Assembly (NCBI RefSeq): GCF_023101085.1
Contig: NZ_CP064703.1
Span: forward strand, 3,534,001-3,598,000
Source: Bradyrhizobium sp. 170
Lineage (GTDB): Bacteria > Pseudomonadota > Alphaproteobacteria > Rhizobiales > Xanthobacteraceae
DNA: 64,000 bases
Reading direction: 5' to 3'
Below the pieces are notes generated by a model. It had not been told where the DNA came from. It was given only the letters and a program-made list of their open reading frames with translations, and ran no database searches. Below are positions 1 to 64,000 of this stretch, in pieces. Made by a program: the position numbers and the translations under genes. Numbering within the stretch: the stretch's first letter is position 1; each line of letters begins with the position of its first letter.

Positions 1-180
1 CATCGGCGCGTTGTTGGGCTCGGCGAGCGGCAGCGCCGTGACGGCATTCTCCTTGGTCATCGGCGTCAGCCGCGAATAGGCGTCCTGGGTGGCAATGCGC
101 GGCAGCGCCAGCACGCTGACGAGATGCACCACGCCGCCCAGCAGCACGCCCGCGATGATGGTGAATACCAGCCGGATCAT
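1..180 (-). CDS. DUF1254-family protein, N-terminal fragment (cut by window edge)
   Basis: The minus strand from 180 is open to the window edge and encodes about 60 residues: a hydrophobic N-terminal segment (MIRLVFTIIAGVLLGGVVHL) followed by LPRIATQDAYSRLTP. This matches the start of the short DUF1254 proteins that sit beside DUF1214 proteins in Bradyrhizobium. The ATG overlaps the TGA of the upstream DUF1214 gene (ATGA), so the two are probably translationally coupled. The hydrophobic segment suggests a signal peptide or membrane anchor. The role of the family is unknown, and the C-terminal part lies outside the window. Confidence 0.7.
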   Translation of the reverse strand, partial: MIRLVFTIIAGVLLGGVVHLVSVLALPRIATQDAYSRLTPMTKENAVTALPLAEPNNAPM

Positions 181-755
181 GGGCAGTTCACCGTTGATAT
201 CGAGGGCATCGGCGCGTCGCGCTGCGTCCGCGTCGCAACGCCAACCGGCGTATCGTAGAGCCGCAGCATCAGCGCGTAGCGCTCGATGCCGCCGGTCGGC
301 AGCCAGTTTCCGGCGCGCGAGCGCGCCGCCACGCGGATCTCGAACCCGCCGTCGGAGCCGCGGACGATCTCCTGGCTGGTGAAGCCGTAGCGTTGCAGCG
401 AATTGGCGACCAGATGCCCCTTGCGGTCGAACAGCGTCAGCGTCCAGAACCGGGCCGCCGGCGTCACCCCGCTGACGACCACGTCGCAGCGCCCGTCGAG
501 CGGCTTGTTCTTGTCGTCTGACGTGGCCGAGAAGGCGATGCCGTCACCGGTGCCGATCGGCAATTCGCCGCTGCGGGCGATCAAGGCGCGCGAATAGGGG
601 TCGACCTCGGCGGTGCCGCTCTTGGGCCGCGCGGTCCAGGCGCCGATCGTGAGCGTGCCGAGATCGGTGCCGCGCGTCGCCGTCATATAGGTCGAGCCAA
701 GGCCGACGGCCGTGGCAAGCGCTAACGCCAGCAAGGTGATGAAGATCAGCCGCAC
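177..755 (-). CDS. DUF1214 domain-containing protein
   Basis: A 192-residue protein with an N-terminal hydrophobic segment (residues 3-20, LIFITLLALALATAVGLG), then a DUF1214-like beta-rich domain with GDGIAFSATSDD, WTLTLFDRKGHLVANSLQRYGFTS and YALMLRLYDTPVG. The family is usually found with DUF1254, either fused or as a neighbour; here the downstream gene is DUF1254-like and overlaps by four bases. The protein is probably exported or anchored in the inner membrane facing the periplasm. No enzymatic role can be read from the sequence. The 150-bp upstream gap contains an 11-bp CGGTTGAACCG palindrome (791-801) that may be repeat-derived. Confidence 0.8.
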   Translation of the reverse strand: MRLIFITLLALALATAVGLGSTYMTATRGTDLGTLTIGAWTARPKSGTAEVDPYSRALIARSGELPIGTGDGIAFSATSDDKNKPLDGRCDVVVSGVTPAARFWTLTLFDRKGHLVANSLQRYGFTSQEIVRGSDGGFEIRVAARSRAGNWLPTGGIERYALMLRLYDTPVGVATRTQRDAPMPSISTVNCP

Positions 756-907
756 AGGCCAGTGCTCCGAAATCTCACGGCATCAGATTCCGGTTGAACC
801 GGTTTCATCCGAAACCTGAAGCGCTTCTTTTTGTTTTGGCATGTCGGCGCAGACGCCTCGCATCTGTTCCGAGGAAAGCCGGTTAACATTCTGCCGGATC
901 ATGCCTT

Positions 908-3226
908 TTAATTCTTCCGCTGCGCCGGCGCAGGCTGGTCGCCAGCGGCTGCAATATAGTTCTCCGGGAAGGCCAGCGCGCCAGACGTGACCGGCTTGCC
1001 CGGCTGCTTCTGATCGCTGGACGAGGTCTTGCCCGCGGCCTTGCCGGCCTCGTCGAGCAGTCGCTCGACGCGCACCAGAATATCCGCGCCGCGCTTGGTC
1101 AATACCGGCGGCGGTCCCGGCTTGGTCTCCAGCACCCGCGCCGCGCCGTTGGCCGCGACACTGGCGGAAAGGGCGGGCTGCGGCAGTTTCGTGCCCATGC
1201 CGATGCCGGGGACCTCCTTCACCTCGACCCCCTGATGCGCGACGACCATGATGTCGTGCCAGGTTTGCGCAGGCAGCGAACCGCCGGTCATGCGGTTGGT
1301 CGGCGAGTAGTCGTCATTGCCGTACCAGACAGCGCAGGTGAAGTTGCCGGTGAAACCGACGAACCAGGCGTCGCGATAGGCGTTGGTGGTGCCGGTCTTG
1401 CCCGCGGTCGGGATGCCGTCGATCGCCGCGCGGCGGGCGGTGCCTTCGCTGACGACATGGCTCATCATCTCCGACATGTCGGCGGCGACGGAGACCGGAA
1501 TGGCTTGCACCGGCTTCTTGCCGTCGCGGTCGAAGCGCCAGACCAGATCGCCGGCGCCGGTGCGCACTTCCAGCACCGCGTGAGGTTTCGCCGCCCTGCC
1601 CTTGTTCGGGAAGGTCGCATAGGCAACCGCGTGTTCGAGCACGGTGACTTCGTCGGAGCCGATCGGCATCGACGGCGTATCCGGCAGGGGGGCCGTGAGG
1701 CCGAACTTCCGCGCCACCTCGGTGATCTTGACGCGGCCGGCCTTCGCCGGGTTCGACGCCTTGCCGCCGAGTGCAATCGATAGCTTGACGGGCACGACGT
1801 TGATCGAGCGGGTGATCGCCTGCGTCAGCGTCACCGAGCCGGAATAGGAGTGGCCATAATTCTGCGGGCACCAGTTGCCGATGCAGACCGGCCCGTCGAC
1901 CACTTTCGAGTTCGGGGTGTAACCGTTGATCAGAGCCGTGGCGTAGACATAGGGCTTGAACGACGAACCCGGCTGCCGGTAGGCGTCGGTCGCGCGATTG
2001 AACTGGCTCGATCCATAGTCGCGGCCGCCCACCATGGCGCGAACGCCGCCTTCGAGATCGGCGACCACCGTGGCGGCCTGGGTCGCGTGATAGTCGCGGC
2101 CGAACTGGCGCAACTGGTTTTCGACGGTTTCCTCCGCGGCGCGCTGCACGTTCATGTCGATCGCGGTGCGGACCACGAAGACGCGCTCGACATAGGATTT
2201 CGGAAAGGTGTCGACCAGCTTGCGCATCTCTTCGAAGGCGTAGTCGAGGTAATAGTTCGGCGAATTTTCGTCGCGGCGGTCGACGGCCATCGCCGGATTG
2301 CGCCGCGCACCGAACACCTGTCCTTCGGTCATGAAGCCGGCATCGACGAGGTTGTCGAGCACGATGTTGGCGCGGGCGCGGGCGGCGGGCAGGTTGATAT
2401 GCGGGGCGTATTTGGTCGGCGCCTTGAACAGGCCGGCCAGCATCGCCGATTCCGCGAGATTGACGTCGCGCGCCGACTTGTTGAAATAGAAATGCGCTGC
2501 GCCGTCGACGCCGAAGGTGCCGCCGCCCATATAGGCGCGGTCGAGATACAGTTTCAGGATCTCGTTCTTGGTAAGGCGCGTCTCCAGCCAGATCGCGAGG
2601 AAGGCTTCCTTCACCTTGCGCTCGATGGTGCGCTCGTTGTTGAGGAACAGGTTCTTCGCCAGCTGTTGCGAGATCGATGAACCGCCCTGGCGCACGCCGC
2701 CGGCCTGCGCGTTGGTGACGAGCGCGCGCGCGGTGCCGGCGATGTCGATGCCGAAATGATCGTAGAAACGGCGATCCTCGGTGGCGAGCGTCGCCTTGAT
2801 CAGATTGTCCGGAAAATCCTCCAGCGGGATCGAGTCATTGTGCTTGATGCCGCGGCTGCCGATCGGATTGCCGTAGCGGTCGAGGAACGACACCGCGAGA
2901 TCGGATTTCTTCAGCCAGTCGTCATCGGCGGTTTCGCGAAACGCGGGAACCGCAAGCGCCAGCATCACGATCAGCCCGCCGAGGCCGATGGTGGCGGCCT
3001 CCGAGAACGGCTCGATGAAGACCCAGCGCTTCCAGCGACCGACATAGAAGCGGTCCATGAAGGTGGAGTAGCGCTCGTACAGCTCGCGCAGGCCCTTGCC
3101 CGACGAAAACAACGTCGAGTCGATGCGCGCGTCCAGATCCAGGAGGAAGATCCGGATCTTCTGCTTCCAGTGTGGAGGTACGATCTGGCGCACCGGGACC
3201 CTTGGTCGTTCGAAACGCTCACGCAC
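908..3226 (-). CDS. Class A penicillin-binding protein (PBP1A-type transglycosylase/transpeptidase)
   Basis: Bifunctional peptidoglycan synthase of 772 residues. An N-terminal cytoplasmic stretch is followed by one membrane segment (about 78-96). The glycosyltransferase-51 domain has catalytic Glu150 in [14 protein letters not shown] and the [15 protein letters not shown] motif. The transpeptidase domain has the SxxK motif (Ser421-Ser-Phe-Lys424), SxN (Ser474-Ile-Asn476) and KTG (610-612). All three active-site motifs are intact, so the enzyme should polymerise glycan strands and cross-link stems in the periplasm. The C-terminal 100 residues are Pro/Ala/Lys-rich and probably disordered. The start is a GTG without a convincing Shine-Dalgarno sequence, so it could be slightly wrong; the 84-residue cytoplasmic region before the membrane segment is long for the family. 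Confidence 0.93.
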
Positions 3227-3477
3227 CCGGCCGGGTGCTATCGAGACGTCATGCTTTGTTGTTGCGGCAAACCCAAGGCGCTTTTAGGACGCTTGGGGAC
3301 TCGCAATTGTTCTATCCGAGCGGGGGCCATAAACCAATGCTCTCGCTCACCATTTTGGTGGTCAGCCCTAACGCGTTCCCACCCTTTTTTGTGCCCGTAA
3401 TCAGCCCGCTTGCGCCCCGGTTGCCGGACCCCCTAGAAGGGCTGCAGCCGAACTCGACCTGGAAACCATCTGACTTC

Positions 3478-3987
3478 ATGACCGCGCCGCCCAAGCGAGC
3501 TTCCAGCCAGGAGGGATTCTTCTGGAAAACCAAGACGTTGGAGGAGATGTCCAACGCCGAATGGGAAAGCCTGTGCGACGGCTGCGCGCGCTGCTGCCTG
3601 GAAAAGCTCGAGGACGAGGATACCGGGAAAATCTACTTCACCCATGTTTCCTGCAAGCTGCTGGATTCGGGGCTATGCGCCTGCAAGGACTATCCGAACC
3701 GTTCCGACAAGGTTCCGGATTGTGTCCGCCTGACACCCGAAAACGTCCGCACCCTGACTTGGCTGCCGCCGAGCTGCGGCTACAAGCTGGTCGCGGAGGG
3801 GCGCGATCTTTACTGGTGGCATCCCCTGATTTCGGGCGACCCCAACACCGTGCATGAGGCCGGAGTATCGGTGCGCGGCAGGGTGCAGGGCACCGAGGAC
3901 GAAATTCCCGACGAAGACCTCGAAGACCACATCGTGCAATGGCCGGCACTATTGCCGAAGCGGGCGCGGCTGAAGAAGCGGCCCTGA
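3478..3987 (+). CDS. YcgN-family cysteine cluster protein
   Basis: A 169-residue protein with the cysteine pattern of the YcgN/UPF0260 family: [15 protein letters not shown] near residue 36, then [17 protein letters not shown] and PDCVRLTPE, and a conserved [25 protein letters not shown] stretch read in pieces. These cysteines probably bind a metal or an iron-sulfur cluster, but the function of the family is not known. The frame is open upstream to 3172, but the ATG at 3478 gives the usual family length. The gene stands alone, divergent from the penicillin-binding protein. Confidence 0.85.
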
Positions 3988-4139
3988 TCACTTCGCGCTC
4001 CGGTCGAGGCCACATGCGCCTTTCCATCTGGGCGTCAAAGCGCTAAGGTGGTTGTACATTTGAACACGAACATCCTTAGGCTTTGCGCTAGATTTCGATT
4101 TTTCTTCAATGAGATGTCCCTCAATTTTTGAGGTGCCCC

Positions 4140-5276
4140 ATGAATACTGGACCGGTTCAGCCGATACCGACGGACGACGACAACAGACCGCCCGAGCCGA
4201 CCTCCGCGCTGTGTCTTTCCGGCGGAGGATATCGCGCCATGGTGTTTCATATCGGCGTGCTTTGGCGCCTCTACGAGACGGGGCTGCTGAAGAACATCAA
4301 GCGGATATCGAGCGTTTCGGGCGGCTCGATCACGGCCGGCCAGTTGGCGCTGGCCTGGCGCAATTTCAGCTTCGGACCCGATAGCGTCAGGAGCCATTTC
4401 ATTCCCGAATTCGTCGAGCCGCTTCGCGCCTTCGCCGGCGTCACGATCGACGCGGAATCCGTCATCCTGGGCGCGCTGTTGCCGGGCAGCGTCGGCGACC
4501 GCATCGCCAAGGCGTATGACGAGCACCTGTTCCACGGCAAGACGCTGCAGGACATGCCCGACGAGCCGCGCTTCGTGATCAACGCGACCAACGTGCAATC
4601 CGGCGCGCTCTGGCGTTTCATGAAGCCCTATATGCGCGACTACCGCGTCGGTCAGGTCAGGAATCCCAAAATTCCCCTGGCGCAGGCGGTTGCCGCTTCG
4701 TCCGCGTTTCCACCGGTGCTTTCCCCGTTCGAACTGCGCTTAAGGGACAGCGACTTCGAACCGGGTACGGGCCTCGATCTGCAACGGCCGCCGTTCACCA
4801 CCCGCGTCGTTCTGAGCGACGGGGGCGTCTACGACAACCTCGGCCTCGAGACCGCATGGAAGCGGCACCAGACGGTTCTGGTAAGTGACGCCGGCGGCAA
4901 AACCCAGGAAGAGGAAGAGCCGGAGACGGACTGGCCGCGGCATTCCTACCGGGTTCTGAACCTGATCGACAACCAGGTGCGTTCGCTGCGCAGGCGCCAG
5001 GTCATCGACTCCTTCACTTCAGGAGCACGCAAGGGCGCCTACTGGGGCATCCGCACCGACATCGCGGATTACCAACTGTCCGATGCGCTCAACTGTCCGC
5101 TGGACCGCACGACGCAGCTTGCCGAACTGCCGACGCGCCTGAAACGGCTCGACGGGAGGACGCAGGAGAGGTTGATCAACTGGGGCTACGCGGTCTGCGA
5201 TGCGGCGCTGCGCAAGCATCTGGACTCGGAACTGAAGCCGAAGCCGGTCTTTCCATATCCTCAATCCGGGGTCTGA
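4140..5276 (+). CDS. Patatin-like phospholipase
   Basis: A 378-residue cytosolic-looking protein with the patatin Ser-Asp dyad. The oxyanion loop is LSGGGYRAMVFH, the nucleophile Ser60 lies in SSVSGGSITAG (cPLA2-like SGGS rather than GxSxG), and Asp227 is in LSDGGVYDNLGLE. No signal peptide is seen. A GAGGTG ribosome site lies 5-10 bases before the ATG. It is the first gene of a same-strand run with a subtilisin-like protease (21-base gap) and an MBL-fold protein (11-base gap after that), so the three are probably cotranscribed. A CTAAGG/CCTTAG inverted repeat at 4043-4079 lies in the promoter region and could be a regulator site. Membrane-lipid hydrolysis is the expected activity; the physiological role is unknown. 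Confidence 0.88.
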   Translation: MNTGPVQPIPTDDDNRPPEPTSALCLSGGGYRAMVFHIGVLWRLYETGLLKNIKRISSVSGGSITAGQLALAWRNFSFGPDSVRSHFIPEFVEPLRAFAGVTIDAESVILGALLPGSVGDRIAKAYDEHLFHGKTLQDMPDEPRFVINATNVQSGALWRFMKPYMRDYRVGQVRNPKIPLAQAVAASSAFPPVLSPFELRLRDSDFEPGTGLDLQRPPFTTRVVLSDGGVYDNLGLETAWKRHQTVLVSDAGGKTQEEEEPETDWPRHSYRVLNLIDNQVRSLRRRQVIDSFTSGARKGAYWGIRTDIADYQLSDALNCPLDRTTQLAELPTRLKRLDGRTQERLINWGYAVCDAALRKHLDSELKPKPVFPYPQSGV

Positions 5277-5297
5277 GGCAAAGGCGAGGGGGCGAAC

Positions 5298-7394
5298 GTG
5301 GCAAAGGCAGGCAAGCGCCCGACGCGGCGACGTGGGAAATCGCCATCGGCGGACGAAGCCGTACCGGCGGTCCCGGAACCGGAGGATGCGCCGGCTGAGA
5401 ACGGCAGGCCGGAGCAGTTCTCGATTCCCGCCGAACTGGTGGAACACATCCTGCTTGGGCCCGTCGATGACCGCCGCGTGCTGCAGGATTCTCCGCTGCT
5501 GGGCGACGTATGGACTGATTATGCCCTCGATCCCGGCAATGTTCGGGACGTGTTGATTACGCCGCACCGAACGGCCACGGCAGCGGCTGTCGCCAGTATC
5601 ATTCCGAAAGGCCTGGAGCTGAGAGCGGCGGAGCGCGAAGCGGAAACCAATCCAAAACCCGCGCCTCGGGACAAGGAAAGGCCGAAGATTGCCTATTTGC
5701 AGGGACTGGTGGGAGTCAGGCTGTATTTCGATGAAGTGCTCTGCATCCTCGTTCCATTGACGCAGTGGTGGCATCAGCCACAAGTCGCCGACCGGATAGT
5801 GGCCGTAGGCCAGAACAAGGAAAGGCTGGAGAAGTTGCTCAGGCGCGATGCCCGCAAGCAGGGCACCGTCCAGCAGTCGGAAAACTTCTCGTCACTCGAG
5901 CGTTATATTGCGCTGGCCGGATTGATCTATTGGGTCAGCAAGCTGAAGCGTCCGCAGAGTTTTCAGCGCCCACCGCAAGCTCCGGGAAGCCACAAGCTTC
6001 CGCCGCTGCCACCGCTCTTGCCGCTGAAATTCCAGGAGGCCTTCGATAAATATCAGCCGTTTGTTCCGGAGATCATAGACGGCATTCTCGCGGCCTATCC
6101 GGTGGTTCAGGCCAATGCCCAGCAATTGATGTCGCTGGCGCGTGCCGACAAGGTCGACACTGTCGATGCGGACGTCGAAGGCTACATCTTCCAGATCTCG
6201 CTGAACCGTGTCGCCTCGGCAGCGCTCGATCGGTCCGTTCCGGCCGTCAAGGCCGATGCCGCGCACTCGCTGTTCAAGGTGAATTGCAAGAAGATCGTCT
6301 GGGCGGTGCTCGATTCCGGCATCGACGACAAGCATGAGGCCTTCGTCGATCGGGACAAGTCGGGCAGATCGCGCGTCAGGAAGACCTTCGACTTCACACG
6401 AATTCGCGAGATCGTCAGCAGCGACGAATCCGATGTTGACCCGGCGGAGCTCAAGGAGATTGCTGATGCTGCGGGCATCGATCAAGTCGACGCATCCGCC
6501 TGTCTGGCCATCATCGCCGCGGATGCCAGGGAAAAACGTCCGATCAACTGGGGGGCGGTTGAAAAGCTGATCACGCTCAAGAACCCGCCACCGCCGTCGA
6601 GCCCGCATGGCACGCATGTTGCGGGAATCATCGGCGCCAACGGAAAGAACGTCGACGAAAAGAAGTTCGACCATGCCGATGGCATGTGTCCCGACATCCG
6701 GCTGTACGATTTTCGCGTGCTCGGACAAACTCTCGAGGATACCGAATTCGCGGTCATCGCAGCGTTGCAATACATTCGTTACGTGAATGAGCGGCACAGT
6801 TACATCACCATTCACGGCGCCAACCTCAGCCTGTCCATTCCACATAACGTCCGCAACTATGCCTGCGGGCGCACGCCGGTGTGCAATGAATGCGAGCGGC
6901 TGGTGGAGAGCGGGGTCGTGGTGGTCGCCGCCGCGGGCAATCGCGGCTTCCAGAAATTCGAAACGAGGGATGGCGGCGTTTTCGAAAGCTATGCCGCGTT
7001 CAGCATTACCGATCCGGGAAATGGCGAGAGCGTCATCACGGTCGGGTCCACGCACGGAAACTGGCCGCATACCTATGGCGTGAGTTTCTTCTCCAGCCGC
7101 GGTCCGACCGGCGACGGCCGCCTCAAGCCGGATCTGGTGGCTCCGGGAGAGCGGGTGCAGTCGTGCATCACCGGCGGCGAACACAGGGAATGGGGACCTG
7201 AGTCCGGTACCAGCATGGCGGCGCCGCACGTCAGCGGTGCCGCCGCGATGCTGCTGGCGCGCTACGAGGAACTGATCGGCCAGCCGCGCCGGGTCAAACG
7301 AATCCTTTGCGAAAGCGCGACCGACCTCGGCCGCGAGCGAAGTTTCCAGGGCCACGGCATGCTGGACGTCCTGCGTGCCTTTCAATCCATCTAG
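5298..7394 (+). CDS. S8-family (subtilisin-like) serine protease with long N-terminal domain
   Basis: A 698-residue protein. About 330 residues of mostly unrecognised sequence precede a subtilase domain with an intact triad: Asp339 in AVLDSGIDD, His437 in PHGTHVAGIIG and Ser639 in ESGTSMAAPHVSG. The oxyanion Asn is in VAAAGNRGF. An insert rich in Asp/Glu separates Asp and His. No signal peptide is visible, which argues for an intracellular protease, unlike typical secreted subtilases. The GTG start at 5298 has a GAGGGGG ribosome site. It sits between a patatin and an MBL-fold gene in one operon. The long N-terminal region could be a regulatory or sensing domain; this is inference. Confidence 0.88.
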   Translation: MAKAGKRPTRRRGKSPSADEAVPAVPEPEDAPAENGRPEQFSIPAELVEHILLGPVDDRRVLQDSPLLGDVWTDYALDPGNVRDVLITPHRTATAAAVASIIPKGLELRAAEREAETNPKPAPRDKERPKIAYLQGLVGVRLYFDEVLCILVPLTQWWHQPQVADRIVAVGQNKERLEKLLRRDARKQGTVQQSENFSSLERYIALAGLIYWVSKLKRPQSFQRPPQAPGSHKLPPLPPLLPLKFQEAFDKYQPFVPEIIDGILAAYPVVQANAQQLMSLARADKVDTVDADVEGYIFQISLNRVASAALDRSVPAVKADAAHSLFKVNCKKIVWAVLDSGIDDKHEAFVDRDKSGRSRVRKTFDFTRIREIVSSDESDVDPAELKEIADAAGIDQVDASACLAIIAADAREKRPINWGAVEKLITLKNPPPPSSPHGTHVAGIIGANGKNVDEKKFDHADGMCPDIRLYDFRVLGQTLEDTEFAVIAALQYIRYVNERHSYITIHGANLSLSIPHNVRNYACGRTPVCNECERLVESGVVVVAAAGNRGFQKFETRDGGVFESYAAFSITDPGNGESVITVGSTHGNWPHTYGVSFFSSRGPTGDGRLKPDLVAPGERVQSCITGGEHREWGPESGTSMAAPHVSGAAAMLLARYEELIGQPRRVKRILCESATDLGRERSFQGHGMLDVLRAFQSI

Positions 7395-7405
7395 GGAGGC
7401 GGGAA

Positions 7406-8740
7406 ATGTTCTTCAGTCTGGATGTATTGCGGGCGCGCAAGGGCGATTGCCTGATGCTGCACTTCGGATCGGAGCAGGACCCGCATCTGATCCTGATCGA
7501 TGGCGGTCCTTCGAATGTTTACGGGCCATTTCTCAAACCGCGGCTGCAGAAGATCCACGAAACGCGCGAGCTGGACGAACAGGAGCCTCTCCCGGTCGAC
7601 GTCGTCATGGTGAGCCATGTCGACGACGACCATATCAAGGGAATTCTCGACCTCACCAAGGAGCAGCGCACCAAGAGCCCGGATGTACGGCTCGACGTGA
7701 CCAGCCTGTGGCACAACAGTTTCGACGATCTGCTCAAGACCAAGCCCGATGAACTGGTGGCGGGGTTCGGCACCGCATCAGTCGCGGAGACGGCCGCGCA
7801 AGGCGAGGCGGGCATCGATTCCGGGAGTGTGCTGGCCAGCTTCGGCAAACAGATGCTCGCGGATGAGGCAGAGATCGAAGACGAGAACATGCATCAAACC
7901 GTCGAGGTGCTGTCCAGCATCCCGCAGGGCCGCACGTTGCGTGACGATGCCAAGGCGCTGGGATGGAAACCCAACCACAAATTCAAGGGCAAGCTCATCC
8001 TTGCGGCCAAGGCCGCGAAGCCGGTGACGCTCGGCGACCTGAAGGTAACGGTAGTCGGTCCGATGCAGGAGCAGCTCTTGGCGTTGCAGGAACAGCATGA
8101 CGAATGGCTGCGTGCTCAAAAGGAGAAGAAAAAGAAATCGCCCGAAGCTGCACTAGCGGCATTTTCCGATGAATCCGTTCCCAACCTGTCCAGCATCGTC
8201 GTCCTCGCCGAACTTGGCGGCAAGAGCATGCTGCTGACGGGCGACGCCCGTGGCGACAAGATCCTGGAAGGAATGGAACTGGCCGGACTGCTGGAAAAGG
8301 ACGGCCAGAAGCATGTCGACCTGTTGAAGGTCCCGCACCACGGCAGCGACAACAATATGGAGACCATCTTCTTCAAGCGCGTGCCGGCCGATCATTACGT
8401 TTTCTCAGGCGATGGCGAGCACGGCAACCCGGAACGCGCCACGCTGCAAATGCTGCTGGATGCGCGAGGCGCCGACGCCGGCTACACGATTCATCTGACC
8501 TATCCGGTTGCGGAGATCGACGTGGGGCGGAAGGCGGAGTGGGAAGAGAAGCAGGCGCAGGAGAAGGCCCGGAAGAAGAAAAATCCGGCATCCAAGAAGC
8601 AGGTGCGGGAGGATTGGTCTCCCGAGAAGCACGGCCTGGTCGCATTCTTCAAGAACAACCCAAAAATGGCGGCGAAGCTCTCCATCGTCGACGAGAGCAA
8701 GCCGCACCTGATTAATCTGCTCACGCCGGTGAAGCTCTAG
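7406..8740 (+). CDS. MBL-fold metallo-hydrolase (ComEC/Rec2-type)
   Basis: A 444-residue protein with a metallo-beta-lactamase fold. The metal motif is HxDxDH (His71-Val-Asp73-Asp-Asp75-His76 in MVSHVDDDHIKG). Further ligands are likely in LLTGDARGDK and LLKVPHHGSDNN, the last being typical of the ComEC C-terminal domain and related stand-alone hydrolases. A Lys/Glu-rich segment lies near residue 390 (EKQAQEKARKKKNPASKKQ). There are no membrane segments, so it is not a full ComEC channel. The ATG at 7406 follows a GGGAGGCGGG ribosome site; the reading frame opens earlier but inside the protease gene. The operon partners are a patatin and an S8 protease. Confidence 0.85.
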   Translation: MFFSLDVLRARKGDCLMLHFGSEQDPHLILIDGGPSNVYGPFLKPRLQKIHETRELDEQEPLPVDVVMVSHVDDDHIKGILDLTKEQRTKSPDVRLDVTSLWHNSFDDLLKTKPDELVAGFGTASVAETAAQGEAGIDSGSVLASFGKQMLADEAEIEDENMHQTVEVLSSIPQGRTLRDDAKALGWKPNHKFKGKLILAAKAAKPVTLGDLKVTVVGPMQEQLLALQEQHDEWLRAQKEKKKKSPEAALAAFSDESVPNLSSIVVLAELGGKSMLLTGDARGDKILEGMELAGLLEKDGQKHVDLLKVPHHGSDNNMETIFFKRVPADHYVFSGDGEHGNPERATLQMLLDARGADAGYTIHLTYPVAEIDVGRKAEWEEKQAQEKARKKKNPASKKQVREDWSPEKHGLVAFFKNNPKMAAKLSIVDESKPHLINLLTPVKL

Positions 8741-8969
8741 GCTGGCCGGCCGGAGATTTACGGGGGTGGTTTCCTGAAGCCGCCACAAGATGGCGCCGAA
8801 AGCGCCGGCGAGGCTCCAAATGTCGCTCACGGAAACGCGATGATACCCCCGCGGGATGCACCCATGCGTGCAGGCGCCTGCCGCAAGAGGATTTTGACCT
8901 CTAAGGTGCGTGCGATATGGCGATTCCATCTCGGCGACTTTTGCCGCGCAGAACAACATTACGTCCGAC

Positions 8970-10544
8970 ATGAACAAGCACCAGCGGCAGGGCCGTGAAC
9001 CTGCCGACCAGACGACGTTGCCTGACGATATCGGCAAAGAGCTCTCGCGCATCACGACCGAGGTCATCGATGTCAGCGATGCGCCGCCGATTGCGCCGCC
9101 TGCGCCGCTGAGCCCCGACGAGGTTCGCACCATCCTGATGAGCCTGTTGCTGACGATGTTCCTGGCCGCGCTCGACCAGACCATCGTGGCGACGGCGCTG
9201 CCAACCATCGGCCGCCAGTTCAACGACGTCAGCAACCTGTCCTGGGTCATCACGGCCTATCTGTTGGCCTCGACCGCGGTCGCGCCGGTGTTCGGCACGC
9301 TGAGCGACATCTACGGCCGCCGCGTCATGATTACCGTTTCGCTTGTCCTGTTCACGGTCGGCTCGATCCTCTGCGCGGTCGCGCCGAACATGCCGGTATT
9401 GATCGTTGCGCGCGGCCTGCAGGGGCTCGGCGGCGGCGGCATCATGCCGGTCGTGCAGACCGTGATCTCCGATGTGGTCTCACCGCGCGAGCGCGGCAGG
9501 TATCAGGCCTATTTCAGCGGTGTCTGGATGGCGGCAGGCTTGATGGGTCCCGTGCTCGGCGGCGTGTTCGCCGAGCATCTGCACTGGTCGATGATCTTCT
9601 GGATCAACGTGCCGCTCGCGGTCGGCGCGCTGTTTCTGCTGCTGCCCAAGATGGGCAAGATCCCCGTGTTCCACCGCCGGCGCAAGGTCGACTGGCTCGG
9701 CGGCGTGCTGCTGATGGCGTCCGCGGTCGTCGTGATGCTGGTGCTGAGCTGGGGCGGCAACCGGTATGCCTGGTTGTCGCCGGCGATCATGGCGATGATC
9801 GGCGCGGCTGTCGCGCTGGCGTTCGGCTTCATCTGGCACGCGCGCAATGCCGAGGAGCCGTTTCTGCCGCTGCCGCTGCTGAGTGGAACAGTGGTGCCTT
9901 ACGCGATGGCGGCCGGTGGCTGCGCGCTGGGTGCCATCACCGCACTCACCGTGCACCTGCCGCTGTATTACGAGGTGGTCTATCATTTGACCGCGAGCGA
10001 AGCGGGGCTTGCGCTGATCCCGCTCGCCGCGGTTTCCACCTGCGGTGCGGCGATCGCCGGACGGACCATGGCGCGCGCCAAACACTACAAGCGCGTCGCT
10101 ATCGCCGGCACGTCCGCGGCGACGATCTTCGGTGCGGTGCTGACCGTGACGACGCTGCCGTTGTGGGGCTTGCTGGTCGTGCTGTCGCTGTTCGCGCTCG
10201 GGCTCGGCACGACATTCCCGGTCAGCGTGGTCTCGCTGCAGAACTCGGTGGCGCGCGCGCAGATCGGCACCGTGACGGGTGCGATGAATTTCTTCCGTTC
10301 GCTGATGTCGTCATTCATGGTCGCCGCCTTCAGTGCGATCCTGCTGATGGCGCTGGGCGCGGGCATCTCGCTCGGCGAACACCGGGGACCGGCGAATGCG
10401 ATTCCGGTCGCCGACATGATCACCGCGTTTCACTACGTGTTCGGTGCCGCGACCGCGCTGCTGGCCTGCGCCGCGCTGTGCATCATCCTCATGGAGGAGC
10501 GACCGCTGGCCGGCCCGTCTACGCCGGCGGAGATGGCGGAGTAG
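8970..10544 (+). CDS. MFS multidrug exporter, DHA2/EmrB-type (14 TM)
   Basis: A drug:H+ antiporter-like membrane protein of 524 residues with about 14 predicted transmembrane segments. The first segment carries LAALDQTIVATALPTIGRQF, typical of the DHA2 family; the loop-2 motif A is GTLSDIYGRRVMITVS, and motif C-like GGVFAEHLHWSMIFWINVPL follows. A hydrophilic tail of about 45 residues precedes the first membrane segment. The start is uncertain: ATG at 8970 lacks a clear ribosome site, while a GTG at 8910 is preceded by AAGG. No regulator or membrane-fusion partner is adjacent. The 170 bases upstream contain a GGCGC/GCGCC hairpin (8793-8807) that may end the preceding operon. Confidence 0.88.
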   Translation: MNKHQRQGREPADQTTLPDDIGKELSRITTEVIDVSDAPPIAPPAPLSPDEVRTILMSLLLTMFLAALDQTIVATALPTIGRQFNDVSNLSWVITAYLLASTAVAPVFGTLSDIYGRRVMITVSLVLFTVGSILCAVAPNMPVLIVARGLQGLGGGGIMPVVQTVISDVVSPRERGRYQAYFSGVWMAAGLMGPVLGGVFAEHLHWSMIFWINVPLAVGALFLLLPKMGKIPVFHRRRKVDWLGGVLLMASAVVVMLVLSWGGNRYAWLSPAIMAMIGAAVALAFGFIWHARNAEEPFLPLPLLSGTVVPYAMAAGGCALGAITALTVHLPLYYEVVYHLTASEAGLALIPLAAVSTCGAAIAGRTMARAKHYKRVAIAGTSAATIFGAVLTVTTLPLWGLLVVLSLFALGLGTTFPVSVVSLQNSVARAQIGTVTGAMNFFRSLMSSFMVAAFSAILLMALGAGISLGEHRGPANAIPVADMITAFHYVFGAATALLACAALCIILMEERPLAGPSTPAEMAE

Positions 10545-10625
10545 GGCGTTACCGTCGCCTCCGGGCCTTTGGTCCGCCCCGTTAGGTACGAAGCCTTTGA
10601 AAATTACGAGGCGCTTAAATTAGAT

Positions 10626-11168
10626 TCAATCCCGCTTCAGATCATAGGTGGCCGGTGATTTCGCATTTGTCGTGAGTCTCCACCCCTTATCCAACAACTC
10701 GCCAGCCTCCTTGCCAACGTAGAACGATTTCACTTTGGCGAACTGATGCCAGATTCTTTTGCTGAAAGACTGAAACAGCTCCAACGAACTTGCCTCGTCC
10801 GAAGCGGTGCCCATTTGTCCGGCGATTAAGCAAGATTCGCCGAATGCTCCACCAGGCTGAAGCGCTACCGTCTTCGGATTAGCCAGTTGATCCACGGCAT
10901 ATTTGATTTCACCAGTACGTTGCGCCACCGGTCGCACTTCGATGGGGATTCCTAAATCGGAAATGAGATAACGCGGTTGGTGATTGGTATGATCAACTGC
11001 GAGGCCATCTAAGTTCGCGACATCAAGCAAAGACTGGCGGGGCTCGATTCTGGACGAGTCAAAAAGACCTGCAGGCACAAATTGAAGCGCGCGTTCAGAC
11101 TCCACAGATTTCAGCAACGACTCCAAGTCCGCCTTTGTGGCAAAGAAAGATAATTGGTTTTTGGGCAT
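10626..11168 (-). CDS. Hypothetical protein, foreign base composition
   Basis: A 180-residue soluble protein beginning MPKNQLSFFATKADLESLLK. No family is recognised. It has no signal peptide, membrane segment or metal motif. The gene is clearly AT-richer than its neighbours and has codons that are unusual here, which points to recent transfer. It starts seven bases after a possible 78-residue ORF on the same strand, so the two could form a transcription unit. Short isolated foreign genes of this sort are often immunity proteins or toxin-antitoxin relics, but nothing in the sequence shows that. Confidence 0.6.
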   Translation of the reverse strand: MPKNQLSFFATKADLESLLKSVESERALQFVPAGLFDSSRIEPRQSLLDVANLDGLAVDHTNHQPRYLISDLGIPIEVRPVAQRTGEIKYAVDQLANPKTVALQPGGAFGESCLIAGQMGTASDEASSLELFQSFSKRIWHQFAKVKSFYVGKEAGELLDKGWRLTTNAKSPATYDLKRD

Positions 11169-11175
11169 CTATTTT

Positions 11176-11412
11176 TTACCGGTTTGTTTTCGGGACCAGC
11201 AGCAAGTGGTCACCTGGCGTTTGCGAGCGAATGCGTGCTGCGTTCGCGGCTTCCCTCGCAGTCGGCGTGACTCCGTCAGCGTAAGTGTCAACCGTGTTCA
11301 CACGCAACGTCCTCCCGTCCTCGCCGCCGTTGGCTACAACTTCCGCCGCCTGATCTGCTGGCTCAGGCTCTTGTTGTGCCAAATTCTCGCTCAGCTCATC
11401 CTCCGACCTCAA
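11176..11412 (-). CDS. Possible small hypothetical protein
   Basis: A 78-codon frame with a TTG start and a stop seven bases before the hypothetical gene at 11168. The product is acidic at the N terminus and rich in Ala, Thr and Asp (TLRVNTVDTYADGVTPTARE). No motif is recognised and there is no clear ribosome site. The spacing and shared AT-richer composition favour a real gene paired with its neighbour; the weak start argues against. It may also be the tail of a decayed gene. Confidence 0.3.
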   Translation of the reverse strand: MRSEDELSENLAQQEPEPADQAAEVVANGGEDGRTLRVNTVDTYADGVTPTAREAANAARIRSQTPGDHLLLVPKTNR

Positions 11413-11554
11413 CTCATCTCAAGCTGAAATCCGGATTCTTCACGGACGACTACTTTGCATGGGGTTGTTTTCGCGGTTTTGTGTCCGGGCCTTCCGGTGC
11501 ACCGCCGAAGCCCGGTAGTGACGCGCGCATCGGCGAGTGCGGTTGCGTCGCTCC

Positions 11555-13189
11555 TCAGGTCCCCGGCCGCGACACCTCGGTCTCCTTGCTGGTGATGAAC
11601 TCCAGCAGCACCGGGACGCCTTCCCTGGTTTTCTGGATACCGCGCTGGATGGCAGGGATGATGTCTTCCGGCTTGGTCACCCGCTCGCCGTAGCCACCGA
11701 AGGCGCGTGCCATCGCCGCGTAGTCGCCGGAAATGTCGGTCGAGCGGTATTTCTCGGTCGAGATCGGCATCACCTTCAATTCGATCGCCATGGAAAAATT
11801 GTTCAACAGGATCGACATGATCGGGATGCGCTCGCGCACCGCGGTTTCGAAATCCATGCCGGTGAAGCCGATCGCGGCATCGCCCCAGACATTGATGCAG
11901 AGCTTGTCGGGCCTTGCCAGCTTGGCGCCCATCGCAAGCCCAAGGCCGTAGCCGAGCTGCGTAGTCTTGCCCCAGCCGATATAAGAGAGCGGTTCGACCG
12001 ATTTCCAGAATGGCGAGAGCTGGTCGCGCGGGCTGCCGGCATCGTGGGTGATGATGGTGTTGTTGATGTCGACGGTGCGCTGGAGATCCCACAGCACGCG
12101 GTAGGGATTCAGCGGCGCGTCATTATGCGTCAGCTTCGGCATCCATTTCGCCAGCCACTCCTTGTGGGAGGCCGCTATCTCGGCCGCGACGGCCGCCGCG
12201 TCGCGATCCGCCGTGACGGTCTTGCCGATCTCTTCCAATAGCGCGTCGAGCACGAGCCCGGCGTCACCGACCAGGCCGATTTTGGCCTCAACATCCTTGT
12301 TGAGATGGTTGGGGTCGAGCGTCGAATGGATGATGGTCTTGCCCTTCGGCATGGCGATGCCGAATGACGTCTCGGTAAATGAGCAGCCGATGCCGAAGAT
12401 CACGTCGGCGTCGCCCAGGAATTTCGGCACCGCGCGCGGCACGGCGAGGCCGCCCGACCCCAGCGACAGCGGATGAGTTTCCGGAAAGGACGATTTGCCG
12501 CCGAGGCTGGTCGTGACCGGGATGGCGAGGCGCTCGGCCAGCCGTCTGAGCTGCGGCCAGGCTTTGGCGTAGTGCACGCCCTGGCCGGCATAGATCACCG
12601 GGCGCTTCGCTGCGACGAGCAGGGCGGCCGCTTCCTTCACATGCACGGGATCCGCGCCGTAGCGGGTGCGCAGCACCGGCGTGTAGTTCAGCGGTTCCGG
12701 CACTTCCTCGTTCCACATGTCGGCCGGGATTTCGACGATCACCGGCCCGCCGCGGCCGTTCTTCAGTTTGGTGAACGCGCGCCGGAAAATGTTGCAGACC
12801 TCAGTGGCGATGTTGATCGGCTCGGACGATTTCGAGAACGTCTTCATCGCCTGGCTGGAGTTGAAGTTCGGGTCGATATTGGCGAGCCGGCGCGCATAGC
12901 CCATCGGCAGCACCAGTACGGGCACCGATTCGCCGTAACATTGCGCCACGCCGCCCATCGCGTTCTCGGCGCCGGGCCCATGCTGCATGCAGAACGCGCC
13001 GATCGATTGGCCCGAGGTGACGCGCGAGATCGCGTCCGCCATGTGAACGCCGATGCGTTCCTGGCGCACCATCACGGGGCGGATGTCGACATTGGCGGCA
13101 TATTCGATGAGATGATTGACCGGATAGCCGCAGAGGATTTCGATTCCCTCCCGCTTCATGATTTCCGCAATGGCGGCGCCGAGCTTCAT
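11555..13189 (-). CDS. Thiamine-pyrophosphate-requiring enzyme (acetolactate-synthase-like)
   Basis: A 544-residue enzyme with the three-domain layout of TPP decarboxylases and synthases. The N-terminal Pyr domain has the catalytic Glu in VRQERIGVHMADA and the phosphate-binding GPGAENAMGGVAQ stretch. The middle nucleotide-like domain contains VIYAGQGVHYAKAWPQL. The C-terminal PP domain has the GDG-type motif WGDAAIGFTGMDFETA ending in LLNNFSM. The substrate is not evident; the family includes acetolactate synthase, glyoxylate carboligase and benzoylformate decarboxylase types. The ATG at 13189 follows a GGGAGAG ribosome site; 16 further upstream codons are open but less likely. No small regulatory subunit lies nearby. 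Confidence 0.85.
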   Translation of the reverse strand: MKLGAAIAEIMKREGIEILCGYPVNHLIEYAANVDIRPVMVRQERIGVHMADAISRVTSGQSIGAFCMQHGPGAENAMGGVAQCYGESVPVLVLPMGYARRLANIDPNFNSSQAMKTFSKSSEPINIATEVCNIFRRAFTKLKNGRGGPVIVEIPADMWNEEVPEPLNYTPVLRTRYGADPVHVKEAAALLVAAKRPVIYAGQGVHYAKAWPQLRRLAERLAIPVTTSLGGKSSFPETHPLSLGSGGLAVPRAVPKFLGDADVIFGIGCSFTETSFGIAMPKGKTIIHSTLDPNHLNKDVEAKIGLVGDAGLVLDALLEEIGKTVTADRDAAAVAAEIAASHKEWLAKWMPKLTHNDAPLNPYRVLWDLQRTVDINNTIITHDAGSPRDQLSPFWKSVEPLSYIGWGKTTQLGYGLGLAMGAKLARPDKLCINVWGDAAIGFTGMDFETAVRERIPIMSILLNNFSMAIELKVMPISTEKYRSTDISGDYAAMARAFGGYGERVTKPEDIIPAIQRGIQKTREGVPVLLEFITSKETEVSRPGT

Positions 13190-13539
13190 GACGGTCTCTC
13201 CCCTGATGCAGGCCGATTTGGTTCGGCCGATTTGCAACAGTAGGAACAGGATTTTCCGACCCGGTAAAGCGAGGGCGGCGCGTGCGCGCGGAAGTGCAGA
13301 TATGCGTTTTGTAACCTTTGGCCGGGATCGACGGTCAACAAGGGGAGAATATTGTTGCGGTAAGCGTCGCTTGTCTGAGTGAAAATATCCGCGTCAGCCG
13401 TGGTCGGCGCTGTCGCGTTGCGAAAACATCACAGCCGCGATCCAAGTGGAGCGGCATCACATCCTTGTCATTCGCGGTAAGGATTTTTGGATTATCTGTT
13501 CCACATGCAACTGCATGAATCGCAGGACAGGAGACTTAA
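13190..13539. other. Divergent intergenic region before the porin gene
   Basis: About 350 bases without a convincing gene. It separates the leftward TPP-enzyme gene from the rightward porin gene and must hold both promoters. An AGGAG ribosome site lies directly before the porin ATG. No clear operator, riboswitch or terminator was recognised. Confidence 0.5.
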
Positions 13540-15132
13540 ATGATTACGGCGCGAACACTCATTCTCAGCTCGGCGGCAGGCTTGATGGCCCTGAGCGGGG
13601 CACAGGCGGCCGACCTTCCGGTCAAGGCCAAGGCAGTCGAATATGTGAGGATCTGTTCGCTTTACGGCGCCGGCTTCTTCTACATCCCGGGCACCGACAC
13701 CTGCATCAAGCTTGGCGGTTACCTGCGCGCGGACGTCACGTTCGGCGGCGGCACCCACGGCGCACCGGCCTGGAACGGCGATCTCGGTCAGCGGAACCGC
13801 TATATGGATAACTACGTCGCCCGCTCCCGTATGGCGCTGACGGTCGATACCCGTACCGCCACCGAATACGGCGTGGTCCGCACCTTCGGCCAGGGCGACT
13901 TCCAGTTCAACAATATCGGCGGCGGCACCGTCAATCCGTCGGTTCTCACGGCGGCTGGCGTCAATTCGAACCTGCTGAACACCGCAGGCGGCGGCTACGT
14001 CGCGGTCGAATACCTTTTCATCCAGTTCGCCGGCTTCACCTTCGGTAAGTCTTCCTCGGCCTATTCGACGCCCTGGAACGGTTTCCCGGGCAACATCAAC
14101 TCGAGCCTGCTCGGCGGCAACAACACCGACACCGGCGTCAACAACATCCAGTACACCGCCGAGTTCGGCAATGGTGTATCGGCCTCGATCGGTCTCGACG
14201 ATCCGCAGGTTTGGAACCGCACCGCCGTCTACAATCTGGGCATCCCCTCGGCGATCGGCGTCAACGGAACGGGATCGAACGCCTATGCCGGCGTGCATAC
14301 GCCCGACATCGTCGGCAGGATCCGGGTCGATCAGGCCTGGGGTCTGTTCCAGCTCTCGGCGGCCGCGCATGAGGTCAATGCTTCGTACAACACGCTGGGC
14401 GCGGGCGCCGTACCGAACTCGCTTTCCGAAATCAGCGGTCACCCCGAATCCAAGTGGGGCGGCTCGGTGATGGCGGCGTTGAACATCAAGAACCTGCCAA
14501 CCGGCGCAGGCGACGACATCAAGATCGACGTATCCTATGCCAAGGGCACAACCAAGAACGTGATCGCCACCAGCGGCGGCTCGCCGAACTTTGCGATGTT
14601 CGGCGGCAGCGGCTTCGGCTACCAGAGCGTCGGCTTCGGCGCGACCACCGACGGCGTCTATATGCCCGGCGCAGCCGGTACCGGCGGCATCGTCCTGACG
14701 ACGGCCTGGGGCGTCCGCGGTGCGTTCAATCACAACTGGAATCCGTACTGGTCGACCAGCCTGTTCGGTAGCTACTCTTCTGTCCGGTATGACGGCGGAG
14801 CGGACGACAATCTGTTGGGTGCGGGAACCACCTCTGCCAAGGGCGCCTATTGCGCCGCATTCGCGGCCAGCCACGCCGGCCAGACCGGTGTGGCGGGTGT
14901 CGGTACCTACAGCTGCAATCCCGACTTCAACGTCTCTCAGCTCGGCGTCGTTACCCGCTGGACCCCGGTCAAGAACCTGACGTTCTCGGGCGAAGTCCAG
15001 TGGTTCCATCTCGACCAGAAGATGTCGGGTAGCTCGGTGTTTACGGCGACCGCTCCGAAGCCGAACGCGCTGTACGAGTTCAAGGATCAGAACACGGTCC
15101 TGCTTCAGCTCCGCGCCCAGCGTAACTTCTGA
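13540..15132 (+). CDS. Outer-membrane porin (Porin_2 family)
   Basis: A 530-residue porin. The signal peptide covers residues 1-23 (LILSSAAGLMALSGAQA, cleavage before ADLPVKAK). The mature N terminus has the rhizobial signature YVRICSLYGAGFFYIPGTD and CIKLGGYLRADVTF. The remainder is an alternating beta-strand pattern rich in Gly, Asn and aromatic residues, ending in LLQLRAQRNF with the terminal Phe recognised by the Bam machinery. It should form a trimeric general diffusion channel in the outer membrane. A CAGGAG ribosome site lies six bases before the ATG. Several paralogues are usual in Bradyrhizobium, so the exact substrate range cannot be given. Confidence 0.93.
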   Translation: MITARTLILSSAAGLMALSGAQAADLPVKAKAVEYVRICSLYGAGFFYIPGTDTCIKLGGYLRADVTFGGGTHGAPAWNGDLGQRNRYMDNYVARSRMALTVDTRTATEYGVVRTFGQGDFQFNNIGGGTVNPSVLTAAGVNSNLLNTAGGGYVAVEYLFIQFAGFTFGKSSSAYSTPWNGFPGNINSSLLGGNNTDTGVNNIQYTAEFGNGVSASIGLDDPQVWNRTAVYNLGIPSAIGVNGTGSNAYAGVHTPDIVGRIRVDQAWGLFQLSAAAHEVNASYNTLGAGAVPNSLSEISGHPESKWGGSVMAALNIKNLPTGAGDDIKIDVSYAKGTTKNVIATSGGSPNFAMFGGSGFGYQSVGFGATTDGVYMPGAAGTGGIVLTTAWGVRGAFNHNWNPYWSTSLFGSYSSVRYDGGADDNLLGAGTTSAKGAYCAAFAASHAGQTGVAGVGTYSCNPDFNVSQLGVVTRWTPVKNLTFSGEVQWFHLDQKMSGSSVFTATAPKPNALYEFKDQNTVLLQLRAQRNF

Positions 15133-15196
15133 GAACGACTTCCGGACCGGGCCGTTGTGCCCGGTCCCTCGTTCAACGCTGCGGCGGGGCGGGATA

Positions 15197-15364
15197 CTAC
15201 CTCGCTTCGCCGCGGCGGCTGAGCATCGCGGCCATCAGGCCGAGGATGTGGTCCATGATACGGTGCTTTGCGGCCGCCGATATGTCGGCGATACGCTGCT
15301 CCTCGGTCTCCTCGTGCAGGAGTCCGATGTAATTCCTTCCCGCTTCGCGCTTCTGCGCTGTCAT
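15197..15364 (-). CDS. Small conserved-looking hypothetical protein
   Basis: A 55-residue protein (MTAQKREAGRNYIGLLHEET...) rich in Ala, His, Arg and Glu and predicted helical (ISAAAKHRIMDHILGLMAAML). The ATG at 15364 has a GTGAGG ribosome site at a good distance; the frame is open further upstream but without such a site. No function can be assigned. It lies convergent with the porin gene. Confidence 0.5.
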   Translation of the reverse strand: MTAQKREAGRNYIGLLHEETEEQRIADISAAAKHRIMDHILGLMAAMLSRRGEAR

Positions 15365-15583
15365 GTGCCTCACGCCGCAAGACGCCGATCGGGCGACGAT
15401 GGACGGGCGATGCGCAATCGATGGTAAATTTTCCGTACCGTATGATTCCGGTGCGGGTGGATTCTTTGTCCGCCTTAATCGATCGTTCATGCTGTTCGTC
15501 AAGGCCTCTTCAACCCTTCCCCGCTTAGAGTTTAACGATTATGGCGCGGGAGAAATCCGGAGAGCGTCGACAGGAGTTTGTCT

Positions 15584-15748
15584 ATGCGTCGATTACTGGC
15601 ACAATTTGTCGACGATGAATGCGGTGCTACCGCCATCGAATATTGCCTCATTGCGGCCGGCATCAGCATCGTGATCGTCACCGTCGTCAGCGGCATCGGC
15701 ACCGTGCTCAGCGGGAAATTCACCGACGTCAGCACCTCGATCAAGTAG
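15584..15748 (+). CDS. Flp-family type IVb pilin
   Basis: A 54-residue prepilin. The short basic leader is followed by the class IVb cleavage signature G-A-T-A-I-E-Y (residues 14-20) and a hydrophobic helix (YCLIAAGISIVIVTVVSGIG). Pre-pilin peptidase (CpaA/TadV type) would cut after Gly14, and the mature subunit would be assembled by a Tad secretion system. No tad/cpa genes are present in the window, so this is an isolated pilin gene served by machinery elsewhere. An AGGAG ribosome site starts about 13 bases before the ATG. Confidence 0.85.
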   Translation: MRRLLAQFVDDECGATAIEYCLIAAGISIVIVTVVSGIGTVLSGKFTDVSTSIK

Positions 15749-15825
15749 CCGGGGTTCGGCGGCCCGCACCCATGCAGGAGCCGCTGCTCGGGCCACCGCC
15801 GACGGGGGCGGCGATTGAAGCCGGG

Positions 15826-16062
15826 CTAGCCTTTCTTCCCCTCCGCATTGAGCGCCCGCATCATCGCGATCCGCGCGAACATCAGCCAGCCGCCGCCGGT
15901 CTCTGCCGCATTGATCAGATTCTCAACCGCGACCTGCCAGCGCACCTCGTGCTGCACCTTTTCCGGCAATGCCATGACATAGTCGGCGGCCTGCTGCAGC
16001 GTCGCAAGCCTGCGGCCGCCGTGAAGCGGTATCGGGTCATCGAACGGGGTCGACCACGGCAT
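15826..16062 (-). CDS. Conserved hypothetical protein (78 aa)
   Basis: A 78-residue soluble protein starting MPWSTPFDDPIPLHGGRRLATLQQAADYVMALP. The IPL.dGR.L.TL.dA..Yi..LP pattern with a following WQVAVENLINAAETGGGWLMFARIAM stretch is a recurrent small protein type in Bradyrhizobiaceae. Function is unknown. It lies just downstream of and on the same strand as the Ku gene, with 33 bases between. Confidence 0.65.
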   Translation of the reverse strand: MPWSTPFDDPIPLHGGRRLATLQQAADYVMALPEKVQHEVRWQVAVENLINAAETGGGWLMFARIAMMRALNAEGKKG

Positions 16063-16095
16063 CGCGCGCTAGATGCTATCGCGCTCCTTGCCCAA

Positions 16096-17079
16096 TCATC
16101 CGGCCTTCTTGGTGCGGGCGGCTGATCGCACCGGCTTCACTGCCTTCTTCGGCGCTTCCTTAACCGTTTCCTTGGCCGTCTCCTTGGCGGCGCGTTTGCC
16201 GCCGCCGCTGATCGGCAGCAGCATCTCGCGCTGGCCGGCGGCAGCCTTCTTCGGCTTCTTGCCCTTGGACTTCTCCTGGGCCCTGGCAGGGGCGGCTTCT
16301 TTTTCGCTGGCGAGGCTGCGCTTGAGCGCGTCCATCAAATTGATAACATTGCCGCCGGTCTTCGGTGCGGCCTTTGCCTTGGTGCTTAGCCCGTTGCGCT
16401 TCTGGTTGATCAGGTCAATCAGCGCTTGCTCGTAGCGGTCCTCGAACTGCTCGGGCTCGAACGATCCGGACTTCTGCTCGACGATATGCCTTGCCAGATC
16501 AAGCATATCCTTGGTGATCTTCACGTCCTGGATATCGTCGAAATATTCCGTCTCGCTGCGCACCTCGTAGGGGTAGCGCAGCAGCGTTCCCATCAGCCCC
16601 TTGTCGAGCGGCTCCAGCGCGATGATGTGCTCGCGGTTGGTCAGCACCACGCGTCCGATCGCGACCTTGTTCATGCTGCGGATGGTCTCGCGGATCACCG
16701 CGAATGCGTCGTGGCCGACCTTGCCGTCCGGCACGAGATAATAGGGCCGGATCAGGTAGCGGCCGTCGATATCGGATCTGGGGACGAATTCGTCGATCTC
16801 GATGGTGCGAGTCGATTCCAGCGCGATGTCGTCGAGCTCGTCCTTCGACACTTCGATATAGGTGTCGGTGTCGATCTTGTAGCCCTTCATGATGTCGTCG
16901 TTGGCGACTTCCTCGCCGGTCTCGGCGTCGACCTTGGCGTATTTGATCCGGTGCCCGGTCTTGCGGTTGATCTGGTTGAAGGAAACCTTCTCGGTGTCCG
17001 ACGTCGCCGGATACAGGGCGACCGGACAGGTCACGAGCGAGAGGCGTAGAAAACCCTTCCAATTGGCGCGGGGGGCCAT
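16096..17079 (-). CDS. ku: Non-homologous end joining protein Ku
   Basis: A 327-residue bacterial Ku. The N terminus (MAPRANWKGFLRLSLVTCPVALYPATSD) and the core with IDEFVPRSDIDGRYLIRPYYL and IGRVVLTNREHIIALEP are typical. Residues 1-255 form the DNA-end-encircling beta-barrel core. The C-terminal 70 residues are Lys/Ala-rich (KKAAAGQRE, KETAKETVKEAPKKAVKPV), an extension that in other bacterial Ku proteins binds DNA and LigD. The protein would bind double-strand ends and recruit ligase D; no ligD is in the window. A GGAG ribosome site lies seven bases before the ATG. Rhizobia commonly carry several ku genes. Confidence 0.95.
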   Translation of the reverse strand: MAPRANWKGFLRLSLVTCPVALYPATSDTEKVSFNQINRKTGHRIKYAKVDAETGEEVANDDIMKGYKIDTDTYIEVSKDELDDIALESTRTIEIDEFVPRSDIDGRYLIRPYYLVPDGKVGHDAFAVIRETIRSMNKVAIGRVVLTNREHIIALEPLDKGLMGTLLRYPYEVRSETEYFDDIQDVKITKDMLDLARHIVEQKSGSFEPEQFEDRYEQALIDLINQKRNGLSTKAKAAPKTGGNVINLMDALKRSLASEKEAAPARAQEKSKGKKPKKAAAGQREMLLPISGGGKRAAKETAKETVKEAPKKAVKPVRSAARTKKAG

Positions 17080-17331
17080 GGGCTACTCCGAAAAAACGCA
17101 ACAGACGACCGGCAAGAATACCATCGGATGATCCCGTCTCAAACATGCTGGGGGAGGGAATCTTGTAACGGCGTTAACTGTCCGGCCTGACGCCGCACTG
17201 CGACGTTTTGGACGCTGCGATCGTGTGGCACAGCCCGAAGGGCCGGAACATCACTTCCGATCATGCGTTGCTTTAACCGGCGGTGTCGAAGCATTCGCTG
17301 GCATTACAGGCACTTACTCGAAGAGGTCCCC

Positions 17332-17484
17332 ATGGCAACGCAGCGACATGGCCAGATCGTCGAAACCCCGACCGAGGCGCGCCAGGCCGAACCTGGCCCG
17401 TCGGTGCTCGCGCTCCTGACGGTTTCGACCGGGCTCGCGATTCTGATCCTGGGCATCATCTGGTTCGTATTCTTCCGCACGTGA
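17332..17484 (+). CDS. Small single-pass membrane protein
   Basis: A 50-residue protein with a polar N-terminal half (residues 2-24) and one C-terminal transmembrane helix (VLALLTVSTGLAILILGIIWFVFF) ending in RT. GAGG lies at the right distance before the ATG. No family can be named. The orientation and hydrophobicity suggest an inner-membrane peptide with a cytoplasmic or periplasmic N-terminal tail. Confidence 0.6.
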   Translation: MATQRHGQIVETPTEARQAEPGPSVLALLTVSTGLAILILGIIWFVFFRT

Positions 17485-17753
17485 GCGACTGACCGGGCGA
17501 GGCGATCGGCCTTGCCCCCGCTTGCGGACGGGAAGCGTCCCGCCTTTTCGGAAGTGGTCGACGCAAGCGACCTGATGGGGCCTCTTGGGGCAGTCGATTG
17601 GCCATGCTAGGCGTTCGCTTGCGGCGATGTCCGGCCGCGGAATGCCTCATGACGAAAAAGTAACATTGCCCATGCCCCTCGTTCATGGCCCGTTCACGCC
17701 GTTTAGCCTCATCTTGAGACCTGATATCGTAGGGCTCATTTTTGGAGGCCAGC

Positions 17754-18425
17754 TTGCGCCTGCTCGTTGTTGAGGACGATCCGGATCTCAACCGTCAGCT
17801 TACGACGGCTTTGACGGATGCCGGTTATGTGGTCGATCGCGCGTTCGACGGTGAGGAGGGGCATTTCCTCGGTGACAGCGAACCTTATGACGCCGTCGTG
17901 CTCGACATCGGGCTGCCCAAGATGGACGGCATCTCGGTCCTGGAGGCGTGGCGCCGCGGCGGCCGCGCGATGCCGGTCCTGATCCTCACCGCGCGCGACC
18001 GCTGGAGCGACAAGGTGCAGGGGTTTGACGCCGGCGCCGACGACTATGTCGCCAAGCCGTTCCACCTCGAAGAAGTGCTGGCGCGAATTCGCGCTCTGTT
18101 GCGCCGCTCCACCGGTCACGCCCAGTCGGAACTGACCTGCGGTCCGGTGTCGCTGGATACGCGCACCGGCCGGGTCAGCGTCTCCGGCAATCCGATCAAG
18201 ATGACCTCGCACGAATATCGCCTGCTGGCCTACCTGATGCATCACACCGGGCGTGTGGTGTCGCGCACCGAACTGGTCGAGCATCTCTACGATCAGGACT
18301 TCGATCGCGACTCCAACACCATCGAAGTGTTCGTCGGCCGCATCCGCAAGAAGCTCGACGTCGACATCATCCAGACCGTGCGCGGGCTCGGCTATCTGCT
18401 GACGCCGCCGTCGCCCGGCAACTGA
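17754..18425 (+). CDS. OmpR-family response regulator (PhoP/FeuP-like)
   Basis: A 223-residue two-component regulator. The receiver domain (1-115) has the acidic pair in LLVVEDDPD, the phospho-acceptor Asp51 in VVLDIGLPKMDG, and Lys in DYVAKPFHLEE. The C-terminal winged-helix domain (125-220) includes MTSHEYRLLAYLMHHTGRVVS and VFVGRIRKKL. A TTG start at 17754 is chosen because TGGAGG lies five bases upstream and the protein then begins (M)RLLVVEDD as in the family. The sensor kinase gene follows. Close relatives are the PhoP/FeuP regulators of rhizobia, which respond to envelope or osmotic stress; the signal here is not shown by the sequence. Confidence 0.92.
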   Translation: MRLLVVEDDPDLNRQLTTALTDAGYVVDRAFDGEEGHFLGDSEPYDAVVLDIGLPKMDGISVLEAWRRGGRAMPVLILTARDRWSDKVQGFDAGADDYVAKPFHLEEVLARIRALLRRSTGHAQSELTCGPVSLDTRTGRVSVSGNPIKMTSHEYRLLAYLMHHTGRVVSRTELVEHLYDQDFDRDSNTIEVFVGRIRKKLDVDIIQTVRGLGYLLTPPSPGN

Positions 18426-18445
18426 TGAGCCTTGCTCTTTTATTC

Positions 18446-18521
18446 GAGCATGATCTTATCCGAAGGCCAGTCTCCATCCGCAGGATTGGAGCCTGGGGAT
18501 ACGCTTTTCGGGATCTTGCTC
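18446..18521. repeat. Palindromic REP-like element (GAGCATGATC type)
   Basis: A 76-base imperfect inverted repeat: GAGCATGATCTTATCCGAA on the left and TTTTCGGGATCTTGCTC on the right. The same arms recur at 38360-38408, so this is a dispersed repeat, common between genes in Bradyrhizobium and relatives. It lies between the response regulator stop and the kinase start, and may form a stem-loop in the bicistronic transcript. Confidence 0.75.
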
Positions 18522-18523
18522 TG

Positions 18524-19897
18524 ATGCGCGGAAGTTCGCTCGCCACGCGGTTGTTCCTGTCGGCGACCGCGTGGGTGGTCGTGATCCTGGTCATAACAGG
18601 CGTGATCCTGTCGTCGGTCTATCGGAACGCGACCGAGCGCGCCTTCGACCGCCGCCTCAACCTCTACCTCCGCACCCTGATCGCCGAAGTTGCAACCCCG
18701 GACGAGCCGCCCGACCACCAGTTCCAGTCGCTCGGTGAGCCGCTGTTCGAATTGCCGCTGTCCGGCTGGTACTGGCAGATCGTCCGTACCGACGAGAAGG
18801 CCGAGACGCGGGCGTCGCGTTCGCTGTGGGACAAGAAGCTGCCGAAGCTCGAGGAGATCGGCGCGGAGCTGACCCCCGCCGGCATCCGTCTTGGTTACGT
18901 CGACGGCCCCGAGGGCCAGAGTCTGCGGGTCGTCGAGCGGCCCGTCGACCTCGGCGCCGACGGCAAATTCCTGGTCAGCGTGGCCGGCGACGCATCCGAG
19001 ATTTTCGACGAAATCCGCGCCTTCGACTATTATCTCGGCGGCACCTTCGCAGCGCTCGGTATCGTGCTGCTCCTGACCACGATCTTCCAGGTCCGCTTCG
19101 GGCTGGCGCCGCTCAAGCGCATTTCGGAATCGATCGCCGACATCCGCTCCGGCCGCGCCGAACGGCTGGAAGGTGAGTTTCCCGTCGAGATCGCGCCTCT
19201 GGCGCGCGAGACCAACGCGCTGATCGACGCCAACCGCGAGATCGTCGAGCGCGCGCGTACCCATGTCGGCAATCTCGCCCACGCCATCAAGACGCCGCTC
19301 TCGGTCATCGTCAACGAGGCTTCCGCCCACGCGGTAGATCCCTTTGCCAGCAAGGTCTTGGAGCAGGCCGATGTGATGCGGGATCAAGTGGCGCATCATC
19401 TGGAACGGGCGCGTATCGCCGCGCGCGTCACCATCGTCGGCACCGTCACCGAGGTCGCGCCCGCCATCGAGGCGCTGCGGCGGACCATGGAAAAGATCCA
19501 TTGGGATCGCGGCATCACGATCGCGGCGAAGGCTGATCCCTTGGCCAAGTTCCGCGGCGAGCGTCAGGACCTCGAGGAGATGGCCGGTAATCTGGTCGAC
19601 AATGCCTGCAAATGGGCGGCCTCGCAGGTCTTCGTCGAGGTCAGGGTAGAGCCGCCGCCAGAGCCCCGTGCCGGGCCGCGGCTCCGGATCATTGTCGATG
19701 ACGATGGCCGCGGATTGTCCGCCGCCGAGCGCGCGCAGGTGTCCCGGCGCGGCCAGCGGCTGGACGAGTCCAAGCCGGGGTCCGGGCTCGGGCTTTCGAT
19801 CGTGGTCGATCTCGCCGCCCTCTATGGCGGCAGCCTGGTCCTGGGTGATGCCCCGATCGGCGGGTTGCGGGCGGAACTGGTGCTGCCGGGGGTCTGA
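18524..19897 (+). CDS. Sensor histidine kinase (PhoQ/FeuQ-like)
   Basis: A 457-residue inner-membrane kinase. Transmembrane helix 1 (8-31) and helix 2 (about 170-190) flank a periplasmic domain of roughly 135 residues. HAMP-like sequence follows, then the H-box with His253 in NLAHAIKTPLSVI, the N-box LVDNACKWAA, and G-boxes DDDGRGLS and PGSGLGLSIV. It should phosphorylate the response regulator encoded just upstream. The frame is open from an ATG at 18425 that overlaps the regulator stop, but those 33 extra codons run through a palindromic repeat, so ATG 18524 is the more credible start. If the upstream ATG is used, the repeat has become coding. Confidence 0.9.
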   Translation: MRGSSLATRLFLSATAWVVVILVITGVILSSVYRNATERAFDRRLNLYLRTLIAEVATPDEPPDHQFQSLGEPLFELPLSGWYWQIVRTDEKAETRASRSLWDKKLPKLEEIGAELTPAGIRLGYVDGPEGQSLRVVERPVDLGADGKFLVSVAGDASEIFDEIRAFDYYLGGTFAALGIVLLLTTIFQVRFGLAPLKRISESIADIRSGRAERLEGEFPVEIAPLARETNALIDANREIVERARTHVGNLAHAIKTPLSVIVNEASAHAVDPFASKVLEQADVMRDQVAHHLERARIAARVTIVGTVTEVAPAIEALRRTMEKIHWDRGITIAAKADPLAKFRGERQDLEEMAGNLVDNACKWAASQVFVEVRVEPPPEPRAGPRLRIIVDDDGRGLSAAERAQVSRRGQRLDESKPGSGLGLSIVVDLAALYGGSLVLGDAPIGGLRAELVLPGV

Positions 19898-20058
19898 ACG
19901 CCTCGCGCGGCCGATTACCTGGGGTTGATGGGGCGGTATCCGGCAATGCCCGGTGTGGATTTCGCTATTCCTAACGACTTCTTAACGCGCACCCTTCTAA
20001 GATTGGCGGCGGGCGCGCTTTGCCGTCCACATGACACACGCATATCCACACCAGGCGA

Positions 20059-21465
20059 ATGAGTCAGACATCGACCGAGCGGCTGAGGGACTATCTCGCC
20101 CAGCTCCCGCCCCAATCGCAGGCGCTGCTGATGCGGGAGTTCGAGCGCGCCATTGAGCGCGGCGAGGACATCGCCGTCGCCAATTTCGTGCTCGAGCAGC
20201 TCCGCAAGGTCGTGCGCGGAACCGAGGAAGACGACGAGGCGCGTCCGCGGACCGACGATCCGGCGCGCCTGCTGTATGGTCCGCTCGAGCCTTTTCTCGT
20301 CGAGAGCAATTTTCCCGTCAGGGCCGGGCAGGTCCGGCGTGCATCGCTGCTGCCGGTCTGGCAATGGCTGGACCGCGACGGGGCGCCCGATGCTGCGCGC
20401 GCATTCGAAACCGCGCTCGCCGAGATCAGGCAGAGCGGCAGCAACGCCGGCCTCGAAGGTGCAACCCGCAAGTTCCAGCTCGCCGCAGCCGACGCGATCA
20501 TCAAGATCGCCACGCCGGTCGCGGGCGACGACAGGCAGCGGGCGCTCGCCCGTATCGGCCCGCCCAATGTCGTCGAGGACTTGTTGTCGATCGGAGGCGT
20601 GCTGCGGGCGCGCGAGACGCTGGATACGCTCGGCAGCCGGATGCCTGGCCAGATGCGGGTATTTTCCGAAGCCCAGATTGCGTCGGTAGGTGCGGCGCTC
20701 AACGTTCCCTCGTTGCAGACGCCGCAATTGCTGCCGTTCGCGCTGTCGCTGATCATGCAGCGGCTGGCGCAGCCGTGGCAGATCATCCGTCTCGCGATCA
20801 AGATGGCGGCGTCCGATGACGAGATCCGCGTGGCCGCCACGCCCTACGGCATCGCCGTCACGATCGCGCTGCACGATCTCTCGTTCCTCACGGCCTGCCT
20901 GCGCACGGACATCAGGCGCAGCCATTTCGACAATGTCGGCGAGCAATTGAAAATCCTGCACGATGGCGTGCGCGGGCTACGCACCGAGCTTGATCTGCGC
21001 AACGATTCCGCGTGGGGCCGCCAGCTCACCTCGATCCGCGCCGAAATTTCCAATTCGCTGCAGTCGGAGATCGAGAGCGTTCCCGGCCGGGTCCGCCGCA
21101 TCCTGCGCCAGCGCGCCGACAAGGATATCGCCTCCGCGCCCAAGATCGACGCCTCGGAGGTCGATGAGATCGTCGCCCTGATCGACTTCGTGGCGGTGTG
21201 CCGCACCTATGCCAGCGAACTCGCCATCAACGAGGTGACCTTGCGGACCTATTCCGACCTGCAGCATTACGTCGAGCGATCCACCGAGAGCCTGGTGCAG
21301 GCGCTGCGTGGCGGCGACACCAAGGCGCGCGCCTACCGCCAGATGCAGGCCCAGGCGGCGATCCGCTTCTGCGAAATCCTGTTCGGCCATGACTATGCGT
21401 CGCTGATGAGCAGGGCGGCCGAAAATGCCGTGACCGGCGAGCGCAAGACGACCAGGGCGAGCTAG
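20059..21465 (+). CDS. Conserved hypothetical protein, largely helical
   Basis: A 468-residue soluble protein with no recognised domain. It is strongly alpha-helical and Ala/Arg/Leu-rich: an N-terminal segment (RLRDYLAQLPPQSQALLMREFERAIERGED) and C-terminal helices with heptad-like spacing (ELDLRNDSAWGRQLTSIRAEI). No signal peptide or membrane segment is seen. It stands alone, 160 bases after the kinase gene. Proteins of this appearance are widespread in Bradyrhizobium and unannotated; no function should be inferred. Confidence 0.7.
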   Translation: MSQTSTERLRDYLAQLPPQSQALLMREFERAIERGEDIAVANFVLEQLRKVVRGTEEDDEARPRTDDPARLLYGPLEPFLVESNFPVRAGQVRRASLLPVWQWLDRDGAPDAARAFETALAEIRQSGSNAGLEGATRKFQLAAADAIIKIATPVAGDDRQRALARIGPPNVVEDLLSIGGVLRARETLDTLGSRMPGQMRVFSEAQIASVGAALNVPSLQTPQLLPFALSLIMQRLAQPWQIIRLAIKMAASDDEIRVAATPYGIAVTIALHDLSFLTACLRTDIRRSHFDNVGEQLKILHDGVRGLRTELDLRNDSAWGRQLTSIRAEISNSLQSEIESVPGRVRRILRQRADKDIASAPKIDASEVDEIVALIDFVAVCRTYASELAINEVTLRTYSDLQHYVERSTESLVQALRGGDTKARAYRQMQAQAAIRFCEILFGHDYASLMSRAAENAVTGERKTTRAS

Positions 21466-21488
21466 AGCCCCGTTTCGATCCTATCGCT

Positions 21489-21929
21489 TCATGCCTTGCG
21501 TCGATCCTTGGCCTCGCGAAGGAATTCGGCGAAGGCCTTGAGGGATACATCGGAAACATGATGTTCGATGCCCTCGGCGTCGGCCTCTGCGGCCTCCTGC
21601 GGAACACCTAGCGCCAGCAGGACATCCACCACCAGACGGTGACGGGCGCGGACGCGCTTGGCGAGACTCTCGCCCTTTTCGGTGAGGAATACCCCGCGAT
21701 AGGGGCGGGCCGTCACCAGATCTTCGCGCTTCAACCGCGCAATGGTGTCGATCGCCGTCGGGTGCGACACGCCCAGCCTGCGCGCAATGTCGGTAGGGCG
21801 TGCCTCGCCGGTCGTTCCGAGCAGGTCGGAGATGAGTTCGACATAATCTTCCAGAACCGCGGTTGATCGCGCCGTCCGTGCCTTTCCGAAGCGGCGCGCC
21901 TGCGTCTGTTCGGTCGGCAGCGGCTGCAT
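21489..21929 (-). CDS. mntR: DtxR/MntR-family metal-dependent transcriptional regulator
   Basis: A 146-residue DNA-binding protein. The winged helix-turn-helix covers about residues 24-85 (YVELISDLLGTTGEARPTDIARRLGVSHPTAIDTIARL). The metal-binding and dimerisation part follows, with RHRLVVDVLLALGV, a Glu-rich ADAEGIEHHVSD and the paired His. This is the short MntR form without an SH3 domain. Such regulators bind Mn(II) and repress manganese uptake genes. The start at 21929 gives the usual length; an earlier start at 22055 would add an unlike basic tail. It is divergent from a TonB-dependent receptor gene, which may be a target, but mntH, the usual target, is not in the window. Confidence 0.85.
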   Translation of the reverse strand: MQPLPTEQTQARRFGKARTARSTAVLEDYVELISDLLGTTGEARPTDIARRLGVSHPTAIDTIARLKREDLVTARPYRGVFLTEKGESLAKRVRARHRLVVDVLLALGVPQEAAEADAEGIEHHVSDVSLKAFAEFLREAKDRRKA

Positions 21930-22121
21930 CGGTTTGGCCCGATCTGTCGAGGGCTTGCGCAACTCTGCACCTTTCAGGCGAATCCATCGAGACGGGCGGA
22001 CCATGGCGCGCTGCCGAGCACATTGCAAGTTTAGCGCCCTGTCACTGATCTGCAACAGACCAACGCCGGCCGGGCGAGGCCCAGCCGCTGCGCCTTGACA
22101 GCTAACGGTGGAGCATTAATG

Positions 22122-22145
22122 TGTAGCCTTACCTACGTTTTGGTG
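22122..22145. promoter_or_regulatory. Putative operator/promoter element shared with exbB
   Basis: A 24-base sequence (TGTAGC, then ACCTACGT, then TTGGTG) lies about 50 bases before the TonB-dependent receptor start. It matches 21 of 24 positions of the element at 27475-27498 upstream of exbB. The core is a dyad (ACC-N8-GGT around TACGT). Two such copies at the two promoters of one uptake system suggest a common regulator, possibly the adjacent MntR-like protein. This is inference. Confidence 0.5.
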
Positions 22146-22196
22146 TCGCGGCTTATCATGGCGGTATTCCTGTGGCGCGATCGATTGGGGAGGAAT

Positions 22197-25100
22197 ATGC
22201 GCGCGACCAGGATGGCCCTTATGGGCACGTCGGCACTGGCCATGATTTGCCTGAGCCACGTTGCGGCGTTTCCGCAAGCACCAGCACCAACGCCGACGCC
22301 AACGGCGCCTCAGGCGGCTCCTCCTGCCGAACCGCCGGCTCCCGCACCGGCCCCGGCAGCAGGGCAAGCCCCGCCAGGCTCAGCTCCGTCGCAAACGGCG
22401 CCGGCCACCGCGGCCGGACCGACAAGCACGTCGAACGCGCCGGCGGAAATCGATATGCCGCAAGTGACCGTGGAGGGACGCCAGCCCAAGCCAGCGCGGC
22501 GGGCCGCGGGCAACCAGCCCGGTCGGCCTTCAACGACCGTCGCGGCGCCGCTGCCAAATCCTGCGCCGGTGACCGCGCCGGCATCGCCTTTCAATCCACC
22601 ATTCGCTCCGCTATCGACGATCGGAAGCGGACAAGTTCAGTCCGGCAGCAGCAACGGCGGATTCGGCAGCCTGTTCACCAATATGCCGGGTGCTACTTCC
22701 GCAGGCTTGGCCACGGAATCCTCGCGCCCCGTCCTGCGCGGTTTGACCGACGCGAAGGTCCGCATCCAGGAGAACGGCGTCGGCGCGGTCGATGTGTCTG
22801 ACATCGCGCAGGACCACGCGGTGCCGATCGACCCTCTCGCCATTCAGAAGGTCGACATCGTTCGTGGACCGGGCGCGCTCCGCTTCGGCTCGCAAGCCGT
22901 CGGCGGCGTCGTCGACGTCAACAACAACCGGATTCCGACCGCCGCGCCGCTCGGGGGAGTGGCCGCGGAACTGAGGTCGGGCGTGACCAGCGTCAACAGG
23001 GGATGGGAGAGCGGGCTCTTGCTGGATGCAGGCGGCCGCAACGCCGCCGTTCACGCCGACATCTACGGGCGATCCTCCGGCGATTACGGCGTCCCGAGCT
23101 ACCCCTATCTCGTTCCGCCAGTCCCTGCGCCAGCCTTCAACGGCAAGCAGCCGAATTCGGCCTCGCAGAGTGCGGGCGCGGCGGTCGGCGGCTCCTGGCT
23201 TTTCGACGGCGGTTATGCCGGCATCGCCGTCTCGCGCTTCACCAGCGACTATTACGTCCCCGGTATTGCGACCGCGGCTGCCCGTCAGCACAACGACCTC
23301 GAGCAAACCAAGATCAGCTCCAAAGGCGAGTATCGTCCGGACGCGAGCGCACTGGCGGCCGTCAGGTACTGGACCGGATATTCGGAGTACCGCCACGACG
23401 AGACGGTGCTCGGCACGGCCGGATTCCAGGAGATTACGGCCACCTTCAAGAACAAGCAGACCGAGGGCAAGCTCGAGTTCGAGTTGGCGCCGTTCGCCAC
23501 GCCGTTGGGTCCGCTGACCAGCATTGTCGGCGCGCAGGGCGCCTACCAGCAACTGGATACCGCGGGCCAGGCGATCTTGCTTCCGGCCCAAACAAGGACG
23601 GCGGCGGCGTACTTCCTCAATGAAGTCAGGCATACGGATACGCTGCGCACGCAGTTGGCTGGACGCATCGAGGGGGTCAATGTTGCGGGAACGGCGTTCA
23701 CTTTCCCGCCGAATTTTCTCCCGCCGCCGAATGAACCGGGCAGCGTCGCGGCCAAGCTCGACTTCATGCCGAAGAGCATCAGCTTCGGCATCATCAAGGA
23801 TCTTCCATCCTCGCTGGTCGCGAGCCTGACGCTGCAGCGTGTCGAGCGTGCGCCGCGCGCCCTCGAACTGTTCGCGCAAGGGCCCGATGGTTCGGAGAAG
23901 ACGTTCAAGATCGGCAACGCGAACCTCGGAATTGAAACGGCGCAGACGGCGGAAATCGGCCTGAAGCGCACGGATGGTGATTTCAGGTTCGCCGCGAACG
24001 CCTACTACACCGCGTACGACAAGTTCATTTTCTCGCGCGCCACTGGTATCTTTTGCCAGGAAACGTTTGCTACATGCGGGGCCGGCACCGACTACATCCA
24101 GGTGAATTACGATCAGCGCGACGCAACCTTCCGCGGCGGCGAACTGGCCTGGCAATGGGACGCCACGCGGCTCGCCGACGGCACGCTCGGCATCGATGGC
24201 CAGTATGATGTCGTGCGGGCGACGTTCACCGACGGCAGCAACGTGCCGCGCATTCCTCCGATGCGTCTCGGCGGCGGCGTCTACTGGCGCAACGACAAGT
24301 GGTTCGTGCGAGCAGGCTGGCTGCATGCATTTGCGCAGAATGACATTCCGCAGTTCGACACCACGACGCCCGGATACGATCTGGTCAAGGTGCAGGTCGA
24401 ACACCGGAAGTTCTGGAAGGATTCGCCGTGGGGGGCAGTCGAGGTCGCGACCGGTCTGGTTGGCGACAATCTGCTCAACGCCAACATTCGCAACTCCGTT
24501 CAATTCCACAAGGACGAGATTCTGCAGCCCGGACGCGGCTTCAAGCTATTTCTCAACGTCAAATACGGCGTCGACCGGCCGAGTGGACCGCCCGGCACCT
24601 GGATCGGTGCGAAGCGGCCGGCTGCCAACGGCTTCTTCAAGAGCCCCGCGGCCGAGGCGGCCTGGAATTGGGCGGGCATCTATGCCGGCGGTAATGTCGG
24701 ATATCTGAGGGGCGAGGGGGTTACCAACGCCGCGTTCAACGACGCGGCAACCGCTGCATCGCTTTCCGGAGCCCGCCTGTCGGCTACCGACAACACCGCG
24801 AGCTTTGGCGTTCAGTCCGGCTATAACTGGACGTCGGGCAGAATTCTGGCGGGCATCGAGGGAGATTTTGATTACCGCGATCAGCGCGGACGCAGCGCCA
24901 CCATCTGTCCCGGCAATATCTGCAACCCGGCGCTCGCTCCGCTTGACGCTAGCGTAACGGCAAGCCTGGATTATCGTCTGGGCTGGGTTGCCTCGGTTCG
25001 CGGTCGCGTCGGAACGCTCGTGACGCCGGACCTGCTTGCCTACGCCACCGCGGGCGTACCGTTCGGCAAGATCACGACGTCAACTTCCGTCGCGGGTTTC

Positions 25101-25367
25101 GATAATGCGGGTGTCGCGACGACGGCGTCCCTGGATCGGCACCTGTATCGCTTCGGCTGGGCCGTGGGCGCCGGTTTGGAGACGCGGCTGACGGGCAACT
25201 GGACCGGAAAGCTCGAATATCTTCACATGGATTTCGGTTCGGTGCGTTCGACGCCGTCTACGGCTGCCGATACAGCGGTTGCATTCGATGCCAACACGCG
25301 GGTGACCAGCGACGGGGTCAGGATCGGAGTGAACTACAAGTTCGGCGGCAGCATCATCGTCGACTAA
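22197..25367 (+). CDS. TonB-dependent receptor fused to a C-terminal Omp25-like barrel
   Basis: A 1056-residue outer-membrane protein. A signal peptide (1-24) is followed by a Pro/Ala-rich stretch (25-90) and a TonB-box-like MPQVTVEGR. The plug and 22-strand barrel span about 100-790; the plug has ENGVGAVDVSDIAQDHAVPID and IVRGPGALRFGSQAVGGVVDV, a pattern like ZnuD-type receptors. The receptor domain ends in a typical last strand (FKLFLNVKYGV), yet a 30-residue linker continues into a full eight-strand Omp25/Omp31-like domain (about 822-1056) starting WNWAGIYAGGNVGYL and ending IGVNYKF. The ATG at 22197 has an ideal GGGGAGGAAT ribosome site. ExbB, ExbD and TonB are encoded 3 kb away on the other strand. 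The substrate is probably a metal or metal complex. Confidence 0.88.
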   Translation: MRATRMALMGTSALAMICLSHVAAFPQAPAPTPTPTAPQAAPPAEPPAPAPAPAAGQAPPGSAPSQTAPATAAGPTSTSNAPAEIDMPQVTVEGRQPKPARRAAGNQPGRPSTTVAAPLPNPAPVTAPASPFNPPFAPLSTIGSGQVQSGSSNGGFGSLFTNMPGATSAGLATESSRPVLRGLTDAKVRIQENGVGAVDVSDIAQDHAVPIDPLAIQKVDIVRGPGALRFGSQAVGGVVDVNNNRIPTAAPLGGVAAELRSGVTSVNRGWESGLLLDAGGRNAAVHADIYGRSSGDYGVPSYPYLVPPVPAPAFNGKQPNSASQSAGAAVGGSWLFDGGYAGIAVSRFTSDYYVPGIATAAARQHNDLEQTKISSKGEYRPDASALAAVRYWTGYSEYRHDETVLGTAGFQEITATFKNKQTEGKLEFELAPFATPLGPLTSIVGAQGAYQQLDTAGQAILLPAQTRTAAAYFLNEVRHTDTLRTQLAGRIEGVNVAGTAFTFPPNFLPPPNEPGSVAAKLDFMPKSISFGIIKDLPSSLVASLTLQRVERAPRALELFAQGPDGSEKTFKIGNANLGIETAQTAEIGLKRTDGDFRFAANAYYTAYDKFIFSRATGIFCQETFATCGAGTDYIQVNYDQRDATFRGGELAWQWDATRLADGTLGIDGQYDVVRATFTDGSNVPRIPPMRLGGGVYWRNDKWFVRAGWLHAFAQNDIPQFDTTTPGYDLVKVQVEHRKFWKDSPWGAVEVATGLVGDNLLNANIRNSVQFHKDEILQPGRGFKLFLNVKYGVDRPSGPPGTWIGAKRPAANGFFKSPAAEAAWNWAGIYAGGNVGYLRGEGVTNAAFNDAATAASLSGARLSATDNTASFGVQSGYNWTSGRILAGIEGDFDYRDQRGRSATICPGNICNPALAPLDASVTASLDYRLGWVASVRGRVGTLVTPDLLAYATAGVPFGKITTSTSVAGFDNAGVATTASLDRHLYRFGWAVGAGLETRLTGNWTGKLEYLHMDFGSVRSTPSTAADTAVAFDANTRVTSDGVRIGVNYKFGGSIIVD

Positions 25368-25424
25368 CCGTCGAAGCGATACGCCGCGACCAGACCACCA
25401 GTGGGGTAGCGTCTGTCGTCTGCT

Positions 25425-26180
25425 CTATTTGACGGTGAAGCGGATCGGCTGCCGCACGACCACGAATTCGCCGGGAAATGTTGCGGGCGGCGCGGGGAAG
25501 GGCTGCGCGCGCTTGAGGAGCGCAATGGATTCCTCGTCAAGGGCGTTGGAGCCCGAACTTTGAGTCACGCGGGCGTTGATCACCATCCCCTTGCGATCAA
25601 GCGTAAACGACACCTGCGCCGTCCCTTGCTCGCGCCGCGACCGCGCGGCCTCCGGATATCGCTTGTTCTTTTCAACCAGGGCGAGGACCTGGGTTCGCCA
25701 TGTCACCACGGCCTCCAAATTTTTGTCATTCGGCACACCCTGGGTAGGTGCCACGGCTGCCGGCGCGATCCGATCGGCGATTGCAGACGGGGCTGAGGTC
25801 GTGGCGGCCGCGGCCTGCTGCTGCGGCGTCACGTCCGGATGCGGCTTGGCCTGCAGCGTCACCGCTGCGTCGGGATCGGGAGCGGGCGGCAGCTCGGGCG
25901 TTTCATCGGGCGGCGTCTCGTCCGGCTTTGCCACCGGCTGCGCTTCCGACATCACCTGTTCCGGACCGGGTGCGATGTCGGTCGGCGTGGTCGAGGGGGC
26001 TGCCGGCAGCGGCGCCAGATCGACTACGACTGCGCCTGATGGTTCGGCCGCCGCGATGTCGTCGGCATGGCGCCAGGTGGCGAGCGTCGCGGTCAATCCG
26101 GCATAGACGCTCAGCACGGCGAGGCTGCTGAACATCCATCGCCGCAGGTCGGAACGATCTTCGGCCGCAAGCTCGATCAT
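25425..26180 (-). CDS. tonB: Energy transducer TonB
   Basis: A 251-residue TonB-family protein. One N-terminal membrane helix (14-36) is followed by a Pro/Ala-rich periplasmic spacer (about 45-165) with repeated Pro-Asp-Glu segments. The C-terminal TonB domain (165-251) has LALVEKNKRYPEAARSR, GTAQVSFTLDRKGMVINARVTQSSG and ALDEESIALLKRAQPFPAPP. It would transmit proton-motive energy from ExbBD to outer-membrane receptors such as the one at 22197. The ATG overlaps the exbD stop (ATGA), giving an exbB-exbD-tonB operon. Confidence 0.93.
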   Translation of the reverse strand: MIELAAEDRSDLRRWMFSSLAVLSVYAGLTATLATWRHADDIAAAEPSGAVVVDLAPLPAAPSTTPTDIAPGPEQVMSEAQPVAKPDETPPDETPELPPAPDPDAAVTLQAKPHPDVTPQQQAAAATTSAPSAIADRIAPAAVAPTQGVPNDKNLEAVVTWRTQVLALVEKNKRYPEAARSRREQGTAQVSFTLDRKGMVINARVTQSSGSNALDEESIALLKRAQPFPAPPATFPGEFVVVRQPIRFTVK

Positions 26181-26602
26181 AGCGGTGAGGCTTGCTCCAT
26201 TCCGACCAGGGCGACCTTCAGGTAGCCGGCGGTGCGCAGCATGTTCATGACCTGCATCACCTCGCCATACGGGACGAGCTTGTCGGCGCGCAGGAAAATA
26301 CGGGTATCCTTCTGGCCGCTGGTGCTCGCATCGAGCACGCCGGGCAGCGCGCCGCGGCCCACGGTTTCGTTGCCGACGGAGAGCGACAGGTCCGGCTTCA
26401 CGGTCAGGTAGACCGGCTTGTCCGGCCGCGGCTGCGGCTGTGCGTTCGAGGCCGGAAGATCGACGGCGATATCAACGGTCGCAAGCGGGGCTGCGACCAT
26501 GAAGATGATGAGCAGAACGAGAATGACGTCGATGAACGGCGTCACATTGATCTCATGGACCTCGGCGAGATCGCCATTACCCTGGTTCAGACTGGCGGCC
26601 AT
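26177..26602 (-). CDS. exbD: Biopolymer transport protein ExbD
   Basis: A 141-residue ExbD/TolR protein. The single membrane helix carries the conserved proton-pathway Asp in NVTPFIDVILVLLIIFMVAAP. The periplasmic domain contains LSVGNETVGRGALPGVLD and IFLRADKLVPYGEVMQVMNMLRTAG. It pairs with ExbB, encoded five bases upstream, in the motor that energises TonB; the tonB start overlaps its stop codon. Confidence 0.95.
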   Translation of the reverse strand: MAASLNQGNGDLAEVHEINVTPFIDVILVLLIIFMVAAPLATVDIAVDLPASNAQPQPRPDKPVYLTVKPDLSLSVGNETVGRGALPGVLDASTSGQKDTRIFLRADKLVPYGEVMQVMNMLRTAGYLKVALVGMEQASPL

Positions 26603-26607
26603 GGCTG

Positions 26608-27432
26608 CTACTCCGCTGCTGCCAGATGGCGCCGCACGAGCATGGTGCCGCAGTCGAGGTCGCGCCCGACCAGCCGCGTGATTTCCGCGGAGCTGTCTCC
26701 GAGCAGCGCCCGGTAGGAGGCGATCTGGCGCGCGAACAGATTGTAGATCACGACCGCGGGGATCGCAGCCACCAGTCCCAGCGCCGTCGCCAGCAACGCC
26801 TCGGCTATGCCGGGCGCAACCACGGCGAGGTTGGTGGTTTGCGACTTCGAGATGCCGATAAAGCTGTTCATGATCCCCCAGACCGTACCGAACAGTCCGA
26901 CAAAGGGGCCGGTCGATCCGATGGTCGCAAGCACGCCGGTGCCGAGGGCGACGCGCCTGCTTGCCGCCGCCTCGATCTGCTGCAGCCGGGAGGTGATCCT
27001 CACCTTGATCCCCTCCTTGTCCATTCGGTCGGTACTCAACCTGAGTTCGGTCATGGCGCCCTCGAGCAATTGGGCAACCGCGCCTTCAGGAACCTGCCGC
27101 ACGGCTTCATCCACGCCTCGGGCATTGGCGAGTTCGCGCAAGGCGATGCGGGCGTTGCGCCGTACCCTCATCAGCTCGATGCTCTTCGAGAGCCATACCG
27201 TCCAGGTCACTGCGGTCGCAAATATCAGACCGACCATCACCGCTTTGACGACGATGTCGGCCTGCATGAACATGCCCCAGGGGCTAAGATCCCGGGGCAG
27301 CAGCGCGGCCGCGGCCGCCGTCCGTTCCGTGGCGTCATTGGCAGAGGCGGGAAAGAACAGCAGCAACGGCGGAAGTGAAAGAAGCGGAGCGGCGCGGCGA
27401 AACTCGCGTCGAAGTGCATTCCAAGGTTGCAT
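26608..27432 (-). CDS. exbB: Biopolymer transport protein ExbB (MotA/TolQ/ExbB family)
   Basis: A 274-residue integral membrane protein, longer than E. coli ExbB because of an N-terminal signal-like hydrophobic segment (15-31) and a short linker. Three further helices follow: about 57-80 (DIVVKAVMVGLIFATAVTWTVWL), 160-185 (ATIGSTGPFVGLFGTVWGIMN) and 205-230 (IAEALLATALGLVAAIPAVVIYN). The last two carry the family core motifs. It is the first gene of exbB-exbD-tonB. The 24-base element at 27475-27498 lies 43 bases upstream of its start. Confidence 0.94.
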   Translation of the reverse strand: MQPWNALRREFRRAAPLLSLPPLLLFFPASANDATERTAAAAALLPRDLSPWGMFMQADIVVKAVMVGLIFATAVTWTVWLSKSIELMRVRRNARIALRELANARGVDEAVRQVPEGAVAQLLEGAMTELRLSTDRMDKEGIKVRITSRLQQIEAAASRRVALGTGVLATIGSTGPFVGLFGTVWGIMNSFIGISKSQTTNLAVVAPGIAEALLATALGLVAAIPAVVIYNLFARQIASYRALLGDSSAEITRLVGRDLDCGTMLVRRHLAAAE

Positions 27433-27474
27433 CGGGTTGCCTCTGAGGGGGGAATTAACGCCTTAGCCTCATTT

Positions 27475-27498
27475 TGTAGCATCACCTACGTATTGGTG
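27475..27498. promoter_or_regulatory. Putative operator upstream of exbB (second copy)
   Basis: TGTAGC, then ACCTACGT, then TTGGTG, matching the 22122-22145 element at 21 of 24 positions. Here the core is a clean dyad CACC-N8-GGTG, flanked by TAGCAT on the left and ATGCTA (27501-27507 region) on the right, which extends the symmetry. It lies upstream of the leftward exbB gene, in the orientation opposite to the copy before the receptor gene, which is acceptable for a palindromic operator. Confidence 0.5.
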
Positions 27499-27727
27499 CA
27501 AATGCTAACGGGGTGGGGTCTTTTGCCGGTTCCGACGCAACGCAAGCGATCCGCCATTCCCGGGGGGGGGCGGCCCGCCGTGAGCAGGCCGGACCGGCGG
27601 CCTTTCGATTCGCCCGGTTTTTCTGCCGCAATTGTCAATTGCCGGGCTTGCCGCCAGTGGTGTAAAGCGGCGCATCGGCGGCGCTTATTCTCATTCTAAA
27701 AGCGCCGTTCCGCCCGGGAACCGCTTG

Positions 27728-28831
27728 ATGACGTTGTGGTTTGTGTTCGCGCTGATGACGGTCGCGGCGATCTTTGCCGTGCTCTGGCCGCTAAGCCGCG
27801 GCGCTTCCGCGCAGGCCGGCGGCAGTGAGGCTGTGGTCTACAGGGATCAGCTTGCCGAGATCGATCGCGACGTCGCTGCGGGTCTGATCGGCGTGTCCGA
27901 GGCCGAAGCCGCGCGTGTCGAAATCGGCCGCCGCCTGCTCGCCGCCGCGGACGGCCAGCGCGACCTGCCGGCGCGGTCGAACCTCAGTTTGCGCCGCGCT
28001 TCCGCGATCGTGGCGCTGGTAGGGTTGCCGATCGCGGCGGTGACGTTCTACCTCGCGTTCGGATCGCCGTGGCTCGGCGATTTTCCGCTGGCCTCGCGCA
28101 CGCGCACGGCGGATGCCAACCAGCCGCTCGACAACATGGTGGCGCAGGTCGAGGCGCATCTCGAAAAAAATCCGGCAGACGGCCGCGGCTGGACCGTGCT
28201 GGCGCCGGTGCTGGCGCGTCTCGGCCGTTACGAGGATGCGGTCCGGGCCTACCGCAACGCCATCACCTATGCCGGTGACGGCGCGGAGCGCCGCTCTGAT
28301 CTCGGCGAAGCCCTTGCGGGCGCGGCGGGCGGCGTCGTTACGGCGGAGGCCAAGGCGGAATTCGAACGCGCGGTGGCGCAAAGCGCCGAAGAGCCCAAGG
28401 CCAATTATTTCCTCGGGCTCGCCGCCGAACAGGATGGCCGCCAGGCCGATGCCGCCGCGATCTGGCGCGGCATGCTCGCCAAGGCGTCGGCCGACGCGCC
28501 ATGGCGTTCGCTGATCGAGGCGGCGCTGGCGAGGGTCGGCGATCCCACGGCGCCGGCGCTTTCCAGCGATGCGATGGCCGCGGCCAAGGACATGAACGAG
28601 GCCGACCGCGGCGCCATGATCCGCGGCATGGTCGATCGGCTCGCGACCCGGCTGAAGCAGAACGGCGACGATGTCGAGGGATGGTTGCGGCTGTTGCGGG
28701 CCTATATGGTGATGGGAGAACGCGACAAGGCGGCGAGCGCGCTGACGGAGGCGCGGCAGGCGGTCGCCAACGATACCGAGCGCTTGCGCCAGCTCAATGA
28801 GGGCGTGAAGAATCTCGGGCTTGGTGGGTAA
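27728..28831 (+). CDS. ccmI: Cytochrome c maturation protein CcmI (CycH)
   Basis: A 367-residue inner-membrane protein, first gene of the cytochrome c maturation cluster. It has an N-terminal membrane helix (2-22, [20 protein letters not shown]), the CcmI motif [18 protein letters not shown], a second helix (about 97-116) and a periplasmic TPR region ([37 protein letters not shown] read in parts). It presents apocytochrome c to the CcmFH haem ligation complex. Genes for ccmE, ccmF and ccmH follow closely. The ATG at 27728 begins at the first helix. Confidence 0.95.
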
Positions 28832-28872
28832 GGCATGATGCCGGAACCCCAAGGCGAGGACAGAGGGAAGCT

Positions 28873-29364
28873 ATGACGCGCAAGCAACGGCGTTTGACCA
28901 TGATCGGCGGTTCGCTCGCGGTGCTCGCCATTGCCGCGGCGCTGGTCTTGAACGCGATGCGTGATTCCATCGTGTTCTTTTCCACGCCGACGATGGCAGC
29001 CGAGAAGCAGATCCCGGCCGGCAAGCGGTTCCGCCTCGGCGGCCTGGTGCAGCCGGGATCGCTGGTGCGCGGCGACAATCTTGCCGTCAATTTCAGCGTC
29101 GCCGATGGCAGCGCCACGGTGCCGGTCGCCTACAAGGGAATTTTGCCGGACCTGTTCCGTGAAGGGCAGGGCGTCGTCACCGAAGGCGCGCTGGACGCCT
29201 CCGGTGTCTTCAGGGCCGATACCGTGCTCGCCAAGCATGACGAGACCTATATGCCCAAGGATGTCGCCGACGCCCTGAAGAAGCAGGGGCACTGGAAGGA
29301 CGATTACGGCGCCAAGCCCGGCGCTGCGGCCGCGGCCGTGCCGGTCCAGGGGGCTTCGAAATGA
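28873..29364 (+). CDS. ccmE: Cytochrome c maturation haem chaperone CcmE (CycJ)
   Basis: A 163-residue haem chaperone anchored by one N-terminal helix (12-30) with an OB-fold in the periplasm. Diagnostic motifs are [38 protein letters not shown] and [13 protein letters not shown], in which the His of AKHDE binds haem covalently and the Tyr of DETY is conserved. It carries haem from CcmC to CcmF. Its stop overlaps the ccmF start by four bases. Confidence 0.97.
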
Positions 29365-31355
29365 TCGCGGAAGCCGGGCATTACGCGCTGGTGCTGGCGC
29401 TCGGACTGGCGCTGATCCAGTCCACCGTGCCGTTGCTCGGCGCGCGCTGGGGCGATCATGCCCTGATGAATGTCGCGCGCTCCACCGCGCTCGCGCAATT
29501 GCTGTTCGTGGCGGCCTCGTTCACGGCGCTGGTGATGCTGCACGTCGTCTCGGATTTTTCCGTCGTCAACGTGTTCGAGAATTCGCACTCGATGAAGCCG
29601 CTGCTCTACAAGATCACCGGCGTGTGGGGCAATCACGAAGGATCGATGCTGCTGTGGGTGTCGATCTTGGCGCTGTTCGGCGGCCTGGTCGCCGCCTTCG
29701 GCAACAATTTGCCGCTGTCGCTGCGCGCCCATGTGCTGGCGGTACAGGGCTGGATCGCCGCCGCGTTCTATCTGTTCATACTGGTCACATCGAATCCGTT
29801 CCTGCGCATCGCGAGTCCCCCGATCGAGGGCCGCGATCTCAACCCGGTGCTGCAGGACATCGGGCTCGCCGTGCATCCGCCGATGCTCTATCTCGGCTAT
29901 GTCGGGTTCTCGATCTCGTTTTCCTTCGCGGTCGCCGCGCTGATCGAAGGCCGCATCGATGCCGCCTGGGCGCGCTGGGTGCGGCCGTGGACGCTGGTGG
30001 CGTGGATCTTCCTCACACTCGGCATCGCGATGGGGTCGTACTGGGCCTATTACGAACTCGGCTGGGGCGGCTGGTGGTTCTGGGATCCGGTCGAGAATGC
30101 TTCCCTGATGCCCTGGCTCGCCGGCACCGCGCTGCTGCATTCCGCCGTCGTGATGGAAAAGCGCAACGCGCTGAAGGTCTGGACCATCCTGCTGTCGATC
30201 CTGACCTTCTCGCTGTCGCTGCTCGGCACCTTCCTGGTGCGCTCGGGCGTCTTGACCTCGGTGCATGCGTTCGCGACCGATCCGGCGCGTGGCGTGTTCA
30301 TCTTGCTGATCCTCTGCATCTTTATCGGCGGCAGCCTGTTGCTGTACGCCTGGCGGGCGTCGGCGCTGAAGCAGGGCGGACTGTTCGCGCCGATCTCGCG
30401 CGAGGGCGCGCTGGTACTCAATAACCTGTTTCTCACTACGGCCTGCGCCACCGTCTTCATCGGAACGCTGTATCCGCTGGCGCTGGAGGTTGTGACCGGC
30501 GACAAGATTTCGGTCGGCGCGCCGTTCTTCAATCTCACCTTCGGTCCCTTGTTCGTGCCGCTGATGGCCGCGATGCCGTTCGCGCCGCTATTGGCATGGA
30601 AGCGCGGCGATCTGGCCGGCGCGGCGCAGCGGCTGATGGCAGCCGGCATTGCGGCGCTGATCGCCATCGCGGTGTTGTGGGCGTGGACCTGGGGCGGTGC
30701 CACGTTCGCACCGCTCGCGATCGGGCTTGCAGTCTTTGTCATCGCGGGCGCGCTGAGCGACCTTGCCGAGCGCACGGCGCTGTTCCGTGCGCCCCTGGCG
30801 ACCGCCATGGCCCGCGCGCGCGGACTGCCGCGGGCAACCTGGGGTACCGCGTTCGCCCATGCCGGCGTCGGCATCGCCCTGATCGGGATCGTCTGCGAGA
30901 CCACCTGGAACAGCGAATATATCGGCTCGATGAAGCCGAACGATGTCGCAAGCGTCGCCGGCTATCAGTTGAAGCTCGACGGCGTCACGCAGCGGCAGGG
31001 GCCGAATTTTCGCGAAATGATCGCCCAGTTCACGGTCACGCTCGACGGCGAGGAGTTGCGCGTGATGGCGCCCTCGAAGCGCAACTTCACCACGCGGGGA
31101 TCGTCGACCACCGAGGCCGCGTTGCTGACCCGCGGCGCCAGCCAGCTTTACGTTTCGCTCGGCGAAACCAATGCCGAGGGCGCCATCGCGGTACGCATCT
31201 ATCACAAGCCGCTGGTGCTCTTGATCTGGTGGGGACCGGTGCTGATGGCGTTCGGCGGCCTGCTGTCGCTCTCGGACCGGCGGCTGCGCGTCGGCGCGCC
31301 GAAGCCTGCCAAGAAGCCTACCAAGGCTGCCCGTGCGCTGCAGCCGGCGGAGTGA
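29361..31355 (+). CDS. ccmF: Cytochrome c haem lyase subunit CcmF (CycK)
   Basis: A 664-residue polytopic inner-membrane protein with about 14-15 helices. The haem-handling WWD region is [18 protein letters not shown], and a second tryptophan-rich motif [12 protein letters not shown] lies near residue 90. Periplasmic His residues such as in [14 protein letters not shown] are family features. With CcmH and CcmI it ligates haem to the CXXCH cysteines of apocytochromes c. It is translationally coupled to ccmE and followed four bases later by ccmH. Confidence 0.97.
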
Positions 31356-31359
31356 GCCG

Positions 31360-31863
31360 TTGAGGAAGCTTCTCGCCAGCGTATTTGTCGTCGCCTTGAT
31401 GGCCGGGTGCCCGGCCGCCTACGCGGTGCAGCCCGACGAGATCATGGCCGACCCGGCGAAAGAGGCGCGGGCGCGCGACCTGTCGCGCGAGCTGCGCTGC
31501 ATGGTGTGCCAGAACCAGTCGATCGACGATTCCGATGCGCCGTTGGCGCGCGACCTGCGGCTCCTGGTGCGCGAGCGGATCGCGACCGGTGAGAGCGACA
31601 GCCAGGTGATCGATTTCCTGGTGGCGCGCTACGGCGAGTTCGTGCTGCTGAAGCCGCGCTTCACGCCGCACACGCTGCTGCTGTGGCTGCTGCCGCCGCT
31701 CGCGTTGATCGGAGGCGGTCTGGCGCTCTGGCTCTACAGCCGCCGCCGCTCGAATAATTCCGGCAGCCCGACCGATCCCTCGCTCCTGCATTTGACGGAA
31801 GAGGAACAGGCGAGGCTGGAGCGCCTGCTCGCGGCCGAGTCCTCGCCAGATAAGCCGGTTTAA
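31360..31863 (+). CDS. ccmH: Cytochrome c maturation thiol protein CcmH (CycL)
   Basis: A 167-residue protein with a signal peptide (1-22), the redox-active LRCMVCQNQSIDDSDAPLA motif (LRCxxCQ), a conserved VARYGEFVLLKPRF stretch and one C-terminal membrane helix (LLLWLLPPLALIGGGLALWLY). The cysteine pair reduces or binds the apocytochrome c thiols before haem attachment. A TTG start at 31360 is chosen because it follows GGAG at a suitable distance, four bases after the ccmF stop. The tail after the helix is cytoplasmic and acidic. Confidence 0.95.
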   Translation: MRKLLASVFVVALMAGCPAAYAVQPDEIMADPAKEARARDLSRELRCMVCQNQSIDDSDAPLARDLRLLVRERIATGESDSQVIDFLVARYGEFVLLKPRFTPHTLLLWLLPPLALIGGGLALWLYSRRRSNNSGSPTDPSLLHLTEEEQARLERLLAAESSPDKPV

Positions 31864-32026
31864 GGTGCGGCAAGAGCTTCTCCTGGTCGAATAGAGACCC
31901 GAAACGAGTAAGGCCCAAAAACTTGCGGTCCACAGATATTCAATCACCAGTAGAAATACGGGTTCGAGACTCGGTAGATTGTGCTATCTTGATACTGATT
32001 GGGATGGTTGCAGAGGATATTTCAAA

Positions 32027-33043
32027 TTGATTCAATTCGAGGGTAACCTCGGAGCACCTGATACGTTTCGATTTCTCGAAGAGAAACTTGCGGCGGGGAT
32101 TTGGAATTATAATGTTTCTACGAGACAGATGCACTGGTCCCGCGGCTTCCACGAGTTGCTGGGACTGAATCCCGGCACGGTTGCTCCGTCGATTGATGAG
32201 TTCAATCGGAGAGTCCATCCAGACGATCGCCCCTTGCGGCGCGACGTCGGTGACATGCTGCGCGACGGCTTGCCGCTCGATCGTGAATTTCGCGTCGTCA
32301 AGCCAAATGGCCGGCTGCGCTGGGTGCACGACCAGGCCGAGATATTGCTCAACGAAGTGGGCGAGCCCGCCAAAATATTGGGCGTTACGCTCGACATCAC
32401 CAGGAATTACGAATCGTTGCAGCCGCTCAGGGCCGGCGTCGAACGTTACGACGCGCTGATCCGGGCGATCGATGGTCTCGTGTGGACCGCCAACTCCGAC
32501 GGGCGCATCACCTCGTTGCAGAATTGGAAAACAAGGGGACTGAGCGGGCCGCTGCTGTTTTATGGGCATGGTTGGGTGGATCTACTGCACGAAGAAGAGC
32601 GGGATACCGCCCTCGGGAACTGGTCGGTCTCGGTCGAAGCCGGACGGCCGTACAAGGTCGAGCATCGTCTGCTGCAGCCCGATGGTGCATACCGGTGGTT
32701 CAGATGCAGTGCCGTTCCGGTCCTGACCCCGGAGGGAAGTATTCAAGAGTGGATGGGGACGTCCACCGACATACATGACCAGAAGCTGCTGGATTTCTCT
32801 GCTGCGCCACCGAGACTCACCGGCGCGCAAATGCGCGCGGCGAGGGGAATTCTGAACTGGTCCGTCAGGCAGCTTGCGGATCGGGCGGCAGTGTCGCCGG
32901 GCGTGGTGCGGCGGCTTGAGGAATATGACGGCGCTCTGCCAGTCTCCGACGAATCGCTGGAAGCATTTCGCAAGGCACTTTTAGATGCGGGGGTCGAACT
33001 GCTGTTTCCGCGAATCGGCAAACCCGGCGTCCGGCCGCGATAA
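32027..33043 (+). CDS. PAS-PAS protein with C-terminal helix-turn-helix
   Basis: A protein of about 338 residues with two PAS_3-like sensor domains: PAS1 near 15-120 (WSRGFHELLGLNPG, FRVVKPNGRLRWVHDQAEI, GVTLDITRNYE) and PAS2 near 130-250 (WVDLLHEEERDTAL, VEHRLLQPDGAYRWFRCSAVPV, STDIHDQK). The C-terminal 65 residues form an XRE-like helix-turn-helix (AQMRAARGILNWSVRQLADRAAVS). There is no kinase, cyclase or phosphodiesterase domain, so the likely output is direct DNA binding or protein interaction. The start is uncertain: TTG at 32027 has AGAGGAT upstream, and TTG at 31979 is also open. Confidence 0.72.
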   Translation: MIQFEGNLGAPDTFRFLEEKLAAGIWNYNVSTRQMHWSRGFHELLGLNPGTVAPSIDEFNRRVHPDDRPLRRDVGDMLRDGLPLDREFRVVKPNGRLRWVHDQAEILLNEVGEPAKILGVTLDITRNYESLQPLRAGVERYDALIRAIDGLVWTANSDGRITSLQNWKTRGLSGPLLFYGHGWVDLLHEEERDTALGNWSVSVEAGRPYKVEHRLLQPDGAYRWFRCSAVPVLTPEGSIQEWMGTSTDIHDQKLLDFSAAPPRLTGAQMRAARGILNWSVRQLADRAAVSPGVVRRLEEYDGALPVSDESLEAFRKALLDAGVELLFPRIGKPGVRPR

Positions 33044-33388
33044 TTGCAGCAGGTTTGCGTGGGCACGCGTGCCTGCGTCGGCCCGCATTTTTAGAACCTC
33101 GCCCGGCGCTGTCGCGAAGTTTGTGATTGCACGTGAAGTTTTGCTCGCCTGGCTACGATTTTTGTATTTGCGGTGGCGCCTGAGCGGCTTTTTTTGCGGC
33201 ATGCATGCAGCATTGGGATAATTTTGCGTAACGTCATTCTAATTATTTTCGTTAACGATACGTCCTACACGCTGACATGCCCGGAGAGCGCAACAGGGGA
33301 CAACAGAATCCGCTCCCCGCGGATATTGAACGAGTGATTTCCGGCTTCGTCAGTGACCGGTTTGAACATGAATTTTGGAGAATTTATT
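33044..33388. other. Intergenic region upstream of the chemotaxis receptor
   Basis: About 345 bases with no convincing gene. An AT-rich stretch (33215-33265) with GTAACGTCATTCTAATTATT is a plausible promoter region for the chemoreceptor. A GGAG ribosome site precedes the ATG at 33389. No operator or RNA element was recognised. Confidence 0.45.
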
Positions 33389-35497
33389 ATGCCCTTCATT
33401 TCAGGACTATGGATTCGCGGCCGGCTCATCGCTGGCTTTGCGGCGGTCTGCGCCATCATCGCGATGGCTGTCGGATACACGGTTGTTGCCGTCGGTGGAG
33501 TCTCCACGATCGTCGAGCGTATGGTGAACCTGCGCACGCCGGTGGCACTCGAAAGCACCGAGATGGTCGGCAACCTCTATTCCACGCTGTCGACGCTGCG
33601 TGGCTACTTGTTGACGGGTAACCCACAGGGCAAACTCGATCGCGCGGCGATGTGGAAGGAACTGGAAACCACCGTGGCCGCCTTCGACAGGCATGCTGAG
33701 CGTTTTACCAATCCCGAGAACAGAAAGAAGTGGGCCGAGACCAAGGGATTGCTCGCGGAGTTTCGCGCTGCCCAGGAAAAGGCCGAGACGATCGCCTTCA
33801 CTCCCGATGCGCTACCTGCTACCAAGATATTATTGACCGAAGCTGGTCCTCGCGCCGAGGCGGTATTTTCGGAGATCACCAACATGATCAACGAAGAGGC
33901 CTCCCTGGAAGCGACATCCGAGCGCAAGAAATTGCTCAAGGCGATGGCTGACACGCGTGGCAATTTCGCCGCGGCCTCGGCTCAGCTTCGTACATATCTC
34001 TTGTCGGGTGACAAGAGCGACAAGGAGAAGTTCGTCAAGCCTTGGGAAAACTTCCAGAACGGCTTTGCCACCTTGAGCAGTCAGAAAGCGTTGCTGACCG
34101 CCACCCAATCGGCGTCGTTCGAGCGGATCAACAAGGCGCAAGGCGAGTTTGTCCCGCTTGTCGAAAAGATGTTCGGTATCCGGGAGTCCGCACATTGGAA
34201 TGTACCGGTCGCAATTCTCATTACAGAAGCGGCACCGCGCGCGCTTAAGATTCTGGATCTGCTTGATGGACCGAAGGGGGCCGATGGCACGCGTTCCGGA
34301 GGCATCAAGACCAACCAGAAGAAGATGCTCACCGAAGAGGCGTTTGCGGTACAGTCGAGCATATCGTTCCTGACGGTGGTCCTGTGGGCGCTGCTTGGGG
34401 TGGGGCTGTTCGCTGGCGCGATGATTGCAGTCTTCACTGCGCGTTCGATCGCCACGCCGATTGGCGTGATCACTGCAACGATGCGAAGGCTCGCAGCCGG
34501 TGACACCTCGGTGAAGGTCGCAGGAATTGAGCGCACCGATGAGATTGGCCAAATGGCGGGCGCCGTGCAGGTCTTCAAGGACAATATGATCGAGGCCGAC
34601 CGGCTGCGTTCCGAACAGGCGGAAATGGAAAAGCGAACCGCCGAGCAACGCAAGGCTGACATGTACAGGCTCGCCGACCAGTTCGAGAGCGCCGTCGGCG
34701 AGATCATCGAGACGGTGTCGTCGTCGTCGACCGAGCTGGAAGCTGCGGCCAATACGCTGACCAGGACTGCAGAGCATACCCAGGAGCTTTCGACCGTGGT
34801 TGCCGCCGCTTCGGAGGAAGCATCGGCAAACGTTCAGTCCGTGGCGTCCGCCAGCGAAGAGATGGCCGCCTCGGTTGGCGAGATCAGCCGACAGGTGCAG
34901 GAATCCGCCAGGATTGCCGGCGACGCCGTGGATCAGGCCCAAAAGACGAACGATCGCGTTTATGCGTTGTCTCAGGCTGCGACACGCATTGGCGATGTCG
35001 TCGAGTTGATCAATACCATTGCAGGCCAGACCAATCTGCTGGCCTTGAACGCAACCATCGAAGCGGCGCGGGCCGGAGAAGCGGGACGCGGCTTTGCCGT
35101 GGTGGCGTCCGAGGTCAAGGCGCTCGCCGAGCAAACCGCGAAAGCGACCAGCGAGATCAGTCACCAAGTTGCAGACATCCAGACGGCGACGCAAGATTCC
35201 GTGGCGGCAATCAGAGAAATCAGCGGCACTATCGGCCGCATCTCGGAAATCTCGGCGGCCATTGCATCCGCGGTCGAGGAGCAGGGAGCGGCCACCCAGG
35301 AGATTTCCCGCAACGTCCAGCAGGCGGCGCAGGGCACGACTCAGGTGGCCTCGAATATCTCCGACGTGCAGCGTGGCGCCAATGAAACGGGGACGGCTTC
35401 ATCGCAGGTGCTTGGGTCGGCGCAATCGCTTTCCCTCGAAAGCAACCGCCTCAAATTGGAGGTCGGCAACTTCCTGAACACGGTGCGCGCGGCGTAA
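33389..35497 (+). CDS. Methyl-accepting chemotaxis protein
   Basis: A 702-residue chemoreceptor. Transmembrane helix 1 (about 10-32) and helix 2 (about 325-348) bracket a large helical periplasmic sensor domain of about 290 residues that resembles helical-bundle ligand-binding modules. A HAMP domain follows ([24 protein letters not shown]), and the cytoplasmic signalling domain (about 440-695) has the hairpin-tip region [29 protein letters not shown] read in parts. No C-terminal CheR-binding pentapeptide is present. The ligand is unknown and no che genes lie nearby. The ATG at 33389 with GGAG upstream is preferred to ATG 33368. Confidence 0.93.
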
Positions 35498-35584
35498 TGG
35501 CGTTCATCTTTGGCTCCGGCGGCGAACCGCCGCGAAGGCGCTAGCCGATATCGGTTCTGCCGGAGGGTGGAAGCTTTGAACCTG

Positions 35585-35611
35585 CTCGGTTCTGATTGCA
35601 TCAGAACCGAG
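35585..35611 (+). terminator. Perfect hairpin downstream of the chemoreceptor gene
   Basis: A 12-base stem with a 3-base loop: CTCGGTTCTGAT, TGC, ATCAGAACCGAG. It lies 88 bases after the chemoreceptor stop and could be a terminator, though no long T-run follows (TTCCATCTTT). It may equally be part of a dispersed repeat, since another palindromic element (GCGTTTTCC at 35631-35639 with GGAAACGC at 35670-35677) lies next to it. Confidence 0.5.
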
Positions 35612-35749
35612 TTCCATCTTTGGCATTGACGCGTTTTCCAGCACCCGAACACCGGCACCAATTTCGTCCGGAAACGCTAATGTCCGCCGATTGCAAGGGC
35701 GCCAGTTTCCGATATGACATCTTATAAGTAACGCTCAGGGGAAACGAAC

Positions 35750-36274
35750 ATGGCCTTTTCACTCTACGACGCCACTGTCGCGAATTATCTGCAGACGCTT
35801 GGCGCGGTCGGCGGTTTCCTCGAGCGCGGCCTGGTCTATTTTCGCGAACAGAACATCGATCCGGAAACCATGGTCGAGGCGCGGCTGGCGCCGGACATGC
35901 TGCCGTTGCGTTTCCAGATCATCTCCGTCGCCCAGCATTCCCGCGGCGCCATCGAGGCCGTGCAGAGCGGAGAATTTCGTCCGCCCTCGTTCAAGACGCC
36001 GTACGACTATGCCGGATTGCAGGGGCTGATCGCGCAAACCCAGGAAGCGCTGTCGGCGTGGACGCCGGAGGCCGTCAATGCGCTCGGCGGCCGCGATGTC
36101 GTCTTTCATCTCGGCGAGCACAAATTGCCGTTCACGGCGGAGGGTTTTCTGATGTCGTTCTCGCTGCCCAATTTCTATTTCCACGCCACCACCGCCTACG
36201 ACATCCTGCGCACCAATGGCGTGCCGCTGGGCAAGCGGGATTTCATGGGCAGGCTGAAGATGAAGAAGAGCTGA
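35750..36274 (+). CDS. DUF1993 domain-containing protein
   Basis: A 174-residue soluble protein of the DUF1993 family, which has a DinB-like helical-bundle look. Features are SLYDATVANYLQTLGAVGGFLERGL, APDMLPLRFQIISVAQHSRGAIE and FYFHATTAYDILRTNGVPLGKRDFMG. Related DinB-type proteins bind metals through His residues; His in VAQHSRG and FHATTAYD would be candidates. The biological role is unknown. A GGGGAAACGAAC sequence precedes the ATG. Confidence 0.85.
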   Translation: MAFSLYDATVANYLQTLGAVGGFLERGLVYFREQNIDPETMVEARLAPDMLPLRFQIISVAQHSRGAIEAVQSGEFRPPSFKTPYDYAGLQGLIAQTQEALSAWTPEAVNALGGRDVVFHLGEHKLPFTAEGFLMSFSLPNFYFHATTAYDILRTNGVPLGKRDFMGRLKMKKS

Positions 36275-36575
36275 GGGGGCCGGGCGGAACGCGATGTGAT
36301 GGCCGCGTTTCCACGCGCCGCTTCTTCCCGTTCCGGTCCGTGCGAGCCGATGGCGTTTTTCCCGGCCAGAGAGGGGCGTTTAGGCGCCAAGAACGCGACT
36401 TGAGCCTTTGCTAAGCCATTGATTGCCTGCGTTATTCTGCCGCAGCCATAAGCCTGCGCATTACAAAAGTTTAATTCCCTAGCCAGCGCGCGGTAAGGCG
36501 ACGAACCCCATCTTCCGTCCTGTCAGGTGCCCAGCCCCCGCACCGTCGAAATCAGGCTCTGGAGATTTTAGAAAC
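36275..36575. other. Intergenic region upstream of the DegP-like gene
   Basis: About 300 bases without a credible gene. It should contain the promoter of the DegP-like protease gene. A GGAG ribosome site is present shortly before the ATG at 36576. I could not identify a regulator site. Confidence 0.4.
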
Positions 36576-38174
36576 ATGACCGAACGTCCCGTCGATCTTT
36601 CCTTGCTACCGTCCAACGGCGCGCCGCGCCGTTCGCTGTTCTCCGCGCGCAAATTCGCGCTGATGGCTTCCGTCGTCGCCGGCCTCGGCGCCGCCGTCTA
36701 TGGCTTCTCGCCGCAGCAGGGCCCCGTCGATGTCTTCACCAGCGCGGCGCACGCGCAGGTCAACACCGAAGTCCGCAAGGTCGAGCGGCCGATCGGTTTC
36801 GCCGACATTGTCGAGCGCGTGAAGCCGTCGGTGATTTCGGTCAAGATCAATATCGCCGAGAAGACCACGAAGGGTGACGACAGCGCCAACAAGGACGAGG
36901 ACTCGCCGTTCCAGCCGGGGTCGCCGATGGAGCGCTTCTTCCGTCGCTTCGGCGGTCCGGATGGTCTGCCTCCGGGCCTGCGCGGCGGACCGCGTGGCGG
37001 CCGTGGCCCGGTGACCGGCCAGGGTTCCGGCTTCTTCATCTCGCCTGACGGCTTTGCCGTGACCAACAACCATGTGGTCGACGGCGCCGACAAGGTCGAG
37101 ATCACGATGGACGACGGCAAGACCTACACCGCGAAGGTGATCGGCACCGATCCGCGCACCGATCTCGCGCTGATCAAGGTCGAGGGCCGCAAGGATTTCC
37201 CGTTCGCCAAGCTCTCCGATAGCAAGCCGCGGATCGGCGACTGGGTGCTCGCCGTCGGTAACCCGTTCGGCCTCGGTGGAACCGTGACCGCCGGCATCGT
37301 TTCGGCCTCCGGCCGCGACATCGGCAACGGCCCGTACGACGACTTCATTCAGATCGACGCGCCCGTGAACAAGGGCAACTCCGGCGGTCCGGCGTTCGAC
37401 ACCAATGGCGAAGTGATGGGCGTCAACACCGCGATCTATTCGCCGTCCGGCGGCAGCGTCGGCATCGCGTTCTCGATCCCCGCTTCGACGGTCAAGAGCG
37501 TGATCGCCCAGCTCAAGGACAAGGGCTCGGTCAGCCGTGGCTGGATCGGCGTCCAGATCCAGCCGGTGACGTCTGACATTGCCGACAGCCTCGGCATGAA
37601 GAAGGCGGAAGGCGCGCTGGTGGCGGAACCGCAGGCCAATGGCCCGGCAGCGAAGGCCGGTATCCAGTCCGGTGACGTCATCACCGCCGTCAATGGCGAG
37701 CCGGTCAAGGACGCCAAGGAACTCGCCCGCACCATCGGCGGTCTCGCGCCGGGCAATGCGGTCAAGCTCAACGTGCTGCAGAAGGGCCAGGACAAGGTCA
37801 TCAACCTCACGCTCGGCCAGTTGCCGAACACGATCGAGGCCAAGGCCGACACCGATAAGGAAGACAAGGGTGGCGCCACCAAGGGAACCGGCGTGCCGAA
37901 ACTCGGCCTGACGGTTGCCCCCGCCAACAGCGTGGCCGGCGCCGGCAGGGAAGGCGTCGTGGTCACCGAGGTCGACCCGAAGAGCGCGGCGGCCGAACGC
38001 GGCTTCAAGGAAGGCGACGTCATTCTTGAGGTTGCCGGCAAGAGCGTCGCCAGTGCCGGCGAGGTGCGCGAGGCGATCGACGCCGCCCGCACCGAGAACA
38101 AGAACAGCGTTCTCATGCGCGTGAAGAGCGGCGGTTCGTCGCGCTTTGTCGCGGTGCCGCTGGCGAAGGGCTAA
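36576..38174 (+). CDS. degP: Do-family periplasmic serine endoprotease (DegP/HtrA-like)
   Basis: A 532-residue periplasmic protease/chaperone. A cytoplasmic tail and an N-terminal membrane anchor or uncleaved signal (about 27-45, FALMASVVAGLGAAVYGF) precede a trypsin-like domain with His166 (NNHVVDGAD), Asp196 (DPRTDLALIK) and Ser269 (KGNSGGPAFD). Two PDZ domains follow: about 315-405 (GWIGVQIQPVT, GDVITAVNGEPV) and 430-525 (GVVVTEVDPKSAAAERGF, GDVILEVAGKSV). A Gly/Arg-rich linker lies near residue 135. It degrades or refolds damaged envelope proteins. A two-component regulator gene is downstream, an arrangement common in alphaproteobacteria. Confidence 0.95.
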   Translation: MTERPVDLSLLPSNGAPRRSLFSARKFALMASVVAGLGAAVYGFSPQQGPVDVFTSAAHAQVNTEVRKVERPIGFADIVERVKPSVISVKINIAEKTTKGDDSANKDEDSPFQPGSPMERFFRRFGGPDGLPPGLRGGPRGGRGPVTGQGSGFFISPDGFAVTNNHVVDGADKVEITMDDGKTYTAKVIGTDPRTDLALIKVEGRKDFPFAKLSDSKPRIGDWVLAVGNPFGLGGTVTAGIVSASGRDIGNGPYDDFIQIDAPVNKGNSGGPAFDTNGEVMGVNTAIYSPSGGSVGIAFSIPASTVKSVIAQLKDKGSVSRGWIGVQIQPVTSDIADSLGMKKAEGALVAEPQANGPAAKAGIQSGDVITAVNGEPVKDAKELARTIGGLAPGNAVKLNVLQKGQDKVINLTLGQLPNTIEAKADTDKEDKGGATKGTGVPKLGLTVAPANSVAGAGREGVVVTEVDPKSAAAERGFKEGDVILEVAGKSVASAGEVREAIDAARTENKNSVLMRVKSGGSSRFVAVPLAKG

Positions 38175-38359
38175 ACGAGGACTAGATATCAGATGGAGGG
38201 TTTCGCCGGCATTCGTCGCCCCCGCCGACGTCTCCTTCCGGGGAGCGGGTCCAAAACTCGCTCCCTCAGGCAACCTTCTTGCGGAATACGCCCCCCTCCG
38301 TCGGAAGGGCCTAAGGGCGGTGAGGTCCCCCAGCTTCACCGCCCGCTTTTTCCACTTGG

Positions 38360-38408
38360 GAGCATGATCCGGAAAAGCGGAGACCGATTTTCCGAAAAGT
38401 TCATGCTC
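38360..38408. repeat. Palindromic REP-like element (GAGCATGATC type)
   Basis: Left arm GAGCATGATCCGGAAAAG and right arm TTTTCCGAAAAGTTCATGCTC in two pieces form an imperfect 49-base palindrome, related to the repeat at 18446-18521. It lies between degP and the following regulator gene, directly before a strong hairpin. Confidence 0.75.
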
Positions 38409-38420
38409 GGACAAAAAGAT

Positions 38421-38462
38421 AGAATGGGATGATTTTTCGAAGAAAAGTCATCCCATTCTTTT
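38421..38462 (+). terminator. Strong hairpin between degP and the regulator gene
   Basis: A perfect 12-base stem (AGAATGGGATGA at 38421-38432, TCATCCCATTCT at 38448-38459) with additional TTTTC/GAAAA pairing inside the loop, followed by TTTTG. It has the form of a Rho-independent terminator or attenuator for degP. Like the adjacent palindrome it may also be a dispersed repeat. Confidence 0.6.
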
Positions 38463-38547
38463 GAGGTTAGCCGGTCGCCTTGCATGTGCAGGGCGACCGC
38501 GCCATGGTGAGAGAAAGCCCATTCCCGTGACCGCAACTGCCTCCCAA

Positions 38548-39228
38548 ATGCGCCTGCTGATCATCGAAGACGATCGCGAGTCCGCCGACTATCTGGTCAA
38601 GGCGTTCCGCGAAGTCGGCCATGTCGCCGATCTCGCCAGCGATGGCGAGGAGGGCCTGTCGATGGCCGACGGCGGCGATTACGATGTGCTCGTAGTGGAT
38701 CGCATGCTGCCCAAGCGCGACGGCCTGTCCGTGATCGGCGCGCTGCGCGACAAGGGCAACCGCACGCCGGTCCTGATCCTCTCCGCGCTTGGCCAGGTCG
38801 ACGACCGCATCAAGGGCCTGCGCGCCGGCGGCGACGACTACCTGCCAAAACCCTATTCATTCGCCGAACTGCAGGCGCGCGTCGAAGTGCTGTCGCGCCG
38901 CAACGTCGGTCCGGCCGAAGAGACCACCTACCGCGTCGGCGATCTCGAGCTCGACCGTCTCTCGCATCGGGTCGCGCGCGGCAAGGATGAATTGACGCTG
39001 CAGCCGCGCGAATTCCGGCTGCTCGAATATTTGATGAAGCACGCGGGCCAGGTGGTGACGCGCACCATGCTTCTGGAAAACGTCTGGGATTATCATTTCG
39101 ATCCGCAGACAAACGTGATCGATGTGCATATTTCGAGGCTGCGCTCCAAGATCGACAAGGGCTTTGAGCGGCCCTTGCTGCATACGATCCGTGGCGCCGG
39201 ATACATGATCCGTGACGGGATACGTTGA
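38548..39228 (+). CDS. OmpR-family response regulator
   Basis: A 226-residue response regulator. The receiver domain has the acidic pair in LLIIEDDRES, phospho-acceptor Asp51 in VLVVDRMLPKRDG, and Lys in DYLPKPYSFAEL. The winged-helix domain has LTLQPREFRLLEYLMKHAGQVVT and VIDVHISRLRSKIDKGF. It resembles the regulators that follow degP in many alphaproteobacteria, where a sensor kinase gene normally comes next. Here no kinase follows; accessory DNA begins just after the stop. A GTG at 38527 is an alternative start, adding seven residues. Confidence 0.9.
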   Translation: MRLLIIEDDRESADYLVKAFREVGHVADLASDGEEGLSMADGGDYDVLVVDRMLPKRDGLSVIGALRDKGNRTPVLILSALGQVDDRIKGLRAGGDDYLPKPYSFAELQARVEVLSRRNVGPAEETTYRVGDLELDRLSHRVARGKDELTLQPREFRLLEYLMKHAGQVVTRTMLLENVWDYHFDPQTNVIDVHISRLRSKIDKGFERPLLHTIRGAGYMIRDGIR

Positions 39229-39250
39229 AACCCTATAAAAATAGGGGTTT
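39229..39250 (+). terminator. Hairpin after the response regulator
   Basis: AACCCTAT and ATAGGGGTTT form a short stem right at the regulator stop codon, with an A-rich loop. It is a plausible terminator; no long T-run follows on the plus strand. Confidence 0.45.
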
Positions 39251-39559
39251 AGTGACTTTGCCCCTCCGATCGCTTACCGATTTATTACCGATTTTTTCGC
39301 GCGTCTAAGTCGTTGATTTTCAACGATGCAACCCGTCACGAATGCTTTGTCCGTGACGCAATCGAAGAAGTGCCCATTGTTAAAGGGCTTTCTTCATTTT
39401 GCTTGGTCCGGTTACTTACCGCTTTTGCGCCGCGTCCCTGCGACGCGCGTGACCGCCTGTGCGCTGGCGACGGCTGGCCCTCGTCGTCCTTAGCCCCGCG
39501 CTTCCGGCGCGCTGTACGGCGTTCCTACGGCCTTGCCCCTGACGCCTGACGCCTGTCCC
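39251..39559. other. Gene-poor accessory DNA at island edge
   Basis: About 310 bases with no supportable gene. It includes repeated CGCTTACCGATTTATTACCG-like sequence near 39270-39295. This is the transition from core-like DNA to the accessory segment; no integrase or complete attachment site was recognised here. Confidence 0.4.
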
Positions 39560-39937
39560 CTATCGTGTGATGACAACGACGTGCTCGACGCCGGCGTGTC
39601 GCTCGTCGGACCGGTGCTCGATGGCATCGCCTTGCGCCTGCGCGTGCCAGACCAGCGCGGCTTCCTCCCGCTCGGCGCGCAGCCGGTCACGCCCAATCTC
39701 GCTCAAGCGGACCTCACGCTGTTGCTGCGTCAGCGCATTCGCATAGTCGCACTGGTCCAGCTCGACTGAAAGGGCGCGGATCACCGCTTCCTTGTGCAAC
39801 CAAATCGTAAACGCGAACGTGTCGGAGACCTCGCCACTCGCGCTGCCGGTGACCGCTGCCCCCTTGTCGGCGGTCATCGCGACCAGCGGAATGTGCACCG
39901 TGTGCTGCGGCCATGCGACACTGCCAAAGTGCTCCAC
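39560..39937 (-). CDS. Hypothetical protein, possibly a gene remnant
   Basis: A 125-codon frame with a GTG start. The product (HTVHIPLVAMTADKGAAVTG, VSDTFAFTIWLHKEAVIRAL, QREVRLSEIGRDRLRAEREEAALVW) looks like real protein with an amphipathic charged C-terminal half. No domain is recognised. In-frame sequence resembling coding continues upstream of the GTG for nine codons to a TGA, so the gene may have lost its 5' part, or the true start may be ATG at 39877. Confidence 0.45.
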   Translation of the reverse strand: MEHFGSVAWPQHTVHIPLVAMTADKGAAVTGSASGEVSDTFAFTIWLHKEAVIRALSVELDQCDYANALTQQQREVRLSEIGRDRLRAEREEAALVWHAQAQGDAIEHRSDERHAGVEHVVVITR

Positions 39938-40290
39938 AAGCCCATCGATGGACGGCTGGGCTCAATAAAGGGCTGAACGTGATCGAGTTCATGCCCGGCT
40001 TCGTTGAAGCAGTGCAATCGCTCGGAAAGCGACCCACTCGCCCAAGGCCAAAATGATCGACACGGACTTGCTACAAGACGGTAATGGCGGGATGGGGCGC
40101 CAAGGAATAAGGCGGCGCATCGCCGCTCCTATTTGGTAAAAAAGCGGCAATCCAAAGCCAGCTTGAACTGACATAGAACCAGTCGGCCAGTTCAAGCGGC
40201 CAACCCAAAGATCGCACTTCACAAGATGTTCGTCTTCGATGTCGAAGAACGGTAAGTTCGCCAACGCGCCAGTACGTCATTCGGAAGACG
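39938..40290. other. Interval without a supported gene
   Basis: About 350 bases. Overlapping minus-strand frames of 69 and 91 codons exist (40071-40280 and 39989-40264) but neither has a recognisable domain or clear ribosome site. Decayed coding sequence is likely. Confidence 0.35.
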
Positions 40291-40530
40291 TTAAGCGGGG
40301 CTTACTTCAATCGACTTGCGGGCGTCCGGCAGCGTTTTGAGCCATACTCTCAAATCGTCTGGCAGGATGATCGTACGCCTCCCGTGCTTCTTGGCCTTGA
40401 GATCACCGCTGCTGATCGCCTCGCGAATGGAGGTCAGCCCGATCCCGGTGAGGGCGCTTGCCTCCTCTGGTGACACCGACAGCCGTTCCGAGAGCGGTAC
40501 CTTTCCCTTCTGCCCGAACTCGTTCATCAC
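40291..40530 (-). CDS. Excisionase/AlpA-like helix-turn-helix protein
   Basis: A 79-residue protein with a MerR/excisionase-type winged helix: LSVSPEEASALTGIGLTSIREAISSGDLKAKKHGRRTIILPDDLRVWL read in parts. The pattern T-x-I-x-x-x-I-x-x-G-x-L-x-x-x-x-x-G-R-R-x-x-x-x-x-x-D-L is typical of phage or island excisionases and of AlpA regulators. Such proteins direct excision or regulate integrase genes. No integrase is found next to it, so the element may be defective. The ATG pair at 40530/40527 leaves the start open by one codon. Confidence 0.75.
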   Translation of the reverse strand: MMNEFGQKGKVPLSERLSVSPEEASALTGIGLTSIREAISSGDLKAKKHGRRTIILPDDLRVWLKTLPDARKSIEVSPA

Positions 40531-40908
40531 TTAAGCCCCTTATCGTTTGCGGGCCACAACGGCGTGGCTAGTCGCGTCGCCCTTGTCCTCGACCTGGCGA
40601 CAACCTCACGCGCCTCCTTTGCGTAGCTTGTACAGCCGCCGTTAAAGAGCGCATCGGAAAACGTGATCATCCCCCACATGATGCAATTGGCCGTGCCGAA
40701 GCAAAATGGTTGTCAAAAATGCGTGGCACAATTGGATACCAAAGCGAATGAAAGGAAAGGTTCTCGCTTCCCAATTTCTTCGCCCCTATCGGCCGCATCT
40801 GCTGAGAGAGGCACACACATCGGACCAGCATATTAGAGCCAACTGATGGAGAGTTGCGCCTCAATGCGGCTGTGCTAGTACGCCCACTCTCGAATCGAGG
40901 AGCTAAAA
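40531..40908. other. Intergenic region in the accessory segment
   Basis: About 380 bases of mixed composition between the excisionase-like gene and a small basic protein gene. No RNA gene or repeat was recognised. It should hold the promoter of the downstream pair; a GAGGAG ribosome site lies at its right end. Confidence 0.4.
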
Positions 40909-41109
40909 GTGGCGAAGAAGGCAAAGAAGACGGCTACGAAGAAGAAACCTGTGCGTCGCGAATACACAAAGGCTGACGTGAAGGAGCTGCGCGCTCATTC
41001 GAAAGCGAAGACTCCGGTTGCAAAAATTGCGAAGCTCACAAAGCGCTCCGAAGGCTCACTCCGCCAAAAGGCGCTCAAGCTTGGAATCCGGCTCGGTCAC
41101 CAGCGCTAG
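40909..41109 (+). CDS. Small basic protein, possible DNA-binding
   Basis: A 66-residue, strongly basic protein. A Lys-rich N terminus (MAKKAKKTATKKKPVRR) precedes a helix-turn-helix-like segment (ADVKELRAHSKAKTPVAKIA, then LTKRSEGSLRQKALKLGI). The pattern resembles SANT-like or resolvase-type small DNA-binding proteins of rhizobia. The GTG start has a near-perfect GAGGAG ribosome site seven bases upstream. A 43-residue membrane peptide gene follows 11 bases later. Confidence 0.65.
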   Translation: MAKKAKKTATKKKPVRREYTKADVKELRAHSKAKTPVAKIAKLTKRSEGSLRQKALKLGIRLGHQR

Positions 41110-41120
41110 AAGGCGGCATC

Positions 41121-41252
41121 ATGACGCTCTTCAACAGAGTGTTCTCGACCAGAACGTTGTTGCAAATCATCTGCGTTCTCGTCGCGGTTGTCGCGATGAA
41201 GTTGTTGAGCGCTCATTATGACTTCAGCTGGGCAGCCGCAGTTGGCGGTTGA
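41121..41252 (+). CDS. Small membrane peptide (43 aa)
   Basis: ATG at 41121 with GAAGGCGG upstream encodes 43 residues: a basic N terminus (MTLFNRVFSTRT), one transmembrane helix (LLQIICVLVAVVAMKLL) and a short tail (SAHYDFSWAAAVGG). It is 11 bases downstream of the small basic protein gene, so the two form a likely operon. No family is known to me. Its size and topology resemble small stress or toxin-like membrane peptides, but no function is shown. Confidence 0.5.
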   Translation: MTLFNRVFSTRTLLQIICVLVAVVAMKLLSAHYDFSWAAAVGG

Positions 41253-41403
41253 CTAAAAGAACACCCTGGAAGGCTGAGCAGAAAAGAAGCCCACCTAGTG
41301 GCGAGCTATCACGCGACGTTCAAGCGTACGAAGTAATGGCGCCTTCAGAGCCGCAGGGTGAAGGAGACTAGTCAAAAATCTAGCGCGGGCGATTTCCCGA
41401 TAT

Positions 41404-41549
41404 GTGCGGCAGGACTCGAACCAGCAACCAGGCCGTTATGAGCGGCAGAATACCGATCGGCTTCGTTGATTTTGCTGCGTTTTCGTCTTCGTTCGATAGC
41501 GTTTGTTGCGTTTCGGTGAGGTCGTTTCTGGTGCGAAACTGGTGCGGTT
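41404..41549. repeat. Left direct repeat of the 8.6-kb island (tRNA-like end)
   Basis: About 146 bases matching 50042-50188 at roughly 128 positions by eye, in the same orientation. On the minus strand the repeat ends with a tRNA 3'-half-like sequence (CCGCTCATAACGG anticodon stem-loop with CAT, then GGTTCGAGTCCTGC T-arm). Such tRNA-derived direct repeats are the usual attachment sites left by integrase-driven islands. Confidence 0.75.
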
Positions 41550-41784
41550 ACCAGTTCGCGGTTCGGACGGTGGGCGATCGCCGCCGGGCATTGAAATTCG
41601 ATTCCCGCGGGCGTCGGCGATTCGATTCCGGTCGCACTTATCGAGAACCAGCTGCTGGAATTCTCTTCCGCTTTCATTGCCGCGATCTGTCCCTGGCCGG
41701 CATTGAAAGAACAGCTTATCCTTTTGTGAATAAAGAGGAATATCAGCGACTTTTCTGGCGATACCAACAAAAGTACCTGCGATC

Positions 41785-41844
41785 ACTGGTTCGTCAAGCT
41801 CATAACCTGAAGGTCATAGGTTCAAATCCTATCCCCGCAACCAA
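41785..41844 (+). tRNA. 3' remnant of an initiator-tRNA-like (CAT) gene
   Basis: From the anticodon arm on, the sequence follows a rhizobial initiator tRNA: CTCATAA anticodon loop, CCTGAAGGTC, T-arm ATAGG-TTCAAAT-CCTAT, acceptor CCCCGC and ACCA. The 5' half (acceptor and D-arm) is missing: the upstream sequence has no matching GCGGGG. An A replaces G in the anticodon stem. It is therefore a partial gene copy, likely an attachment-site remnant, not a working tRNA. A native-looking terminator follows at 41850. Confidence 0.7.
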
Positions 41845-41849
41845 GTTTT

Positions 41850-41886
41850 AAGCCCTTGAGAACGCATCGTTTTCAAGGGCTTTTTG
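41850..41886 (+). terminator. Rho-independent terminator after the tRNA remnant
   Basis: AAGCCCTTGA and TCAAGGGCTTTTTG form a 9-base stem followed by a T5 run. It probably belonged to the tRNA gene whose 3' end lies just upstream. Confidence 0.75.
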
Positions 41887-42166
41887 CTGTCCGGATTTTG
41901 GCCCGAAATGTCGTTCGTGGAAGCGCCGTGGAAGCGACAGGAGGAAAGTCGCAGCGTAAAGTCGGCGGGGTTGGCCGCGATGTAATGACTCAATTGTGAT
42001 CGGGGGCGCGCGGTTCGCGAGCCACGACCGTGCGGCTTACGGGCATCGCAGTCAGCAGGACGTTGAAGCCCTTGCTGTCTTTATGCATCCACGCAAGGCC
42101 AACTGTAGTGACCTCCGGCGAGATGGGCTGCAGCTTTCTGTCCCCCGAACCCCCACGTGAGCCGGT
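41887..42166. other. Intergenic interval with a coding remnant
   Basis: About 280 bases. On the minus strand, 41990-42135 is open and reads KLQPISPEVTTVGLAW then MHKDSKGFNVLLTAMPVSRT before a stop. It looks like the tail of a real protein but has no convincing start, so it is best seen as a remnant. No RNA element was recognised. Confidence 0.35.
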
Positions 42167-44083
42167 TTAAGCGGGACCGGATTTCCCAGACACTGTGAAT
42201 GTTTCGATGAGGTGCGGAGCGAGTGGCTTCGAAGGCACCCACCGCGGCTCGTCCGGATTGCCAATCTCATATTTTTGATTGTCGTTCCAGTCGTCGCGCT
42301 GCGGCACATTCTCCAGGCCGATTGCGTGAACCTGGACCTCGTCGCCTTCAATCCGCAAGCGTAGGAAATTGTTGTATCGGCCGATGCGCAGCGCGCTGAA
42401 GGCATCGTTGCGGTTCATGCGCAGCCAGCGGCACGTAAGAAGCATGTTGAGGCCGAAATAGGTACTTCCGAACAGGAAACCGACAGCCCCCATTTCGAGG
42501 AGGAGGAGGCTCACCCACGTCCAGACGCTGTACCATTCACCCGCAAGCGTGAAATGCTCGGCGTTGCAGGCTGTAAACCAGCGTGCCGCGAGGATCGCCG
42601 TGACGACGTGGGCGGTGATGTGGACAAGGCTTGTCCCGATGACGATCATGGCTTTCTGGAATTGAAGCCAGAGCTTCTCGGTCGCCAAGGCGTCGAACTC
42701 GTCAGGTCTGATTCGGCGGATTCGCCACGTTCGAAAGATCTCCCCGAGCGAAACCTTCTCCTGATCGGTCGTATAAGCGATGATTCCGCTGCCGATGATC
42801 AGGGCGACTGCGATGTACGCGTCTATCTCGTCCCGCAGGCCGATCAGAACGCCGACGGCGAAGTAGACCAGCCCCATTAGTATCGAGAAATCCCAGTTCT
42901 TGAAAGCAAACCAGATGTTCTGCCAAAGAAGGTCCTGGCTAACTCTGATAGAGGGATACACGGCGGGCTCGGTGGCGGTCGGCGCCTGTTTGGCCGTTGA
43001 GCCCTGCGCTGGCGGCACCTCAGGTTGCTTGATTGCTGTGGCTTGCTCGGTGTCCTGAACCTCCGTCGCTTTGTCGGCGAGGGTCAGCCTCACTTTTCGA
43101 CTGTTCCAGCGAACGCTGACATACTTTTCGAGTTGATGGGTCGGATGGAGGAATGCGCCACCGCCGCCTGAGGTCACGAATTGCGTGCCATCCACTGCTT
43201 GGTAGCGGCTGTAGTGGTGTGTATCGCCGGACAAAAGAAGCGGGATGGTCAACTGCTTGTCGGCTCTCTTGATGATGCGGAGGGCGTAATCGACGATTTC
43301 CCAGGAGTTGGTGTTGGTGTCGGTATAAAGCCAGCCGGGCTCCGCTGTGCAGAGAATGATACGCGAGCCGCGCAGCAGCTCGTTCGACCGCGCAATCATC
43401 TCGAAGTAGTCGGCCTGCGGCTGGTCCATGTCTTCGGCGAGTTGAATGTCCATCGCCCAAAGCCACCAGGTCTTTGTAAGCTGGATCGCAAAATAACTTC
43501 GCTTCTGATGGGTGCGCCAACCGCCGAAGTGGGTGGGGCGCGTCGGCGTGAAGTACGCGAGGAACTGCACCAGGCCATCATACCAGTCGTGGTTGCCCGG
43601 AATGGCAAACAACGGTACCCCGTTGGGGTCTTTCCGGTCGGGGTCTGGGAAGGCCCACCGATAAGGTTGGAACAGCTGGTTGCGGTAGGTCTGCGCGTTA
43701 GCCAGCGGATAGACTTCGTCGCCGCCCATGATGAGCATCTGACCGCGTGGTAGTTTCTTCCCCTCGACTTCACATTCCTTGCGGGCAAGCAGACATGCGA
43801 CCGCGAAGGTGCTGTCGAAACCATCGCCGAGGTCGGCCACGAAGTCGAACCATACGGGCCCGGTCCCTTCAGGACTAAATTCATCGACGAAGGCCGTCGC
43901 ACGTTCCAAATGCTTTTCAGGCGGGACTGTATCGAGCGCGGCGATCATGAGGCGACGGTCGGCGTACTGGCCAAACATTGCTGACGTGACCACGTTGTTC
44001 AACAGCTTGAGGAGTAAGATGGGATTGAACCAGCGGACCATCCCCGGATAGGTCCTGTAATCCTTCAAGTAGTCAGCGCCCAT
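42167..44083 (-). CDS. Membrane-anchored metallophosphoesterase
   Basis: A 638-residue protein. The N-terminal half is a calcineurin-like phosphoesterase: DLGDGFDSTF, MGGDEVYP, PGNHDWYDG and the late metal motif SGDTHHYSRY, spread over about residues 85-300. The first motif departs from the usual GDxH. A Gln/Thr/Ala-rich linker (335-360) leads to a C-terminal region with four or five membrane helices (for example ILMGLVYFAVGVLIGL, IAVALIIGSGIIAYTT, WVSLLLLEMGAVGFLFG). The last 70 residues are soluble. It may act on a nucleotide or phospholipid at the membrane. It lies within the repeat-bounded island next to a repressor/protease pair. Confidence 0.8.
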   Translation of the reverse strand: MGADYLKDYRTYPGMVRWFNPILLLKLLNNVVTSAMFGQYADRRLMIAALDTVPPEKHLERATAFVDEFSPEGTGPVWFDFVADLGDGFDSTFAVACLLARKECEVEGKKLPRGQMLIMGGDEVYPLANAQTYRNQLFQPYRWAFPDPDRKDPNGVPLFAIPGNHDWYDGLVQFLAYFTPTRPTHFGGWRTHQKRSYFAIQLTKTWWLWAMDIQLAEDMDQPQADYFEMIARSNELLRGSRIILCTAEPGWLYTDTNTNSWEIVDYALRIIKRADKQLTIPLLLSGDTHHYSRYQAVDGTQFVTSGGGGAFLHPTHQLEKYVSVRWNSRKVRLTLADKATEVQDTEQATAIKQPEVPPAQGSTAKQAPTATEPAVYPSIRVSQDLLWQNIWFAFKNWDFSILMGLVYFAVGVLIGLRDEIDAYIAVALIIGSGIIAYTTDQEKVSLGEIFRTWRIRRIRPDEFDALATEKLWLQFQKAMIVIGTSLVHITAHVVTAILAARWFTACNAEHFTLAGEWYSVWTWVSLLLLEMGAVGFLFGSTYFGLNMLLTCRWLRMNRNDAFSALRIGRYNNFLRLRIEGDEVQVHAIGLENVPQRDDWNDNQKYEIGNPDEPRWVPSKPLAPHLIETFTVSGKSGPA

Positions 44084-44405
44084 GGAAGCCCCCGAGATTC
44101 TGCATCAGAATAGGGTGTTCGTGGCAAGATGCAACCGGGAGAGGAATTTGATCTACTCGGGACAGGGATGAATGGCGCGATAGGCGCCGTGCCTGATGAC
44201 GCATTTGGCGCGGTCATGTAGCACAGGTCAGTCGGCGGACTTGGTCCGAGTCAGTTCGCTGACCGATAAGGTTTCGAGCAAAGCTTATCACTCCGTCGAA
44301 GTCCGTTTGACTCGCGTCATTTCGGTGCGATGCGCCGGGGCTAAGGGGAATTAGCTTCAGGCATGGGCAGATTGCTGCACGACTTAATTCGGCAGACCGA
44401 CTTCA
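44084..44405. other. Intergenic region between convergent-spaced island genes
   Basis: About 320 bases between the end of the ImmA-like gene and the start of the phosphoesterase gene, both on the minus strand. A small GCGCGATAGGCGC stem is visible near 44177. It must hold the phosphoesterase promoter. No gene is supported. Confidence 0.4.
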
Positions 44406-45272
44406 CTATCTTCGTTTTTTGCTGCGGCCCGGCCAAGGCAGAACGCCATCAAGCTCGCGCAGGCCCTGCGTTTCCTCTTCCCACCGCTTTCGCTCCGGTG
44501 GAGGCGGCGGAAGCTCTTCATCGCCAAACCAGAGAAGCGTCAGCGTCTGGTCCCAATGGCTCAAATGGATTGTGTCCTCGTAGAGCGATCCATCCCGCTC
44601 CCAATTCTCGAACCACTGCCCGGGTTCTGCTTCTTCAGGGCTCGACAACCTTTCCCCGGCGCGAACGCGTGCGCTGTAGGAGTCTACGGGTAGCGGCGAT
44701 CCCGGCTGGATCCAGGCCTTGGCCTCCCTGAACTGGGCCGATCGAGCGCTATAGCGGACCTTGCCCTCTTCGGAGAGAACAAAGGCGCATAATTCGCGAG
44801 AGAACGTAGCGAACCGTGAACCGGTGGAGATGAGCGACGCCTCGAATTCGTCGGCCAAGGCGTTGATTGACGCGAACCCCATCTCCGCCGTGTCAACGCG
44901 GGGCTTAAAGAGTTTGTAGGGAAGCAACAGCTCGGCCGCGAACACGTCGCAAGCAACCTCGCCCGGCGGCCGGCGGGAATAACTCCAACTCGGACCGGCA
45001 TGATCGGCGCCGATTCCCAGCGCCACATGAGCTACTTCATGGCAGACGCTGAATCTTTGGCGCCGCGAATTATGCGCGCAGTTCACGCAGATGTGGAACT
45101 TGCCATCGGTGTCGTAAAAGGACCAAGCATCCTCTTTCTCTTCGAGCTCCTTGATCTTGATGACGCCGTCGATCTCGGCCGCGTAACTCTCGACAGAGAC
45201 CGGAAGAGCCGACGGGCCGCAGCGGCCGACGAACTCCCGCGCCTTCAGTACGATCGTGAGTTCGTCCATCAT
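44406..45272 (-). CDS. ImmA/IrrE-family metallo-endopeptidase
   Basis: A 288-residue protein with the zinc-protease motif HExxH (His78-Glu79-Val-Ala-His82 in SVCHEVAHVALG). A downstream metal-ligand region is EVACDVFAAELLLPYKLF, as in the ImmA/IrrE family. The family cleaves partner XRE repressors when a stress or DNA-damage signal arrives, which frees their operators. The gene starts four bases after the stop of an XRE repressor gene, the typical arrangement. The C-terminal 120 residues (after about 170) are acidic and rich in Trp/Pro and could be a sensing region. Confidence 0.88.
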   Translation of the reverse strand: MMDELTIVLKAREFVGRCGPSALPVSVESYAAEIDGVIKIKELEEKEDAWSFYDTDGKFHICVNCAHNSRRQRFSVCHEVAHVALGIGADHAGPSWSYSRRPPGEVACDVFAAELLLPYKLFKPRVDTAEMGFASINALADEFEASLISTGSRFATFSRELCAFVLSEEGKVRYSARSAQFREAKAWIQPGSPLPVDSYSARVRAGERLSSPEEAEPGQWFENWERDGSLYEDTIHLSHWDQTLTLLWFGDEELPPPPPERKRWEEETQGLRELDGVLPWPGRSKKRR

Positions 45273-45276
45273 GGTC

Positions 45277-45648
45277 CTATCCCATAATCTGGCGGATGCG
45301 TTCGAGGGACGTCGCGTAGTTGGGCCGTGCGCCACGGTTCACGACGGTTGTGAGCATGCGAAATTGGTCGAAGGTCACGCTGGGGTCCGCGCGCACAAAT
45401 TCGATCAGCTTCACGTCAACATCTGCATGATCGGCCAGAAAGCGGAGGATATCCGCGTCCCGCCTCGGGGGCGTGAGGGCTATAATGAGCTTGTTAACGA
45501 CCTCCTCGGAGGGCGCCTCTTTAGCGCCGGTCTCCAAGCGATAAATGTAGGCGTGGTCGACCTCGCTGGCGTCGGCGACATCCCTCAAACTTAGGTCCCG
45601 GCGATCCCTTAGGCCCTTGAGCCAAACTCCTAGCGCCGTCTCCGGCAT
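45277..45648 (-). CDS. XRE-family transcriptional repressor
   Basis: A 123-residue protein. The HTH covers residues 8-60 (LGVWLKGLRDRRDLSLRDVADASEVDHAYIYRLETGAK read in parts). The C-terminal part carries a short helical region where ImmA-type proteases usually cut or where dimerisation occurs. The ATG at 45648 has a perfect AGGAGGTC ribosome site; the frame is open 42 codons further up but without one. It is transcribed away from the ubiquitin-like operon and probably represses both directions through the palindromes at 45685 and 45754. Confidence 0.88.
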   Translation of the reverse strand: MPETALGVWLKGLRDRRDLSLRDVADASEVDHAYIYRLETGAKEAPSEEVVNKLIIALTPPRRDADILRFLADHADVDVKLIEFVRADPSVTFDQFRMLTTVVNRGARPNYATSLERIRQIMG

Positions 45649-45684
45649 CCGACCTCCTTGACAAAGTTTGTCCGTTACCCCATA

Positions 45685-45704
45685 TGTTGTCTGTACAGAC
45701 AACA
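45685..45704. promoter_or_regulatory. Operator O1: perfect 20-bp palindrome
   Basis: TGTTGTCTGTACAGACAACA is a perfect 20-base palindrome in the divergent promoter. It directly follows or overlaps a possible rightward -10 region (CATATG/TATGTT near 45681-45688) paired with TTGACA at 45658-45663. It is the natural binding site for the XRE repressor encoded just to the left. Confidence 0.75.
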
Positions 45705-45753
45705 CGCCCTTTTTGGCCGCTAAGACCAGAGAGGGTGTTTTTTGAAGCCCGAC

Positions 45754-45773
45754 TGTTGTCTGGTCGGACACCA
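45754..45773. promoter_or_regulatory. Operator O2: imperfect copy of O1
   Basis: TGTTGTCTGGTCGGACACCA shares the left arm TGTTGTCTG and a degraded right arm with O1, 69 bases downstream and 56 bases before the first gene of the ubiquitin-like operon. Two related operators suggest cooperative or looped repression. Confidence 0.6.
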
Positions 45774-45828
45774 CTATGTCACCCGGTAGGGCCTAACGCA
45801 AGCGCCACTAAGGCGGGAAGGTGTTGAA

Positions 45829-46281
45829 ATGTCTGTCGATGTCGCCGCGCACCTGGTGCGCATCCATATCAACCGGGAGGCCTACAAGTCGCCGAATCCC
45901 ACCACGGGCGAGGCTCTCTACGAATTGGGCAAGGTGCCCAAACACGAGAAGCTCTACCGTGAGGTCAGCGACGATGAGGAAGACAAGCTGGTGCCGCGCG
46001 ACGATGCCCGCGTGTATCTGAAGGAGGACGAGCACTTCTACAGCCAGAAGGCGTTCTCGATCTTCGTCAACACGGACGAACATGACGTCGAGAAGAAGCA
46101 CATCTCGTACGCCCAGGTGGTCGAACTCTACCTCGGCGACGGCGGCAAGCCCTCCAATGAGTACCTGATCAAGTATTCGCACGGCCCCGCGGAGAACCCG
46201 AGCGGCACCTTGGCTCCAACCGAGAAGGTAAAAGTGAAAGATGGCATGCGCTTTAGGGTTGCCGGAACTGGCGAGTCATAA
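45829..46281 (+). CDS. Multi-ubiquitin-domain protein (two ubiquitin-like units)
   Basis: A 150-residue protein composed of two beta-grasp, ubiquitin-like units. Unit 1 (about 6-75) starts AHLVRIHINREAYKSPNPTT and ends DARVYLKEDEHFYS; unit 2 (about 76-150) starts FSIFVNTDEHDVEKKHISYA and ends KVKDGMRFRVAGTGES. This matches the family called multiubiquitin (Multi_ubiq), found next to E1-like ThiF genes in bacteria. Unlike eukaryotic ubiquitin there is no diglycine end; the C terminus is GTGES, so either Gly is used after trimming or the mechanism differs. It is the first gene of the operon and overlaps the E1 gene by 41 bases. Confidence 0.85.
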   Translation: MSVDVAAHLVRIHINREAYKSPNPTTGEALYELGKVPKHEKLYREVSDDEEDKLVPRDDARVYLKEDEHFYSQKAFSIFVNTDEHDVEKKHISYAQVVELYLGDGGKPSNEYLIKYSHGPAENPSGTLAPTEKVKVKDGMRFRVAGTGES

Positions 46282-47443
46282 CCCGTTCATCAAAGACCTC
46301 GACGAACTCGGTTACCATGTCGATTTCGTCGGCGGGTATCTCGTCATCTACGGCCTGCCGTACCTCGACCAGGACGCCGCGCTTCAGCACGGCGACTGGG
46401 CGTGTCCGGTCGATCTGCTTGACGCCGTCATCGACAAGCCGAAGCACCACCAAGCGTGGTGGCGAGGCAGCCGGCCGCATGACGGCGCCAAGCGCCAGCT
46501 GCGTCTTGGCGGCGGCCCGGACCGCGTGACGGTCGCGCCGGACCTCATTACCGATTGCTCGTTTTCATTCAAGCTGCTGAATGAAGACGGCGTCGCCCGC
46601 GACTACCTTTCGTTTGAGGAGAAGACGCAGACCTATCTCGACACGATAACCGGACCGGCCCTTGCCGCGTTCCCGGATGCCACGCCGCTGCGCGGCATCG
46701 CGGTCAAGGCGGCGGCGCAAGGCAGCCCCCTTCGTTTTCCCGACACCATGTCCGCGCGATACCACATCAACGACATCTCGGCTCTGCTGCGCGGTAAGAA
46801 AGCCGCCATCATCGGGCTCGGCGGCACCGGCGCCTACATCCTCGATTTCATCGCGCGAACTCATCTGGAGCGGATTGCGCTGTTCGACGACGATAAAGTG
46901 CATGTTCATACGATCTTTCGGGTGCCGGGCTTCATCCCCGGCGCCATCAAGGGGCTGAAGGTCGACGCCTTGGCGCGGCAATATGGTCATTGGCACGCCG
47001 GGATCGATCCGATACCCGAACGCATCACCTCGGAGAATATCGAGCGCCTAGCCGAATTTGATTTCGTCTTTGTCTCGGTCGATGACGGGCCGGCCCGCCT
47101 GCTCATCGTCGATTGGCTGAGCGCAAAAGGCATACCCTATGTCGATTGCGGCATGGGCCTCAATCGATCTACGGTCGGCCTCAGCGGCTTCGTTCGCATC
47201 ACTGGCACCGATCGCAAGGCATTCGAAACCAATGTCCACTCAGCTTATTTGCCAACTGAGAATGCCAAGGATGACGAATACCGCAAACAGCCTCAGATCA
47301 CCGAGCTCAACGCCTTCAACGCTATAATGGCCGTCATCAGGTTCAAGCAGCATTTTCTGCTTCTTGATCGCCTGGACGATGCTACGAGCTACGTCTTCGA
47401 TACCGCATTGCTTGAGATCGATTCGAAAGGACGGTCGGAGTGA
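46241..47443 (+). CDS. E1-like ThiF-family adenylyltransferase with N-terminal extra domain
   Basis: A 400-residue protein. Residues 1-165 form a domain of the type found before ThiF in multi-ubiquitin operons (HNPFIKDLDELGYHVDFVGG, LVIYGLPYLD, FEEKTQTYLDTITGPAL); its layout suggests an E2-like or adaptor fold, but no clear catalytic Cys motif is seen. The ThiF/E1 Rossmann domain (180-390) has AAIIGLGGTGAYILDFIA, the acidic IALFDDDKVHVHTIFR strand and VDCGMGLNRSTVG with a candidate catalytic Cys. It should adenylate the C terminus of the ubiquitin-like protein. The ATG at 46241 lies inside the upstream gene; the next gene starts at its stop (GTGA). Confidence 0.85.
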   Translation: MACALGLPELASHNPFIKDLDELGYHVDFVGGYLVIYGLPYLDQDAALQHGDWACPVDLLDAVIDKPKHHQAWWRGSRPHDGAKRQLRLGGGPDRVTVAPDLITDCSFSFKLLNEDGVARDYLSFEEKTQTYLDTITGPALAAFPDATPLRGIAVKAAAQGSPLRFPDTMSARYHINDISALLRGKKAAIIGLGGTGAYILDFIARTHLERIALFDDDKVHVHTIFRVPGFIPGAIKGLKVDALARQYGHWHAGIDPIPERITSENIERLAEFDFVFVSVDDGPARLLIVDWLSAKGIPYVDCGMGLNRSTVGLSGFVRITGTDRKAFETNVHSAYLPTENAKDDEYRKQPQITELNAFNAIMAVIRFKQHFLLLDRLDDATSYVFDTALLEIDSKGRSE

Positions 47444-47847
47444 CCTTCACCTATCAGGCTGTCGAGCGCATACCCAAGCAGCTCAGTGAAGGCGTCGTGT
47501 ATCACAGCCCGGAGTTCGAGGTTGCCGCTCTCCTGTGCGCATGCGGGTGCGGACACCGGGTCATGTTGCTCGTGCCAGACAGTCATCATGTCTCGTCTGA
47601 ACGCGGCATGGCCACCGTCAAACCGTCGATCGCCGTCTGCGATGCGCCATGCAAGGCGCATTATTTTATCACCGCTGGCGAGGTGCAATGGTTGCCGGCT
47701 TTCTCTGCCGCCATGGCATCATCAGTCATGCGCAATCAGATTGCTCGCCACGCGACCGTTGACGCGAAACGCCGGCCGTGGACCACCCGCTTGTGGGCGG
47801 CCATCGCACGAGCATTCAACAAACTCAGAGAGTTGCCCGGCGTATGA
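47440..47847 (+). CDS. DUF6527-type cysteine-rich protein of the ubiquitin-like operon
   Basis: A 135-residue protein with a compact Cys/His pattern: LLCACGCGHRVMLLVP near residue 30 and PSIAVCDAPCKAHYFITAGEVQW near residue 65. This resembles the small DUF6527 family, which is recurrently encoded with multi-ubiquitin and ThiF genes and probably binds zinc. It might serve as an adaptor or ligase-like partner; that is inference. The GTG start overlaps the E1 stop by four bases, so translation is coupled. The C-terminal 35 residues are basic and helical. Confidence 0.75.
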   Translation: MTFTYQAVERIPKQLSEGVVYHSPEFEVAALLCACGCGHRVMLLVPDSHHVSSERGMATVKPSIAVCDAPCKAHYFITAGEVQWLPAFSAAMASSVMRNQIARHATVDAKRRPWTTRLWAAIARAFNKLRELPGV

Positions 47848-47960
47848 ATGCCGAGCGGATCCCGCACCGCAACCCGGGCCACGCATCTATGGTGGCCGCA
47901 ACGTAGGATTTTTCCTAGATTACCCCTCGCGCGCCGATAGAATGGCCCGGGGGATCAACC

Positions 47961-49784
47961 ATGATCGAACAGCTGGTGATTAACTGGTCCGCGCAATTCT
48001 TTTTGCGCTCGAAACCTCTCAACGACGCCGCCATCGAGAGCTTATTTGACGCGCTTCCCGCCACCGTAAAGAACGCGGGAAAGCCTTTATTCCGAGTTGT
48101 ACGCAAGGTCCATAAGGGCAAGAAGTACTCGGCTATTTGCTTTCCCTATGACCGCCAAACCGTGTTCCTTGCCGAAGAAGCCGGCATATCCGACCGCGTT
48201 CATGGCTTCATGCTCGTCGTCGAACATGGCGACGTTGTTGCCATCCACAAATCCGCATTGGAAGTTCCGGCACTGTTCAAGGGCGAGTGGTTAGGCCGAA
48301 TAAAAGCCGGCAACGTAGAACGGGCCGTTGCAACGGCCGGCGCCAAATTTGAATCCATGCGATTGCGTCTGATGACAACCTCACGGCAAGCGCTGCGCAG
48401 CAAGACCCTGGAAGCCGATGATCTGGAAAATGCGATGCCGATGGCAAGCGCTAGCCGCTATATCAGCCAGCGATACCGTGTTCGACGTGGAAGCACACGG
48501 CTGACGGCGACGCCTAACACCGGCCGCATCGCGCAGAACTCAGACCGAGCCGGCTACAAAGCCGCGGTCGATTGGTCGATTGAAGTCATGACTGAGCTTG
48601 CACGTGATGCCGGCGACGTTGCACCTTTCATCGCAAACTTTGCGCGTCTGGTAGACCTGGCGTCGCTACCAACCGCTACCAATCCAACAAATCTGGCAAT
48701 CGATGTGGCGGAGATAAGGGATCGACTATTGTCGGAGCCACCGCTCATCAAGCTGTTCGACAAGGAGCGGTCGGGAAAATTCCGCGAACTGACGGTCCGG
48801 GAAGCCAACGAGATTTTGGAGGCGCTTGATCAGGAGTTCGTGGTCGAGGGAGCGCGCGACGCCCTTCGGATCCTTGACGGCCCGGGCGCGGCCGAGCTTG
48901 GTTCGCTAAGATGGGGCAAAACTCGCATCGGCCTATCGACCCTTGCCCTGCCCAAAACCGATGGGATTTACGTCGCGCCTGCCGATCAGGGGGCCGACGG
49001 CGATCAGCAAACAGCGCTGAAGATGTATCTCGACCGCGAGAATCTTTTCCTTATCCTCTTTGACGACATCAATATCGCCTATGTGAACGGCGAGCTTTTC
49101 CAAGACAACGTGATGCGCGATGGTGGCGCACTGTTTCTTGGCCATCTCCTTCCCGAGGATAGCTTGAAGAAGGTTTCAAGCGAGAAGGGACGCTTTCGCG
49201 CGAACCAAACGAAGTTCGCCGCGGGTTCGGTCTTCGGTCAAGTGCAAAGCACGATCGCTGCCGCAGACGATATATTGATCTGCGACGACCTCGGCGACGA
49301 ATGGGCCGATTTTATCGGCATGAATACCAAGGGCGCTCCACCCACGATAACGTTCTATCACGCAAAGCACGGCAAACTATCGTTAGGCGCTGGCGCCTTC
49401 CATATCAGTGTGAGCCAAGCTGAAAAGAATCTCGGCCGTCTCGCTCTTCCCAAAGCTGCGATCGACACCAAATTCGACAGCTGGGAGAAAGAGCCTTACA
49501 AGAATAGTAACAAAGTAACTGCTATCGCGCGTGTTATACGCGGCGGCCCGAGATCAGATATTGAAAAGCATCTCGTGAGGCTGCGCAATTCACCAGAAGT
49601 GTTCAAGCGCGTCTCAATTGTTACGTCGTCGTTAAGCAAGAAAGTTGTCGAAAACGCATTCGCCGATATCAAGAGCGGCAAGCGTCCGACTGCGCACTTT
49701 GTTCAGCTCTATTGGTTGCTGACGTCTTTCTTCTCGGCCTGCGCAGAAGTTGGGGCTGCCGGTTATGTCATTTGCCAGCCATAA
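47961..49784 (+). CDS. 607-aa protein of unknown function, end of the ubiquitin-like operon
   Basis: A soluble 607-residue protein that I do not recognise. The N-terminal half is mixed alpha/beta (MIEQLVINWSAQFFLRSKPL, YSAICFPYDRQTVFLAEEAG). The C-terminal part has a conserved-looking block, DDILICDDLGDEWADFIGM followed about 12 residues later by TITFYHAKHG and then GAFHISVSQAEKNLGRL. The D-E-D plus hydrophobic-x-x-H-A-K spacing could be a variant PD-(D/E)xK nuclease core. The C terminus (SFFSACAEVGAAGYVICQP) is hydrophobic. It lies 113 bases after the Cys-rich gene on the same strand and could be the effector. The start has GGGGGATC upstream. Confidence 0.6.
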   Translation: MIEQLVINWSAQFFLRSKPLNDAAIESLFDALPATVKNAGKPLFRVVRKVHKGKKYSAICFPYDRQTVFLAEEAGISDRVHGFMLVVEHGDVVAIHKSALEVPALFKGEWLGRIKAGNVERAVATAGAKFESMRLRLMTTSRQALRSKTLEADDLENAMPMASASRYISQRYRVRRGSTRLTATPNTGRIAQNSDRAGYKAAVDWSIEVMTELARDAGDVAPFIANFARLVDLASLPTATNPTNLAIDVAEIRDRLLSEPPLIKLFDKERSGKFRELTVREANEILEALDQEFVVEGARDALRILDGPGAAELGSLRWGKTRIGLSTLALPKTDGIYVAPADQGADGDQQTALKMYLDRENLFLILFDDINIAYVNGELFQDNVMRDGGALFLGHLLPEDSLKKVSSEKGRFRANQTKFAAGSVFGQVQSTIAAADDILICDDLGDEWADFIGMNTKGAPPTITFYHAKHGKLSLGAGAFHISVSQAEKNLGRLALPKAAIDTKFDSWEKEPYKNSNKVTAIARVIRGGPRSDIEKHLVRLRNSPEVFKRVSIVTSSLSKKVVENAFADIKSGKRPTAHFVQLYWLLTSFFSACAEVGAAGYVICQP

Positions 49785-50041
49785 ATCACTAGCTAAAAGG
49801 AGATGCTTGCCATCCGATGCCTCCAGTCTCCGGGTTGCCAACTGATAAGCAAATTACACAACGCTTATCAGTCAGTCGGCGTGTTCCATAAATGTTCGAT
49901 ATCTGAATGTCTCCCTATCCTTGTGGCAGAGACCGACTGCGAGTTCACTCCGCTAGGCGACCCATTCCCGAATTCTTGCAGGACGAGGAGGGGGTTCTGG
50001 TGTGATAATCTGAAATCGTCGATCTACCGATTCCCTGGGTA
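49785..50041. other. Intergenic region before the right direct repeat
   Basis: About 260 bases without a supported gene, AT-richer than the core, leading into the direct repeat at 50042. Nothing further was recognised. Confidence 0.4.
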
Positions 50042-50188
50042 GTGCGGCAGGACTCGAACCTTCAACCAGACCGTTATGAGCGGCAGGATATCGATCAGCT
50101 TCGTTGATTTTGCTGCGGTTTCGTCTGTATCCGATCGCGTTCGTTGTGACTCGGCAAGGTCGTTTCTGGTGCGAAACTGGTGCGGTTG
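50042..50188. repeat. Right direct repeat of the 8.6-kb island (tRNA-like end)
   Basis: Copy of the 41404-41549 repeat with about 88 percent identity by eye. On the minus strand it ends CTGCCGCTCATAACGG, then GGTTCGAGTCCTGCCGCAC, a tRNA 3'-half shape with CAT anticodon and T-arm but no proper CCA end and no 5' half. It marks the other end of the segment that carries the phosphoesterase, the repressor/protease pair and the ubiquitin-like operon. Confidence 0.75.
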
Positions 50189-50519
50189 GTCTGCAGCCGA
50201 AATTTAGAGCGCCTATAGCGACCTGAACCCTGTCGTAGTTTTGCTGATGCCGCTCGACGGTCAAGCCGAGCTATCCAACAGCTTCGCACAAGTCGGCGCC
50301 TTCCTGCATTTGCCAAGTAGCCGCGGTATGGCGGAGTGAGTGCCGTACCGCGTCCTCACCGAGGCCCGCATCCAATTTGGAAGTCCCACTCAGAGAGTCT
50401 CACACTTGGGCCTGGTGCCCCGAATTCAAAAGCTCCCGATGATCAGGGGGGCTTTGTACGTCATCGTCCGTTCCGGCACGCTGCGCTGGTTCCGCAAAAT
50501 GAGTGTCGCCTGATCGTCT
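50189..50519. other. Intergenic region right of the island
   Basis: About 330 bases between the direct repeat and the stop of the large helicase gene. No gene, RNA or repeat is supported. Confidence 0.4.
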
Positions 50520-53500
50520 TCATGCCGATGCGGTACCTGAGGCTGATATGATGGCCGCTTCGAAGCGCTGGCGTGTGGAGATCGCAAGTCGTCCCAGTCC
50601 GAAGTGCTCCTGCATGCCGCGGATCAGATCTTCATTCTCCTCAAGGCCCTCTGCACGAAGGACATCGGCAAGGCCTGCTAATTCGGGCAACGGCACGTCA
50701 CCGTGCTCGCGGCCGCTACCGCCACGGTAGGGCGACTTGGTTCCGGGCGCTGCGTTTTGAGGCCAGACGATCTCCCGATCGCCGTCCCGGGTTGTGGGGA
50801 AACGGCCTTGCCCAAGCGCTGCCCGGATGATCCGTTGCACCGTTTCGCCCGAACGTTGGAAGCCGTGGGCGCGCGCGATGCGGTCGATTAAAACGTCGAA
50901 ATAGATCGGTCCTTCGATTTCGACTACATGGTCAATCATGTTGCGGACATTGCCGCGGTAGGCAACGTCGTAGAAGCGCTCTCGGTCGGGGGCCGCGACG
51001 GTGCTGGGGTCAGCCCTCGTGTAGGTGCTCGGCATCGCGGCAGGGTCCGCTGCAGCCGACGTCGGTCCGCGCGCGTAGATCCTTGGCTCCTCGTCAGGCT
51101 CGCTGTCGTTTGCGGGAGCAGGGGGAAGCGGCTGCGAGTGTTGCGAATCGTGCTCGATGGGAGGAGCCGAGTTCGCCTCCTCGTCAGAAAGTACGACCGT
51201 TTTCGACCCATCTTGAGCGCTGACCGAGATCTCCTCCATGGCCGACAGTGCACCAGTGTCGATGGCCTCTTCCGGGGAGGTGGCCGATGGTCGCGATGCG
51301 CGGTCCGTTTCGAGATCGGCTGTCAGGCGCGTATGGATCTTTTCCGCAGCCGACGAGCCGTCCATCCACCACTCGGTGCTCCAGATGCGCCGGATGCGCC
51401 AGCCGAGGTCGGTCAAAACCATCTCGCGCAGGCGGTCGCGATCGCGCGCAGTAGCCGAGCGGTGATAAGTGGCACCGTCGCACTCGACGCCGGCGAGATA
51501 GCGGCCAGGAAAATCCGGATGCACGACGCCGAGGTCGATCCGGAAGAACGAAACGCCTACCTGTGGATGAACTTCCCACCCGCGTTTTTGCAGCGCGTCC
51601 ATTACTGCATCCTCAAAAGGCGATTCCGTTCCGCGACCGGTCGGCGAGAAAGCCTCGGCGATGGCGCGCGCGCCGTGCTCGGCGAATTCCAGGAAGTGCT
51701 TGAAGTCCACCACCCCCTTGGCACTGGTGCGCCCGAGGTCGATCTGCTCGGGACGGAGTGTCGCGAACACCAATAGCTCGCTGCGCGCACGGGTGATCGC
51801 AACATTGAGCCGGCGGTGACCGCCCTCGCCGTTGAGCGAGGAGATCTGCGCCGTAATGCGGCCTGTCTTATCGGGGCCGACGGCCACCGAAAAGATGATG
51901 ACGTCGCGCTCGTCGCCCTGAACGTTCTCGATGTTCTTGACGAGAATTGGCTCGCGCGTCTGGTGTTTGTCGAAATGGGGCTCCAGTGCGGGATCGCTTC
52001 GTCGCGCCTGGTCGAGCATGTTCTCGATCAGGCGCTGCTGGTCGCCGTTGAAGGTGACGACGCCGATCGATTTGGTCGATGTCTTCAGGCGTCGGACAAC
52101 CTCGGCGACGACCGCTTCGGCTTCCTTGCGGTTTACCTTGGCGCCGCCGCGTTCGTAGATGCCGCCCTCGACGTGGACATAGCGAACCGCGGTGTCACGG
52201 GTCACCGGCGACGGGAAGGTCATCAGTTCGCCGCGGTAATATTTCGCGTTCGAAAACGCAATCAGGCTCTCATGGCGGCTGCGGTAGTGCCACGACAGTC
52301 GCATGCTCGGGATGTTAGAGGCGAGACATTCGTCGAGGATGCTTTGCTGGCTCTGCACCGTCGAACCGTCATCTTCTTCGTCGTCGACGCCGCGCTGCCC
52401 GACGCTAGTCGGCGGAAGCTGTTCCGGATCGCCTACGACGATCACTTGGCTGCCGCGAGCGATGGCCCCGATGGCGTCCCAGACGGGGATTTGCGAAGCC
52501 TCGTCGAAGATAACGACGTCAAACGGTTTGGCCTCAGCCGGCAGGTATTGCGCGATCGACAGCGGGCTCATCATGATACAGGGCGCAAGCTGCGTCATCA
52601 CGTTCGGGATCCGCCCAAAGAGCTGGCGAAGCGGCATGTGCCGAGCTTTCTTGTTGATCTCCCGAGCCAGCGTTCCCCATTCCGGATCCTTGCCGAAACT
52701 GGTCTGTGTCGGCACGGAGGCACCGATCCGCGCCTTGACGATCTGCCTGGCGAGTTCACAGACCTTCTTGTCGGCGGCGACAAAAGCCTCGATCACGGCC
52801 TCGTGCCTCTCTGCAAGGAACCCGCTCAGCACATCGTCCTCGTTCACGATGGTTTCTGCAACCCAACGCGCATAGGCGTAGTCGAACGCACCGGCGAGCT
52901 CGTCGCGCGCAAAGCGGCCATCTTCAACGGCATCCACGAGCGGTGAAAGTCCGGCAGCTCGGGCCGTTTTCGCAGCCGCCCGCCATGTGGCCCATTGCGG
53001 AGCCTTGATGATGTTGGCCTTCCACCGGGCCGTCCGTTCCTGCAACCCGTTGATCCAGCCGGGCTCCAGTTGGATGATCTCTTCAGGGTGATCGAGGCCT
53101 ACGCACGTGCCAACATCCTTCGCCGCCTGATGCATAGCTGGGAAAGCCTGGTGCATGGTGTCAAACGCCCTGCGTACCTGGCCGCCTGCACGGAAGCGCG
53201 AGATGTCCTGCGTGAGGAGGGCGGTGACGTGGGCGGTGATCCGTTCTGGTGGCACGTCGTCGATCTGGAAGGCGTCAACCGCACTTTGCAGGTCCTGGGC
53301 CCATTTGATCAGGGCCTGGATGCGCGCCGGGTCGCTCTCCAGCCCGCGCCACAATCGTTCGATACCGCGGAAATGTGGCCTGAGGGCTTCCAGCCCGCGA
53401 AGCAGATCGCAAAGGTCTTGCAAAACGATGAGGTCGCGTCCGATGTCGTCGGGCACATCGTCCGAGCAGTAGGGCTGCAGATGAAGTCGTACCTTCTTCT

Positions 53501-56500
53501 TGCGGCCACTGCGTACCAGCACGTTGGACGCGCAGGCTTCGGTCCATTCCCGCTGCAGGGTCGACAGGTCGAGCCGCGCCGCTTTGAGATCATAATCGGC
53601 TGCCAGTTCGGAGGCCTTGTCGCGGATGCGCCCGATCGCGCCAGCCAAGGCGGTCAGCACGCGAATATGCTGCGGAGCCTCCTCGGTGAGTAGCAGCACG
53701 CCATCTGCAGCGTTCGGGTTCAGCATCAGCGCGACGAGCTTGATGAGCTGCGGCAACACGCTGTCATCTGCGACCTCGTTCAGTCCGAGGGAGGTGACGA
53801 GAGCGTCCGCCGCCTCTTTCATTTGCTGCAGCGACGCCTGCAGGCGATCGACCGCCAGCTGCAAAGATTGCGCCCATGCTGGAGTCCAGTGGGTTTGCTC
53901 TATACCCTGCAAGGGATGGACGGACGGGTCGCCGACCGCTTCCAGCGCGGTGCGTATGTCCATGCAGCTCTCGCGCATCCTGGCGAGCTGCTCCGGCGAA
54001 TGCACCGTTCCGGCCGGCCATGTAAGTTCGATGTCGGCGAGGCGGTCACGATCCGCGACCACACGTCCGAAAGCTTCGTAGGCCGTCATGCCGTTCGCGC
54101 GCCTTCGGTGCAGCGCCGAGACCAGCCTGTTCAACTGGTCGCGCTTCTTCTTCAGGTCATCGGCGGCCGTCGACCAATGCTCTTCAGTGACGAGATTGCG
54201 CTCACGCCAGGCGGTCGCGAGTTGCTCCAGCACACTCGACTTCTGAGCCTTGGTCGAGTGTACCTCGAGACAGTAGTTGCCGAGCCCGATGGCCTGCATC
54301 CGCTGCCTGACGACTTCGAGCGCCGCGGTCTTCTGCGAGACGAACAGCACCGTCTTCTGGTGTGCAAGGCAGTTGGTGATGGCGTTGGCGATAGTCTGAC
54401 TCTTGCCGGTGCCGGGCGGTCCGAACAGTACATAGTCCGCGCCGCGCTGGGCGGCGACGACGGCAGCGATCTGCGAGGAGTCGGCCGAGAGCGGCGCGAA
54501 CAGTTCGACCGGGTCGACGATCTCGTCGATAGTTCGCGCATCGATGAAGCCCGCCCCGGACCCATCGTAGCTGTGGGTCGGGGTATCGATCAGGTGGCGC
54601 ACGACGGGATTGCGCTTGAGCAAATCTGTGCGGTCGACGAGATCCTTCCACATCAGGTACTTGGTGAAGGACAGCGTCGCGAGCGTGACCTGCTCAGTGA
54701 CTTCCCAGCCCTTAATGCTCTTGATGTGGCGGCGGACGGTCTTCCAGATCCCGGCGACGTGGATGTCGGAGGCGTCCTGCGGAAGTTCGCCGTCGAATTC
54801 CGGCATCGACAGATCGAAATCCTGCTTCAGCATCTGCAAAAGCGTGGGATTGAAACGTGCTTCATCCTCGTGAAGTGCAAGACGGAAGCCGGAGCGGACG
54901 CTCTTGCGTTCGAGCTGTACGGGTACGAGGATCAGCGGCGCCCGGTAGGGTCCGGCACCGTCCTGAGGCGTCCATTTCAGAAAGCCGAGACATAGATAGA
55001 GGATGTTTGCGCCGCCTTCTTCGAAAGCGAGCCGCGAAGCCCGATAGAGATCGGTGAGACGGCCCTCCAATTCGGTGTCGGCGATGTGCGTGTGCAGGTC
55101 GCCCCGTTTCATCGCGTCGAGAATGAAATCCTTGCGCGCGTCCTCGTTCTGCCGGTCGGCGAGCAGTGTCGTGTCGCGTCCGTCGCTGCCGTCGAGCACG
55201 GTGGTCTTGCCGAGCAGCTTGAAGCGGTCGCCATCGGAGAGTCTGTCCTCGAGCATCGCGCAATCGGGGCACTCGATTGCGATGGTCGATTTCGAATCCT
55301 TGAAATTGAGCAATCGGTTCTTCAGCGAGAGGTCGAGAAGGTTGCGCTTCCAGATCTCGAGCCTGTCGAGATTCTTCTCGGTTGTCGGCTCGCGACGCTT
55401 GTCGAGATCCTCTTCGAAATGTGGGACTTCACCGGCTTCCTGCGCGATGGTCGCAGTGTCGGTGACGGGCCGGATTGCCGGTTCGGCCGAGCTCGACAGG
55501 TCCAGAGGACGGATTTTAGCACTTCGCGCACGGCGCACGTCGATGGCGAGTTCGAACGGCGAGGCGGCGTCTTCGGCAATCAGTTTCTTGGCCGCTTCGA
55601 CCGCCTGCTTGAAGCGCGCCGGGTGTGCACCCGTCAGCAGGGTCGTCTCGACCACAACCATTTCTTCCAGCTGCACGCGCTTGCGCAATATCTGGGGGTC
55701 GTCGACGACGAGCCCGGAGAAATCCTCATCCACCAGCCAGATGCCGACAAACGCATGGCCGTCGGTGAGCGCAACAACCGGGTTGAGGCCCGCTTGTTCG
55801 AGGCAGGACGCGTACAGCAGCGTGAGATCGAGGCAGGTGCCGACCTTGCGTGAAAGGATATCGCTGGGGCCGCGGACCATCTGGCCCGAACGCTCGAAGC
55901 TCTTGGGCGGCAATACGTAGGCGATCGAATGCGACACCAGCGCCGCCCAGATTGCGTCGGCGATCTCCCAGGCGCGGGCCTTGGTGCCCTTGCGGTAGCC
56001 GTCCATGGCCTCGTCGCGACCGACGGCGGCCAGCTTGTCGGAGGCTTCGCGCAGGACGACGTCGACGCTGGGATCGGTCGGCCTGACGAAGGCCGCCAGC
56101 AGTTCCGGCGCCGAGCTGACGCCACCCCAGTGCGAGGGCGGGAGCAGATTGATTTCGACGGCTTCCTCGGCGAGCACGGTCCCCGCCGCTTCGACCCGGA
56201 TGCGGAGTTCGCCGCGCCGTGAGGCGTTGATGCCGGCGAGAAAGGCAGGATCAAGCTTCAGATCGAGACTGCGGATATGGTGGACGGCTTGGTCCGCGAT
56301 GCGTTCGATCCGCCAGACCCCGGGCGTGAGAAACGGCGGTTCTGAGGTGAGATGGACCGAGATTCCAGTTAGGTCGCTGCCTAGCGCGTTTTCGACCGCG
56401 AGGTCCCGGATGATCGGCACCGCATTTTGGTAGAAGGCGACGTTGACGTTATCGGCCGTGGTACAGGCAATTCTTACGGTTCCGCTCACCGCGTTCTCTG

Positions 56501-56519
56501 ATTGGATCCGCTCCAGCAT
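50520..56519 (-). CDS. Giant DUF4011 / SF1 helicase / Vsr-like nuclease / DUF3320 protein
   Basis: A 1999-residue multidomain protein. In order: a beta-rich N terminus (1-150); a transglutaminase-like domain (190-300) with Cys near 227 in GTCLDLTLLYASCL and His in DGHAFVGIW; DUF4011 (about 385-640, WKRNLLDLSLKNRLLNF); an SF1/Upf1-like helicase with Walker A GPPGTGKSQTIANA (near 700), Walker B VVIFDEASQIPVWDA and GDPEQLPPT (near 1335), SWHYRSRHESLI, and RRLNVAITRARSELL; a Vsr/DUF559-like endonuclease (near 1640-1730, FRIDLGVVHPD, GVECDGATYH, LTDLGWRIRRIWSTEWW); and a C-terminal DUF3320 (about 1835-1990). This architecture is frequent in bacterial defence islands. It is cytosolic and needs ATP; the target nucleic acid is unknown. 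Confidence 0.9.
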   Translation of the reverse strand: MLERIQSENAVSGTVRIACTTADNVNVAFYQNAVPIIRDLAVENALGSDLTGISVHLTSEPPFLTPGVWRIERIADQAVHHIRSLDLKLDPAFLAGINASRRGELRIRVEAAGTVLAEEAVEINLLPPSHWGGVSSAPELLAAFVRPTDPSVDVVLREASDKLAAVGRDEAMDGYRKGTKARAWEIADAIWAALVSHSIAYVLPPKSFERSGQMVRGPSDILSRKVGTCLDLTLLYASCLEQAGLNPVVALTDGHAFVGIWLVDEDFSGLVVDDPQILRKRVQLEEMVVVETTLLTGAHPARFKQAVEAAKKLIAEDAASPFELAIDVRRARSAKIRPLDLSSSAEPAIRPVTDTATIAQEAGEVPHFEEDLDKRREPTTEKNLDRLEIWKRNLLDLSLKNRLLNFKDSKSTIAIECPDCAMLEDRLSDGDRFKLLGKTTVLDGSDGRDTTLLADRQNEDARKDFILDAMKRGDLHTHIADTELEGRLTDLYRASRLAFEEGGANILYLCLGFLKWTPQDGAGPYRAPLILVPVQLERKSVRSGFRLALHEDEARFNPTLLQMLKQDFDLSMPEFDGELPQDASDIHVAGIWKTVRRHIKSIKGWEVTEQVTLATLSFTKYLMWKDLVDRTDLLKRNPVVRHLIDTPTHSYDGSGAGFIDARTIDEIVDPVELFAPLSADSSQIAAVVAAQRGADYVLFGPPGTGKSQTIANAITNCLAHQKTVLFVSQKTAALEVVRQRMQAIGLGNYCLEVHSTKAQKSSVLEQLATAWRERNLVTEEHWSTAADDLKKKRDQLNRLVSALHRRRANGMTAYEAFGRVVADRDRLADIELTWPAGTVHSPEQLARMRESCMDIRTALEAVGDPSVHPLQGIEQTHWTPAWAQSLQLAVDRLQASLQQMKEAADALVTSLGLNEVADDSVLPQLIKLVALMLNPNAADGVLLLTEEAPQHIRVLTALAGAIGRIRDKASELAADYDLKAARLDLSTLQREWTEACASNVLVRSGRKKKVRLHLQPYCSDDVPDDIGRDLIVLQDLCDLLRGLEALRPHFRGIERLWRGLESDPARIQALIKWAQDLQSAVDAFQIDDVPPERITAHVTALLTQDISRFRAGGQVRRAFDTMHQAFPAMHQAAKDVGTCVGLDHPEEIIQLEPGWINGLQERTARWKANIIKAPQWATWRAAAKTARAAGLSPLVDAVEDGRFARDELAGAFDYAYARWVAETIVNEDDVLSGFLAERHEAVIEAFVAADKKVCELARQIVKARIGASVPTQTSFGKDPEWGTLAREINKKARHMPLRQLFGRIPNVMTQLAPCIMMSPLSIAQYLPAEAKPFDVVIFDEASQIPVWDAIGAIARGSQVIVVGDPEQLPPTSVGQRGVDDEEDDGSTVQSQQSILDECLASNIPSMRLSWHYRSRHESLIAFSNAKYYRGELMTFPSPVTRDTAVRYVHVEGGIYERGGAKVNRKEAEAVVAEVVRRLKTSTKSIGVVTFNGDQQRLIENMLDQARRSDPALEPHFDKHQTREPILVKNIENVQGDERDVIIFSVAVGPDKTGRITAQISSLNGEGGHRRLNVAITRARSELLVFATLRPEQIDLGRTSAKGVVDFKHFLEFAEHGARAIAEAFSPTGRGTESPFEDAVMDALQKRGWEVHPQVGVSFFRIDLGVVHPDFPGRYLAGVECDGATYHRSATARDRDRLREMVLTDLGWRIRRIWSTEWWMDGSSAAEKIHTRLTADLETDRASRPSATSPEEAIDTGALSAMEEISVSAQDGSKTVVLSDEEANSAPPIEHDSQHSQPLPPAPANDSEPDEEPRIYARGPTSAAADPAAMPSTYTRADPSTVAAPDRERFYDVAYRGNVRNMIDHVVEIEGPIYFDVLIDRIARAHGFQRSGETVQRIIRAALGQGRFPTTRDGDREIVWPQNAAPGTKSPYRGGSGREHGDVPLPELAGLADVLRAEGLEENEDLIRGMQEHFGLGRLAISTRQRFEAAIISASGTASA

Positions 56520-57233
56520 GGTTCGCCCTTAGAAATCCCCGGCAACTCACGCTCGCCCGACATCTGACGTGCTCGAGAGCACCGCGGGTCCGATCGAGAG
56601 CTACTTCGTCTATGGGAGGCGTCGGATATCTACACGAAGGATCAAATGGATACGGAGAAGAATTCCGATTGTACTATGTCGTAGAGCGAGCTGGCTCTTC
56701 CGGCCGGACCGCCCCACAACAAATGCCCCACATACTCTTTTGACGCGACTATAAGTGGATTGCTCGCCCAATTCGAGCATATTCACAGGCTAATCCCTAG
56801 GAAAATCGAATAATATTCGATCTTAAGTCGAGCACGCGGGGGGCCTGGTAGGCGAGATTATCAGAATTCCGCGTCCAAGCCGGAGCCTGCGCGCATGATT
56901 GGCAAAAGGCTCAGCTTGGCGAATCGCGATCGAATGTGCCAACAGCGCCGGTGCTCCGGCAGTTTACCCGCTCAAGTAAGTCCGCAGGCCGTGCGGAGTA
57001 TCTTTATCCCGTCGTCCCGCGAGAATGGAACGTCGAATGATGTTGGGTCGATCGTGTCATCTTTCGCTGCGTGTTCAATAAATTGACGAAGATCAGCTTT
57101 GATCGGTTCTGCGGGTTCGATGGTTTCCTCAGCCGACTGCGGGCCAACATCGAGGCTGCTGACCGTATCAAGGATGACTTGATGGCTTAGGCAATTGGGG
57201 CCGATCTTTCGGTTGGTTGGGGATAAATGACAG
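56520..57233. other. Divergent intergenic region between the giant helicase and sbcD
   Basis: About 710 bases, AT-richer than neighbours, holding the promoters of both genes. A palindrome ATCGAAT-AAT-ATTCGAT lies at 56805-56821. A minus-strand frame ending at 56972 (about 60-100 codons, with IKADLRQFIEHAAKDDTIDP) could be a small gene but its possible starts overlap sbcD; it is not called. No RNA gene was seen. Confidence 0.45.
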
Positions 57234-58466
57234 ATGGTTCGCATCTTACATACGGGCGATTGGCACATCGGGCAAACCATGCGCGGATTCTCGCGCGAAT
57301 ACGAACATCGGAGGGTGTTTGAGCGTATCCGCGAGATATTGATCGAGCGCGAGGTGGATGCCTTGATTGTGGCTGGGGATGTATTCGACAGTCAGAACCC
57401 ATCCGGCGAATCTCAGCAGCTATTTTACGACACGCTAGTTCGCTTTAGTCGCGCTCGACCGCAAATGACAACGATCATAGTTGCCGGAAATCATGATGCC
57501 GCAGGGCGACTTGAGGCTCCTCGTCCTCTCCTTGAGGCGTTCAATATCCGTGTCGTCGGTAACGTACACCGTCGTGACGGGCGTATCGACAGCTTACGTC
57601 ATCTGGTGCCCATTACAGACGCAACAGGGTCTATCGCGCTCCACGTCATTGCGGTCTCCTATCCCACCGCTGCCTGTTTGCCTAACCTGACACGGCTCGA
57701 CAGTGATGGGGGATCACCGGTGATAGCGGGTGTGCGCTCTCTCTATGCTGAACTCCATGAGACGCTAGGCTATCAGATCAATGGACTGCCTTTCGTCCTA
57801 ACCGGCCATCTGCATGTCGCAGGCGGCATCGAATCTGAAGGTGCCGAGCGACGGATTTTGATTGGCGGACAACATGCGGTTCCCCATGACGTTTTCCCCT
57901 CGGAGGCGTCTTATGTTGCGCTGGGTCATCTCCACCGGCCCCAGACGGTCGGTCGACATGTGGTCCGCTATTCGGGTTCGCTTATTCCGCTGTCTGCCAC
58001 GGAGCAATCGTACAATCACGGGGTGACATTGGCGACCGTGGACGGCGCCTCAGTCACGACCGAGCACATTTCCATTATCCATCCGGTGCCGTATCTTCGT
58101 CTACCGAAAGCCGGCCAATTGCAATTGTCGGAACTTGGTGATCACCTGACGGCGCTCGATCTTCCGCCGGATGCGCTAATCGACAATCAGCCCTTTATTC
58201 AACTGCATCTGATGCGCGAAGGGTTGCCCCCCGGATTTCGAGAAGAGATCGACCGCATCGCCGAGGGCTTTCCCGTTCGCATTGTCGATGTGCGCGTCGC
58301 TGCTCTGCCAAATAATATACCCAGCATCGCTATAAGCGATCCATTCGTCCGGCTATCGGAGCGTGATCCAGAGGAGCTCTTTAAGCTCGCTTTTGAACGT
58401 CAATTTGGGGCTGCACCCGATGCAGCCCATCTAGATGTGTTTCACCGCGTGCGGGCAGAGGCCTGA
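57234..58466 (+). CDS. sbcD: Exonuclease SbcCD subunit D (Mre11-like)
   Basis: A 410-residue Mre11-family nuclease. Phosphoesterase motifs are LHTGDWHIGQ, VAGDVFDSQNPS, VAGNHDAAGR, LTGHLHVAGG and GHLHRPQ, covering the two-metal site. The C-terminal capping domain follows (about 290-410). With SbcC it cleaves hairpins and processes DNA ends. The ATG at 57234 begins directly before the first motif (VRILHTGDWH). It is followed by sbcC after three bases. The base composition is lower in GC than the core genes, which suggests an acquired copy. Confidence 0.93.
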   Translation: MVRILHTGDWHIGQTMRGFSREYEHRRVFERIREILIEREVDALIVAGDVFDSQNPSGESQQLFYDTLVRFSRARPQMTTIIVAGNHDAAGRLEAPRPLLEAFNIRVVGNVHRRDGRIDSLRHLVPITDATGSIALHVIAVSYPTAACLPNLTRLDSDGGSPVIAGVRSLYAELHETLGYQINGLPFVLTGHLHVAGGIESEGAERRILIGGQHAVPHDVFPSEASYVALGHLHRPQTVGRHVVRYSGSLIPLSATEQSYNHGVTLATVDGASVTTEHISIIHPVPYLRLPKAGQLQLSELGDHLTALDLPPDALIDNQPFIQLHLMREGLPPGFREEIDRIAEGFPVRIVDVRVAALPNNIPSIAISDPFVRLSERDPEELFKLAFERQFGAAPDAAHLDVFHRVRAEA

Positions 58467-58469
58467 GCC

Positions 58470-61400
58470 ATGCGTATTCTGGCTATTCGGGGCGCAAATC
58501 TCGCCAGCCTTGCAACACCTTTCGAGATCGATCTTGCTGCAGAACCATTGGCTGGGTCTGGCCTCTTCGCGATCACGGGAGACACCGGCGCTGGAAAATC
58601 TACGATTCTCGACGCTCTATGCCTCGCCCTTTACGGTGAATATCCTCGCGTTTCTGTCGTCCGGCGAGAAAATGTTCCCGATGCGAGCGGCGAAGAAATC
58701 TCAGTCAGTGATAGTCGTGCAATTCTCCGCCGCGGCGCCAGCAGCGGCTATGCGGAGGTGGACTTCGTCGGCCAGGATCGTCAAGCCTATCGAATTAGAT
58801 GGGAGGCTAAGCGTGCTCGCGGACGTGCAATCGGCCGGCTGCAGGCCGAGGAACGTACGCTGCACCGCCTTGACGATGGGAGCGCCGTCGCCACGGGCAA
58901 GACCCAGGTGCGCGACGCAGTCCAGTTAAAGACAGATCTGACCTTCGACCAGTTTCGGCGGACGGTACTTCTCGCTCAAGGCGAGTTTGATGCCTTCCTG
59001 TTGGCTGCCGAGAGTGATCGCGCAGAATTGCTCGAGAAGATCACTGGCACCGAAATCTACGCGGTCATATCCATGCGAGTACATGAGGGTACCGAGTTTC
59101 GGGCAAGGCAGGTTGCCGATCTCGACCGTCGGCGCGCTGATGTCGGCGTGCTTGCAGATGAGAACCGAGCTCAACTCCTTGCCGAGCTGAGCCGACTCAC
59201 TGATCTCATCGCCGAAAAAACTAGCGAGCGCGATCGATACACCAAGCAATTGGAACACGCCAAGAGGGTGGATATCACTCGCGCCAATCTCGGCAATGCC
59301 CGAGCGGCGGCCGTTAAGGCCGCCGGTGACCGCGAGAGCGCGGATGCCGACTTCCGACGCGTCACCGAGCTCGATGCCATCGAACCGCTGCGTGCTCCAT
59401 CCATTGAGTACGCCAGAGCGAAACGGCTAGCGGAAGAGAGCAGGGCGCGCGCCGCTCAATTGCTCGACCTCTCTGGGGCTGCGAAGATTATAGATGACGC
59501 TGCTGATGTTCGGTTTGTCGAGGCAGCCGCAAACGATGAAGCGGCTGAAAGCGCAGTAGCCCGCTTTGGTGGCGTCTGGAGCGAAGCGGAGAAACTAGAC
59601 GCTGAAGTTGCTGCAGCGCAGACCGAACTCGCCGATGCTGGACGTATTCAGGTGCAAGCGGAAGCCGTGCTCCGTGGGCAAGAGTGCGGTCTTGCGGAGC
59701 TTGAAAATAGTTTTGCAAGCGCGACGGTTGCCCACCATGACGCCACGGAACAACTCGCGTCTCATGCGCGAGGACAGCTCCTCGCTGATCGCCTTGACGA
59801 CGCAACGTCTCTCTTGGAAAAGCGGGCGCTATTAGCGCAGGATCGCATCACTGCTGCCACGCTGGCCGCTGAAGCTCAAACAACCATCGCCCCCTTGGCC
59901 GAGGAAATAACTGCTTTGTCTGAGCAGTTAGCGGCCGGTCGCAAAGAGCGGGATTCGCTTGCCGAGCGACTGGGAGATCAGCAAGCCCGCCTTGCGCTCA
60001 TCGACGAGGATGCTCTGAGCGACCGTGATGGGTATTTTGGCCAGCTTCTCGAGGCCCTGAGTGAGGCGACGTCCCTCTGCGAACGTTATGCTGATGCTGT
60101 CAGCGGTGTTGCCCGTGGTGAAGCTGACCATGTTGCGGCAGCGCAGCAAATTGCCGCTGCGCAGGAGCAAATCCAGGCTGCAGAGATCGACCGCGTCCGG
60201 GACAGCGCGGCCCGTGTCGAAGTTGCACCTCTTGCCGATCTAGCCGACGAAACGGTCTCCAAGGAGGCCGTGCATCTTCGCAGCGTATTGATTCCCGGCT
60301 CGGCTTGTCCGGTCTGCGGAAGCACGGAACATCCCCATCTTGGTCACCCTAGTGCAGTTAATGAGTTGGTCGAGGCAGTCCGTCGCCGTCGCAAGGAGCT
60401 CGACACAGCGCTGGAACTGATTGGATTGCGTCTTCGCCATGCGACTCGGGCCTTGGCGGCAGCTCAAGGCCGGCAATCAGAGGCTGTTCGTGTTGTCGGC
60501 CAGGCGCACGATGAGCTTGCTGCAATTGAGGAGCTGTTTGCGACCCAGATTGCCCGTTTGCGCGCTCTCGCCAAAGTGGCATGTATTAGCGCCGTACTCC
60601 CGGCTGCTCCAGATAATTCAGGCGCGTCGACGCTTTCTGCGTTGGCTCTTTTAACGAGAAGGCAGCGCGTGGCCGTCACCGCTGTGCTTACAGAAGCGCG
60701 AAGTTTGCGCGCAACCACGAACGCTCTGCAGCGCGAATATGACGCTATAGGGGTGAAGCTCGAATCCATCGGGCAAGGGCTTGATCAGCGGCGCAGACAG
60801 CTTCATACCACCGAACTAACGCTCAAGGGGCAATCCGTCCGTCGTCGCGAACTCGACGAGCGTCTCAGTTCAATCGACCGGGAAATTACGCCTTTCCTCG
60901 TCGCCGCGAATCTGGCGTTGGACGATATTGACCGTGATCCACACGGCACTGCAGTGCGACTTGCGGCGGCGGCCGCAGCCTATAGTGTGTTACGAAGGAC
61001 GCTTCAAGAACTCGATCACCAGCTACGAAAGCTCGATCCGGATCTTGCAGCGGCAGGCGTTTCGGTCGGCCATGCAAAGATAGCATTAGCGGAGGCCGGT
61101 GCAAGGGCCGACCAGCGTCGGATCATAGCCTCTGAGAAGAAAACCGCCCGAGCCGCGCTGCTTGACGGAGAAGATACTGCGACCCATAGGAACCGGTTTC
61201 AGGCATCGCGACAGACCGCTCGTGATGAGTTGGCGACTGCCAGCGCCGCGAAGGCCGACGCAGCAAAGAATTACGGTGCCGCTCGCACCCGCCATGAAGA
61301 AGCCGATGCCGCCTCCGAATTGGCTCAGCAACAGATGCTCGCGTGTCAGACTGCTTTCCGAGCAGCCTGCATTCAGGCCGGCCGCTCGATCGACGATGTC

Positions 61401-62261
61401 GAACAACTCCTTGCCGGGGACCCGGTAGAGAAGGCCGCGCTCAAGAAGCGAATTGAGGCAATCAACCGCGCCATCCTTGACGCGGACGTCGCTATTGTCA
61501 CGCGGCAACAAGATTTGACTGACGCTCTGGAGGGATTTGATGAAGCAATTGATGTCAATGCCATCTCTGCCAACGTGAGTGCATTGGTTGAGGAGATTGC
61601 GGAGAAAAATCGGACAACCGGCGGGTTGATCGCTACGTTGTCCCGCGACGACGATGCGCGCCGGATTGCGGAGACGCTGGCGGCGGAGACCGAGTCTGCG
61701 ACGACCGACTTGGCAATCTGGCAGGCGGTCAACGAAGCTATCGGCTCCGCGCGAGGTGATCGCTTTAGGCGATTCGTGCAGGGCATCACGCTCGATCACT
61801 TGGTTCAACTTGCAAACGATCAACTGGCGGTATTCAGTCCGCGATATCGGCTCGCGCGGGGGGTGACCTCCGATCTGGCGCTACATGTTGTCGACCGCGA
61901 CATGGGTGATGAGATTCGCGCTACCCGGAGCTTGTCTGGAGGTGAACGATTCCTGGTCTCATTGTCTTTAGCCCTGGCATTGTCCGGCCTTGAGGGGAGA
62001 ACGTCCTTTGTAGATACGCTGTTCATCGACGAGGGTTTTGGATCTCTCGACGCTGAAACGTTAGACATTGCTGTAGACGCCCTTGAAACGTTACAAGGAC
62101 GAGGTCAGAAGGTCGGTGTTATCACGCATGTTGCTGCCATGATCGATCGAATCGCCGTGCAGGTCCGCGTCGAAAAGCGCGGAGGGGGCCGCTCGGAGGT
62201 CCGTATTGCCACCGCGCTGCCATCAACTTGGTCCAGCAGCAATGAACGCGCCGTGGGATAG
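58470..62261 (+). CDS. sbcC: Exonuclease SbcCD subunit C (Rad50-like ATPase)
   Basis: A 1263-residue Rad50/SMC-type ATPase. The N-terminal half-domain has Walker A GDTGAGKSTILDALCLALYG and the Q-loop region LAQGEFDAFLLA. Two long coiled-coil arms rich in Ala/Glu/Arg flank a zinc hook, Cys613-Pro-Val-Cys616 (SACPVCGSTEHPH). The C-terminal half has the ABC signature SLSGGERFLVSLSLALAL, Walker B DTLFIDEGFGSLDAET and the H-loop GVITHVAAM. With SbcD it forms the Mre11-Rad50-like complex acting on DNA ends. All nucleotide-binding motifs are intact. The length is a little above that of E. coli SbcC (1048 residues). Confidence 0.94.
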   Translation: MRILAIRGANLASLATPFEIDLAAEPLAGSGLFAITGDTGAGKSTILDALCLALYGEYPRVSVVRRENVPDASGEEISVSDSRAILRRGASSGYAEVDFVGQDRQAYRIRWEAKRARGRAIGRLQAEERTLHRLDDGSAVATGKTQVRDAVQLKTDLTFDQFRRTVLLAQGEFDAFLLAAESDRAELLEKITGTEIYAVISMRVHEGTEFRARQVADLDRRRADVGVLADENRAQLLAELSRLTDLIAEKTSERDRYTKQLEHAKRVDITRANLGNARAAAVKAAGDRESADADFRRVTELDAIEPLRAPSIEYARAKRLAEESRARAAQLLDLSGAAKIIDDAADVRFVEAAANDEAAESAVARFGGVWSEAEKLDAEVAAAQTELADAGRIQVQAEAVLRGQECGLAELENSFASATVAHHDATEQLASHARGQLLADRLDDATSLLEKRALLAQDRITAATLAAEAQTTIAPLAEEITALSEQLAAGRKERDSLAERLGDQQARLALIDEDALSDRDGYFGQLLEALSEATSLCERYADAVSGVARGEADHVAAAQQIAAAQEQIQAAEIDRVRDSAARVEVAPLADLADETVSKEAVHLRSVLIPGSACPVCGSTEHPHLGHPSAVNELVEAVRRRRKELDTALELIGLRLRHATRALAAAQGRQSEAVRVVGQAHDELAAIEELFATQIARLRALAKVACISAVLPAAPDNSGASTLSALALLTRRQRVAVTAVLTEARSLRATTNALQREYDAIGVKLESIGQGLDQRRRQLHTTELTLKGQSVRRRELDERLSSIDREITPFLVAANLALDDIDRDPHGTAVRLAAAAAAYSVLRRTLQELDHQLRKLDPDLAAAGVSVGHAKIALAEAGARADQRRIIASEKKTARAALLDGEDTATHRNRFQASRQTARDELATASAAKADAAKNYGAARTRHEEADAASELAQQQMLACQTAFRAACIQAGRSIDDVEQLLAGDPVEKAALKKRIEAINRAILDADVAIVTRQQDLTDALEGFDEAIDVNAISANVSALVEEIAEKNRTTGGLIATLSRDDDARRIAETLAAETESATTDLAIWQAVNEAIGSARGDRFRRFVQGITLDHLVQLANDQLAVFSPRYRLARGVTSDLALHVVDRDMGDEIRATRSLSGGERFLVSLSLALALSGLEGRTSFVDTLFIDEGFGSLDAETLDIAVDALETLQGRGQKVGVITHVAAMIDRIAVQVRVEKRGGGRSEVRIATALPSTWSSSNERAVG

Positions 62262-62342
62262 TAAAAGGACGCAATCCCTTTCGGCGTTCGCTCTTTGCTC
62301 GAATCGGGGAAACCGCGCAGCAAGACAACGTTAAAGCTCTAG

Positions 62343-64000
62343 CTATTTTGGCTTCATACTGGGCCGTTTAGCCTCGGCCATGGCACTTTCCGCCTTAAGA
62401 TCAGCAACGAGCTTCTCGATCGAAGCAATGTCTTTTTCAAAATCCGCTGGATCGGGCACAGTGACGGTATCGGCTGCCGGGTTGTCATGACTGTGCGTGT
62501 TTGCCTTGGTCATGCCTTCATGGAATCGGATCGCAAGAACATCCGAGAGGTGGACCATTCGTAGTTTTTGTGTCTCTATCCGGTCTACGCCCCGCCGTAC
62601 AACATCACAAAAAATGCACTCTTCTACGAGACGCTCGTAAGTATCCCGCAGGCGACCATAGAGGTTCTTGATTGCGACTTCATAGTCGGTTGGGCTGGTC
62701 GCATGAAGTTTTTTGACTGGAGCGTAGTCGTTACGGATACGGGCAAGTCTTTTATTGACGTTCAATCCCTTCCATACGACTCCCGCCGGGTCGATCTTCC
62801 CGGCGTTCGCGGCGTCGGCAAACAAGGCAATCGTTTCCGGCAAGATTCCGAGAGCATCGGCTTCCCGGCACAGATCGTTGAAGAAGATCAAATCGTGTGT
62901 GAAAACAATAACTTGTCGTGTCTGAGCTTCAGTCGCGATGCGCTCGGCGACTTTCAGTCCACGGTCACGGTCGAGGGATGAAACAGGGTCGTCGATGACG
63001 ATAGGTCCTGTACCCTCCGTGACGGCGACCTCGGTCAGGAAAGCCGCGAGAGCAAGCGCACGTTGCTCGCCTTCACTCAGAATATCCGAAGTCAACTTCG
63101 TCAGCGTGGTGCCAGGCGTGGTTTGGAAGGCGGCTTTGGTTTGGTCACTCTTGCGAGCCAGTCGGATTTTGAGATGCGTAATGTCTAGGGCCTTGCGTTC
63201 GGTTTCATACCGATCGATTACAATCTTTGTAAGATGAACGTCGACAAGATCGTTCGCCTTCTTGGTGATGCCTGTCGTTTGCACCTCTGCGAGTGCGGCG
63301 ACATAAAGCGCATCCTGTTTGAGGAGATCACGCCGCTTGATGAGTCGGTCGCGGCCAGCTGCGAGAATCTTTCGATCGGCAAGCTCTGCCCGTTCTGCCG
63401 CTAACTTTGCACGCTGCGCATTCTCATCCGCGCTGGCAAGCGCCGCGGCTTCCTGAGATAGAAGTTGCGCCAGTTCCGCAAGTGTCGTTGCAGGCGAAAC
63501 CAAAGGTAAAAGGGTTGAGGGCGCGGCCTCTGTGCCCTGTAGGGCGGCAATTGTCGCCGTACGCCTTGCTTCCGCGCCCTGCTTGAAGAGAGACAGCGCG
63601 TCAGCAAGCTCGCCATTTCGTTTTCGAATCTGTTCCAAACGGGCCGGCCAATCTTTGGACGCAAACGCTTCAAGCTTCGGAACCACAGTGAGCGTCGCGG
63701 AAACCGTCTCCTCGGCTTGATCCGCCGCCGTCGCAAGTGCGCCACCAACGAAAGTCTGAAAACGTCCCAATCGCTCCGATGCAGCGGGGCTGAGGGGCTG
63801 GTGACAGAGAACGCAGCTTTCAACGTTGTCAGTGGTATTGACGACTGGAAAGTCACGGCCGGCATACGCATCTATAATCGAGTAGTCACGGGCAGCGAGC
63901 CAAAGACGCCGCCATGTCTCTCCGCCGACGCCTGGAAGTGGCTCGGTTGAGAAAAGCGCGGTTGCATCGAGGCCCGCCGCATTGCGCGCCTCGATGGCGT
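62343..64000 (-). CDS. AAA/ABC-type ATPase with zinc-hook motif, N terminus outside window
   Basis: The minus-strand frame is open from 62343 to the window edge (about 550 residues seen). Near the upstream end it has a CVLCHQPLSPAASERLGRF segment, a CxxC hook like those of SMC and RloC proteins, followed by coiled-coil sequence. Then come an ABC-like signature region (LSEGEQRALALAAFL), Walker B VIDDPVSSLDRDRG and an H-loop VIVFTHDLIFF. The C-terminal 190 residues (AIKNLYGRLRDTYERLVEECIF) are helical and charged. It resembles AAA_13/PrrC-RloC-type defence ATPases, but the nuclease activity cannot be judged because the C-terminal domain shows no motif I can name. Walker A lies beyond the edge. 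Confidence 0.75.
   Translation of the reverse strand, partial: AIEARNAAGLDATALFSTEPLPGVGGETWRRLWLAARDYSIIDAYAGRDFPVVNTTDNVESCVLCHQPLSPAASERLGRFQTFVGGALATAADQAEETVSATLTVVPKLEAFASKDWPARLEQIRKRNGELADALSLFKQGAEARRTATIAALQGTEAAPSTLLPLVSPATTLAELAQLLSQEAAALASADENAQRAKLAAERAELADRKILAAGRDRLIKRRDLLKQDALYVAALAEVQTTGITKKANDLVDVHLTKIVIDRYETERKALDITHLKIRLARKSDQTKAAFQTTPGTTLTKLTSDILSEGEQRALALAAFLTEVAVTEGTGPIVIDDPVSSLDRDRGLKVAERIATEAQTRQVIVFTHDLIFFNDLCREADALGILPETIALFADAANAGKIDPAGVVWKGLNVNKRLARIRNDYAPVKKLHATSPTDYEVAIKNLYGRLRDTYERLVEECIFCDVVRRGVDRIETQKLRMVHLSDVLAIRFHEGMTKANTHSHDNPAADTVTVPDPADFEKDIASIEKLVADLKAESAMAEAKRPSMKPK

Follow-up and report, generated by a model that had tools for sequence, protein, structure and literature searches.

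Bil and the type II CBASS proteins Cap2 and Cap3 follow a logic of ubiquitin-like protein (Ubl), E1 and E2. For Bub, Ye et al. are said to have described oxyester-linked E1/E2 intermediates in 2026, and this is the source of the serine chemistry considered here. Bub operons of the Citrobacter type encode a multi-unit Ubl, a ThiF E1 with an extra N-terminal domain and, in last position, a DUF6527 protein. In the portion of PMC13373217 available to us, Bub is not demonstrated to protect against phage. Class 6e of Iyer 2006 comprises a polyUbl, an inactive E2/RWD, a JAB-E1 and a metal-binding protein termed Y; the available part of that survey also lists versions in which a “domain X”, given without function, replaces JAB (PMC1779556).

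Here, we analyzed a window of 64,000 nucleotides from the soil bacterium Bradyrhizobium sp. 170, part of one 9.195-Mb contig. A sequence-only reading had placed a Ubl conjugation operon of four same-strand genes in it, and all four open reading frames are present, the first three overlapping by 41 nt (Ubl/E1) and 4 nt (E1/DUF6527). The locus and its upstream region contain the following features:

44406..45335, minus strand: CapP-like ImmA/IrrE metallopeptidase (PADLOC capP, 5.3e-52; HEVAH at residue 99)
45277..45648, minus strand: CapH-like HTH repressor, 123 aa (PADLOC capH, 8.6e-11)
45685-45704, no strand: perfect 20-bp palindrome in the spacer, putative CapH operator
45754-45773, no strand: second, imperfect copy of the putative operator (81% identical as direct copy, 80% complementary)
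45829-46281, plus strand: Ubl, 150 aa, two beta-grasp units, C-terminus ...GTGES
46241-47443, plus strand: DUF6791-ThiF E1, whole gene, 400 aa
46241..46768, plus strand: N-terminal domain of E1 (DUF6791), modelled E2/UBC fold, invariant His70, Ser109, Lys128 and Tyr132
46769..47443, plus strand: ThiF/E1 adenylation domain with GLGGTG, Asp216 and Arg227, without conserved cysteine
47440-47847, plus strand: DUF6527 protein, 135 aa, GTG start, with Cys33/35/37/71, Ser63 and His74
47961-49784, same strand as Ubl-E1-DUF6527: 607-aa open reading frame (PDC-S71 match)

The three overlapping genes are a real, well-conserved operon of a known kind. Relatives of the E1 were found in 4/289 genomes of the class, 34/341 of the family and 37/265 of the genus, its own genome included each time. 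Fifty-four E1 loci were fetched (3/3 from the class, 31/33 from the family and another 20 from the genus, with 11 genus places left out), many of them from closely related and several from near-identical species, so that these loci are not independent. A DUF6527 gene lies on the E1 strand within 6 kb at all 54 loci and a Ubl gene at 51; of the three loci where Ubl was missed, two (L101, L109) lie at a contig end and the third (L166) has a truncated E1. DUF6527 directly follows E1 on its 3' side in 33 of 34 drawn gene orders, and in the exception (L108) it had been dropped by the simple gene picker. The DUF6791-E1 branch is widespread, with Pfam-confirmed DUF6791 also on plasmids of Bacteroidota, Bacillota and Cyanobacteria.

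The proposed four-gene set holds for these three genes, which co-occur strongly, and fails for the fourth. The 607-aa protein had been called unrecognised; it indeed lacks any Pfam match, yet PADLOC PDC-S71 matches it at full length (residues 2-607 on model positions 4-589 of 589, 2.4e-114). A profile search retrieved no PDB relative up to E 1. A system of four genes with this protein as effector could appeal to its position on the same strand, 113 nt downstream of DUF6527, where co-transcription is possible, and to its C-terminal half, which is nuclease-like by fold comparison. However, the 607-aa family is found within 6 kb of E1 at 0/54 loci, the Ubl-E1-DUF6527 set adjoins 0/54 PDC-S71 loci, and among the 265 genus genomes the family occurs in 13 and together with E1 in 2, which is about chance. 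Neighbourhood and co-occurrence thus rule the protein out as a fourth component, and we regard an effector role as highly improbable. The gene is a defence candidate in its own right, an independent neighbour unrelated to the trio.

Compared with Citrobacter Bub, the window has neither the Prok-E2_E domain fused to Ubl nor JAB on the E1, where DUF6791 occupies its place. The order in the Citrobacter type was read from locus L182 on Citrobacter freundii plasmid pOZ181, a close relative of Citrobacter BubCD in the PDB (9ea4/9eae): by Pfam, Ubl and Prok-E2_E form one protein, Prok-JAB and ThiF the next, followed by DUF6527. An assignment of the N-terminal domain of PDB BubCD as E2 proved wrong, as Pfam gives JAB in this close relative. 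Ten more plasmid loci (L189-L198) were picked from the listed matches, making 11 of the E2/JAB type with L182; one of them, L192, has no annotated DUF6527. Both domains are Pfam-confirmed in the two loci scanned (L189, L190), and our own HMMs detect them in 11/11, which is not an independent control, since all 11 had gone into building the E2_E HMM and 10 into the JAB HMM; the latter finds the left-out locus, L197, at 48 bits. Prok-E2_E (BubB) is absent from the window proteins scanned by Pfam and was detected by HMM in 0/54 relatives. JAB, carried on the E1 in BubC, was likewise detected in 0/54 relatives by HMM, and Pfam gives DUF6791 in the window E1 instead. Among the eight proteins of 42-56.5 kb scanned there is no separate E2, JAB or CD-NTase, in line with the original reading that the operon is distinct from Bil and CBASS. 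The operon class itself is already known and belongs with Iyer class 6e and Bub pathways. As far as the available part of the survey describes it, the gene content of the class 6e domain-X variant fits the window, with a polyUbl, a domain on E1 replacing JAB and a metal-binding Y (PMC1779556). Domain X is presumably DUF6791 and Y DUF6527, where we infer both the identity of X and its E2 fold. The literature searched, which left out Gong 2025, Ye 2026 and Chambers 2024, contained no mention of DUF6791, DUF6527, PRK06153, PDC-S71, PF20590 or PF20137.

The two-unit architecture of the Ubl was recovered by different means for each unit. Pfam Multi_ubiq covers the second unit only (residues 76-147, 9.2e-14), and the first is included in the match of a profile of 24 relatives to PDB 9cd2 (1.6e-35), a stretch spanning both beta-grasp units; this profile also matches BilA 8u38 (1.5e-10). 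PDB 9cd2, the ZDHYS365 multi-ubiquitin protein, is a homologous and likewise Ser-ended Ubl (TDKS), with a chain of 222 aa versus 150 aa here, and the best of its relatives on plasmids (H81/L187, at 41.5% identity) adjoins a DUF6791-E1. The window Ubl ends in GTGES instead of a diglycine, as had been noticed, and a C-terminal Ser is shared by 51/51 relatives with a Ubl found and by five plasmid-borne Ubls of the window type (L183-L185, L187, L188). In contrast, five separate Ubls of the E2/JAB type end in TEG (L189, L193, L195), ALG (L190) or GNH (L197), and three of six Ubl-E2 fusions have TEG at the junction (L194, L196, L198). Since the encoded Ubl already ends in a free Ser, it would be mature without JAB processing.

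The E1 does carry an additional N-terminal domain, with Pfam DUF6791 at residues 17-169 (2.3e-21) and ThiF at residues 183-362 (7.5e-15). GLGGTG, Asp216 and Arg227 are conserved across 60 aligned rows of the ThiF domain, and a cysteine is not. The E1 profile matches the ThiF part of Citrobacter BubCD in the PDB (1.3e-9) and TcdA with equal score; therefore, the E1 alone does not place the system in Bub. PADLOC E1-E2 models match weakly and in the ThiF part only, and no E1 relative was found in the phage collection. A ThiF-family adenylating domain, together with matches to the NCBIfam ThiF/MoeB models that lie far under their cut-offs, could also point to a sulfur-carrier pathway like ThiS-ThiF in place of conjugation. 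The Ubl, ending in Ser rather than Gly-Gly in 51/51 cases, its multi-unit build alongside a fused domain of predicted E2 fold, and a DUF6527 gene in common with the Citrobacter Bub operon make this extremely unlikely.

When compared with E2 folds, as the sequence-only reading had proposed, the N-terminal domain models as one of them: the predicted DUF6791 structure matches the UBC fold, with the fold of BubB, the Bub E2, among the matches. The best VIA-align Z, 8.6, only slightly exceeds the 7 to 8 typical of the best row for models that lack a clear match, and VIA-align only re-ranks the list from Foldseek; the E2-fold reading is drawn from how far the next VIA-align row lies behind and from the succession of E2 rows. 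Foldseek alone returns nothing under E 0.001 for DUF6791, its first E2 being Atg10 at rank 11 (E 0.71). No JAB rows occur among the VIA rows, an absence that tests little. A sequence-level proof that DUF6791 equals Prok-E2_E was dropped, as their profile-profile comparison was not significant (prob 0.4). His70, Ser109, Lys128 and Tyr132 are invariant in the 58/58 rows covering DUF6791, and the 60 E1 rows contain no invariant Cys column (best column 43/60). Because no cysteine is conserved and Ser109 is invariant, Ser109 appears the likeliest oxyester site. By its computed fold, and with Ser109 as its putative nucleophile, DUF6791 looks like the E2 of the operon.

Alternatively, DUF6791 may be an E2/RWD-like domain without activity, whose sole role is to bind or position Ubl while the E1 transfers it directly to targets. 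A fold match is silent on activity, the DUF6791-E1 lacks a conserved Cys, and it was for lack of Cys that the class 6e E2 was judged inactive in the part of Iyer 2006 at hand (PMC1779556). Four residues invariant in all 58 covering rows would, however, be unusual for a mere binding domain, and W-S-R-H is retained in 10/11 rows of the Bub-type Prok-E2_E proteins; we therefore consider inactivity unlikely. The reading of DUF6791 as a serine-dependent E2 fused to E1 has, in our estimate, slightly less than an even chance of being right as a whole; it implies that Ubl and E2-E1 could suffice without a conserved catalytic cysteine or JAB maturation, and that DUF6527 would be the matching serine protease.

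DUF6527 was confirmed as the identity of the Cys-rich third protein by Pfam (3e-15), and the protein is similar to DUF6527 of Citrobacter Bub (BLASTP, 9e-9); no PDB relatives were retrieved by profile up to E 1. Residues C33, C35, C37, C71, S63 and H74 are each kept in 60/60 rows, and the four cysteines likely bind zinc. Inspection by eye shows Ser63 and His74 to be kept in eight DUF6527 proteins of the E2/JAB type (L182, L189, L190, L193-L197), including that of L195, which has lost most of its cysteines. Judged from conservation, DUF6527 would fit a Ser-His protease built on a zinc scaffold and acting on Ubl.

Upstream of the operon and divergent from it lies the CapH-CapP-like pair (44406-45648), in which the HTH and an ImmA/IrrE peptidase with HExxH are both present. 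The sequence-only reading had overlooked this pair as well as the palindrome in the spacer. The CapH-like start was reassigned to the ATG at 45648, preceded by AAGGAGG, read as a Shine-Dalgarno sequence. The palindrome at 45685-45704 is a single site in the 9.2-Mb genome at ≤3 mismatches, and its form GTTGTC-N6-GACAAC was found in four relative loci (L106, L107, L163, L165) and not in the other 11 of the 15 scanned. A CapP-like peptidase is stand-alone at 27 of the 54 E1 loci, fused at 15 (chain >1000 aa) and missing at 12; a CapH-like gene is present at 29. The stand-alone peptidase of L097 looks like a split fusion. As described in the available part of PMC13373217, CapH-CapP acts elsewhere as a DNA-damage switch, with ssDNA triggering CapH cleavage, and by analogy the operon is probably switched by this damage-sensing repressor pair. 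The two genes could instead be a toxin-antitoxin pair that does no more than keep the cassette stable on mobile DNA: such a role was proposed for Synechocystis pSYSX, and 70% of PF14452 genes adjoin COG2856/DUF955 genes in the portion of that study available (PMC4963859). The divergent arrangement of the genes on either side of a palindrome found only once in the genome argues against it, as does the switch function reported elsewhere (PMC13373217), and we deem it improbable.

We consider it reasonably likely that the locus is a JAB-less Bub/polyUbl variant: damage would induce an E2-E1 fusion that conjugates the Ser-ended Ubl, with serine oxyesters as the probable linkage, and DUF6527 would reverse the reaction; this chemistry, the targets and a role in phage defence are inferred. 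CapH bound to the palindromes would repress the operon until, by analogy, DNA damage or phage-borne ssDNA leads CapP to cut CapH and permits expression. The Ubl would be produced mature, with a free C-terminal Ser and no JAB processing. The ThiF domain, to judge by its fold and conserved residues, would adenylate the Ubl C-terminus, the fused DUF6791 would take over the Ubl in cis, most likely as a Ser109 oxyester, and hand it to a target, from which DUF6527 may remove or recycle it via the Ser63-His74 dyad. If true, this would be an unusually compact, cysteine-free ubiquitin-like cascade in a two-protein format. A domain family that the literature searched names only “X” or DUF6791 would gain a testable identity, that of an E2, and the scheme suggests how the DUF6791-E1 branch manages without JAB and Prok-E2_E. 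Ser109, His70, the C-terminal Ser of Ubl, and Ser63/His74 of DUF6527 are the key residues for the question of a cysteine-free cascade. With the operon class itself known, interest lies in how the operon manages without JAB, in the Ser at the end of its Ubl and in DUF6791 as a candidate E2.

A promoter/terminator scan of 45600-50500 gave nothing exceeding chance, and a tRNA search across the window found none. The neighbourhood contains ProA (NCBIfam, 2101 bits), which is within 6 kb of E1 at 0/54 loci, the PDC-S71 gene, an SbcCD-like pair and a PDC-S06-like gene. CapH-CapP-like control, together with the ProA, PDC-S71, SbcCD-like and PDC-S06-like neighbours, suggests a DNA-damage-linked immunity.

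At relatives of the E1 gene, the CapP-type (ImmA/IrrE) peptidase is sometimes part of a much larger protein. In 15 of the 54 E1 loci it lies within a chain of more than 1000 aa (for example L093:4132-7587), and all four such chains that were scanned combine the peptidase with UvrD helicase and PD-(D/E)XK nuclease domains. P0209 carries the Ubl and the DUF6791-E1 in a single 519-aa chain, which is either a natural fusion or the product of a deletion.

Related operons differ in the genes that they enclose or adjoin. In one operon of the E2/JAB type, a phosphotransferase gene (L197:3744-5348) lies between the E1 and DUF6527 genes, and in another, from Rhizobium, a ClpP-like gene (L190:5852-6400) follows immediately. 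The plasmid-borne trios of Ubl, E1, and DUF6527 genes are followed in Leptolyngbya by a caspase-family gene two genes further on (L188:7759-9489) and in Cytobacillus by a DarT-like gene at a distance of ~2 kb (L185:8473-9066).

Around the trio, the window holds the following genes.

Other genes of the window
42167-44083, minus strand: 638-aa metallophosphoesterase with hydrophobic stretches
47961-49784, plus strand: PDC-S71 gene; N-terminal part RdgC-like, C-terminal part nuclease-like (FokI, HamA) by fold comparison, with middling scores
50520-56519, minus strand: 1999-aa DUF4011 helicase-nuclease; NCBIfam antiphage ProA, 2101 bits; PADLOC PDC-S37 match
57234-62261, plus strand: pair of SbcD-like phosphoesterase and 1263-aa SbcC/SMC-like ATPase
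62343-63770, minus strand: PDC-S06-like gene; its best-matching PADLOC PDC-S06 models are aligned over their second half only

CapP-like genes were found elsewhere in the fetched stretch at six of the 54 PDC-S71 loci (L004, L006, L007, L013, L041, and L042), two of which carry CapH-like repressor genes as well; L105 likewise has a CapP-like gene, 4-5 kb from its PDC-S71 gene. At a Pseudomonas locus, a DUF6527 gene and a weakly matching E1 (L026:3395-5109) lie ~3.7 kb from a PDC-S71 gene and on the strand opposite to it.

The metallophosphoesterase and CapP-like genes share a strand, the former lying 322 nt downstream of the latter. Third-position GC of the SbcD/SbcC-like pair is below that of most of the window, and the neighboring PDC-S06-like gene looks shortened at its 5' end.
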